In this document: positions 1 to 32,856 of the stretch, piece after piece
How the letters are laid out: each line of letters opens with the position of its first letter
Numbering within the stretch: position 1 is the stretch's first letter
Virus record (IMG/VR): IMGVR_UViG_3300010391_000197
Span: 1 to 32,856 of that record
From: a virus
Length of the DNA stretch: 32,856 bases
Reading direction: 5' to 3' (one strand)
The notes under the pieces: model-generated
The model's input: the letters and a program-made list of their open reading frames with translations, nothing else
The model's database searches: none
Told to the model about the DNA's origin: nothing
Made by a program: the position numbers and the translations under genes

Positions 1-253
1 CGATGAGGGGGAAGGGGGGTCGAATCTCTACAGCCTCAGTCGCTAGGGAGCGGCGCGGCGGCTGCACGCATGCGGCCGCAGTTTTGAGGCCGGGGGGGGT
101 TGATGCATGGTTTCGCCATCCCCCCAGCCCTGAAGATCAGAGCCCGTATCCAGCCGATGTGCTTCTGGAGCACGCCACCGTTAGGCGTCTCCGCTCTGTG
201 GTGCCGCCCCGCCGTCGTCGCGGGTGCGCGGTAGCAGCTATGATACATCCGGC
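1..253. other. Non-coding G-rich region, possible cos/packaging region
   Basis: I see no convincing gene here. An open frame at 3-257 has no family resemblance and runs into the methyltransferase gene. The region holds G-runs (8-20 and 92-99), a 10-bp palindrome TGCGGCCGCA at 71-80, and a hairpin with GGGGG (95-99) plus GATG (102-105) pairing with CATC (117-120) plus CCCCC (121-125). A G-rich tract followed by TCGAATCTCT, just before the terminase genes, resembles what I remember of cos regions in HK97-type phages. That is inference only; no cohesive end can be located from the sequence. Confidence 0.35.
95..125. repeat. G/C-rich hairpin upstream of packaging genes
   Basis: GGGGG and GATG (95-99, 102-105) pair with CATC and CCCCC (117-120, 121-125). 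A TT bulge sits in the left arm and the loop is 11 nt. No T-run follows, so it is not a typical intrinsic terminator. It could end an upstream transcript or belong to a packaging site. Confidence 0.4.
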
Positions 254-1429
254 ATGACGAAGAGCGCCACAGCGCCGGAGATTCGAGATCGCGTCGTTGA
301 GCTGCGCCGAGTCCGCGCGGGCGCGCTGATCGCCAATGTCAAGAACTGGCGGACGCATCCGGCGCCGCAACAGGCGGCGATGCGGGGGATGCTCGCGGAG
401 ATCGGCTACGCCGATGCGCTTCTGGCGCGCGAGACGCCGGACGGGCTGGTGCTGATTGACGGGCATCTACGCGCGGAGTTGACGCCGGATGCCGAGGTGC
501 CGGTGCTGATTCTCGACGTGACGGAGGCGGAGGCGGACGTGCTGCTGGCCGCGCTCGACCCGCTGGCGGGGATGGCCGTTGCGGATCAGGCGAAGCTGGA
601 CGAGCTGTTGGCGTCGCTGATCGTCAGCGACGAGGCGCTGCGCGCGATGCTGAAGCCCGTCGTGGCGGCGGGTCTTACCGACCCTGACGTCGTGCCGCCC
701 GTACCGGCAGAGCCGACGACGAAGACCGGCGACCTGTGGCTGCTGGGCGAGCACCGGCTGCTCTGCGGCGACAGCACGAAGGCCGAGGACGTGGCGCGGC
801 TGATGGGTGGTACGGAGGCGGATGCCGTCGTGACTGATCCGCCGTATGCATTTGGATTGTCGTCAACCTCTGCGCTCTCGGCTAAGTCTGGTGGCTGGCA
901 CGATCTGATGAATAATTCTGAGTGGTTCACCGGACGTTATCAAGCATGGGCGGCTGTAGTTCCAAATGGAGCGCTGTGGGTATGCACTAATTGGCGCACA
1001 CTCCCGGTATTGATGCGCGCCGCTTTTGACAGCGCCATTTCAATTTCGAGTGTGATGGTTTGGTACAAGGACTGGATCGGCCCCGGAGGCATGAAGGGAC
1101 TTCGCCCGACTTATGAACTCATCTGCCTTTCCGTTACGGGTGACTTTGCGATACCTAGCCGCGGCGTGCAGGATTTCGTGAAGGTTTCGTGGTCTTCGCA
1201 CAAGCCTACTGGACACAATGCCGAAAAACCCGTTGGCCTAATGGAGCATCTAATCGATGTGTCGGGGGCTGGCGCTGTCTATGACCCCTTCCTCGGCTCC
1301 GGCACGACGCTGATCGCTTGCGAGCGCCTCGGCCGCCGCTGCTATGCGATGGAGATCGAGCCGCGCTACGTCGACGTAGCCGTCCGGCGGTGGGAGCAGT
1401 ACACGGGCCGCGAGGCGACGCGAGCATGA
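254..1429 (+). CDS. ParB-like domain / DNA methyltransferase fusion
   Basis: The protein (391 aa) probably methylates an exocyclic amino group on phage or host DNA using SAM. Residues about 25-105 look like a ParB/sulfiredoxin-type domain (VLIDGHLRAEL, then VPVLILDVTEAEADVLLAAL). The C-terminal half has the catalytic DPPY motif at 195-198 and, later, the SAM-binding DPFLGSGTT at 344-352. This DPPY-first order is typical of beta-class N4-cytosine or N6-adenine enzymes. Such ParB-MTase fusions are common beside P27-type terminase genes. ATG 254 is chosen over GTG 224 because similarity begins after it; no strong ribosome site is visible. The central part (about 845-1245) is clearly less GC-rich than its flanks. 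The stop overlaps the terS start as ATGA. Confidence 0.88.
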   Translation: MTKSATAPEIRDRVVELRRVRAGALIANVKNWRTHPAPQQAAMRGMLAEIGYADALLARETPDGLVLIDGHLRAELTPDAEVPVLILDVTEAEADVLLAALDPLAGMAVADQAKLDELLASLIVSDEALRAMLKPVVAAGLTDPDVVPPVPAEPTTKTGDLWLLGEHRLLCGDSTKAEDVARLMGGTEADAVVTDPPYAFGLSSTSALSAKSGGWHDLMNNSEWFTGRYQAWAAVVPNGALWVCTNWRTLPVLMRAAFDSAISISSVMVWYKDWIGPGGMKGLRPTYELICLSVTGDFAIPSRGVQDFVKVSWSSHKPTGHNAEKPVGLMEHLIDVSGAGAVYDPFLGSGTTLIACERLGRRCYAMEIEPRYVDVAVRRWEQYTGREATRA

Positions 1430-1890
1430 GAGGCGGCAAACCAACACCGACATCGTTGCGCATAGTGCGCGGCAATCCGGGGAAGAGGCCGATGCCGGCG
1501 GACGAAGCCAAACCGGCCGTCAAGCTGCCCAAGGCACCCACCCATCTGAGCGACGCCGCGAAGAGCGAATGGCGGCGGACGGGAAAGCGCCTGTTGACAC
1601 TCGGGCTCGTCACGGAGCTTGACGGCGCCGCGTTCGGCGCATACTGCCAGTCGTACGGACGGTGGGCGGAGGCCGAAGAGCAGCTAAGGAAGTTCGGCAC
1701 CGTGATCAAGGCGCCGAGCGGGTTCCTCGTGCAGTCGCCATACCTGGCGATCGCCAACAGGGCGATGGAACAGATGATGAAGGCGCCGATCGAGTTCGGG
1801 ATGACGCCGAGTTCGCGAAGCCGTGTCGTGGCGGCGCCGAAGGTCGAGGAAGCCGACCCGTTCGCGCGGTTCGACAAGAGAAGTGGGTAG
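1426..1890 (+). CDS. terS: Terminase small subunit, P27 family
   Basis: This 154-aa protein is the DNA-recognition subunit of the packaging motor. The N-terminus has the P27-family signature of a basic GGKPTPTSLRIVRGNPGKRP stretch (residues 3-22), followed by a helical body (HLSDAAKSEWRRTGKRL) and the usual length of about 150 aa. The start is ATG 1426, in an ATGA overlap with the methyltransferase stop; an upstream in-frame start at 1318 would lie inside that gene and lacks family similarity. The stop TAG (1888-1890) directly abuts the terL start. Confidence 0.92.
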   Translation: MRGGKPTPTSLRIVRGNPGKRPMPADEAKPAVKLPKAPTHLSDAAKSEWRRTGKRLLTLGLVTELDGAAFGAYCQSYGRWAEAEEQLRKFGTVIKAPSGFLVQSPYLAIANRAMEQMMKAPIEFGMTPSSRSRVVAAPKVEEADPFARFDKRSG

Positions 1891-3606
1891 ATGGCCGTAG
1901 CCGCGCCGCCGCTCTCGCCCGTCACGGACTACGCCGAGCGCGTGATCGGCGGCGCGATCGTCACCGGCAAGCTCGTGCGGCTGGCGTGCGAGCGCCACAT
2001 CCGCGATCTGCGCAACAAGCGCGGTCTCGTGTTCGATGAAGACGCGGCGGACGAGGTGATCGCATTCTTCGAGAACCTGACGCACTCCAAAGGCGAATGG
2101 GCGGGCACGCTCGTCATCCTCGAACCGTGGGAGAAGTTCATCCTCGGCTCCGTCTTCGGCTGGAAACGCGCCGACGGCACACGGCGGTTCCGCAAGTCGT
2201 ACTCCGAGTTGGCGCGCAAGAACGGAAAATCGCTGCTCGCCGCTGGCGTCGGATTGAAGCTTGCGTTCTTCGACGGCGAGCCGGGTGCGGAAGTCTATGC
2301 TGCGGCGACGAAGAGGGACCAGGCGAAGATCGTCTGGGGCGAGGCGCGGCGGATGGTGAAGGCGTCCGCCGGCCTGCGCGCGCGGATCGTTACGCTCGTG
2401 GCGAATCTCAACTCCGAGGCGACGAACAGCAAGTTCGAGCCGCTCGGTGCCGACGAAGACTCGATGGACGGTCTCAATATCCACGGCGTCATCATCGACG
2501 AATTGCACGCGCACAAGAACCGCAAGACGTACGACGTGCTGAACACCGCGACGGGCGCGCGCCGGCAGCCGCTGATGTTCATCATCACGACCGCTGGTTT
2601 CGACCGCGAGTCGATCTGTTACCAGGAACACGATTACGGCGTGAAGATCCTCGAAGGCATCATCGAGGACGATACCTTCTTCGCGTACATCGCGACGATC
2701 GATGAAGGTGACTCGTGGGCGGACCCGGCCGTCTGGGTAAAGGCGAACCCGAACCTCGGGATCTCCGTGAAGCCGGACAAGATTGCCGAGGCGGTGGCGA
2801 AGGCGCAGCAAGTGCCTGGCGAACAGAACGCGCTGCTGCGGCTCCACTTCGACGTGTGGACGGAGCAGGCGGCACACTGGATGGACATGGCGATCTATGA
2901 CGAATGCGCCGGGCCGGTGGACGCGCTGGCGCTCCGGGGCCGCATGTGTTTCGGGGGACTCGACCTCTCCAGTACCACGGACATCACGGCGCTGGCGCTA
3001 TGGTTCCCGGCGCTTGACGCCGACGATACGGCGGCCTGCCTGATGTATTTCTGGGTGCCCGAGGAGGGCATGCGTAGGCGCGCCGAACGCGACCGCGTCC
3101 CGTACGACGTCTGGTCGCGTGAGGACTACATCGAGGCGACGGAGGGCAACGTCGTTGACTACGACGTGATCCGGCGGACGATTACGGGCGGCGATGACCG
3201 CGCGGCGCAAGCCGATTCGCTCGCGAGCTTGTACAATATCCGCGAGCTTGCGATCGACCGCTGGAACTCGACACAGCTACAGACGCAGCTCATGGGAGAC
3301 GGCCTGACGGTCGTACCTTTCGGGCAGGGGTTCGCCAGCATGACGGCTCCGACCAAGGAACTGGAGCGGCTCGTCCTGGAACGTGGCTTCCGCCATGGTG
3401 GTAATCCTGTCCTCCGCTGGATGATGTCGAACGTGAGCGTCCGGCAGGACGCGGCGGGCAATCTCAAACCTGACAAGGAGAAGAGCAGCGAGAAGATCGA
3501 CGGCCCCGTCGCGCTGATCATGGCGGTCGGGCGCGCGATGGTGCATGACGGCGACGATGGAAAGTCCGTCTACGATACGCCCGGGCGGGGGCTCCTGACG
3601 CTGTGA
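1891..3606 (+). CDS. terL: Terminase large subunit (packaging ATPase/nuclease)
   Basis: This 571-aa protein is the motor ATPase and headful or cos-cutting nuclease that pumps DNA through the portal. It matches the Terminase_1 family: a Walker A variant ARKNGKS at 108-114, a Walker B with acidic pair (VIIDELHAH, D203-E204), and an RNase H-like nuclease half that starts with FGGLDLSSTTD (D358) and includes LAIDRWN further on. Length is normal for the family. It starts at ATG 1891 with no gap after terS. Its TGA overlaps the next GTG start (GTGA, 3603-3606). Confidence 0.96.
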   Translation: MAVAAPPLSPVTDYAERVIGGAIVTGKLVRLACERHIRDLRNKRGLVFDEDAADEVIAFFENLTHSKGEWAGTLVILEPWEKFILGSVFGWKRADGTRRFRKSYSELARKNGKSLLAAGVGLKLAFFDGEPGAEVYAAATKRDQAKIVWGEARRMVKASAGLRARIVTLVANLNSEATNSKFEPLGADEDSMDGLNIHGVIIDELHAHKNRKTYDVLNTATGARRQPLMFIITTAGFDRESICYQEHDYGVKILEGIIEDDTFFAYIATIDEGDSWADPAVWVKANPNLGISVKPDKIAEAVAKAQQVPGEQNALLRLHFDVWTEQAAHWMDMAIYDECAGPVDALALRGRMCFGGLDLSSTTDITALALWFPALDADDTAACLMYFWVPEEGMRRRAERDRVPYDVWSREDYIEATEGNVVDYDVIRRTITGGDDRAAQADSLASLYNIRELAIDRWNSTQLQTQLMGDGLTVVPFGQGFASMTAPTKELERLVLERGFRHGGNPVLRWMMSNVSVRQDAAGNLKPDKEKSSEKIDGPVALIMAVGRAMVHDGDDGKSVYDTPGRGLLTL

Positions 3607-3872
3607 GCATCAAGGAAGCAACAGATGCCTTCTGGGCGGCGAACCTCGCGAATCGAGCCGGGGTCATTTCGGAAGATGAACGGAACGTGATATTCGATCT
3701 CTTGATCCTCGAAGTGCAAGCGGAGATGCCGTGCTATGGCGTAACTGGCACCGGCCAAGAAAAACGTTTCTGTGGGGTCAACGATCCCTCGGGCCAATTG
3801 CCGCTTTGCCCCTCATGCGCACCCCGGAGGAAACTGGCGTATCTCGTCTCTGACTCGGTGGTGCCCGCATGA
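3603..3872 (+). CDS. Small protein with zinc-ribbon-like cysteines
   Basis: I do not recognise a family. The 89-aa protein has a helical, acidic N-terminal half and four cysteines in the C-terminal half (C44, C57, C69, C72, the last two as CPSC), a spacing that could bind one zinc. The GTG start overlaps the terL stop as GTGA, and the stop overlaps the next ATG as ATGA. Its place between terL and portal is a common slot for small accessory proteins. Confidence 0.65.
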   Translation: MSIKEATDAFWAANLANRAGVISEDERNVIFDLLILEVQAEMPCYGVTGTGQEKRFCGVNDPSGQLPLCPSCAPRRKLAYLVSDSVVPA

Positions 3873-4045
3873 AGACGATCGCCGCTCTCTTCGACCTGCG
3901 GACGGCGATCTTCCTCATCGGCCTCGGCTCCCTCACCTCCGGACTCGCGATGGTGAACCTCGCAGCGGCGCTGATCGTGCCAGGCGTCTCCCTCTGCGCG
4001 CTCGCGGTGCTGCCGTTCGTGTTGTCACGGAAGGGCAAAACGTGA
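3869..4045 (+). CDS. Small membrane protein, two predicted TM segments
   Basis: A 58-aa open frame starts ATGA over the preceding stop. After a short start (MKTIAALFDLRT) it is almost wholly hydrophobic, about residues 13-52, with a Gly/Ser-rich turn and an Asn in the middle, and ends with the basic tail SRKGKT. This fits a two-helix membrane hairpin. No family is recognised. It ends in a GTGA overlap with the next gene. The tight overlaps on both sides and the coherent hydrophobic pattern are the reasons for calling it a gene. Confidence 0.65.
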   Translation: MKTIAALFDLRTAIFLIGLGSLTSGLAMVNLAAALIVPGVSLCALAVLPFVLSRKGKT

Positions 4046-4335
4046 CGAATCTCCTGCGACGGATCCACTGGCGATTCTTTCGGGCGCGCTGCAACGCAAG
4101 GACGCATGTCCTGCCTGACGGGCGGCTGATGTTCGACTTTCCCAGCGGTCGTAAACAGGAATGCGGCCAACCATCGGTCAGCTGCACGAGGTTGCTCGGC
4201 ATCTACGTCGTCCATCTTTGTGAGCGGCACGCTGAATCCATAGGGGGGAGCGAACAGTTCCCGCCGCCATCGGCATCACCCTTCCGGGCGCATCTCCGTC
4301 CATCTGATCGGAGGCCCTTGTGGCCGGTCTCCTGA
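4042..4335 (+). CDS. Hypothetical small basic protein overlapping portal start
   Basis: A 97-aa frame starts at GTG 4042 in a GTGA overlap with the membrane-protein stop and runs 16 bases into the portal gene. The N-terminus is basic (LLRRIHWRFFRARC), the middle contains LPDGRLMFDFPSG, and there are Cys/His residues (C17, C41, C48, C60, H63) that might bind a metal. The C-terminal 25 residues are proline-rich and may be unselected. No family is recognised. Without this gene, 4046-4319 would be an unusually long gap in a block that otherwise overlaps throughout. Confidence 0.5.
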   Translation: MTNLLRRIHWRFFRARCNARTHVLPDGRLMFDFPSGRKQECGQPSVSCTRLLGIYVVHLCERHAESIGGSEQFPPPSASPFRAHLRPSDRRPLWPVS

Positions 4336-5852
4336 CGCGCCTGCTCGCGCCGCAAGCGATCTACGGCCCGGCCGACGACTTCTGGTATACGGCGCTGGGC
4401 ACGAATAGCACGGCCGGCTTTCCCGTCACGCAGGAAAAGGCGCTCGGCGTCGCGGCGTTCTGGGACTGCGTGAAGGTGATCTCCGAAGATGTCGCCAAGC
4501 TCCCGCTATTCGTGTATGAACGGCTGGCAGAAGGCAAGGACTTGGCGCCGGATCATCCGCTCTACCGCACGCTTCACAATAAGCCGAACAGTTATCAGAC
4601 GAGCTACGTCTGGCGCCGCTTGATGGAGACCTGCTGCCTGCTGTGGGGCAATGGCTATTCGGAGATTGTGCATGTGGGCATCAGGGGCATCAATCTGATC
4701 CCCGTGCACCCATCGCGCGTACGGCCGGAGCTGCAAGGCGACGGCACGATTACGTACTTCGTCAAACAGAAGGATCTTCAAGAGCGCGCAATACCGCAGG
4801 ATTTGATGTTCCACCTGCTCGGCGAGAGCCTTGACGGCGTGGTCGGGATGTCGATCATCACGGCCGCGCGCAACTCGCTCGGGCTGACCATCGCGACAGA
4901 GGAGCACGGCTCGCGTTCGTTCGGCCAGGGGACGGCGAAACGCGGCGCCCTGACGCATCCGGGGAAACTCACTGAGGAGGGGATGAAGCGTCTCGGCAAG
5001 ACCTGGGATGAGTCATACGGCGGGCTCGCCAACGTCGGGAAGACGGCGGTGCTCGAGGAAGGCATGACGTGGACGGCGATCGGCATGTCGAACGAAGATG
5101 CGCAGTTCCTCGACTCGCGCCGATACCAGGCCGAAGAGACCGCGCGTTGGTTCCGGATGAAGCCGCACAAGATCGGAATACTCGACCACGCGACATTCAG
5201 CAACATCGAACACGAGTCCATTGACTACGTCATCGATACGCTACTCCCGAGGCTCGTGAATTGGGAACAGTCGATCTGGGATCGGCTGTTGTCGGAAGGC
5301 GATCAGTCGCGTTTCTTCGCCGAGTTCCGCGTCGAAGGATTGCTGCGCGGCGACAGCAAGAGTCGCGCGGAGGCGTTGCAGATTTGGCGGCAGAACGGCA
5401 TCATCAACGCCGACGAGTGGCGTGCCGGCGAGAACATGAACCCGATCCCCGGCGGCGCCGGCAAGATTTACCTCCAGATGGCGAACTACGTCCCGCTTGG
5501 CACGCTGCCTCAGCCGGCGACGACGGCGAGCCGCGCGCTCGCGCTCGCCAGGGCGGAGCCCGCGCTTGCCGAAGAGTTGGCGGCGCGCGTGCTGAAGAAG
5601 CAGCGCGACCGCATCGCGAAGGCGGCGACGAAGTATGCTGATGACGAGCCAGGCTGGCGCTCGTGGCTTGCGACGGATCTCAGCGAGAGCGCTCCGGACG
5701 TCGCGCGTTCGATGCACATCAGCGAGCCCGCGGCGACGGAGTTCACCAACGAGCAGCGGCTGGCGATCCTGCATCACGGACTGGCCGTGATCGAGACGAT
5801 GGAGCCGGAATGGGCGTCGCGGCTGGCGTCGCTGGCGATGGAGGGCGTGTGA
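4320..5852 (+). CDS. Portal protein, HK97 family
   Basis: The 510-aa portal forms the dodecameric ring at one capsid vertex through which DNA passes. Family features are ALGVAAFWDCVKVISEDVAKLP near residue 40, HPLYRTLHNKPNSYQT near 80, and the segment around residues 255-300 ending in SNIEHESIDYV, as in phage_portal proteins. GTG 4320 is the start, with a clear GGAGG at 4310-4314. The last 110 residues (from about 400) are Ala/Glu/Arg-rich and helical, beyond the usual HK97 portal core; this may be a lineage-specific extension. Neighbours (terL upstream, protease downstream) fit. Confidence 0.94.
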   Translation: MAGLLTRLLAPQAIYGPADDFWYTALGTNSTAGFPVTQEKALGVAAFWDCVKVISEDVAKLPLFVYERLAEGKDLAPDHPLYRTLHNKPNSYQTSYVWRRLMETCCLLWGNGYSEIVHVGIRGINLIPVHPSRVRPELQGDGTITYFVKQKDLQERAIPQDLMFHLLGESLDGVVGMSIITAARNSLGLTIATEEHGSRSFGQGTAKRGALTHPGKLTEEGMKRLGKTWDESYGGLANVGKTAVLEEGMTWTAIGMSNEDAQFLDSRRYQAEETARWFRMKPHKIGILDHATFSNIEHESIDYVIDTLLPRLVNWEQSIWDRLLSEGDQSRFFAEFRVEGLLRGDSKSRAEALQIWRQNGIINADEWRAGENMNPIPGGAGKIYLQMANYVPLGTLPQPATTASRALALARAEPALAEELAARVLKKQRDRIAKAATKYADDEPGWRSWLATDLSESAPDVARSMHISEPAATEFTNEQRLAILHHGLAVIETMEPEWASRLASLAMEGV

Positions 5853-6121
5853 AGAAATACATCTACTTCGGCACGGACAAGAACGGCGCGGTGCTGGAGA
5901 TCCTGCAATGCGTCAGCGAGCTGGAGCCGACGCCAGCCGAAGTCAATCAATATTGGCACCAGGCCGTGAAGATGAAGGGACTCGGCGTGCCGCGGCCGAC
6001 GCATGTCGGCGTGATGGATCTCCAAGAGCTAGAGCAGAGCGACGAGGTGGCCGCGACGCCGATGATCGAGGCGCCGATACGGGTACAACGCAACGGCCGC
6101 AACGACGGCGTGGTGAACTGA
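5849..6121 (+). CDS. Hypothetical 90-aa protein between portal and protease
   Basis: I do not recognise it. The protein starts at GTG 5849 (GTGA overlap with the portal stop) with KKYIYFGTDKNGAVLEIL, a likely beta-hairpin, followed by a helical region and a C-terminal tail with several acidic residues. AAGGAG, the ribosome site of the protease gene, immediately follows its stop. Its position suggests a head-assembly role, but nothing in the sequence proves it. Confidence 0.7.
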   Translation: MKKYIYFGTDKNGAVLEILQCVSELEPTPAEVNQYWHQAVKMKGLGVPRPTHVGVMDLQELEQSDEVAATPMIEAPIRVQRNGRNDGVVN

Positions 6122-6132
6122 AGGAGACGACG

Positions 6133-7074
6133 ATGGACAAGCGCATTCTCAACCAGATCGCGGAGCGGCCGTGGGCGATCCTGCCTTCGGCGCTGGAATC
6201 GGCAATCGCGAACATCGAGGCCGGACTGCCGGCAGAGGCGGCGGCACGTCGTCCGCCCTCGCGCGCCGGCGCCATCGCCGTACTGCCGCTCCAGGGCGTG
6301 CTGCGCCAGAAGGGCAGCACCTTCATGGATGAGTTGTTCGGCGAAGGCGGTGGATCGACGGAACGCTTCGCGGCGAACGTGCGGCGGCTCGCGGCGGACG
6401 AATCGATCGGCACGATCGTGCTCGATGTCCACTCCCCCGGCGGGGAGGTGTTCGGCACGCAGGAAGCGGCCGATGCGGTCTGGGAGGCGCGGCAATCGAC
6501 GAAGGTGATCGCCGTGATCAACAGCCTCGGCGCCAGCGCGGCGTACTGGATCGCATCGCAGGCCAACGAACTGATCGTCTCGCCGTCGAGCCTGACGGGC
6601 TCGATCGGCGTGTTCGCTGTCCATGAGGACATCTCGCAGATGGCTGAGAACCTCGGCATCAAGATCACGCTGATCAGCGCCGGGAAGTTCAAGACGGAGG
6701 CCAATGAGTTCGAGCCGTTGACGGACGAAGCGAAGTCCGCGATCCAGGGCCAGATCGACGATTATTACAGCCAGTCCGTCGCCGCCGTCGCGCGCGGCCG
6801 GAAGGCATCGCAGGCGGCCGTGCGTGCTGGATACGGGCAGGGGCGCGTGCTGACGGCGAAGGATGCCGTAGCGGCGGGGCTGGCCGACCGCATCGGCACG
6901 CTACGTGACGTACTGGGCGCGGGCGCGGCGCCGGAAGGGATGCAGGCGTTCGTGCCGGGCTTCGACGACGACAGCAACCCCGTCGCGCCGCTGATCGTTC
7001 CCGCCGCCGAAGATCCCGCCGCACAGCACGAGATCGAGCGCGAACGCTGGGAGTATGCGCGTCTCGGCGCTTGA
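6133..7074 (+). CDS. Head maturation protease, S49 (SppA/ClpP-like) family
   Basis: This 313-aa serine protease probably processes the prohead, for example by removing the capsid delta domain or scaffold. The fold signature is clear: GTIVLDVHSPGGEVFG (oxyanion-hole region), then INSLGASAAYWIAS with the likely catalytic Ser135, then TGSIGVF, then SAGKFKTEANEFEPL with likely catalytic Lys187. This Ser/Lys dyad is that of S49 signal-peptide peptidases and lambda C-like proteases. AAGGAG lies 6-7 bases before ATG 6133. The stop codon TGA is embedded in a promoter-like TTGACA (7071-7076). Confidence 0.93.
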   Translation: MDKRILNQIAERPWAILPSALESAIANIEAGLPAEAAARRPPSRAGAIAVLPLQGVLRQKGSTFMDELFGEGGGSTERFAANVRRLAADESIGTIVLDVHSPGGEVFGTQEAADAVWEARQSTKVIAVINSLGASAAYWIASQANELIVSPSSLTGSIGVFAVHEDISQMAENLGIKITLISAGKFKTEANEFEPLTDEAKSAIQGQIDDYYSQSVAAVARGRKASQAAVRAGYGQGRVLTAKDAVAAGLADRIGTLRDVLGAGAAPEGMQAFVPGFDDDSNPVAPLIVPAAEDPAAQHEIERERWEYARLGA

Positions 7075-7100
7075 CACGAGCCCCCCACTAGATGCATACT
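7071..7100 (+). promoter_or_regulatory. Candidate sigma70-type promoter
   Basis: TTGACA (7071-7076) matches the -35 consensus fully; CATACT (7095-7100) matches the -10 at 4 of 6 positions with an 18-bp spacer. Initiation would fall near 7107, exactly where a 12-bp inverted repeat begins. The -35 overlaps the protease stop codon. It would give the next two genes, and perhaps the capsid gene, their own transcript. Confidence 0.5.
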
Positions 7101-7199
7101 CGCCTAAGTTGACGCCAGTAACCAAGAATTACTCAGGCTCTCGCTCACGTTCTGCTGCTGGCGTCAACTACCAAACGCAAGCGTGGGCGGGGGCTTTTT
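7079..7199 (+). ncRNA. Candidate structured leader RNA or small RNA
   Basis: A perfect 12-bp inverted repeat, AGTTGACGCCAG (7107-7118) and CTGGCGTCAACT (7158-7169), brackets a 39-nt loop. Outside it, AGCCCCC (7079-7085) can pair with GGGGGCT (7189-7195), which is followed directly by a T-run (7195-7199). If transcription begins near 7107 the product could be a roughly 90-nt RNA ending at the T-run, or a leader for the gene at 7226. No known RNA family is recognised, and there is no protein-like reading frame of note in this gap. Confidence 0.4.
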
Positions 7200-7201
7200 G
7201 T

Positions 7202-7217
7202 GTTCCAAGAAAGGAAC
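7202..7217 (+). promoter_or_regulatory. Hairpin overlapping the ribosome site of the 7226 gene
   Basis: GTTCC (7202-7206) pairs with GGAAC (7213-7217) around a 6-nt AAGAAA loop. The likely Shine-Dalgarno AAGGAA (7211-7216) lies partly in this loop and stem, about 9 bases before ATG 7226. It could modulate translation. Confidence 0.4.
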
Positions 7218-7225
7218 GGTTCGGC

Positions 7226-7909
7226 ATGGTCACGAAAGTAGCGGAACGAAAGAACGGGAAAGTCCCAGTGGTGGAGGAGATGGGCGGAGGCGGCGTGCTC
7301 GTCGTTGCGGCACCGAACTTCAAGACGGCAACGGCGCAGATCATCGGCACGGCGCCGCTGATGGTACATCGGTTCTCGAAGAAGGCCGAGTTGATGGCGA
7401 AGCACCAGGCTGGCAGCCGTGCGAATCGCGGCAAGACGGATAAGGCCGCGCGGGACTTCGACGCCGATTACGAGTCGGCGCGGTTCAAGGACGTGAAGGC
7501 CGGATGGGACGGCTTCAACGCATCCAGCATCCGCAACGCGATGATCTCCGCGTGCCGCACGGCGGGGATCAAGATGACGCAGATGAAGCTCGCGGCGTTC
7601 GTGGAGGCCGACGGCTTCGACGAAGATGGCACGCCGCTGATCCGCATCTACGGCGAGCCGAAAATGGACGTGCGGTATGCGCGCAATCGGACGGGCGTCG
7701 TAGATCTTCGTGCTCGCCCGCGATTCGATAAGTGGCACGCGAAGCTCCGCATCCGGTTCGACGCCGACATGATCGCGTTCCCCGATCTCGCGAACCTGCT
7801 CATGCGCGCGGGGCAACAGGTGGGCATCGGCGAGGGCCGCCCAGACAGCCCGAACTCGGCGGGTATCGGTTATGGCCTGTTCGACGTCGTTGGGGAGATC
7901 CCGCAATGA
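7226..7909 (+). CDS. Unrecognised 227-aa protein of the GGNNN-array cassette
   Basis: No named family is recognised. The protein is a soluble mix of strands and helices: a Gly-rich start (EEMGGGGVLVV), then a strand followed by IGTAPLMVHRFS near residue 40, a basic region, a helix with RNAMISACRTAGIKMTQMK, and a C-terminal half with LIRIYGEP, DLRARPRFDKWHAKLRIRFD and finally GIGEGRPDSP with a closing GYGLFDVV strand. The GIG-x-x-RP motif plus final strand feels like a recurring phage family, but I cannot name it. It sits in an atypical place, between head protease and capsid gene, behind its own promoter, and overlaps the next gene as ATGA. The start is ATG 7226 because the leader structures end just before it. 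Confidence 0.8.
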   Translation: MVTKVAERKNGKVPVVEEMGGGGVLVVAAPNFKTATAQIIGTAPLMVHRFSKKAELMAKHQAGSRANRGKTDKAARDFDADYESARFKDVKAGWDGFNASSIRNAMISACRTAGIKMTQMKLAAFVEADGFDEDGTPLIRIYGEPKMDVRYARNRTGVVDLRARPRFDKWHAKLRIRFDADMIAFPDLANLLMRAGQQVGIGEGRPDSPNSAGIGYGLFDVVGEIPQ

Positions 7910-8349
7910 AGAAGCGCGCGCTCATCCTCGCCGAACTACGGAAGATCGCCAAGAAGCATGGTGGCCTCGTGCGACCGGCGCATGTGATAGAGGCGGCGCA
8001 AGATGCCGCCTCACCGCTACACGGTGAGTTCGTCTGGAACAACAAGAAGGCCGCCGACGAGTACCGGCTCTGGCAGGCGCGCAAACTACTCGCCCAATAC
8101 TGGATCGTCGAACCGATGAGCGGCGAACCGATCCGACTGATGCTCTCACTGAACAGCGACCGGCCAGCAAAGGCGGGGTATCGGTTCAGTGAGAAGGTTC
8201 TCGCTGACCCCGATCAGCGCGCCGAATGGTTACAGATGGCGCTCGACGATCTCAGCGCGTGGCAGCGTCAGTACGGCGCGTTGAAGGAACTCGCGGTTGT
8301 GTTCAATGCGATCGCGCGCGTCGTGCCAAAGCACGCGAAGGCGGCCTAG
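7906..8349 (+). CDS. Unrecognised 147-aa partner protein of the GGNNN-array cassette
   Basis: No function is assigned. The N-terminus (residues 3-28) is basic and helical and could form a small helix-turn-helix, followed by VIEAAQDAASPLHGEFVWNN (about 27-46) and YRLWQARKLL; the pattern of SPLH, then F-x-W, then YR--QAR looks conserved in form. The C-terminal part is helical (WLQMALDDLSAWQRQYG). The ATG overlaps the previous stop as ATGA, so the two proteins are probably co-translated and work together. The gene ends 1 bp before the GGNNN array starts. Confidence 0.78.
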   Translation: MKKRALILAELRKIAKKHGGLVRPAHVIEAAQDAASPLHGEFVWNNKKAADEYRLWQARKLLAQYWIVEPMSGEPIRLMLSLNSDRPAKAGYRFSEKVLADPDQRAEWLQMALDDLSAWQRQYGALKELAVVFNAIARVVPKHAKAA

Positions 8350-8563
8350 GCGTGGATGGCGTGTCCCGGCTGGGTGCGGCAGGGCAGGCACCGTGGGGTT
8401 GAGACTGGCGCGGACAGGAACGGCTAGGCCGGGACGGGTATGGTTTGGATTGGCGGGGCAGGGCCCTGCCCGGTTCGGACCGGCTGGGTGCAGGCGAGGT
8501 GCGGCAGGCAAGGCACGGCGAGGTGGGGCAAGGCCGGGCGCGGCGCGGCATGGCAACGCTGGG
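8349..8563 (+). repeat. Degenerate GGNNN pentanucleotide array
   Basis: Over 8407-8563, GG occurs in a strict 5-base register: 27 of 32 slots at 8407+5k read GG, and three of the five misses (8492, 8497, 8502) have GG shifted by one base. The other three bases of each unit vary freely (GGCGC, GGACA, GGAAC, GGCTA, GGTAT, GGTTT, GGATT and so on). A looser version extends back to 8349. This is not simple-sequence slippage, since units differ while GG spacing is kept. The + strand or its RNA would offer about 30 G-pairs, compatible with two-tetrad G-quadruplexes. No supported protein is encoded on either strand. Confidence 0.85.
8456..8471. repeat. Perfect 16-bp palindrome inside the GGNNN array
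   Basis: GGGCAGGGCCCTGCCC reads the same on both strands. It lies near the middle of the array and coincides with the first register break (slot 8467). It could be a dimeric-protein site or a cruciform/hairpin centre, or chance in G-rich DNA. Confidence 0.7.
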
Positions 8564-8581
8564 TGGAAATGAGGATGAGAT

Positions 8582-8611
8582 TTGACAAGCGTGAGGCCGA
8601 CAACTTAGAGT
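8582..8611 (+). promoter_or_regulatory. Candidate sigma70-type promoter for the capsid gene
   Basis: TTGACA (8582-8587) is a perfect -35; TAGAGT (8606-8611) is a 4-of-6 -10 at 18-bp spacing. This is the same geometry as the candidate at 7071. It lies directly after the GGNNN array and about 180 bp before the capsid start, giving a long structured 5' leader. Confidence 0.5.
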
Positions 8612-8629
8612 AGTCAACGACACATGGGT

Positions 8630-8756
8630 TGATGCGCGGAGGTCACGAGATGACCCGAGTGCATCAGCGAACGATCTGCGAAGCGTTCACGAGATGAGCG
8701 CGTTCCAGTTCAGCCGCAAACGAATGCGGTTGCGCTGGGCGCGCTCTTTCGTTTGC
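8630..8756 (+). promoter_or_regulatory. Structured capsid leader with competing hairpins
   Basis: Several perfect inverted repeats sit in tandem: TGATGC (8630-8635) with GCATCA (8661-8666), enclosing GGTCA/TGACC (8641-8645/8651-8655); GAACG (8669-8673) with CGTTC (8684-8688); GAGCGCG (8696-8702) with CGCGCTC (8740-8746), followed by TTTCGTTT; and inside it CCGCA/TGCGG (8714-8718/8725-8729). GCAAACGAA (8716-8724) can instead pair with TTCGTTTGC (8748-8756), excluding the CCGCA hairpin. An 11-bp direct repeat TCACGAGATGA occurs at 8643 and 8687. The layout resembles a terminator/antiterminator leader, but no ligand class is recognised. Confidence 0.5.
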
Positions 8757-8782
8757 CTCCGGCGCCACCGGCGCACAGGAGG
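8756..8782 (+). promoter_or_regulatory. Hairpin that sequesters the capsid Shine-Dalgarno site
   Basis: CCTCC (8756-8760) is an exact complement of the ribosome site GGAGG (8778-8782), and between them GCGCC (8762-8766) pairs with GGCGC (8770-8774) around a 3-nt loop. The start ATG is at 8791. When folded, this stem would hide the ribosome site of the most highly expressed virion protein. C8756 is also the last base of the alternative TTCGTTTGC pairing. Confidence 0.6.
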
Positions 8783-8790
8783 AGACGAAC

Positions 8791-10125
8791 ATGGATCGAG
8801 TCACTGCGCTCAAGCAAGAACGCGCAGAGATCGTCACGAAGGGCCTCGCCCTCGTTGACAAGGCGGCGACCGAGAACCGGCGCATGACCGAAGAGGAGCT
8901 GGCCGAGAGCGCCACGCTCCGCACCTCGGTCGAGAACATCGACAAGGAGATCAGCGCCGCCAGCTTCATGCAGGGCGAGCGCGAGAAGGCGGAGCAGGCC
9001 AGCGCAGAGGCGACGCGCAGGGCCGTCGAAGCCACGACGCCGCTCGAAGACGACAAGAAGAAGTCCGCCGCGCCGACACCGTTCAAGAGCCTCGGTGACC
9101 AGCTCGCGGCCGTCGCGACCGCCGGCCAGAACCCGCATCGGATTCATCAGGGACTACTCGACATTCAGGCCGTCGCGCTCGGCTCCAGCGAAGGCGTCGA
9201 GTCGGACGGCGGATTCTTGGTGCAGACCGACTACACGAACGCGCTGCTCGAAGAGGCGCACGAGACCGGTGTGCTACTCGGGCTGACGGATCAGCGGCCG
9301 ATCAGTGCCAACGCCAACGGCATGAAGCAGAACGCCGTCGATGAGACGAGCCGTGTGGACGGCTCTCGCATGGGCGGCATCCGGGCGTTCTGGACGGCTG
9401 AGGCGGCCGCGCTGACCTCGGCGAAGCCGAAGTTCCGGCAGCTTGAATTGAATCTCCAGAAGCTGACCGGGCTGTACTACGCCACCGACGAGGAACTGAA
9501 GGACGTGACGGCCCTCGCGGGGAACGTGACGCGCTGGTTCGGTGACGAGTTCGGTTTCAAGATCGATGACGCCTTGATCCGGGGCGTCGGCGCCGGCATG
9601 CCGCTGGGCATCCTCGGTCACGCGGGCACAATCTCGATCGCGAAGGAAGCGGGACAGGCCGCGGCGACAGTGATCAAGGCGAACATCGAGGGCATGTATG
9701 CCCGGATGTTCGCGCGCTCCGTGCCGCGCGCGACGTGGTTCATCAATCAGGACGTGTGGCCGCAGCTCTTCGAGCTGTCGGTCGCGGTGGGCGTCGGCGG
9801 AGTGCCGCTGTTCATTCCGTCGAACTCGATGGCAAACGCGCCCTTCGGCACGCTGCTCGGCCGTCCGATCCGCCCGATCGAGCACTGCGAGACGCTCGGG
9901 ACGGTCGGCGACATCATCCTGGCCGACTGGAACGAGTACATTACGATCGCGAAGGGCGGGATTGAAGCCGCGTCTTCGATTCATGTGCAGTTCCTGACCT
10001 ATGAGACGGCCTTCCGCTTCATCCTCCGGATGGACGGACAGCCGAAGCGCAATGCTCCGATCACGCCGTTCAAGGGCACGAAGACCCAGGCACCATTCCT
10101 CACGCTGGCCACAAGGGGGCCGTAG
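8791..10125 (+). CDS. Major capsid protein, HK97 fold
   Basis: This 444-aa protein builds the icosahedral shell. Residues 1-100 are charged and helical (coiled-coil delta/scaffolding domain, rich in E/K/A), probably removed by the S49 protease. After about 110 the HK97 core follows: ALGSSEGVESDGGFLVQTDY, the E-loop and P-domain entry IRAFWTAEAAALTSAKPKF (197-215), FRQLELNLQKLTGLYYATDE (215-234), LGILGHAGT, and a C-terminal core ending with FLTYETAFRFILRMDGQP. ATG 8791 has GGAGG 8 bases upstream. The region FRQLELNLQKLTGLYY recurs in a small gene at 13351. Confidence 0.95.
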   Translation: MDRVTALKQERAEIVTKGLALVDKAATENRRMTEEELAESATLRTSVENIDKEISAASFMQGEREKAEQASAEATRRAVEATTPLEDDKKKSAAPTPFKSLGDQLAAVATAGQNPHRIHQGLLDIQAVALGSSEGVESDGGFLVQTDYTNALLEEAHETGVLLGLTDQRPISANANGMKQNAVDETSRVDGSRMGGIRAFWTAEAAALTSAKPKFRQLELNLQKLTGLYYATDEELKDVTALAGNVTRWFGDEFGFKIDDALIRGVGAGMPLGILGHAGTISIAKEAGQAAATVIKANIEGMYARMFARSVPRATWFINQDVWPQLFELSVAVGVGGVPLFIPSNSMANAPFGTLLGRPIRPIEHCETLGTVGDIILADWNEYITIAKGGIEAASSIHVQFLTYETAFRFILRMDGQPKRNAPITPFKGTKTQAPFLTLATRGP

Positions 10126-10153
10126 TTCTCAGACCTCAAAGAACGGCTGAGAA
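10126..10153 (+). promoter_or_regulatory. Hairpin touching the ribosome site of the 10165 gene
   Basis: TTCTCAG (10126-10132) pairs perfectly with CTGAGAA (10147-10153) over a 14-nt loop in the capsid-10165 gap. Its right arm overlaps the start of AAGGAG (10152-10157), the ribosome site of the next gene. It could tune the ratio of capsid to the following protein or mark an RNA-processing site. Confidence 0.5.
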
Positions 10154-10164
10154 GGAGAAAACGA

Positions 10165-10650
10165 ATGTCACTGCTACTGGAAACGCTGAAGCTCGCGAAG
10201 GGCATCGACCCCGTCGCGGACGCCTTCGATAACGCCACGGTGCCCGTGTCCGACGTGTACTCGATGCGAGATCACGGGCGCATTCTCTTCCTCGTCTACA
10301 TCGGCGTCGGTGTCACCGGCACACAGACGTGGACGGTGGAAGCCTGCGATGATGTCGTACCAACGACCACGACCACGATCCCATTCTGGTGGCGCGAGAT
10401 CCTCACCGGAGACACGGACGGCGCTATCACGCGTGCGGCCGCGGCCGGATTCACCGTGACCGCCGGGTCGAGCAAGATCGTCGCGTTCGAAGCGGACGCG
10501 AAGGATCTCGCGGCGACGGGCCGCGGGTTCATCCGGGCGAAGCAGACCGCCGAGCCGGTCAACTCGCCGTGTCTGGGCGGACTGATGGTCATCCTGGGCG
10601 GTGGGCCGAACCGGTACGCCAAGCAGATCAACGCGACCGTGATCGTCTAG
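10165..10650 (+). CDS. Unrecognised 161-aa probable virion protein
   Basis: This beta-rich protein follows the capsid gene and has a strong AAGGAG site before ATG 10165. It shows alternating strands (GRILFLVYIGVGVTGTQTWTV), a Thr run (PTTTTTIP), and a C-terminal GGLMVILGGGPNRYAKQ. Position and composition suggest a capsid decoration or head-associated protein, but no family is recognised and the role is inference. Confidence 0.75.
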   Translation: MSLLLETLKLAKGIDPVADAFDNATVPVSDVYSMRDHGRILFLVYIGVGVTGTQTWTVEACDDVVPTTTTTIPFWWREILTGDTDGAITRAAAAGFTVTAGSSKIVAFEADAKDLAATGRGFIRAKQTAEPVNSPCLGGLMVILGGGPNRYAKQINATVIV

Positions 10651-10664
10651 GAGGAGAGCGAAAC

Positions 10665-11129
10665 ATGCCTGACGTTTTTCAAACGGGTCTCGCGCTCCGC
10701 CGGCTGTTCATGGGCACCAAGGTCAGCAAGGCGTCATTTACCTTACCGGCCTCGGTGTCGGCCGCGCTCTTCACGATCACGGGCGGCCGCGTCATCCTCA
10801 CGTCCATCGTGGGTGAGGTAACGACGCTCATCCAGACGCAGGCGTGTGCGACGAAGCTCATCTCGACGCCTACGGTAGGGACCGCCGTCGATATGTGCGC
10901 CACACTCGACATCACAGCCGATGAGGTCGGCTGCCTGTATGGCATCACCGGCGTCCCTGGGGACGCGATGATCGGCACGAACGCCGGCCTGACGCCGGCG
11001 ATGCTGAAGAGTCTGATCTTGCCGACCGGCACGATCAACCTGAACACGGCGGCGACGAACACCGGCGCTACGAAGTGGGTGATGACGTACATTCCTTTGG
11101 ATGATGGCGCATCCGTGGCGGCGGCGTAA
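10665..11129 (+). CDS. Beta-rich virion protein, first of three paralogues
   Basis: A 154-aa protein starts at ATG 10665 after GGAGGAG. It contains LFTITGGRVILTS near residue 40 and ends with LKSLILPTGTINLN, GATKWVMTYIPL and an Ala-rich tail. The same order of motifs appears in the products at 11293 (IFTVTGEVLILYL; LKDIVITDNI; GAIRWDVYWTPL) and 11872 (MKDVLIFAPV; GGALLVFAYYDS). I infer one beta-sandwich family copied in tandem, perhaps capsid decoration proteins. Similarity is by eye and is weaker for this copy than between the other two. Confidence 0.75.
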   Translation: MPDVFQTGLALRRLFMGTKVSKASFTLPASVSAALFTITGGRVILTSIVGEVTTLIQTQACATKLISTPTVGTAVDMCATLDITADEVGCLYGITGVPGDAMIGTNAGLTPAMLKSLILPTGTINLNTAATNTGATKWVMTYIPLDDGASVAAA

Positions 11130-11131
11130 GC

Positions 11132-11296
11132 GTGACGGTCGTGCTGATAGCAGGGGAAACGCAAGCCTACGTGGGGGCGTCGTCGGATACCAAACCGGCG
11201 GCGCCCCGCACGGGGGCTACGTTCTACGAGACGGACACCCGCCTGTACCACGTTTTTGACGGCGCGGTCTGGAAGGTGCGGTTGGGAGAGACATGA
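11132..11296 (+). CDS. Small 54-aa protein with DGxxW motif
   Basis: A 54-aa frame starts at GTG 11132, three bases after the previous stop, and ends in an ATGA overlap with the next start. Its C-terminal half, GATFYETDTRLYHVFDGAVW, matches residues about 27-46 of the next protein (GSLFYETNTGATYIYDGAAW), preceded in both by a KP dipeptide. It looks like a free-standing copy of that N-terminal module. Such Y-DG-x-W beta-hairpins are frequent in phage structural proteins. It could attach to the same partner as the longer protein. Confidence 0.7.
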   Translation: MTVVLIAGETQAYVGASSDTKPAAPRTGATFYETDTRLYHVFDGAVWKVRLGET

Positions 11297-11862
11297 CAGT
11301 CGCGCTCTTCAACAACGTCGATAATTTCATCGGGGTTTCGGGCGACGTGAAGCCCACGGACAGCGGCGCCGGCTCGCTGTTCTATGAGACGAACACTGGC
11401 GCCACGTACATCTACGACGGCGCGGCGTGGAAGCTCAAGACGAGTTCGGCGAACCTCGGCTTCCTCGCGACGAAGACGGTGACATTCACGGGCGCCGCGA
11501 ACCTCGGCGCGGTGGGCAACGTGCCGATCTTCACCGTTACCGGTGAAGTGCTGATCCTCTATCTGACGCCGACGGGCACGGTCACGCTCACCGAGGCCGC
11601 GCCGACGGCGACGATCGCGCTCGGCGTGACGGGCAGCACATCGCTGTTCATCGCGGCGACGACGGCGACGCTAATCACCGCTGGGAAGTTCTGGACGACG
11701 ACGACACCGGTCGCGAACGGCGTCGCATTGCCGGCGGCGCTCAAGGACATCGTGATCACGGACAACATCGTCGGCACGGTGGCCGCACAGGCGGTCAACG
11801 GCGGCGCGATCCGCTGGGACGTCTACTGGACGCCGCTCTCGTCTGACGGACTCGTGGTGTAG
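11293..11862 (+). CDS. Beta-rich virion protein, second paralogue, with DGxxW N-module
   Basis: A 189-aa Thr/Val/Ala-rich protein. Residues 1-50 hold a FYET...YDGAAWKLK module shared with the 54-aa protein just upstream; residues 55-189 hold the beta-domain shared with the neighbours at 10665 and 11872 (FTGAANLGAVGN, IFTVTGEVLILYL, KFWTTTTP, LPAALKDIVITDN, GAIRWDVYWTPL). No transmembrane helix despite the hydrophobic composition. Likely a virion surface protein, by location and composition only. The start is ATG 11293, in an ATGA overlap. Confidence 0.78.
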   Translation: MTVALFNNVDNFIGVSGDVKPTDSGAGSLFYETNTGATYIYDGAAWKLKTSSANLGFLATKTVTFTGAANLGAVGNVPIFTVTGEVLILYLTPTGTVTLTEAAPTATIALGVTGSTSLFIAATTATLITAGKFWTTTTPVANGVALPAALKDIVITDNIVGTVAAQAVNGGAIRWDVYWTPLSSDGLVV

Positions 11863-11871
11863 GAGGACGAT

Positions 11872-12315
11872 ATGACTGTTGCACCATCATCGGGCGACCA
11901 GCACCAGAAGAACGTGATCACGACGATCACGTTCGACGGTACGGCAAACCACGGGCAGGCGGGCTCGGACGTAACGCTCCTCTCGCCGACCAGCTATCTC
12001 ATTATCCGGACTCTTGTCGTGATGAGTGCTGCAGGCGGCCTGGCATTCGGCGCCGGCGCGAAGCTCTCGCTCGGCGTGGGAGCTGCCTACAGCTTCATCG
12101 GTGATACGCTCGCGTCGCAATTGCAGACGACTGCAACCTTCTGGACGGCCACGACGGGGAATAGCCAGGCGGCGGCGGCGATCCCGGCGTCCATGAAGGA
12201 TGTCCTGATCTTCGCTCCGGTCACCGTGACGGTGACCATCGCCGACATCACTGGCGGCGCGCTCCTGGTATTCGCGTATTACGACTCGATCATCGAGGGG
12301 GGCAGCCTCGCATGA
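11872..12315 (+). CDS. Beta-rich virion protein, third paralogue
   Basis: A 147-aa protein with a strong AGGAGG site before ATG 11872. It repeats the pattern of the previous product without the N-terminal module: FDGTANHGQAGSDVTLL near residue 20, TFWTATTGN, IPASMKDVLIFAP and ITGGALLVFAYYDSI. The alignment with the 11293 product covers nearly the whole length. A strong hairpin follows its stop. Confidence 0.78.
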   Translation: MTVAPSSGDQHQKNVITTITFDGTANHGQAGSDVTLLSPTSYLIIRTLVVMSAAGGLAFGAGAKLSLGVGAAYSFIGDTLASQLQTTATFWTATTGNSQAAAAIPASMKDVLIFAPVTVTVTIADITGGALLVFAYYDSIIEGGSLA

Positions 12316-12328
12316 CGACAGCAGCCAT

Positions 12329-12362
12329 GAGGGAGCGCCGCACGGCCCCGCGGCGCTCCCTC
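12329..12362 (+). terminator. Perfect 13-bp stem-loop after the paralogue cluster
   Basis: GAGGGAGCGCCGC (12329-12341) pairs perfectly with GCGGCGCTCCCTC (12350-12362) over an 8-nt loop. It lies in the gap between the head-surface genes and the connector gene. What follows is TCCTGCAT rather than a U-run, so it may be a partial terminator, a transcript-stabilising end or a processing site. It would reduce transcription from capsid genes into connector genes if it terminates. Confidence 0.6.
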
Positions 12363-12382
12363 TCCTGCATCGAGGTGCTCCA

Positions 12383-13354
12383 GTGCTGAGCCTCGTCACG
12401 GCGCCGGCGACGGAGCCAATCACGCTCGCCGAAGCAAAGGCGCATCTGCGGCTCGACTCCGCCGCGGGCGAACCAGCGCCGACGGCGCCGACCGTGGCGC
12501 TCGCGGGCCTTGGCGCCGGCAACGTCAACAACGGCGCCCACCGCTATCGGGTGACATTCGTCACGGCGGACGGTGAGACGGACGGGGGCGCGATCTCTGC
12601 GATCGTCACCGTCGCCAATCTTGCGGTCGATGGGCAGGTCGCCGTCAGCGCGATCCCGCTCGGCGGCTCGGCGGTGACATCGCGCAAGCTCTACCGCACC
12701 GCCGCCGGCGGATCGACGTATCTGTTTCTGGCGACAATCGCCAACAACAGCGCCACGACATATACGGACAACATTGCAGACGGGTCGCTCGGCGCGGCCG
12801 TACCGGCGACGAACACAACGGCCGACCCGATCGTCAACTCGCTGATCACGGCGGCGAGACAATACGTCGAGACGCACACGAAACGCGCGCTTGTTACGCA
12901 GACGTGGGATCTCAAGGGCGACAGCTTCGATGAGCTGATCGACTGTCGGGCGCAGATCGTGTTGCCGCTGCCGCCGTTGCAGTCGGTGACGAGCATCACC
13001 TACATCGACCCGGACAATGCTTCGCAGACGTGGAGCGCGACGACAGGCTATCAGGTCGATGCGCCGGCGGGCACCTACGCCGAGCACGGACGCGTGGCGG
13101 TGCGCTATCAGCAGATCTTCCCGGTGACGCGCTATCAGACCTTCAACGCCGTGGTGATCCGTTTCGTCGCCGGGTACGGGGCCGCATCCGCGGTGCCAGA
13201 ACAGATCAAGGCGGCAATGAAGCTGATGCTCGGGCACTGGTACGAGCACCGCGAAGGCGTGGTGATCACCGGCCGCGGCGAGATGGCCGTGGAGCTGCCG
13301 CAGGCGGCGGCGGCGCTGCTTGCGCCCTTCGACGCTTCGAGGTTCGCGGTATGA
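12383..13354 (+). CDS. Head-tail connector (gp6-like) with inserted Ig-like domain
   Basis: The 323-aa protein has the flanks of a gp6-like adaptor that binds below the portal: PITLAEAKAHLRLD at 12-25, then INSL-type helix DPIVNSLITAARQYVETHTK and ALVTQTWDLKGD (from about 150), ending with PEQIKAAMKLMLGHWYEHRE. Between these, about residues 32-148, is an extra beta domain (HRYRVTFVTADGETDGGA, SRKLYRTAAGGSTYLFLATI, TTYTDNIADGSLG) of the Ig/fibronectin-like type common in phage tail proteins. Usual adaptors are about 100-200 aa and go directly from the first helix to the second. GTG 12383 has GAGG upstream; the stop overlaps the next ATG. Confidence 0.85.
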   Translation: MLSLVTAPATEPITLAEAKAHLRLDSAAGEPAPTAPTVALAGLGAGNVNNGAHRYRVTFVTADGETDGGAISAIVTVANLAVDGQVAVSAIPLGGSAVTSRKLYRTAAGGSTYLFLATIANNSATTYTDNIADGSLGAAVPATNTTADPIVNSLITAARQYVETHTKRALVTQTWDLKGDSFDELIDCRAQIVLPLPPLQSVTSITYIDPDNASQTWSATTGYQVDAPAGTYAEHGRVAVRYQQIFPVTRYQTFNAVVIRFVAGYGAASAVPEQIKAAMKLMLGHWYEHREGVVITGRGEMAVELPQAAAALLAPFDASRFAV

Positions 13355-13527
13355 ACATGCTCCGACGAATCTGGCGTCAGCTAACCGGGCATTCTGATCG
13401 CCGGGATGAAGTCAATGCCTACTGGACGGTTGAGGGAAACCTTGAGGGAAACCTTGAGTTTCGCCAGATGGAATTGAACCTCCAGAAGCTGAAAGATCTC
13501 TACTACGTCAGAGATAAGGAGTCATAG
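13351..13527 (+). CDS. 58-aa protein carrying a copy of a capsid-protein segment
   Basis: The frame starts ATGA over the connector stop and is followed immediately by the next GTG. Residues 37-52 (FRQMELNLQKLKDLYY) match capsid residues 215-230 (FRQLELNLQKLTGLYY) at 13 of 16 positions, and AYWTVEG at 23-29 aligns with AFWTAEA. The N-terminal 22 residues are basic and unrelated. A 12-bp tandem duplication (13430-13453) adds a GNLEGNLE repeat. This is a fragment of an HK97-type capsid gene fused to a new start, either a remnant or a selected mimic. Shine-Dalgarno before the next gene lies inside its end. Confidence 0.7.
   Translation: MNMLRRIWRQLTGHSDRRDEVNAYWTVEGNLEGNLEFRQMELNLQKLKDLYYVRDKES
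13430..13453 (+). repeat. 12-bp tandem duplication
   Basis: TTGAGGGAAACC occurs twice back to back (13430-13441, 13442-13453), followed by a partial third copy TTGAG. It lies inside the capsid-like small gene and keeps frame, adding four residues per unit. Confidence 0.9.
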
Positions 13528-13848
13528 GTGAACGCAGGCGACATGGACAGGCGGGTGCGCATTGAGACGCCGACGTTCGCCCAGGACAGCTTCGGCGAGC
13601 CCGTGCCGTCCTGGGGCGTGCTGGATACGGTCTGGGCGGGCGTGCGGTTCTTGCGCGCAGCGGAGCCCTTCCAGGGGCAGCAACCGAACGCGCAGCGCGC
13701 GACGGTATTCACCATGCGCTATCGGAGCGACCTCGACGAGACGATGCGAATCATCTTCGACGCTGAGACGTACGGGATCGAGTCGATCGAAGAGATTGGC
13801 CGCAGAGAAGGGCTCGCGGTGACCGCGCGGGCATTGGTGACGGCGTGA
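13528..13848 (+). CDS. Head closure / head-tail joining protein
   Basis: A 106-aa protein of the Phage_H_T_join type, which caps the connector after packaging. It shows the usual opening MDRRVRIETPTFAQDSFGEP followed by PSWGVLDTVWAGVRFLRAAE and the MRYRSDLDETMRIIFDAETYGIESI beta-barrel. GTG 13528 directly follows a TAG and has AAGGAG 6 bases before; an inner ATG at residue 6 is an alternative. It ends in a GTGA overlap with the gp10-like gene. Confidence 0.9.
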   Translation: MNAGDMDRRVRIETPTFAQDSFGEPVPSWGVLDTVWAGVRFLRAAEPFQGQQPNAQRATVFTMRYRSDLDETMRIIFDAETYGIESIEEIGRREGLAVTARALVTA

Positions 13849-14237
13849 GCGTGACGATCGAAGGCTTGGCGGAGGCACAGCGCCGCTTCTCGCTGCTCAC
13901 CCAGAAGATGCAGCGGGAAGTGCTACGCACGGCCCTGAGGGCAGCCGCACGGCCTGTGATGCACGAAGCGAAAGCCCGCGTCGCGGTGGATACCGGCCAA
14001 CTGAGGAGCGATATCGCGATCAGCGTGTCCGTCAAGCAGGCGACGAACGCGGAGGCGCTGATCGGCTTCCGCAAGCGCAGCTATTACGGCCAGTTCGTCG
14101 AGCTCGGGACATCGAAGATGCCCGGCCGGCCGTTCCTGCGGCCAGCGCTCGACAGTGCGGGAGATGAGGCGGTGCAGGTGCTCGGCCGCGAATTAGTGGA
14201 GCAGATCGATCGTGTGGCGAGCAGGGCGGGACTCTGA
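13845..14237 (+). CDS. HK97 gp10-family head-tail protein
   Basis: This 130-aa protein belongs to the HK97-gp10_like family, which acts in tail completion at the head-tail interface. Signs are a helical N-terminus (EAQRRFSLLTQKMQREV), the motif ARVAVDTGQLRSDIAI around residues 45-60, and SYYGQFVELGTSKMPGRPFL near 85-105. The GTG start overlaps the previous stop, and the stop overlaps the next ATG by one base. Confidence 0.9.
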   Translation: MSVTIEGLAEAQRRFSLLTQKMQREVLRTALRAAARPVMHEAKARVAVDTGQLRSDIAISVSVKQATNAEALIGFRKRSYYGQFVELGTSKMPGRPFLRPALDSAGDEAVQVLGRELVEQIDRVASRAGL

Positions 14238-14638
14238 TGCCGGACATACAGCAAGCGATCTTCTCACAGTTGACGAATTTCGCCGGCTTGTCCGCGCTGA
14301 TCGCCGCCCGCGCGTACCCGCTGATGCTGCCGCAGAATCCGACGCTGCCGGCCGTCGTCTACCAGATAATCAGCAACGAACGCGAGGAGTTGCACGGCGG
14401 GCAGACCGGCGACGCGCGGCCGCGCTTCCAGATCACGTGCTGGGCGGCCACACAAGCGGCTGTGGCGGCCGTGGCCACGCAGGTACGGCTCGCCGTCATG
14501 TCGATGGCCGCGTCGGTCGCCAGCGTGACGATCAAGGGCACGTACAACGCCGGCGAGACGCACATCTACGAGCCGGACACGAAACGATACGGCGTCGCGC
14601 TGGACTTCTTCGTCGCGCACGAGGAGGCGGTCGCGTGA
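14237..14638 (+). CDS. Tail terminator / completion protein (DUF3168-like)
   Basis: A 133-aa protein with the pattern of the DUF3168 tail-completion family: an N-terminal helix (IQQAIFSQLTNFAGLSALIA), ARAYPLMLPQNPTLPAVVYQ, a central RPRFQITCWA strand, and a last strand KRYGVALDFFVAHEE. It probably caps the tail tube. Order after gp10-like and before the tail-tube gene is standard, although an accessory block of five genes intervenes here. Confidence 0.87.
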   Translation: MPDIQQAIFSQLTNFAGLSALIAARAYPLMLPQNPTLPAVVYQIISNEREELHGGQTGDARPRFQITCWAATQAAVAAVATQVRLAVMSMAASVASVTIKGTYNAGETHIYEPDTKRYGVALDFFVAHEEAVA

Positions 14639-14988
14639 GCAGAAATGACGGCAGCTTCCGCGTCACGCTCTATCAAGCGGCGGTGCTCGACGCGTTCGAT
14701 GCACTAGTCTGGCAAAACGGAATCATCGCCCGCGAACTCGCGGTCGTGATCAGTGAGCTGAAAAAGCTCAACAGGAGAATGGCGAAGATGGCAACAGCGG
14801 AACAGGTAGCGGCCCTGACGGCGAAGGTGGACGAACTGGAGACGGCCGAGACGGCGGAAGAAGCGCAGATCACGGCGGTACTGGAAGAGCTGCGGGCGCA
14901 TCAGGCCGACGCACCGGATCCCGCGCTTGACGCGCAGATCGCGCGGCTGGACGCGCTCAAGGCGAAGATCGAAGGGATCGTCCCGTAG
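14635..14988 (+). CDS. Coiled-coil protein of unknown role
   Basis: A 117-aa protein starting at GTG 14635 (GTGA overlap). The first half is helical; residues about 49-117 form a Glu/Ala/Leu heptad-like stretch (ALTAKVDELETAETAEEA, IARLDALKAKIEGI) typical of small trimeric coiled coils in phages. An internal ATG pair near 14779 could also start a shorter product. No enzyme motif is present. It may be a fibre or stalk component, or an assembly factor. Confidence 0.7.
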   Translation: MSRNDGSFRVTLYQAAVLDAFDALVWQNGIIARELAVVISELKKLNRRMAKMATAEQVAALTAKVDELETAETAEEAQITAVLEELRAHQADAPDPALDAQIARLDALKAKIEGIVP

Positions 14989-15378
14989 ATGCGGATCATC
15001 CTCTGCGACAATTGCGGTGCGCGAGTGATGGGAGCGATCGCTAAGATCGACCGCTCCGCGCTCGACTTCTGCTCGCGATCATGCGCAGAGGAGAAAGTCC
15101 GCGGCGTGCCGTCGTCCGGCGGCGGGGGCTGCATGCACGAGGACAACATGGACGGCACGGCACACGATACGCCGGTGAGCTTCCGGCATCTCGTGTGCCG
15201 GGCCTGCGGGTTCGACCGGATGGAGCCCGCAGACGACGAGAAGGCTTGCGAGCACGATTGGATCAACGTGACCCTGCACGGCGCGAACGTTGGACAGCGT
15301 GCTGAGCTGTGCATGTACTGCGGGACAGGCCGGGTGATCGTGGACGTAGCAGCCGCGCTGGAGGAAACGACGGCATGA
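14989..15378 (+). CDS. Multi-cysteine zinc-finger protein
   Basis: A 129-aa protein with several potential zinc sites: C6-C9 with C28-C32, then two similar half-sites of the form C-x-H-(E/D) followed by CxxCG, namely C48-H50 with C70-C73 and C87-H89 with C108-C111. The repeated pattern suggests three small zinc modules. ATG 14989 directly follows the coiled-coil stop. It heads a block with two methyltransferases and a glycosyltransferase, so it might guide those enzymes to substrate; that is inference. Confidence 0.75.
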   Translation: MRIILCDNCGARVMGAIAKIDRSALDFCSRSCAEEKVRGVPSSGGGGCMHEDNMDGTAHDTPVSFRHLVCRACGFDRMEPADDEKACEHDWINVTLHGANVGQRAELCMYCGTGRVIVDVAAALEETTA

Positions 15379-15833
15379 CCGGACAGGTGCGGGCCTGGGT
15401 GGAGCGCATCGTCGGCGAGTACCGGCCGTGTGCTCCCGTGCTGGAAGTCGGCGCGCACAACATCAACGGCACGGTGCGCGACCTCTTCCCGGTGCCGTAC
15501 ACGGGGCTGGATGCCGAGGCCGGCGAGGGCGTCGACGTCGTGGGCGACGTGCTGACGCACCATTTCGGCGAAGAGTTCGCCACGATCGTCTCCGTGGAGA
15601 CGCTGGAGCACGTCACGGAGCCCTGGACGGCGCTGGCGCGCATGGGCCGCTGGCTGCGGCCCGGCGGGCACCTGATCATCGCCGCGCCCTTCATGCACGG
15701 GTTGTGCAACCACCCGCGCGACTACTGGCGGTTCACGGACCAGGCGATCGCGTACCTATTCGGTTATGCCGGGTTGAAGACGCTGATAGCGGAGATGGAC
15801 GAGGCGCACGCGTACGGCGTGGCGACGAAGTAA
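15375..15833 (+). CDS. SAM-dependent methyltransferase (type 11-like)
   Basis: A 152-aa class I methyltransferase. Motif I is VLEVGAHNING at about 23-33, followed by the acidic strand YTGLDAEAGEGVDVVGD, the motif IVSVETLEHVTEPW and LRPGGHLIIAAPF. The length is short for the family and the substrate is unknown; such proteins beside CgeB-type glycosyltransferases often act on sugars or small molecules rather than DNA. The start ATG 15375 overlaps the zinc-finger stop. Confidence 0.85.
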   Translation: MTGQVRAWVERIVGEYRPCAPVLEVGAHNINGTVRDLFPVPYTGLDAEAGEGVDVVGDVLTHHFGEEFATIVSVETLEHVTEPWTALARMGRWLRPGGHLIIAAPFMHGLCNHPRDYWRFTDQAIAYLFGYAGLKTLIAEMDEAHAYGVATK

Positions 15834-16469
15834 GTGGTTACGGCGCGACGACGGAAGTGCCGGGCATGTACGCACAACCTCATCGGCATGTGCCCGCACT
15901 GGAGTAAGAAGGGGACTCGCGTGAACGGCAAACGGAACGGGCTGGTGGTCATCGAACGAAACGATGACGAATCCAAGGTCAAGATTGACATCGGCGCCGG
16001 CGCGCGGACGAATGAGGGTTACATCCGCCTCGATGTGGTGCCGTATTTTCGGCCGGAGTTGATGGCGGCGTTGACGACGCTGCCCTTCGCCCGCGATTCC
16101 GTCGATCAGATCATCTGCCATCACGTGCTGGAGCACCTCGAACGAAAAGACCTGATCCCGGCAATGAACGAGATGCACCGCGTGCTGAAGCCGGGCGGTA
16201 TTGCCGAGATCGAAGTGCCGTTGTTCCCGTTCTGGCAGGCGATCGCCGACCCGACGCACGTCAGCTTCTTCGTGTCGCAGACGTTCGACTACTTCTGCAC
16301 GAATCCCGACCTGGAGTACAAGCGCGACCAGAAGAACTACGACTTCATCGTCAAGGAACGCCGAGAGCACATGATGCTCTACGGCATCCGGCCGTGGGAG
16401 CTGGTGCGGCGGATGCGCTTCGGGACGGGCGAGATCGAACGCATCGAGATGGAGAAGGTGGACGCGTGA
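15834..16469 (+). CDS. SAM-dependent methyltransferase with N-terminal Cys motif
   Basis: A 211-aa protein. Residues 9-22 hold CRACTHNLIGMCPH, a possible zinc knuckle. The methyltransferase core follows: KIDIGAGARTNEGYIRLD (about 49-66), LPFARDSVDQIICHHVLEHL (about 83-102) and HRVLKPGGIAEIEVP. GTG 15834 directly follows the previous stop; a second GTG at 15921 with a GGGG-rich upstream region would drop the Cys motif. I prefer the longer form because the cysteines look selected. Substrate unknown. Confidence 0.83.
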   Translation: MVTARRRKCRACTHNLIGMCPHWSKKGTRVNGKRNGLVVIERNDDESKVKIDIGAGARTNEGYIRLDVVPYFRPELMAALTTLPFARDSVDQIICHHVLEHLERKDLIPAMNEMHRVLKPGGIAEIEVPLFPFWQAIADPTHVSFFVSQTFDYFCTNPDLEYKRDQKNYDFIVKERREHMMLYGIRPWELVRRMRFGTGEIERIEMEKVDA

Positions 16470-17494
16470 AGATCCTCTGCGTCTCGTCGCCGCATGCCTA
16501 CACGACGAGGGACTGCTGGCAGAAGGTGATGAAGGGACTGCGGCTGAACGGCGCCGACGTGATCCCGTTCGACCTGCTGCCCCGCTACAACATCTACGAC
16601 AATCTGATCCAGTTCGCGGAGAAGGAAGAGTTCGAACTGCCCGAGGCCTTCAAGATCAACTTGCTGGCCTGCGAGCCTGTGTTCGGCGCCGCGCACGCCT
16701 ACGACGTCGACGCCGTGATGGTCACCTCGCCGCAGTATTTCCCGATGACGATCATCGACATGCTGCGCAAAGATGGCTTCAAGACAATCGCCTACTTCAC
16801 GGAGTGTCCGTACGAAGACTCGCTGCCCGCGCCGATGCAGGCCTCGCATTTCGATTACGTGTTCGTCAACGACCGCAACTCCGTCGGGCTGTTCCAGTCC
16901 TTCGCCCGGAAGGGCTGCTGGTACCTGCCGCATTCGTACGACCCCGACGTCCACAATGCCGTGGGCGATGAGGAGCGAGACGACAACGTGCTCTTCGTCG
17001 GCACGGGCTATGCGAACCGCCGGCAGTTCTTCCAGAAGATCGATTGGACAGGGATCAAGCTCGACTTGTACGGCATGTGGTGGATGCCGTCGCGCTCGAA
17101 GCTCCGGCCGTTCGTCCGCGGCGACGTGCAGCCGAACGAGAACGTGGCGGAGATGTACCGGCACGCCGGCACGACGATCTCGATCCACCGCACGCAACGC
17201 TGGGTCGATGCGGGCCAAGTGATCGATGAGAACGAAGCGTTCAGCGCCGGCCCGCGCACATACGAGGCGGCGGCCTGCGGCATCTATCAGGTGAGCGATT
17301 ACCGCCGGGAGATTGAGGAGATCTTCGGCGAGTCGGTGCGGTTCTACTCGACACCGCGCGAGCTGGAAGCGGAACTGCGCCGGGCGGTCGAGGACCCGGC
17401 ATGGCGCAAGAACATGGCGCGCAAACAAGCGGAGGCGATCCGTCCCTACACCTGTCAGCAGCGCATGGCGACGGTCATGGAGGCCGTCGCATAG
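16466..17494 (+). CDS. CgeB-like glycosyltransferase
   Basis: A 342-aa protein resembling CgeB/GT4-type glycosyltransferases. The N-terminal Rossmann half has ILCVSSPHAYTTRDC and VDAVMVTSPQYFP; the C-terminal half has NVLFVGTGYANRRQFF (about 172-187), the donor-site-like GPRTYEAAACGIYQVSD (about 259-275) and the family ending EELEAELRRAVEDPAWR-like helix. It probably transfers a sugar from a nucleotide donor to a virion or cell-surface target. It starts in a GTGA overlap with the methyltransferase and precedes the tail-tube gene, suggesting glycosylation of a tail or capsid protein; this is inference. Confidence 0.82.
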   Translation: MKILCVSSPHAYTTRDCWQKVMKGLRLNGADVIPFDLLPRYNIYDNLIQFAEKEEFELPEAFKINLLACEPVFGAAHAYDVDAVMVTSPQYFPMTIIDMLRKDGFKTIAYFTECPYEDSLPAPMQASHFDYVFVNDRNSVGLFQSFARKGCWYLPHSYDPDVHNAVGDEERDDNVLFVGTGYANRRQFFQKIDWTGIKLDLYGMWWMPSRSKLRPFVRGDVQPNENVAEMYRHAGTTISIHRTQRWVDAGQVIDENEAFSAGPRTYEAAACGIYQVSDYRREIEEIFGESVRFYSTPRELEAELRRAVEDPAWRKNMARKQAEAIRPYTCQQRMATVMEAVA

Positions 17495-17509
17495 GGAAGG
17501 AGATCGCCA

Positions 17510-17929
17510 GTGAGTAGCCTCGCAGGAAAGCACTCATCCGTATATTGGGGTTCAGCCGCCGTCGCCCCGCGGCGCATCGACAAGACGCGCAACATCTCGA
17601 TCGATATGGGCACTGACTTCGTGGACGACACCGTCCACGGGTCGCAGGTGCGCACGTTCCAGCCGACGTTCCCGTCATTCGGCGCGACCGTGACGGGCCT
17701 GTACGACACCGCGACCGCGGCGACGACGGGGTCGAAGCAGATCATCGATGACGCGCTGGCGGGACAGTCCGGCACCTGGTCGCTCTATATGGGCAACATC
17801 AGCCGGTACATCACGGGTTCGGGCTACGTCAGCGTCAACGAGTACGGCGCACCGTTCGATGACATGTCGACGTTCAACTTCGCGATCAAGTCGCTCGGAA
17901 CGGTGAGCAACTACCAGATCGGCGGATAG
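17510..17929 (+). CDS. Probable major tail (tube) protein
   Basis: A 139-aa protein with strong AAGGAG 7 bases before GTG 17510. It is beta-rich with YWGSAAVAPRRIDKTRNISI, EYGAPFDDMSTFNFAIKS and few charged clusters. Position (after tail terminator and accessory block, before tail chaperones and tape measure) is that of the tail-tube subunit. Family similarity is weak by eye, so the call rests mainly on gene order and the strong ribosome site. Confidence 0.72.
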   Translation: MSSLAGKHSSVYWGSAAVAPRRIDKTRNISIDMGTDFVDDTVHGSQVRTFQPTFPSFGATVTGLYDTATAATTGSKQIIDDALAGQSGTWSLYMGNISRYITGSGYVSVNEYGAPFDDMSTFNFAIKSLGTVSNYQIGG

Positions 17930-17947
17930 GCCGAGAGCGGAGGGCCG

Positions 17948-18274
17948 GTGAGGTCGAAGGATGGCGGGCTGCGCGCCGTGCCTGGCGACGTGGCGGAGGT
18001 CTGGCAACACGGCCGCAAGGTCGGTGTCGTCTTCCGCTGGACGCTGACGGGCTTCGATGGCGCGTGGAAGGCGAGCGCGGTGAAGTCGCGGTTCGAGCCG
18101 GACTTCGACGGCGACGAGGTGGAGCTGCGGTTCTTCATCACGTCGAAGAGTTCCGAGGCCGTGTCGTTCATCGGCCGGGGGCACGTGCTCAACCCGGTGT
18201 GCGAAGGGGAAATCAGGTACAGCGAGGTGTCCATCGTGGGCACCTCGCTGCGCCTGGAAACAGCGCGCGTGTAG
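17948..18274 (+). CDS. Hypothetical 108-aa protein downstream of tail tube
   Basis: A beta-strand-rich protein (VVFRWTLTGFDGAWKAS, DEVELRFFITS, GEIRYSEVSIVGTSLRLE) starting at GTG 17948 with GGAGGG upstream. No family is recognised. Between tail tube and chaperones one often finds a second tube-like or tail-assembly protein, which is a fair guess only. Confidence 0.7.
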   Translation: MRSKDGGLRAVPGDVAEVWQHGRKVGVVFRWTLTGFDGAWKASAVKSRFEPDFDGDEVELRFFITSKSSEAVSFIGRGHVLNPVCEGEIRYSEVSIVGTSLRLETARV

Positions 18275-18292
18275 CGAGAGAGGAGAGGCGGA

Positions 18293-18667
18293 ATGCCTGA
18301 TGACGTAGTGAGAGCGCCGGTGAAGCGCGTCGAGTTGAGCAACGGGCAGTGGGCGGAGATCCGGCTGAACGTGAGCGCGGCTGATCTCTATGCGACGCAA
18401 CTGGCGCGCGTGCGTGAGCGTCGCGAGTTCGATCTGTTTCTCGACACGCTGGCGAGCTTCAAAACGAAGATCGTGCAGTGGAGCCTCGGGCCGGTGACGC
18501 AGGACCTCGTGGATGGTCTGTCCGAAGAGGATACCTTCACGCTCGCGCAGGCGATCGTCGCCGGCGACGCGAAAGAGGAAGTCCCAAACGAATCGGCCCC
18601 TTCGTCCGCTGGTACGGCGCCGAAGGGGAAGAGAGGCACCGTTACGAGCGACCCGCCGAGTGGGTGA
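18293..18667 (+). CDS. Tail assembly chaperone, unshifted product (G-like)
   Basis: This 124-aa protein coats the tape measure during tail assembly. It starts at ATG 18293 after AGAGGAG and has a typical helical body (ADLYATQLARVRERREFDLFLDTL). The tail after residue 99 is Ser/Pro/Gly-rich and disordered, as expected for the non-shifted form. A CCCAAAC slippery heptamer lies at codons 97-99, from which a minority of ribosomes should continue in the -1 frame. Confidence 0.88.
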   Translation: MPDDVVRAPVKRVELSNGQWAEIRLNVSAADLYATQLARVRERREFDLFLDTLASFKTKIVQWSLGPVTQDLVDGLSEEDTFTLAQAIVAGDAKEEVPNESAPSSAGTAPKGKRGTVTSDPPSG

Positions 18668-18858
18668 TCTCGCAAATCTGCGAGGCGTTCGGCTGCCCGC
18701 CGGACGTGGCGATGCGACAGGACGTGAGGCTGTGCATGGACATCATCGTGATGCGGCAGTACGCGGAACTCTCGTCGATGGAGGCATCAGGCGCGAAGCT
18801 CAGCGGCCATCAGATGCGTTTCCTGTTCGCGATGGAACAGATGGCGGAGGGGAGTTAA
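18293..18858 (+). CDS. Tail assembly chaperone, -1 frameshift fusion (GT-like)
   Basis: Ribosomes that slip by -1 at CCCAAAC join residues 1-99 of the short chaperone to 89 residues read from 18589 to 18858, giving about 188 aa. The downstream part begins RIGPFVRWYG, continues PAEWVISQICEAFGCPPDV and ends FAMEQMAEGS; it has no start codon or ribosome site of its own that fits. This mirrors lambda G/GT, where the extension recruits tail-tube protein. The stop TAA nests with the stop of the opposite-strand lipoprotein gene in a TTAA. Confidence 0.87.
18583..18589 (+). promoter_or_regulatory. -1 ribosomal frameshift slippery site CCCAAAC
   Basis: The heptamer is in the right phase (C CCA AAC in the zero frame), so both tRNAs can re-pair on CCC AAA. 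The -1 frame is open from here to 18858. It is placed about 80 bases before the zero-frame stop, as in other phage chaperone pairs. Confidence 0.88.
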
Positions 18859-19298
18859 GGGTTGAGGGCGTCGTACGTCAGTCTAATCACGGCATCGTTA
18901 GCGGCGGCCAATGCATCTTTTGCTTGAGTGAATTCGAGTTTAATCGTATGATCGTCCTCCTCCCGAGCGAAGGCCAAAAATCCATCGAGCATTCGATTGA
19001 ATGCAGTCACCAGATTTATCTTCGCCACCATCGCGCACTCGGGAACCTTCGCGTTCTGAACGGCTTGTCGCGATTCCTGCATATCGGCGATGACGCTGGT
19101 AAGGGCAATTCGACTAGTCGCTCCGCCGCGTTCGAATTGGTCGCTGAGATCGCTCATATAGGGCTGAAGTGCCGCGAGAGCGGCAGTTGCGTCTGCGCCA
19201 CCACAGTGCCCCGGAGATGGAGTAGGTCGCCCGCTAGACGATCCGTCGCAAGCAGATGCGAAGATCGCGGCGACTATGGCGAGAAGAATGCATTTCAC
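18855..19298 (-). CDS. Small lipoprotein on the opposite strand (moron candidate)
   Basis: A 147-aa protein is encoded against the direction of every other gene. From GTG 19298 it begins with a lipoprotein signal (MKCILLAIVAAIFASAC), with Cys17 as the likely lipidated residue after a FASA lipobox. A Ser/Gly/Pro linker follows, then a helical domain (DATAALAALQPYMSDL, TAFNRMLDGFLAFAREE, TQAKDALAAANDAVIR) with a second Cys pair near C27 and C84. A longer TTG start at 19334 would place the signal internally. DNA here is less GC-rich than the flanks. By analogy with phage lipoprotein morons it may block superinfection or alter the host envelope; that is inference. Confidence 0.75.
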   Translation of the reverse strand: MKCILLAIVAAIFASACDGSSSGRPTPSPGHCGGADATAALAALQPYMSDLSDQFERGGATSRIALTSVIADMQESRQAVQNAKVPECAMVAKINLVTAFNRMLDGFLAFAREEDDHTIKLEFTQAKDALAAANDAVIRLTYDALNP

Positions 19299-19352
19299 AG
19301 CATCGAGCGTACGCCTGTCCGTTCGGGAATGCAACAGGGGGCGTCAAGCTAA

Positions 19353-19931
19353 ATGGCCACCCTGGCGAATCTGAACGTCAAGACGGGGCCGAAGCCGAAG
19401 GGCCTTGAAGCCCGATTTTGGCCCAAAGTGCGACGGACGATGGATCCGGACGCTTGCTGGGAATGGCAAGGATATCGGAATCCACGAGGCTATGGGACGA
19501 TCGGCGCTGGTAGCCGCGATGAGTCGATGTTGCTCGCGCACCGTGTTGCTTATGAAATAGCTAACGGAGCGATCCCGCTCGATAAGCCCCACATCTGTCA
19601 TCACTGCGATAATCCGCCGTGCTGTAACCCGCGCCATCTTTTCGCTGGTACTCGGTCGGACAACATGCGTGATTGCGTTTCAAAGCGGAGGCACGTTGGC
19701 GCCGTGTGCCCCGAACGCTTAGCGCGGGGCGACCGCAATGGAAGCCGAAGACATCCCGAGAAGCGTTTACGCGGAGAACAGCACCCGATGTCGCGACTCT
19801 GCGAGGCTGATGTCTTAGCGATTCGCTCGCGCTCTGGGCAATCGGTTTCTGCGCTCGCACGCGAGTTCGATGTGGGACGTACGACCGTACAGCGAGTCCT
19901 TGATCGCGACACTTGGAGACACGTGCCATAA
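19353..19931 (+). CDS. HNH homing-type endonuclease with C-terminal HTH
   Basis: A 192-aa endonuclease of the HNH_3 type: AHRVAYEIANGAIP at 62-75, the zinc/catalytic block HICHHCDNPPCCNPRHLF at 80-97 and GTRSDNMRDC, followed by a helix-turn-helix (VSALAREFDVGRTTVQRVLD, about 165-184) that likely helps site binding. The first ten residues (MATLANLNVK) are not typical of the family; they match the start of the tape-measure protein that follows (TLANLNV). The gene therefore seems to have inserted just after the tape-measure start and taken over its initiation region. Lower GC than its neighbours supports transfer. Confidence 0.88.
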   Translation: MATLANLNVKTGPKPKGLEARFWPKVRRTMDPDACWEWQGYRNPRGYGTIGAGSRDESMLLAHRVAYEIANGAIPLDKPHICHHCDNPPCCNPRHLFAGTRSDNMRDCVSKRRHVGAVCPERLARGDRNGSRRHPEKRLRGEQHPMSRLCEADVLAIRSRSGQSVSALAREFDVGRTTVQRVLDRDTWRHVP

Positions 19932-22900
19932 CTACGTTAGCCAACCTCAATGTCCGCATAACCGGAGACACTCAGCAGCTCGTCTCTGCCCTGAGCGTGG
20001 CCGAGAAGCGCGTGACGGCCTTCGGGGCGGTCAGCGCTGGCATCAGCCGTCAGCAGGCTTCAGGCATCAGCGCGCTCGGGCGCGGCTTCGCCTACGCGGC
20101 CGGGCAGTCCGGCATCCTCACCTCCGAGATGTCGATCCTCACCACGGCCTCCCAGACGGTGGGCCTCGCGGCGGCGGCCGCCGCTGTGGGCTTCGGAGCC
20201 ATTGCGGGCGGCATCGGTGCGTCGATCAAGACGGCGATCGACTTCGAGTCGAGCTTCGCGGGCATCCGCAAGACCGTAGATGGCACCGAGGCGGACTTCA
20301 AGACGCTGGAAGCGGCGAACCGCAGCATGGCGAAGTCGCTGCCGATCAGCGTCAACGAGATCAACCGCATTGGCGAGGCGGCGGGACAGCTCGGCATCAG
20401 TGGCATCGATAACATCACGAAGTTCGAGCGCACGATCGCCGACATCGCGAACACGACGAACCTCACGGCTGACGAAGCGGCGACGGCGTTCGCGCAGATC
20501 GCGAACGTCATGCAGTTGCCGATCTCGCAGATCGACCGTCTCGGCGCGGCTGTCGTCGATCTCGGTAACAAGGGCGCATCGACCGAGAAAGGCATCATCG
20601 ACTTCTCGCAGCGCATCGCGGGTGCCGGCAAGATCGCTGGGCTAACAGTCGCGCAGATCGCCGGCATCAGCTCGGCGTTCGCGTCCGTCGGCATCGAAGC
20701 AGAGGCAGGCGGTACGGCGATCCAGAAAGTGCTGATCGAACTGACAAAGTCCGTAGCGGAGGGCGGCGACAAGCTGGCCATCTTCGCGAAGACCGCGGGG
20801 CTGACGATCGCGCAGTTCTGCGACCTCGCAAAGAGCAACCCGGCGGAGGCGTTCACACGCTTTGTCGAAGGGCTGGGCAAGGCGGGCGATCAGGCTTTCA
20901 AGATTCTCGAAGGCCTGGGGCTCGAAGACCAGCGGCTGATCCGTTCGTTCCTCGCGACGGCGCAAGCGGGAGATCTGTTGCGGCGCTCGATCGAGACGGG
21001 GACGACGGCGTTCGCACAGAACACCGCGCTCGCGACAGAGGCGGAGAAACGGTACGCAACCGTCGGCTCGCGGCTTACGATCATGAAAAACAACTTCATA
21101 GATCTGGGCATCAGCATCGGCGATACGTTCCTGCCACCGCTCGCGAAGTCATCATCTGCGCTCGTCGCCTTTACCGAGGCGACGAGACCGATGGCGCCGG
21201 CACTGAAGCTCGCGGCAGAGGCAGCGGTCCTGTTCGGCCTTGGTATAGCGGCAATCAAGCTCACTGGCTTCATCAACAACCTGACACTGGCACGCGCAGC
21301 AACGCTTGGTCTCTCCGGCACGCTCCATTCAACCGCAGTTGGGGTGGGTCTTCTAGCAGTTGGATTTGTCGCTCTGGATCTCGCTGCGCAAAAGTTCCGT
21401 GGCCAATCCCTCATCGAATTGTTCACTACGACGGACGAAAAGGCACGAGGCGCGGCCAAGGCAGTGAAGGAATTCGCGGCCGCGCAGGAGATCGTCGCGA
21501 AATCCAATGTCGCTGGTTCGGCGGCATTTCAGACTTCCAGCGTGAGCGCATTCGTCGTTGAACTGACGCATGCAAATGAACAACTAGACAAGTTCAACTT
21601 TAGGCTTAAGCACCCGCCATCCTTTGGTGGCCTCGACACCGCAAAGGACGTACTCTCCGGCTCCACGTTTGGATTGTTCGCGGGGCCTACCATCAAGGCG
21701 AGGGAAGCCGCGGCTCAGTTCAGGGGTGAGATCGACGCGCTGATCAAACAACTGCCGGTATTTGCTGCCGCGCAGAAAGATCCGATCGCAGCGTTGGAGG
21801 AACTGCGACAAAGCCTCGCGAAGCAACCCGACGTGCTCGCCCGCATCGAGCCCGCCTTACAGAAGCTCGTCAATCAGTACAGCGATGCCGCATTGGCCGC
21901 GGAGGATGCCGGCACGAAGTCGTTCCGGGCGGCGATGCAAGCAGGCAGTGGTGAGATCGGCTGGCGCCTTCTCGCTTCTGGCGCGGATGCCGCTACCACG
22001 GCGCAGAGTCAAGCCGCGGAGTCGGCCGACGCATCCCGGAAGGCGATCGCGGACTTTGGCAAAGAGCTGAACCAAACGGCATCGCTGTCGAGCCGACTGA
22101 ATCCGTTGACTGAAGCGCTGAAGGCGCAAGTGCTGATCCTCGAGCAGCAGCGGCGCGGCATGGAGGCATCGGGGCAGAGCACGGCCGGACTCGACGCGCA
22201 GATCGCCTCGCTGCGCAACCAACTTGACCAGAGCAATTCGTCTGCGGAGATCGCCGACGCGAAGATCCGCGCGTTCGGCGCCGCGGCCTTCGACGCGATG
22301 TCGCAGACGGCCGGCGGTGCGGATCGCGCGAAAGAAGGCATCGCGGCGCTCGGCAATTCCTTGCAGGGGTTACCGCGCGAACAGCAGATCGAGATCATCA
22401 CCAAGCTACCGCTCAACGACCTGAACCGGATGCTCGTCATCCTGCGGCTGCTGGCGCAAGGCGTGACGATCCCGATCGCCGTCGCCATCGAGGGGCGCGC
22501 GAACGAACTGCTGAAGGACAAGCCCTCATTCCTGCGCATCCGTCAGTTGGAGTCACTCTCGGAGAAGTCCGGTTTCGACTTGAACGCTCCGCCCGTGGAG
22601 GATGCTGCAGGCAAGCGGTTCCGCGAAGAGATCGATGCCATCAACGCATCGCTTACGGCCGGCGCCGACACTGCTGACAACTTCGCGAAATCGACGGGCG
22701 GCGCATCGAAAGCCGAACAGGAAAGCGAAGCGGGCCTCATCGGCCTGAGTGCGGCGTTCGGAGAGTTCCAACGCGCCACAGGCGGGACGGAGGCGCAGTT
22801 CGCCGCGCTGATCGCGCAGTCGGAAGAAGAGGCATCGCTACAGAAGCAGATCACGGATGCGACGTTCGCGCACAATGTCGAGTTGGCGAAAGCGGCGAAC

Positions 22901-23815
22901 TCCACCGAGAACAACCGGCTCGCGCTGCTCAAGCTCGGGCTGGAGATGGTGAAGGCGGGCGGCTCCTACTCCGACCTGATGCGGGTGATCCGCGAGAAGA
23001 CGATCGAGGGTTTGCGTGGGGCCGTCGATGCGCTGCGCTCCGCATTCGGCGGCCTCTTCGGCCGGCCGACAAAGGAACAAGCTGACCTTAACGCGCGCAT
23101 CGCCGAGCTGGAGTTCGAGCGCGCGAAGCGGCGCGCGGCAGGTGCCGACGACGAAGAGCTGAAGGCGCTCGACGATCACATCGATGCCTTGCGTCGTCAA
23201 CGCGACGTGCTGGACAAGCATGCCGACCTGCTGAAGGCACAGAACGACCAAGCCGACCAGACCCTGCTGACGGAGAATCAGCGCGATTTCGCCGCGAAGC
23301 TCTACACGATCGCGCTCGGCGATCAGACGGGCGCGCTGAAGAGTCTCACCGACCAGGCGGGGCTTGAGGCGCTCGCACGACAGCACCTCATCGACTCGAT
23401 GCTGTCGGCGGCGGACGCGAACAACGCCCAGGCGGGGATCTCGCCACAGCAATCCAATCTCGACTTCTTCAACTCCCTGCCCGACGCCGACCGGCTGGCG
23501 CTGGCGAAGCTCCTGGAAGCGTTGGCGAACCAGGGCAAACTCGCGGGCGGCACGGATTACTGGCGCGGCGGCCCGGCGCTCGTCGGCGAGAAGGGGCCGG
23601 AGCTGCTGAACCTGCCGCGCGGCTCACGCGTGACGCCGCTTGGTGAAAGCGGCATCGACGCCTACATGCCGCGCAACACGAAGATCATGTCCGCTGCGTC
23701 CGGCGCGCCGACGGTGACGGAGATCCACCACCGGACGGTCAACAACTACATCGACAAGATGATCCTTGAAGGCGACGCGGCGGCGGGGCTGGCCGCGCTT
23801 GGGGTGAGCATCTGA
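19913..23815 (+). CDS. Tape measure protein
   Basis: At 1300 aa this is the longest product; it sets tail length and enters the host on infection. Near the N-terminus it has the TP901-type core (FESSFAGIRKTVDGTEADF, EAAGQLGISGIDNI, DEAATAFAQIANVMQL), then hydrophobic segments (about 60-110 and 425-490), long Ala/Gln/Glu-rich helices, and the frequent C-terminal motif YWRGGPALVGEKGPELLNLP. The start is uncertain: TTG 19913 lies inside the HNH gene, whereas an AUA at 19928 with GGAG about 9 bases upstream aligns exactly with the M of the HNH-captured copy. A region near 21090-21770 is less GC-rich, suggesting mosaic exchange. Confidence 0.95.
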   Translation: METRAITTLANLNVRITGDTQQLVSALSVAEKRVTAFGAVSAGISRQQASGISALGRGFAYAAGQSGILTSEMSILTTASQTVGLAAAAAAVGFGAIAGGIGASIKTAIDFESSFAGIRKTVDGTEADFKTLEAANRSMAKSLPISVNEINRIGEAAGQLGISGIDNITKFERTIADIANTTNLTADEAATAFAQIANVMQLPISQIDRLGAAVVDLGNKGASTEKGIIDFSQRIAGAGKIAGLTVAQIAGISSAFASVGIEAEAGGTAIQKVLIELTKSVAEGGDKLAIFAKTAGLTIAQFCDLAKSNPAEAFTRFVEGLGKAGDQAFKILEGLGLEDQRLIRSFLATAQAGDLLRRSIETGTTAFAQNTALATEAEKRYATVGSRLTIMKNNFIDLGISIGDTFLPPLAKSSSALVAFTEATRPMAPALKLAAEAAVLFGLGIAAIKLTGFINNLTLARAATLGLSGTLHSTAVGVGLLAVGFVALDLAAQKFRGQSLIELFTTTDEKARGAAKAVKEFAAAQEIVAKSNVAGSAAFQTSSVSAFVVELTHANEQLDKFNFRLKHPPSFGGLDTAKDVLSGSTFGLFAGPTIKAREAAAQFRGEIDALIKQLPVFAAAQKDPIAALEELRQSLAKQPDVLARIEPALQKLVNQYSDAALAAEDAGTKSFRAAMQAGSGEIGWRLLASGADAATTAQSQAAESADASRKAIADFGKELNQTASLSSRLNPLTEALKAQVLILEQQRRGMEASGQSTAGLDAQIASLRNQLDQSNSSAEIADAKIRAFGAAAFDAMSQTAGGADRAKEGIAALGNSLQGLPREQQIEIITKLPLNDLNRMLVILRLLAQGVTIPIAVAIEGRANELLKDKPSFLRIRQLESLSEKSGFDLNAPPVEDAAGKRFREEIDAINASLTAGADTADNFAKSTGGASKAEQESEAGLIGLSAAFGEFQRATGGTEAQFAALIAQSEEEASLQKQITDATFAHNVELAKAANSTENNRLALLKLGLEMVKAGGSYSDLMRVIREKTIEGLRGAVDALRSAFGGLFGRPTKEQADLNARIAELEFERAKRRAAGADDEELKALDDHIDALRRQRDVLDKHADLLKAQNDQADQTLLTENQRDFAAKLYTIALGDQTGALKSLTDQAGLEALARQHLIDSMLSAADANNAQAGISPQQSNLDFFNSLPDADRLALAKLLEALANQGKLAGGTDYWRGGPALVGEKGPELLNLPRGSRVTPLGESGIDAYMPRNTKIMSAASGAPTVTEIHHRTVNNYIDKMILEGDAAAGLAALGVSI

Positions 23816-26610
23816 TGGCACGCCAGGCCTTCACCATCGTCAGCTATGCCGGACCGGCCGTCGCCGGTGGCGCCTCGAACATCACCGCACAGTTCACCGG
23901 CGGGGACAACAGCCCGTACGCGCCGGGCGGCATGGATGTCGTGTCGGCGGAGATCGCCGGGCTCGGTACGCGTGACGTTCGCGGACAGCCAAAGGCCGCC
24001 GTCTGGGAATATCAGATCCAGCTCGCCGCGCAGGATGAAACCAACGTCCAAAGCATGTTGCAAGTCTTCAACGAACGAAACGGCTTGCAGTACATCCGCG
24101 CCACCGACGGCTCCGGTGTCCTCTGGCGCACATCTGCACGGATCATCAGCCCGCCCGCCGCCGTCCTCGGCACTTCCGGCCTCTTTCGAGGCGCATTCTG
24201 GGTCCCCAACCCGATCTGGGAAGAGGACACGCTGCAAGCGGCCAACCCACAACTGAACAAGAGCGGCACATCGTTCTCGTGGACGGAGACGAACAACGGC
24301 AACCGGAAGTGTTACCCGAAGTTCACGATCTCGCCGGACAGCGTGAAGACCGACCCGCTCGAAGACTACGTGTATTCGTTCCGGGGCTTCTGCGTCGAGC
24401 GGTCGCCATTCGTGTACAACAACCTGCCGCTGTACATGTTCGACCAGGCGGGCGCGGCCGCGCGCGTCAGCCTCGCCACGCTCTTCGATGTCGCTTTCGC
24501 GCCCGTGGCGACCGTGGCGGCCGGCGGCTGGACGAACAGCGCCACGACGCTCGTACTGGCGGCCGGGTCCGCTTTGACGGTGCCGACGAAAGGCATGATC
24601 ACCGTCGTCACGGGCGGTGTCATCGAGGAGATCTACTACACGAGCGTTACCAACAACGCGTCCACGGCGCCACAGCTCAATGGCTGCGTGCGCGGCATTG
24701 GCGGCACGGTGGCGGCGGCGCACAACGCCGGCGACAGCGTGAAGAAAGCGGAGATCCGCGCCAACGGCGATGATTGCCGGTATTGGATCAACGACGTTGT
24801 GTACAACCGCTGGCTCGTCTCGAACGGCGCGGCATGGTTCGGCCAGTCGACGCTCGCGGACGGCGTGACGAACGTCACCCTGCCCGGAATGGTCAAGCTG
24901 ACGCTCGCGGCGGCCCTCACCGCGTCATCGACGAGTATCGACTTCGTTGAGGGCGTCGCGCAGCTTGAAGACACCGGCTACCTCGTCTGCGAGACCGAGG
25001 TGATGTATTACAGCGCGAAGACGGCGCTGGGCGTCTCCGGCCTCGTGCGCGGGTTCTGGAGCACTACGGCGGCGGCGCACACCGTCGCACAGCCGGTCTA
25101 CGCGAACCCGCTGCTGTACACGGTCGGCATCGGCAAGGGGAAGGCGGGCGCTCCGCCGTCGCCGACGAACAAGCGCCCCGCGATTGACCTGCCGGCATCG
25201 AATAACCTCGGGTGGAGATGGGGCGACCAGGCCAGCGACGCCAGCACGATCTACTACGACCCGACGCAGCCAGACCGCACGGCACAATGGACACCGGGCT
25301 TCGACAGCGATGGCAATACCGTCTCGCCGCTGATGCAGCTTTCGGCGTCGGGAAACATACTGACGTTCAAGGACGATGTGCCTGGCGATGGGTCGCCGCC
25401 CTACAACTACGTCGAGCAGTACTTCCCGCAGGGCATCAAAAAGTCCGACGCGACGGCGATTCAGAACACATGGACGTCGCCCGCTGAGGTTCTTAACCCC
25501 GAGCTCTGGACGCGAGACATCAACGGCACGCCGAAACTGCAAGACCAATTGCAGACGGGGGCGGCCGCCGCGAATCGTAACCTGCCCGCCGTGCTCGCGG
25601 CGGAAGCCTTCGCGGTGAAGCTCAAGGGCCGGATGAACGCCGTCACGGGACTCTACGCTACCGACGTGACGCTGTACACGATCATCGACAACGCGATCGG
25701 CGCGACACCTCAAAACGGCAATGTCTGCGTCAAGTTCGTACTGAACCAGGCGACGTTGATCGAATCAATCTTGGTGAAGCTCGCGTTGAACGCCGCGGGA
25801 TCGCAGGACATTGGCGGCGGGCTCTATACGGATGATGGCAATAAGCCCGCCACTGCGACCTCCGCTTCGCTCGTCGATTTCAAGACGAACACCGTTACGA
25901 GCACAACACCGGCCGTTTTTCAACTCCTCCGGACGGGCCAAATCTATCTGGCGGCGGGCACGTATTGGATCGTCCTAGCGCGGATCACTGGTGCTTCGCA
26001 GACTGTGCGTTGGCTGGGCGTCGGCACCGCGGCTATGGCGCTTCAGCTCGACCGTCAGGGCGGCACGTACACGGCTGGCGCATGGGTCATTGGGGCGGCG
26101 CAAGAGAAGGCCCACCAGATCTGCTCGGCATATGACGCGGAATACAACGCGCCGATCCAGCCCGAGATGCCGATGCGCATCAACAACGATGCGACACTAG
26201 CCGGTTTCCGTACCACTATCGTGGCCTCCTTCGACAAGACGATCCTGATCTTCAGCACTAACGCCGCCGTTGCGCTGCCGCCGCTCGTGCATCGCGTCGC
26301 AGGCTTCACGAACGGCCTCTATCACTGCACCGGTCAGATTCGGAATAACACGACCGGCGAGTTCATCGACATCGACAAGTGGATGACGACCGGCTCGACG
26401 CTGGAGATCGACTGCGAGAACCACACCGTCGTCTACACCGAGGGCGGCGTCTCGCTGCCCTGTCCGCGTGCGATCGAGCCATCCGACCCGGTGCAGTGGA
26501 TCGGGCTGCTGAACGCACTCGATGCACCCGCCGGCAACGCGATGGCCTACACCGAACGTACGATGGTGAGCACCGACCTGACAACCACGTTCAGAGGACA
26601 AAAAGTCTGA
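23815..26610 (+). CDS. Distal tail (Dit-like) protein with inserted beta domains
   Basis: A 931-aa tail-tip protein. The N-terminal part (YQIQLAAQDETNVQSMLQVF, GLFRGAFWVPNPIWEED) and the C-terminal part (INNDATLAGFRTTIVAS, CTGQIRNNTTGEFIDIDKW, STLEIDCENHTVVYTEGG) fit the split belt and galectin-like domain of Dit proteins. Between them are two homologous modules at about residues 240-312 and 360-430 (GVIEEIYYTS... NGCVRGIGGTVAAAHNAGD and ETEVMYYSAK... SGLVRGFWSTTAAAHTVAQ) and a later sandwich with GGGLYTDDGNKPATAT and YLAAGTYWIVLARI. The insertions probably bind host surface sugars. It starts in a TGATG overlap. Confidence 0.8.
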   Translation: MARQAFTIVSYAGPAVAGGASNITAQFTGGDNSPYAPGGMDVVSAEIAGLGTRDVRGQPKAAVWEYQIQLAAQDETNVQSMLQVFNERNGLQYIRATDGSGVLWRTSARIISPPAAVLGTSGLFRGAFWVPNPIWEEDTLQAANPQLNKSGTSFSWTETNNGNRKCYPKFTISPDSVKTDPLEDYVYSFRGFCVERSPFVYNNLPLYMFDQAGAAARVSLATLFDVAFAPVATVAAGGWTNSATTLVLAAGSALTVPTKGMITVVTGGVIEEIYYTSVTNNASTAPQLNGCVRGIGGTVAAAHNAGDSVKKAEIRANGDDCRYWINDVVYNRWLVSNGAAWFGQSTLADGVTNVTLPGMVKLTLAAALTASSTSIDFVEGVAQLEDTGYLVCETEVMYYSAKTALGVSGLVRGFWSTTAAAHTVAQPVYANPLLYTVGIGKGKAGAPPSPTNKRPAIDLPASNNLGWRWGDQASDASTIYYDPTQPDRTAQWTPGFDSDGNTVSPLMQLSASGNILTFKDDVPGDGSPPYNYVEQYFPQGIKKSDATAIQNTWTSPAEVLNPELWTRDINGTPKLQDQLQTGAAAANRNLPAVLAAEAFAVKLKGRMNAVTGLYATDVTLYTIIDNAIGATPQNGNVCVKFVLNQATLIESILVKLALNAAGSQDIGGGLYTDDGNKPATATSASLVDFKTNTVTSTTPAVFQLLRTGQIYLAAGTYWIVLARITGASQTVRWLGVGTAAMALQLDRQGGTYTAGAWVIGAAQEKAHQICSAYDAEYNAPIQPEMPMRINNDATLAGFRTTIVASFDKTILIFSTNAAVALPPLVHRVAGFTNGLYHCTGQIRNNTTGEFIDIDKWMTTGSTLEIDCENHTVVYTEGGVSLPCPRAIEPSDPVQWIGLLNALDAPAGNAMAYTERTMVSTDLTTTFRGQKV

Positions 26611-26611
26611 C

Positions 26612-28237
26612 ATGTCCGTCAAGGTCGGCCCGAATCTCCCCACCGTCGCCGCAGACGATGCATCGACCGGAACGCTCGCCTGGACGGCGCCGAACAACGC
26701 GCTGCTCTCCGATAACGTCTACGCCAACGCGAACAGTTCCACGACGCAGAACACGCACTACCTGAAGCTCACCGGCTACGGCTTCACCATCCCGGCGCAC
26801 GCGCGGATTGACGGCGTAGAGATCCGCATCGAACGCAGTCAGACCGTCGCGGGCTCGAACTGGCAGGACAACATCGCCGGGCTCGGTGTGGTGCTCGTGC
26901 TGGGCGGTGTCATCCAGCCGCAGGCGAACGGCAAGAACTCGCCCGCCGTCTACGCCGCAACGGATGAAGTGCTCACGTATGGTGGCCCGACCGACGCGTG
27001 GGGCGCCGCACTGACGCCGGCGATCATCAACGGCGCGACCTTCGGCGTCGCCTATTCCGCGCGACACGTCACGTCCGCCGCCTCCACGGCGCAGATTGAC
27101 GTGATCACGATCACGGTCTACTACACGCTGCCCGGCGACATGGACACCGTGACGATGAAGTTACGCCGGCCGGAGCCGCCGCATGAGACGGTGCTGGAGT
27201 TCCGGGCTGCGCAGGTGAGTTACGCCCGGCTGCTGATGCAGGAGCAGCGGGCGACGTTCCGGCTGCCCCGCTCAGACCCGAACCTGCTGCTGTTTGCGCA
27301 GGAGTTCCACCCCGAGCGGCCGCCAATGTACACGATCGAGCGCTCCGACAAGGCCCACCCGTGGGTGGGCTTCCTGCGTCGCTATAGCGCGCGAAAATCG
27401 GACTCGCTGGTGACGTTCGAGCTGGCCGACCATATGGCGCGATTCCGCAAGGCGCGCACGAAGATCAGCGGCACCGTGAGTGGTTCAACCGGGGCGATCA
27501 TCACGAACACGGTGCGCGACATGGAGACGCGCGGCGAACCGCCGCTCTACGTGCAGCTCGGGCAGGTGCAGCAAGGCCCAGCGACGGACTATGCCTATCG
27601 CGCGCAGTATGGACATGACTTCCTGCGACAGATGGTGGATGCTTCCGGCTGGGAATGGGGCTTCGGCTACAGCATCACGGCCGACGAGGTGGTTACGTCG
27701 CTGCTCTGGCAGGATAGCATCGGCCTCGACCGCCGCGATACGGTCGTCTTCGAGGAATCGCGGCACGTCACGGACATCGAATACGTCATCGATTACGAGG
27801 CGGGCATCGACGCGTCCGTCGTCATTGGCGGTAGCGGCAACCTCGCGGGACGCCGAGTGGTCGGTGCCAGTAAGACGGGGCGGGCGCCCGACGTGGACAT
27901 GAGAGCCGCCCAGGTCTCGCGCCGTCACCGGCTCGGCGGCACGCGCGTGCTCGTCGAGCAGCAGGTGACGGACGAGTTGGCGCTTCGGCGGGGCGCGCAG
28001 CGTTTCCATGACGCGCCCGGCTTCGCGACAGAGCAGATCGCCTTTACGGTCGTGGAGTACGACGAGAAGGGCGTGCAGATCGTCGATATGCGTCTCTTCG
28101 ATATCGGTGATATCGTCACCGTGAGAATGCTCGATACCGATCTCGGTCTGCCGCGCGAGCCCATCGTTAGGATCACGGGCATCTCATACGACCCGGAGCG
28201 CAAGCAGCATCCTGTAACGGCGGAGGTGATTGCATGA
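26612..28237 (+). CDS. Tail-tip hub protein fused to an N-terminal beta domain
   Basis: A 541-aa protein. Residues 1-175 form a beta-sandwich with YLKLTGYGFTIPAHARIDGV and VDVITITVYYT-type strands, a module seen at the ends of phage tail proteins. From about 176 (MDTVTMKLRRPEPPHETVLE) a hub-like protein begins, with a region LARFRKARTKISGTVSGST-like, YGHDFLRQMVDASGWEWGF and a final barrel FDIGDIVTVRMLDTDLGLP, as in gp37/Tal-type baseplate hub proteins. The internal Met at 27140 could once have been a separate start, so this may be a fusion. ATG 26612 follows the previous stop by one base. Confidence 0.73.
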   Translation: MSVKVGPNLPTVAADDASTGTLAWTAPNNALLSDNVYANANSSTTQNTHYLKLTGYGFTIPAHARIDGVEIRIERSQTVAGSNWQDNIAGLGVVLVLGGVIQPQANGKNSPAVYAATDEVLTYGGPTDAWGAALTPAIINGATFGVAYSARHVTSAASTAQIDVITITVYYTLPGDMDTVTMKLRRPEPPHETVLEFRAAQVSYARLLMQEQRATFRLPRSDPNLLLFAQEFHPERPPMYTIERSDKAHPWVGFLRRYSARKSDSLVTFELADHMARFRKARTKISGTVSGSTGAIITNTVRDMETRGEPPLYVQLGQVQQGPATDYAYRAQYGHDFLRQMVDASGWEWGFGYSITADEVVTSLLWQDSIGLDRRDTVVFEESRHVTDIEYVIDYEAGIDASVVIGGSGNLAGRRVVGASKTGRAPDVDMRAAQVSRRHRLGGTRVLVEQQVTDELALRRGAQRFHDAPGFATEQIAFTVVEYDEKGVQIVDMRLFDIGDIVTVRMLDTDLGLPREPIVRITGISYDPERKQHPVTAEVIA

Positions 28238-28368
28238 ACAACCCACAGAAGCCGAGCGCGCTGCCGAAGCTCCCGGATCACCTGCTGATTGCGCGTGCCG
28301 TCGAGGGCAAGGTGCTGCGTGAGTTGCTAGAGCAGGCTTACGAGATGCGGAAAGCGGAGCGGTACTGA
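28234..28368 (+). CDS. Small 44-aa helical protein
   Basis: A tiny frame in the compact tail region: ATGA overlap with the hub gene and TGATG overlap with the next gene. The sequence is a Pro-rich start (NNPQKPSALPKLPDHLL) and a single charged helix (VEGKVLRELLEQAYEMRKAE). No family is recognised; the precise overlaps at both ends argue that it is translated. Confidence 0.6.
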   Translation: MNNPQKPSALPKLPDHLLIARAVEGKVLRELLEQAYEMRKAERY

Positions 28369-28916
28369 TGGCACTGACCGTGACCCGCCGCGCGGCCACC
28401 ACGTCCGATGCCGACCTTGATGCCTGTGTTGCGGGCGCGAAGCTCGCGGGCACGGGGTGGGACGTGAACGGCGCCCGCGCCTACGTGCTCGACCCGCAGT
28501 TTCACCTCGTGCTCGTGGAGGCGACGTGGCCGGAGCGCGGCATCAACAGCCCGCGCATCGTCGCCTTCGCCAAGATCCGCCGGCGGACGGCGACGCGGGC
28601 GGCGAGCATCGACCTGCTGGCGATCGACCCAGCGCTGATCCCGCAGACGCAACGGGGAGCCCGCATCCGCATCGCGGACGAACTCTTGCGGCGGCTTCTT
28701 GATGATCGTTCCGCCACGGGCCACCCGTCCGCTGTGGCGAAGACCATCGTCGCGGGAAGTCCGGTCGATCAGTACATCAACACGCTGCCGTTTACGTCGC
28801 GCGTCGTCGTGGCGCAGGATGCGGTCGGCAATGACATCGTCACGTACACGTTCGACCTACTTGCCATCAAGGCCGCGCTCGACGCCGCGTCGCGCGCGAA
28901 CCTGTACACACTCTGA
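28368..28916 (+). CDS. Tail-region protein with GNAT-like features
   Basis: A 182-aa protein. The middle resembles an acyl-CoA acetyltransferase: HLVLVEATWPERG, then PRIVAFAKIRR strand, IDLLAIDPALIPQTQRGARI with the RG-x-R-I turn, and IADELLRRLLDDRSA helix. The C-terminal half differs from typical GNATs (VVAQDAVGNDIVTYTFDL). It could be an acetyltransferase cargo or a structural protein that uses the fold. The call is tentative. Confidence 0.6.
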   Translation: MALTVTRRAATTSDADLDACVAGAKLAGTGWDVNGARAYVLDPQFHLVLVEATWPERGINSPRIVAFAKIRRRTATRAASIDLLAIDPALIPQTQRGARIRIADELLRRLLDDRSATGHPSAVAKTIVAGSPVDQYINTLPFTSRVVVAQDAVGNDIVTYTFDLLAIKAALDAASRANLYTL

Positions 28917-30304
28917 TGCCAGCGCTTGTCTATGTCGCTGGCGGCGGGTTGTCGAAAGACCTCTACAATTGGACTGCACTGACCGGCGTCTCCATCGATG
29001 CCGGACTCGCGCCGCCACTCACGGGGTTACAGAGCATCAAGATCGATGAGAATCAGGCCCATAGCGTTTTCGTCAATTTCACGATCGCCGATGAAAAGCT
29101 CGACTTCACGCGGCGCATCGGTTTCGGATTCTACTGGCGACCCGACGCCCAACCGACTACTGAGGATTTCCAAATCTGTCATCTTGAAATGGTCGGCGGT
29201 GCTGGCGGTCCGTTTCACGTCAACCTCGTGCGCATCCGCTCGGGTGGAAACGCCGGCCAGTTGCAATGGGCGGCGACAGCGATCGGAGTGCTGGAAGGCC
29301 GTGGCAGCGACATCGGCTCGACGGGGACGATCGTCCTTTCCAACGCGACATGGTACAGGCTGTGGGTCGATATCCCGCTCGCGACCGGTACCAATAACAT
29401 GACCTTGACGGTCTACGTCGACGGCATAGCGGACGCCGCGGCGACGAAGGCCAACAACAGCGCCACGATCGTCACGTGGTATATGGGAGCGCGTACGGAT
29501 ACAGCAGTGGACGCCAGCGCGCACTATGCGCACATCCATAGCTGGAAGGACATCACGGCGGAGATTGCCGCGGTCGTGATGTGGGCGAAGCCCGTCGCGA
29601 ACGGCACCGAGACGCAGTTCACGACGATCAATACCGGCGGCGACACGTTCCAGTTCCAGGCGATCGACGAAAATCCCCAGAACGGCGCAGGTGCAGGGGA
29701 CGTTGACTACATCAAGGGCACGAGCCCAGGTACGGGGAGCAAGCACAGTGTCTTCCTCATGGACAACCCCGCGCGGCCCGCGAATTATAATCAGCCGCTG
29801 GGCTGGGGGCAGACGATCTGGCACCGCACCGACGCCGCCGCGCCGAAGTACGACAATAACAAGTACCCGCGCTTCTGGTTCAACGGAATCTCGCGGACGT
29901 TCAGCGCCAATGACGGAGCCGCGCCGAACGACCAAATACCTCACTACGCTGCCAACACGGCCTACGGCCCGAACCGCCGCTACTTCTGGGAGGGTGCGAC
30001 CGTCGGCGTCAACATCACCACCACCGAACTCGAGCACATCGAGACGGGCATATCGATGCCCGACAGCCCCAATACGGAGGATTGGCGCATCAGCACGATC
30101 CATCTCGAGACGCTTTGGGGGAAGGACACCATCGTGGCGCCTTCGACGGATGTGCCGGTGCAGGTGGGAGGCGGCAAGGGGCCAGTGATGCGCTACCAGG
30201 CCGACCACCTGCGGCGGGCCACGCGCGGGACGGTGCTGGAGGAGTACCAGCGCGCCGGATTTCGCGTCATCCGCAACGAACGCGAGCGGGCGGGTGTCCG
30301 ATGA
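28916..30304 (+). CDS. Tail fibre / receptor-binding protein candidate
   Basis: A 462-aa protein with a beta-jelly-roll-like N-terminal domain (residues about 1-220; RRIGFGFYWRPDAQ, TWYRLWVDIPLATGTNNM, LTVYVDGIAD), similar in style to concanavalin/LamG folds that bind sugars. The middle and C-terminal parts are rich in Asn, Thr and Trp (NKYPRFWFNGISRTFSA) and end with a basic helical tail. Location after the hub protein supports a receptor-binding role. It begins in a TGATG overlap and ends in an ATGA overlap. Confidence 0.68.
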   Translation: MPALVYVAGGGLSKDLYNWTALTGVSIDAGLAPPLTGLQSIKIDENQAHSVFVNFTIADEKLDFTRRIGFGFYWRPDAQPTTEDFQICHLEMVGGAGGPFHVNLVRIRSGGNAGQLQWAATAIGVLEGRGSDIGSTGTIVLSNATWYRLWVDIPLATGTNNMTLTVYVDGIADAAATKANNSATIVTWYMGARTDTAVDASAHYAHIHSWKDITAEIAAVVMWAKPVANGTETQFTTINTGGDTFQFQAIDENPQNGAGAGDVDYIKGTSPGTGSKHSVFLMDNPARPANYNQPLGWGQTIWHRTDAAAPKYDNNKYPRFWFNGISRTFSANDGAAPNDQIPHYAANTAYGPNRRYFWEGATVGVNITTTELEHIETGISMPDSPNTEDWRISTIHLETLWGKDTIVAPSTDVPVQVGGGKGPVMRYQADHLRRATRGTVLEEYQRAGFRVIRNERERAGVR

Positions 30305-30492
30305 TGCGCTGCCCGATCTGCGGCCCCCGGCCCGATGCCGAGTTCCGGCGGATGCGGCGGAAGGCGCACCACGGCCGCGGGCGGCTGGTGCCGGTGACGC
30401 TCTGGGTACACCAGCGGAGCACCTGCCGCGAGATCGTCTATCTGGAGCCCGCGACGGCGCTTGACCGGCGGGGTACACTGGTGGCGAGATGA
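30301..30492 (+). CDS. Small zinc-ribbon-like protein
   Basis: A 63-aa, strongly basic protein starting MMRCPICGPRPD with one clear CxxC pair (C4, C7) and a later Cys in RSTCREIVYLEP. The start overlaps the fibre stop and the stop overlaps the next ATG. Function unknown. Confidence 0.62.
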   Translation: MMRCPICGPRPDAEFRRMRRKAHHGRGRLVPVTLWVHQRSTCREIVYLEPATALDRRGTLVAR

Positions 30493-30686
30493 GCATCGAG
30501 GATGAGATCGGCAAACTCGTCGGGCCGAGTGACCAATCGGCTGCTGCATTCGCCACGATAGCGACCTCATTCGCGGCGTTCTATCGTCAGTTGCGGAGTG
30601 AGGGATTGACCGGAGAGCAGGCATTGGAACTAACGGCGGCGGGCGTAGAGGCATTCTTCACGGAGACGTTCAAGAAGAGCAGCTAA
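30489..30686 (+). CDS. Small 65-aa helical protein
   Basis: The protein SIEDEIGKLVGPSDQSAAAF..., then ATSFAAFYRQLRSEGLTGEQ, ALELTAAGVEAFF, consists of two or three helices with no TM segment. Similar small proteins with an F-x-x-FY-x-x-L pattern followed by an EQAL helix are common near phage tail-fibre genes, function unknown. The start overlaps the preceding stop as ATGA. A hairpin region follows. Confidence 0.65.
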   Translation: MSIEDEIGKLVGPSDQSAAAFATIATSFAAFYRQLRSEGLTGEQALELTAAGVEAFFTETFKKSS

Positions 30687-30725
30687 CCCGCCGCGCAGCG
30701 CGGCACGGACATACGGCATTGAGGC

Positions 30726-30781
30726 GGCGCCACCGCCGTCCGGGAAACCGGGCACTGGTGGCGCCGTCCTCTTTTCGTTTT
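30726..30781 (+). terminator. Strong stem-loop with T-rich tail between tail and lysis genes
   Basis: GGCGCCACC (30726-30734) pairs perfectly with GGTGGCGCC (30757-30765). Inside, CCGG (30740-30743) pairs with CCGG (30748-30751) around a GAAA tetraloop. TCCTCTTTTCGTTTT follows (30767-30781). This fits an intrinsic terminator, or at least attenuation, at the boundary of tail and lysis modules. The remainder of the 30687-30795 gap contains only the ribosome site AGGGAGAA of the next gene. Confidence 0.65.
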
Positions 30782-30795
30782 CAGGGAGAATCAGC

Positions 30796-30999
30796 ATGAC
30801 ACTGCCGAACATCAGCGGGATCAATGGCCAACTCTCGCAGGCGATCGCCGTCCTGCAGCAGACGCAGCAGCTCGCCGCGAACGGTACGGGGGCAGTGGCG
30901 GCGGACGAGACGCTGGCGAAGCTCGATGAGGTCTTCGCGCCGCTGCGGCGTGCGGAGCGGCTGATCGAGGGCGCGAGGGACGCGGCGGACGCGGACTGA
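30796..30999 (+). CDS. Small 67-aa helical protein at the head of the lysis module
   Basis: The protein is soluble and helical (INGQLSQAIAVLQQTQQLAA, LDEVFAPLRRAERLIEGARD). No family is recognised. It has AGGGAGA 8 bases before ATG 30796 and its TGA overlaps the next ATG by one base. It is the first gene after the terminator-like hairpin. Confidence 0.65.
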   Translation: MTLPNISGINGQLSQAIAVLQQTQQLAANGTGAVAADETLAKLDEVFAPLRRAERLIEGARDAADAD

Positions 31000-31343
31000 T
31001 GAACGATGTCGATCACGATCTGCTAATCGCGCTCCGTGCCGAAGTGGTCGGGCTGCGGCTGACTGTCGAGGCGCACAACATCGCTTCGGTGGAGCGTGAC
31101 ACGCGGATCGAGACGGTCGCCAAGGAGATCAACGGGAAGGTGCGGCTGCATGATCAGGAACTGGCCGCGCACAACACTGTCCCTCATTCCGGCATTGACC
31201 ATGCGGCGTCGGCACGGTTGATCGAACAGATCAATGAGATGTGGACAGCATGGAGCGTCGGAAAGTGGGTGGGCGCGGCCGGAATACTTGCCCTGCTGGG
31301 GCAGACGGCCGCGCTGCTGATGATCGGACTGAAAGGAGGATGA
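30999..31343 (+). CDS. Membrane-anchored coiled-coil protein, XhlA/holin-like
   Basis: A 114-aa protein. Residues 1-85 are helical and charged (LLIALRAEVVGLRLTVEAHN), followed by one C-terminal transmembrane segment at about 92-111 (GAAGILALLGQTAALLMIGL) and the tail KGG. This layout (soluble coiled coil, then a single TM) resembles XhlA-type lysis proteins. It lies upstream of a two-TM holin candidate and the endolysins. The next gene's AAGGAGG lies inside its last codons. Confidence 0.7.
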   Translation: MNDVDHDLLIALRAEVVGLRLTVEAHNIASVERDTRIETVAKEINGKVRLHDQELAAHNTVPHSGIDHAASARLIEQINEMWTAWSVGKWVGAAGILALLGQTAALLMIGLKGG

Positions 31344-31344
31344 G

Positions 31345-31569
31345 ATGAAAACACGGCTTTACCGCGTCGCGCTGGTGATCGCCAGTGCTGTTGGCTCGGC
31401 GGTGGTGCTCGTCCAGAACGCCGGCGACCTCACCGACCCGACGGTGCAGGCGACGCTGCTGTTCGCGGTGATCAATCTCGTCATCGTAGCGATCAGGCAG
31501 ATCGGCGACCCCGAGACGCCGACGCTTCCCAGCGCCGGGCCGGTCGTACTGCCGCCGGGTGCGCCGTGA
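31345..31569 (+). CDS. Holin candidate, two TM segments
   Basis: A 74-aa membrane protein with a basic N-terminus (MKTRLYR), TM1 at about 7-24 (VALVIASAVGSAVVLV), an acidic loop, TM2 at about 36-52 (ATLLFAVINLVIVAIR) and a Pro-rich tail. Size, topology and place before the lytic enzymes fit a class II holin that permeabilises the host membrane. Strong AAGGAGG is 6 bases upstream of ATG 31345. Confidence 0.72.
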   Translation: MKTRLYRVALVIASAVGSAVVLVQNAGDLTDPTVQATLLFAVINLVIVAIRQIGDPETPTLPSAGPVVLPPGAP

Positions 31570-31593
31570 TGATGCCCGAATAGGAGAGTATCG

Positions 31594-32180
31594 ATGAGTC
31601 TGACTGAGAGGCGCGCGTAAGGTGGAAAAGGGCAGTCGGCTGCGGACTGGTGATATCAGTCGCACTGCTCGGTGTCGGTTGCGGGACGACAACCCCGCGG
31701 AGGAGTGTGGGTGATCCGCAAAATGGTGCGCGTGTGGTGCGCGCTGCAACTCCTGAAGCTCGCGAACTGGCTGATCAAGCCGATCCCGCCGCACTCTGGG
31801 CCGTCGGCAGCGTACTCAGCCGTCCATACACGGATAACGTGTACATGCTCAACGCTGTGGCGAATGGGGCTCGCTTACGAAAACCACCACCAGCATCAGA
31901 TGGCGTGTCGGCTGATGATCGGCGTTGGGAATGGATCGTTGGACACTTCTCCGACTGGTCACCAGAACTAATGCTGCGCATCATCGACTGCGAAAGCGGC
32001 GGGGACCCGGACGCTGTGAGTGCACCGGACTACGACGGGCTCCGCAACTACGGTCTCTTTCAAATCCATGGAGAGCCGGAAGAGCTCGACCTCGCCTACA
32101 ACATCGAACGCGCGCACGAGAAGTGGCAGCGTTCACAGTACTGGCCGTGGATCGGTTCGGTGGGCTGCTGGGGGCCGTGA
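31594..32180 (+). CDS. Transglycosylase-like lysis enzyme, probable frameshift near start
   Basis: The open frame is 31650-32180 (176 aa from GTG 31650). It has ELMLRIIDCESGGDPDAVSA with a probable catalytic Glu, then NYGLFQIHG, and SQYWPWIGSVGCWG at the end, the pattern of SLT/lysozyme-like muralytic enzymes. GTG 31650 has no ribosome site and cuts a signal-like stretch short. Upstream, ATG 31594 has AGGAGA but meets TAA at 31618-31620. Reading from it into the GTG frame gives MSLTERRA followed by a basic, hydrophobic, Cys-ending leader (WKRAVGCGLVISVALLGVGC). One indel in the GC-repeat 31611-31617 would restore this, so the gene is either frameshifted or misassembled. Confidence 0.68.
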
Positions 32181-32350
32181 TGGAACCGAAGACGCACAAG
32201 GAGCAGCGAGAGACCGAGGGCGCGGGCAGAGCGATCGCGTTGGCGCTGGCACGCTATGAGAAGTTCAACCAACCGTGGCCGAAGGGTGAGCACGGGAAGT
32301 ACGCGAAGCTCACCGACGACGAGATCGATGCGCTGCTGGCGGAGGACTGA
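32180..32350 (+). CDS. Small 56-aa charged protein
   Basis: A highly charged, soluble protein (EPKTHKEQRETEGAGRAIAL, YAKLTDDEIDALLAED). No family is recognised; the acidic C-terminus looks like a short helix. ATG 32180 shares one base with the previous stop, and its stop shares one with the next ATG. Confidence 0.6.
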   Translation: MEPKTHKEQRETEGAGRAIALALARYEKFNQPWPKGEHGKYAKLTDDEIDALLAED

Positions 32351-32568
32351 TGCCATCTAATGAAATGAGCTTATCCGTCACGCTCATGGATTCCGACGAG
32401 GTTGTGGCGCTCGTCGCGAAGTTCAACGCCCTCGTCGATGCGTTGAAGGCCATGCGGATGACGTGCCACAAATGCAGCGAGAAGCAGACATTGAGTCTCG
32501 GTGTTACACAGGCGCTTGAGGCGTTGCAACCGAAGCCGCTGGACAATCAGCCGGAGTCGTGCTGCTGA
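32350..32568 (+). CDS. Small 72-aa protein with C-x-x-C pair
   Basis: A 72-aa protein with an N-terminal helix (DEVVALVAKFNALVDALKAM) and CHKC (C39, C42), plus a final CC. It could bind zinc or form disulphides. No family is recognised. It overlaps both neighbours in the TGATG manner at the start. Codon use and base composition are slightly less GC-rich. Confidence 0.6.
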   Translation: MPSNEMSLSVTLMDSDEVVALVAKFNALVDALKAMRMTCHKCSEKQTLSLGVTQALEALQPKPLDNQPESCC

Positions 32569-32620
32569 TGTGCTTCCGCTTGATCGCAGCGCGGCGCTGG
32601 AGCATCTGATAGGACGATCG

Positions 32621-32856
32621 ATGAGCAGTTATCCGCAAAGCATCTGGAGACCGGGGCCGCAGTCGAAAGTCAACGGCGGCGTGAACACGATCCAGGGCGT
32701 GGTCTGTCATTCGATGGTGGGATCATTCGGCGCGGCGATGGGTGAGTTGGACAAGCTGAGCCGCCGCGCGAGTTGGCATTACAGCGTGCTCCAGAATGGC
32801 GATGTCTACGCCCACTACGCCGATGAAGCGCAGACCTGGCACGCTGGTTCGGCGTA
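32621..32856 (+). CDS. N-acetylmuramoyl-L-alanine amidase (endolysin), partial
   Basis: The first 78 codons of an Amidase_2/PGRP-type endolysin, cut by the window end. VVCHSMVGSFGAAMGEL (about 29-45) carries the first likely zinc ligand His31; SWHYSVLQNGDVYAHY (about 55-70) and TWHAG near the end are typical of the fold. The full enzyme would cut the amide between muramic acid and L-alanine. ATG 32621 has AGGA about 9 bases upstream. Confidence 0.87.
   Translation, partial: MSSYPQSIWRPGPQSKVNGGVNTIQGVVCHSMVGSFGAAMGELDKLSRRASWHYSVLQNGDVYAHYADEAQTWHAGSA

What the first reader, a model, noticed from the sequence alone, without database searches (positions are those of the whole stretch)
8349..8563. 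GGNNN pentanucleotide array beside a two-gene cassette
GG is held in a 5-base register for about 30 units while the three intervening bases vary (27 of 32 slots between 8407 and 8563). Simple slippage would copy whole units; here only spacing and GG are kept, as if a protein, a G-quadruplex (G2N3 repeats) or an RNA structure selects them. The array directly follows two unrecognised, co-translated genes and sits in an unusual place, between head protease and capsid. I know of no named element like it. It may be a packaging, recombination or recognition element used by the adjacent proteins.
Basis: seen in the sequence. Interest (0 to 1): 0.88.

Follow-up and report, generated by a model that had tools for sequence, protein, structure and literature searches.

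The report
Phage VIPR guide-RNA array and genes
The GG-every-five-bases array beside two phage genes is the guide-RNA array of a VIPR system, a recently described viral relative of CRISPR that reads its targets two bases at a time; related phages aim such guides at the integrase genes of rival mobile elements.

Summary
GG sits in 27 of 32 slots (8407-8563), and no shuffle of the region approaches it. It is not a packaging site or G-quadruplex element. It is the guide array of a VIPR system (preprint PMC13142463, April/June 2026). Gene 7226-7909 encodes Vipr: its family profile hits the solved SUSP1 Vipr (36pp, E 2.4e-8) and its model matches CRISPR Cas7/Csm3 RAMPs. Gene 7906-8349 is its accessory partner (phrog_15946). 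Of 103 loci found by Vipr alone, 100 carry GGYNN arrays and 101 the partner; 2.5 Mb (both strands) of other viral DNA gave one weak array. Arrays here have no 3' tails; a 4-base unit, GGCA, ends each guide (744 of 873 register slips). Decoding relatives' guides with the published 1-base-skip rule gives conserved motifs of tyrosine integrases: 38 guides with <=3 mismatches against 1-5 in shuffles, all codon-aligned, and 38 antisense against 2 sense. No target was found for the window's own guides; its expression and activity are inferred. Absent from the preprint's main text: GGCA punctuation, integrase targeting, strand bias. The window itself is a new member of a known kind.

The parts
7226..7909 (+). 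vipr gene (227 aa), RAMP/Cas7-like RNA-binding protein; conserved G-loop G196-x-x-V-G-I-G-E-G-R-P
   Evidence: phrog_4652 E 1.6e-19, the same family as SUSP1 gp039, the founding Vipr (E 1.4e-96); family profile hits PDB 36pp 'SUSP1 Vipr protein' E 2.4e-8; AF2 model (pLDDT 77) has CRISPR Csm3/Cas7-type RAMP chains as top 50 PDB matches, best E 3.2e-5
7906..8349 (+). vap-type accessory gene (147 aa), ATGA-overlapped with vipr; possibly a winged-helix DNA binder
   Evidence: phrog_15946 E 1.1e-20; vap-like ORF in 101 of 103 vipr loci; AF2 pLDDT 88 with only weak MarR/winged-helix matches, E >= 0.3
8358..8564 (+). vrRNA guide array, GGYNN units with NN hypervariable
   Evidence: homologous arrays in 100 of 103 relatives
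8358..8386 (+). guide 1 (remnant or short, 5 units + GGCA terminator 8383-8386)
   Evidence: HMM parse
8387..8506 (+). guide 2 (about 21 units; possibly two fused guides; one extra base at 8492; GGCA terminator 8503-8506)
   Evidence: HMM parse; closest relative L001 also has 15-20-unit guides
8507..8564 (+). guide 3 (11 units, no terminal GCAGG)
   Evidence: HMM parse
7077..7203 (+). long nested hairpin followed by T5 before vipr; likely terminator/boundary of the inserted cassette
   Evidence: RNA fold of 7075-7205: -48.5 kcal/mol, z -3.5, 0 of 200 shuffles as stable
8582..8611 (+). sigma70-like promoter (TTGACA-18-TAGAGT) after the array, before the capsid gene
   Evidence: consensus match only

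Best explanation
The cassette 7226-8564 is a VIPR system carried by a tailed phage as an accessory insert in its head module. The array is transcribed with or after the two genes into guide RNA. Vipr subunits, RAMP proteins of the Cas7 kind, line up along the RNA, one per GGY, and splay out the NN pairs. Each guide pairs with a target through its NN dinucleotides, skipping one target base per unit. In relatives that skipped base falls on the codon wobble position, and the guides are antisense to tyrosine-integrase genes of other mobile elements, so the likely effect is silencing of competing integrative elements or satellites. Shown here: homology of both genes, array structure, co-occurrence, and the code with integrase targets in relatives. 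Inferred: transcription, processing at GGCA, RNP formation and silencing in this phage, and the targets of its own guides.
For: Vipr profile hits solved SUSP1 Vipr at E 2.4e-8, and the window protein shares phrog_4652 with SUSP1 gp039. The fold search returns CRISPR type III/VII RAMP chains in its top 50. SUSP1's own arrays parse with the same HMM. Arrays sit beside vipr in 100 of 103 loci spanning freshwater phages, Mycobacterium and Gordonia phages, a cyanophage and contigs of several bacterial phyla, whether before, between or after the two genes; 2,476 kb of background (both strands) has one weak run. Skip-rule test on 80 integrase genes: at skip 1, antisense, 38 of 372 guides match with <=3 mismatches and 18 with <=2; at skips 0, 2 and 3 none has <=2 and only 2-5 have <=3; shuffled guides give 0 and 1-5; sense strand 0 and 2; 38 of 38 codon-aligned. 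Motifs hit include VHGFRSTFRDW, MKAGKEHKVPL, FKECAEAY, NKVEAAYR and ENTLATYASP.
Against: No target was found for the window's guides: exact scans of IMG/VR with 8-11 units gave 0, 13, 4 and 12 matches, none extending convincingly. The window array is short, guide 2 is unusually long and breaks register, and guide 1 looks truncated, so this copy could be degenerating. The 3' tail of the characterised type is absent. No expression data could be examined.
Confidence: 0.93

Rival explanations
1. The array is a structural or protein-binding DNA/RNA element (G-quadruplex, packaging or recombination site) and only incidentally near the two genes.
For: G2N3 spacing would allow two-quartet G4; position in the head module next to the packaging genes.
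Against: Third base is pyrimidine in 32 of 37 GG units with no G; arrays accompany vipr in unrelated genomic positions; GGCA punctuation; variable bases encode integrase motifs in relatives; the folded array RNA is not more stable than shuffles, z -0.69.
Confidence: 0.03
2. A decayed or inactive VIPR locus: the genes and array are remnants that no longer make functional guides.
For: Three guides at most, a truncated first guide, an over-long second guide with an extra base, no terminal GCAGG, no targets found.
Against: Both ORFs are intact and aligned over full length with their families; 37 of 42 units keep GG; closest relative L001 (81% identical Vipr) also has long guides and a long array.
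Confidence: 0.2
3. Microsatellite: a GGCNN-like repeat grown by replication slippage and then mutated.
For: Tandem 5-nt period; partial local repeats at 8490-8555.
Confidence: 0.01
4. In this clade the guides act on messenger RNA rather than double-stranded DNA (a variant of the best explanation, not an alternative to it).
For: The integrase matches are antisense to the coding strand: 38 against 2 with <=3 mismatches, 18 against 0 with <=2; the nearest folds are Csm3 and type VII Cas7 from RNA-targeting complexes.
Against: SUSP1 VIPR binds dsDNA and silences from either strand (PMC13142463); pairing with the non-template DNA strand would give the same bias.
Confidence: 0.25

Closest known systems
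VIPR type II of Escherichia phage SUSP1 (PMC13142463; record NC_028808; PDB 36pp)
   Same: Vipr protein family (phrog_4652, profile E 2.4e-8), two-gene locus, GGY/NN arrays on the same strand, 1-nt skip code aligned to wobble positions, phage-borne
   Different: Accessory protein belongs to another family (phrog_5926 against phrog_15946; no profile similarity). SUSP1 guides each carry a conserved tail; here guides abut and are separated by a 4-nt GGCA unit. Here relatives aim at integrase genes in one orientation.
VIPR 'staggered arrays with overlapping vrRNAs' (preprint fig. S18)
   Same: A continuous array without separate tails may be the same architecture
   Different: Figure and supplementary data could not be read, so identity is undecided; the main text does not mention GGCA punctuation or integrases
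Class 1 CRISPR-Cas (type III Csm3, type VII Cas7)
   Same: RAMP/RRM fold with glycine-rich loop, guide array beside the effector gene, modular exchange of guides between related phages
   Different: No palindromic repeats, no multi-subunit cas operon; non-contiguous pairing code

Membership tests
VIPR | Vipr protein homologous to the SUSP1 RAMP | tested here: met
   PDB 36pp E 2.4e-8 with the family profile; same PHROG; hhalign 97.2%
VIPR | RAMP fold: RRM core and G-loop | tested here: met
   AF2 model vs PDB: CRISPR RAMP chains in the top 50, best E 3.2e-5; conserved G-loop residues. TM-scores are modest (about 0.4).
VIPR | Thumb domain | tested here: inconclusive
   Residues around 51-75 are modelled with low confidence
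VIPR | Accessory vap gene beside vipr | tested here: met
   phrog_15946 partner in 101 of 103 loci; whether it is one of the preprint's vap1-6 could not be checked
VIPR | ncRNA of tandem YNNGG (GGY/NN) repeats with hypervariable NN | tested here: met
   Window 37 of 42 units GG, third base C/T 32, A 5, G 0; relatives
VIPR | 1-nt-skip target recognition | tested here: met
   In relatives: (38 vs 1-5 shuffled). Window's own guides: no target found
VIPR | vrRNA is expressed and co-purifies with Vipr | not testable with these tools
   Needs sRNA-seq and pull-down
VIPR type II (SUSP1, P. fulva) | Each vrRNA ends in an invariable structured 3' tail | tested here: not met
   Guides abut through GGCA in window and relatives; SUSP1 parse shows sequence of a tail after each tract
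VIPR type II (SUSP1, P. fulva) | SUSP1-type vap | tested here: not met
   Different PHROG, no profile similarity
Class 1 CRISPR-Cas | CRISPR repeat array and cas operon | tested here: not met
   No such repeats; neighbours are phage head genes
G-quadruplex element | G4 formation | not testable with these tools
   Not needed to explain the data; third-base constraint and punctuation are unexplained by it

The most novel reading that the evidence does not exclude
The clade is a mechanistically distinct VIPR branch: tail-less guides cut from one long array at GGCA commas, reading transcripts (or the coding strand only) of integrase genes at their catalytic codons, so that synonymous changes cannot escape. 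It would be a phage-borne silencer of integration by rival elements.
Probability: 0.25. Interest if true: 0.88.

Novelty: new member of a known kind. Interest (0 to 1): 0.72.

Why it matters
It shows that VIPR loci can be found from GG periodicity alone, gives a signature (GGYNN blocks closed by GGCA) that finds them without protein homology, and confirms the 1-base-skip code from natural sequence alone in a clade other than the one characterised. The convergence of many phages' guides on conserved and catalytic motifs of tyrosine integrases, almost all in one orientation and all wobble-aligned, suggests what this branch is for and makes a sharp test between DNA and RNA targeting possible. Cultured Mycobacterium and Gordonia phages carry the same pair and array, so it can be tested in laboratory strains.

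Tried and rejected
Rfam scan of the window: nothing. Pfam for both genes: nothing. Literature search for a GGNNN element led to the VIPR preprint. Guides of 80 relatives against their own neighbourhoods: no matches above shuffles at any skip, as expected if own kin are not targeted. Bradyrhizobium prophage guide against 243 congeneric genomes: 3 hits, 2 in the backward control, chance level. Window guide scans in IMG/VR: no convincing target; four IMG/VR loci match 19 of 20 bases of the 3' half of guide 2 (AHGDGGLPK), but the open frames read like spurious antisense ORFs and the number of near-misses is what chance allows. tblastn with the decoded 22-residue peptide of guide 2: no match. G-quadruplex and RNA-structure readings of the array: fold no more stable than shuffles. 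CRISPR-like polarity of guide turnover: shared guides are collinear in 53 of 55 pairs but not strongly 3'-biased (mean position 0.56 against 0.48).

Full report
Observation. Over 8349-8563 one phase holds 31 GG, against a maximum of 20 in 5000 dinucleotide shuffles, and nothing like it occurs elsewhere in the window on either strand or at other periods. An HMM for the unit GG-Y-N-N places the array at 8358-8564 with 42 units, 37 with GG; the third base is C or T in 32, A in 5, never G.

What the neighbours are. The first gene (7226-7909) and second gene (7906-8349) have no Pfam match but belong to phrog_4652 and phrog_15946, both of unknown function. They sit between a head maturation protease and the major capsid protein. 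A literature search on pentanucleotide repeats and phages returned a 2026 preprint (PMC13142463) describing VIPR: a RAMP-like protein, an accessory gene (vap), and RNAs made of GGY/NN repeats whose NN pairs read DNA with one skipped base per unit.

Membership of the protein. SUSP1 gp039, which I took as the Vipr gene from its size and its position between SUSP1's GGYNN arrays, falls in phrog_4652 with E 1.4e-96. A profile of the window protein and its relatives finds the PDB chain 36pp 'SUSP1 Vipr protein' at E 2.4e-8, next best 0.4. An AlphaFold2 model of the window protein (pLDDT 77) retrieves chains of CRISPR type III and type VII RAMP complexes throughout the first 50 positions, best E 3.2e-5; a viral library returns, at E 2.4e-7, a protein already named 'Cas system-associated RAMP superfamily protein'. 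The sequence keeps a conserved G-loop. TM-scores to CRISPR RAMPs are modest, about 0.4, as expected for a distant relative.

Co-occurrence. Homologues were collected using the first gene only: 80 viral loci, 7 regions of named phages and 16 loci in cellular genomes. Of these 103, 100 carry a GGYNN array of at least 60 nt and 101 carry an ORF of the second gene's family. In 2,476 kb (both strands) of viral and genomic DNA fetched for other reasons there is one weak run. The array moves: downstream of both genes in the window and L001, between them in freshwater and Gordonia phages, upstream in Mycobacterium phages. What is conserved is the association, not the position. In the cultured Mycobacterium phages the arrays are overlapped by annotated hypothetical proteins.

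Architecture. In relatives the array is a chain of guides of mostly 7-12 units. Each guide ends in a four-base unit, GGCA, so the register slips by one base; 831 of 873 slips are of this type and 744 have exactly GGCA before them. There is no tail between guides, unlike SUSP1, where each repeat tract is followed by a conserved tail. Positions 1-2 of the unit are nearly fixed, positions 4-5 nearly random (1.94 and 1.99 bits). Related phages share collinear blocks of guides and differ in others (53 of 55 pairs collinear). The window's array keeps the commas at 8383-8386 and 8503-8506, giving a short guide 1, a long guide 2 and an 11-unit guide 3.

The code. A widely shared guide, decoded with the published rule (NN = codon positions 1-2, one base skipped), reads antisense as V[KN]T[FL][KN][DE][CW]A[DE]AY[IM]. 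An IMG/VR scan with its eight core units led to a gene containing TFKECAEAYI, whose product is a P4-type tyrosine integrase by Pfam. That gene was found through a guide, so I then tested all guides at once. Against four such integrases, 17 decoded guides match 8 or more residues; reversing or shuffling unit order gives 0, 1, 0 and 0. Against 80 integrase genes at DNA level, with skips 0-3 and both strands, only skip 1 antisense departs from shuffles: 38 of 372 guides with at most 3 mismatches (shuffles 1-5) and 18 with at most 2 (shuffles 0), including one perfect 22 of 22 (a run on whole loci with skips 0-4 agrees). All 38 are in codon register, so the skipped base is the wobble base. About ten different integrase motifs are hit, among them the HxxR and tyrosine boxes. 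Fifty of the 80 viral relatives carry at least one such guide. The sense strand gives 2 against 38. Guides are related to one another across loci, so the counts are not all independent events. No P4-type integrase was seen in the VIPR loci fetched or in the window, though only some 8 kb per relative was seen.

The window's own guides. Neither guide 2 nor guide 3 has a target I could find: exact scans of IMG/VR with 8-11 units give chance-level hits that do not extend, and neither matches the loci held, the integrase panel included. Most relatives are metagenomic phages, and the right target collection for this phage may not be held. The closest relative, L001, has similarly long guides. Decay of this copy is not excluded.

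Mechanism. Established for SUSP1 by others (PMC13142463): Vipr binds the RNA and the complex silences matched DNA. Supported here for this clade: the protein, the code, wobble alignment and integrase targets. Inferred: processing at GGCA, one Vipr per GGY, and silencing of integration by competing prophages, satellites or islands. The one-sided orientation fits either pairing with messenger RNA or with the coding DNA strand; I cannot separate these.

Surroundings. A strongly stable nested hairpin with a T run (7077-7203, z -3.5) precedes vipr and a promoter-like site lies just after the array, consistent with a self-contained accessory insert ('moron') in the head operon; this is consensus evidence only. 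The accessory protein's model resembles winged-helix regulators only weakly (E 0.3).

Novelty. The system is published, so the window is a new member of a known kind. It is not type II by tail and accessory gene. Whether the clade is one of the preprint's seven types could not be checked, since its supplement was not readable here. Integrase targeting, GGCA commas and strand bias are not in its main text.

Noticed in passing
window 8457-8472: Perfect 16-nt palindrome GGGCAGGGCCCTGCCC inside the long guide 2, predicted to form a long hairpin (about 8442-8479), at a point where the GG register is broken; it may mark a junction of two guides.
   Followed up: partly
window 7077-7203: Long nested hairpin (outer GC-rich stem followed by T5, inner stem of about 14 pairs) between protease stop and vipr, with a promoter-like TTGACA-18-CATACT overlapping its start.
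   Followed up: partly
window 8560-8790: Unusually structured RNA between array and capsid gene (z -4.1), with several hairpins and a promoter-like site at 8582-8611.
   Followed up: partly
window 224-1429: DNA methyltransferase with a ParB-like N-terminal half (phrog_498, phrog_8071) upstream of the terminase; a second methyltransferase-like gene at 15834-16469.
   Followed up: no
window 13430-13458: Perfect 12-nt tandem repeat TTGAGGGAAACC x2.4.
   Followed up: no
L082 2447-2833, L086 2600-2758: Vipr guide arrays of Mycobacterium phages are overlapped by ORFs annotated as hypothetical proteins, so some database 'proteins' of this kind are misread guide arrays.
   Followed up: partly
L085 3611-3793 and 4391-4551; L092, L099, L104: Some loci carry two arrays, on different sides of a gene.
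   Followed up: no
PDB 36pp: A solved structure named 'SUSP1 Vipr protein' is in the 2026 PDB copy; no paper describing it was found beyond the preprint.
   Followed up: partly

Follow-up and report, generated by a model that had tools for sequence, protein, structure and literature searches.

How a nuclease gene and the essential structural gene that follows it come to begin with almost the same peptide, spelled with different codons, is the question raised by an HNH endonuclease ORF at the start of the tape-measure protein (TMP) gene of a viral genome. The window, meaning the whole stretch of DNA analysed, is a virus record of 32,856 bp with the gene order of a typical tailed phage (terminase, portal, protease, capsid, head-tail genes, major tail protein, chaperone-like pair, tape measure and tail genes). 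The answer considered probable here is that a free-standing HNH homing endonuclease inserted inside the TMP start, keeps the displaced start as its own, and supplies the start of a divergent donor's gene in its place.

Organization of the locus

The HNH ORF (19353-19931) begins MATLANLNVK, reads MATLANLNVKTGPKPKGLEARFWPKV... / MATLANLNVKTGPKPKG..., and ends with the stop codon TAA at 19929-19931. Its HNH_3 domain is complete (model positions 2-46 of 46; E 1.3e-12; 47.6 bits, the cut-off being 24.8), and residues 158-185 match HTH_7 at 23.7 bits with a cut-off of 23.8, several other helix-turn-helix families also being below cut-off. The TMP frame is open from 19904 to 23815, with no stop, and lacks an ATG; the candidate starts are ATA at 19928, from which it reads ITTLANLNVRITGDTQQ... 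/ ITTLANLNVRITGD..., i.e. (ATA)TTLANLNVR, or TTG at 19913. The relevant features are as follows.

19353..19382, + strand: putative captured tape-measure start, HNH codons 1-10 (ATGGCCACCCTGGCGAATCTGAACGTCAAG, MATLANLNVK); from codon usage, alignments of HNH relatives and TMP starts elsewhere
19383..19931, + strand: HNH endonuclease gene body; from Pfam HNH_3, PHROG HNH endonuclease families and codon usage
19533..19670, + strand: HNH_3 nuclease domain, residues 61-106; from Pfam
19824..19901, + strand: putative C-terminal helix-turn-helix, residues 158-183, presumed DNA-recognition part; from sub-cut-off HTH matches
19913..19915, + strand: TTG, alternative in-frame TMP start, which would add METRA; frame opens at 19904
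19915..19918, + strand: GGAG, 9 nt upstream of the ATA start and possibly its ribosome-binding site; from sequence
19928..19930, + strand: ATA, probable TMP start codon, overlapping the HNH stop as ATAA; from sequence and the overlaps of relatives
19928..19987, + strand: apparently foreign copy of the TMP 5′ end, about 20 codons; from rare codons, CAI and likelihood scan
19988..23815, + strand: native TMP body; from PhageMin_Tail (E 5.3e-18), PHROG tape-measure families and native codons from codon 21

An ATGA overlap of the HNH stop with the start of the next gene is present at five other loci (L007, L113, L114, L146 and L366). Given that relatives show ATGA, a single G>A change would convert ATG/TGA into the ATA/TAA of the window. 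As an observation in its own right, such stop/start overlaps recur at L007, L018, L113 and L114, where the 3′ end of the HNH gene provides the start codon of the next gene.

Several neighbouring features merit mention. On the minus strand, an ORF for 159 amino acids (18855-19334) separates the chaperone-like genes from the HNH gene; it has a lipoprotein-like N-terminus (LLAIVAAIFASACDGSS), GC below that of its neighbours, and no match in Pfam or PHROG, and is possibly a second insertion at the same boundary. The two plus-strand ORFs at 18293-18858, 5′ of the tape measure, overlap in different frames and, though without a family match, look from their arrangement like the usual frameshift-made tail-assembly chaperone pair. 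Amid the head-tail genes, at 15309-17494 (plus strand), are methyltransferase-like and glycosyltransferase-like ORFs that appear cargo-like.

HNH genes are frequently intron-borne, and a self-splicing intron or an intein with an internal HNH gene, the second copy of the start being exon sequence, is the least probable of the alternatives considered. A search of both strands of 18800-20600 at E up to 1 found no Rfam family, making an intron unlikely, and an intron would not duplicate exon codons; the junction, with its stop codon and change of frame, excludes an intein. The first-pass annotation, which had proposed an arrangement with neither intron nor intein, thus holds on this point, with no Rfam match and with an HNH gene that has its own stop codon and a change of frame after it.

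Whose N-terminus?

The seven residues TLANLNV, common to both proteins, are encoded by ACC CTG GCG AAT CTG AAC GTC in the HNH gene and by ACG TTA GCC AAC CTC AAT GTC in the TMP gene, so that six of the seven codons differ, every change being silent (57% nucleotide identity over ten codons). This part of the earlier description proved exact on re-reading of the sequence; the differently spelled stretch of TMP extends beyond the seven common codons to about 20. Just ten residues are common, and the N-terminal tail of the HNH protein might merely resemble a TMP start by chance or convergence. However, among 64,770 mismatched pairs (the head of one HNH protein against sequence at the 3′ end of another HNH gene) a 7-residue exact match was found once and an 8-residue match never. 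When the comparison was anchored on the two start codons, the window reached a score of 35; across 202 loci, chance predicts 0.03 loci scoring at least 25 and 0.00 (rounded) scoring at least 30.

In most HNH relatives, whether from phages or viral contigs, alignment to the window protein begins no earlier than about residue 13-18; it begins at residue 4-10 in a few, which lack the motif, and the relatives' own N-termini are unrelated. The MATLANLNVK start was sought in HNH relatives elsewhere and none has it, which also speaks against chance. A degenerate-DNA search of viral contigs for M-x-T-x-A-N-L-N-V yielded seven loci, none a close relative of the window, of which six mark the beginnings of proteins whose N-termini are TMP-like, the seventh being a fibre-like protein. 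In genome_contigs all matches to the motif are DUF736-like proteins of 106 amino acids. One set of loci (L095-L108), from Sphingopyxis and relatives, encodes a 106-aa protein, not a TMP, that opens MPTIANLNVK; the motif is consequently no proof of a tape measure by itself, and this protein lends chance resemblance some colour. Since the HNH relatives lack MATxANLNV and the motif opens the TMPs of other phages, the first ten residues of the window HNH protein are tape-measure sequence. Capture of a TMP start as the HNH N-terminus, as proposed, is thereby supported, the codons of the segment also being native.

Codon discontinuities

With the phage's own codon usage as CAI reference, the captured start (HNH codons 2-10) is phage-like (CAI 0.70-0.71, GC3 0.89) and the HNH body is not (CAI 0.42, GC3 0.57). 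TMP codons 2-20 have a CAI of 0.33, the lowest among 21 gene starts, and codons 21-60 one of 0.66, native usage being back near codon 21. Rare codons within 19928..19987 are ATA, ACT, TTA, ATA, GGA, ACT and TCT, and a likelihood scan along TMP that weighs HNH-like against native usage has its maximum at codon 20. The stretches compared are short, as is the foreign tract, and the start of the major tail protein gene is nearly as low at 0.36. On the simplest reading of these codon statistics, a native start would be fused to a foreign HNH gene, to be followed by a foreign TMP start of about 20 codons and then by the native TMP body. The idea that a copy was brought in to rebuild the TMP N-terminus gains from this, as the present start is foreign by its codons and usage turns abruptly native near codon 21.

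A different source of rare, AT-rich codons at the TMP start would be selection at translation starts, in which case nothing there is foreign and only the N-terminal capture is real. Low values over codons 2-20 in several other genes of the window, with the major tail protein gene and g28916 (0.42) the next lowest after TMP, are in keeping with such selection. Yet of the 21 starts TMP codons 2-20 are the lowest, although the captured start, from that very gene, stands at 0.70, and the contrast between captured and downstream copies goes in one direction in all five cases presented below. Selection of this kind is judged quite unlikely as the explanation.

Recurrence in unrelated genes

HNH ORFs of viral contigs, 255 besides that of the window, were scanned for N-termini that resemble the beginning of the gene that follows, in a discovery set of 133 ORFs and a second, disjoint set of 122 obtained with a different HNH motif; the 99.9% values of the null were 42 and 39 respectively. 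Four more captures were found, three (L161, L216 and L146) in the discovery set and one (L366) in the second. In L161 (score 55) the HNH protein has TKRVTVPEAEKVLG where the ThyX start has MAETKRLTVPAAEEVLG; in L216 (score 51) VRFHVPALP is matched by VRFHIPSLP of a glycosyltransferase-like gene; in L146 (score 46) ATGHKLLDVVLE is matched by MSTGHRLLDAVLD of a gene of no known kind; and in L366 (score 65, no null pair being that high) MMSELTVVKKQGLVAKMADKFGVD is matched by MNTEVMKKPSLVQKMADRFGVDADK of a Bet recombinase, whose start overlaps the HNH stop as ATGA. ThyX and the glycosyltransferase were named by reading their sequences, and blastn matches to annotated genes also support the names ThyX and Bet. 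In Pseudomonas phage PS-1, where Bet has no HNH, that protein opens with MSNVATIKPSSLSARMAERFGVD; both L366 copies match it and are therefore genuine Bet starts. Three further candidates (L341, L316 and L333), capture-like at first, were dismissed as chance after reading.

With four further cases in unrelated genes, one of them from the replication sample, chance resemblance is strongly disfavoured and retains a very small probability. GC3 is higher in the captured than in the downstream copy in all five cases (0.90/0.60, 0.79/0.71, 1.00/0.44, 0.83/0.75 and 0.62/0.44), as expected from a recipient that retains its start and a donor that provides the copy. The downstream copies of L161, L216 and L146 have rare codons for about 18-33 codons and then native usage. 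In the five cases the two copies have 57-70% DNA identity and are 450-590 nt apart, the HNH gene being the sole thing that separates them and its fusion being in frame in all five unrelated genes.

These dimensions bear on two more conventional origins. A tandem duplication of the TMP start within the window phage, with an HNH gene entering between the copies and drift thereafter, would account for both copies specifying the same peptide; but the level of nucleotide identity, near-saturated silent sites and the foreign codons of the second copy do not fit a recent local duplication, and one would be needed in five phages, which makes this origin very improbable. Less remote, though still unlikely, is that ordinary recombination joined two phages beside an existing HNH gene that was passive, the duplicated start being a by-product. 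HNH genes are found at boundaries of genetic exchange according to PMC10448857, and the codon mismatch agrees with simple divergence. Against such recombination, only an HNH gene lies between the copies, it is fused in frame each time in five unrelated genes, and the nearest HNH relatives have a common target site.

The latter concerns three HNH genes, L004 (561), L275 (8460, reverse complement) and L340 (4942), which in three different phages lie exactly where a member of a single head-tail gene family (..LALLNQAG..YPWQAL..) begins. The best two relatives of L340 among the 255 HNHs are L275 and L004, and an apparent lineage-specific target is suggested by this sequence relationship. The L275 HNH protein opens MSLLS, the first five residues of the next gene, with all codons different; the match alone has p = 0.008 and, taken together with the target common to its relatives, makes L275 probably a short capture, a fifth further case.

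On a tree of 260 HNH domains, which is poorly resolved, the five captures need five changes, and the mutual distances of the five capturing HNHs are similar to those of random pairs. Repeated origin of start capture, at distant points of that poorly resolved tree, is suggested by these placements. Because the architecture recurs with four other targets and among distantly related HNHs, it is no accident of the window contig. All five cases are viral contigs, at least four from metagenomes, and their being unrelated argues against an assembly artefact. With about 250 of the 255 surveyed HNHs having no detectable capture, it is not the rule of the family; as short captures would be missed by the survey, four in 255 is a lower bound. 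The C-terminal mirror arrangement was also looked for, with no convincing case. Bacterial genomes had a relative of the window HNH in 6 of 398 and a capture in none, and inspection of 13 HNH neighbourhoods in isolate phages revealed no capture.

A proposed mechanism

Under insertion of a free-standing homing endonuclease inside the TMP start, the start region of the recipient (promoter, ribosome site, ATG and first 9-10 codons) would have become fused in frame as the nuclease N-terminus. The 3′ end of the HNH gene would overlap the new start codon, to be followed by about 20 codons from the homologous TMP start of a divergent donor phage, joined near codon 20 to the recipient's own gene so that TMP is rebuilt with a foreign start. 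Translation of TMP, we infer, would be coupled to the end of the HNH gene via the ATAA overlap. It counts against this reading that TMP would depend on ATA or TTG, both weak start codons. The nuclease would presumably cut uninterrupted alleles near codons 10-20, and the break would be repaired from an HNH-bearing genome, homology being supplied on the left by the captured start and on the right by the downstream gene. A left crossover in or before the captured start would leave the recipient's own codons on the HNH gene, and a right crossover 15-33 codons into the gene would make the first codons of the restored gene those of the donor. The occupied allele may then escape recognition, the copy brought in having diverged.

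The earlier suggestion that the copy was recoded so as to destroy the nuclease target is not supported. Under independent codon choice the probability of at most one identical codon in seven is 0.08-0.28; the codon mismatch is expected from saturation between divergent homologues, and donor divergence suffices with no need for selection.

HNH-free relatives were sought by several routes. The window TMP protein has two distant matches in viral_contigs and none in genome_contigs, with no HNH-free close relative. Relatives of the terminase were searched for a TMP, the nearest terminase being 66% identical and its TMP unrelated at the start. Neither use of the downstream tail gene and chaperone as queries nor megablast with 25 kb of the window gave, respectively, anything useful or any relative. 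For L161, L216, L146 and L366, phage blastn and megablast gave only distant relatives and no HNH-free close one, and a flank-against-flank search among the fetched loci gave no empty site for any captured case. Among all of these, no HNH-free relative was close enough to compare for the recoded codons, and the lack of an empty site in these searches for any of the five phages weighs against the proposed mechanism.

Relationship to known systems

The closest parallel is in fungal mitochondria. Beaudet et al. 2013 (PMC3630166) describe gene hybrids due to mobile ORFs in atp6, atp9, cox2 and nad3 of Glomus, and cite an earlier Allomyces atp6 case. There, an endonuclease ORF brings a divergent, largely synonymous copy of the 3′ end that it displaces, and the hybrids are expressed; the Glomus atp6 copies have 63.5% nucleotide and 91% amino acid identity (PMC3630166). 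Likewise in the window and the four further cases, an endonuclease ORF separates a native gene end that was displaced from a divergent copy of it. However, the fungal hybrids (PMC3630166) involve C-terminal duplications, LAGLIDADG or GIY-YIG enzymes and mitochondria, whereas the window involves the 5′ end, an HNH enzyme and a phage, and its displaced piece, unlike theirs, becomes the nuclease's own N-terminus and start. The phage cases are a 5′ mirror of the fungal hybrids, working alike without being members of that class, as it is the N-terminal end that is replaced.

There are similarities also to the free-standing mob and seg endonucleases of phage T4 (PMC2988022), in the presence of an HNH gene in a phage operon with start/stop overlap and translation that is presumably coupled. 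T4-type free-standing endonucleases are known to co-convert flanks; they are located between genes or split a host gene (Aeh1 mobE, T4 mobA), and a captured start with a replacement copy is not described for them in the passages of PMC2988022 consulted. The methylase insertion of the ShiLan domain resembles the window (PMC11855218) in having an HNH gene inside a coding gene with the host product kept and no intron or intein. The difference is that in ShiLan the host gene is read through the insert, in another frame (PMC11855218), whereas in the window it restarts from a second copy of the start. No description of start capture in phages was found in the parts of the open-licence literature searched.

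Implications

Start capture appears to be a general route by which such nucleases enter essential genes without intron or intein. That it amounts to a distinct phage HNH strategy, of repeated origin, is favoured with some reserve: the target would be inside a start, the start of the victim would serve as both N-terminus and left arm, and a divergent start would be the payload that restores and immunizes, with essential genes occupied and N-termini swapped. If true, it would explain how selfish nucleases occupy essential phage genes (tape measure, ThyX and Bet) with neither intron nor intein, and would offer a simple search signature, namely a nuclease N-terminus matching the start of the next gene. 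Many annotations of an HNH domain plus an odd N-terminus would become interpretable, and automatic annotation may be misplacing the starts of interrupted genes. The N-termini of structural and replication proteins may swap between phages as passengers of nucleases.
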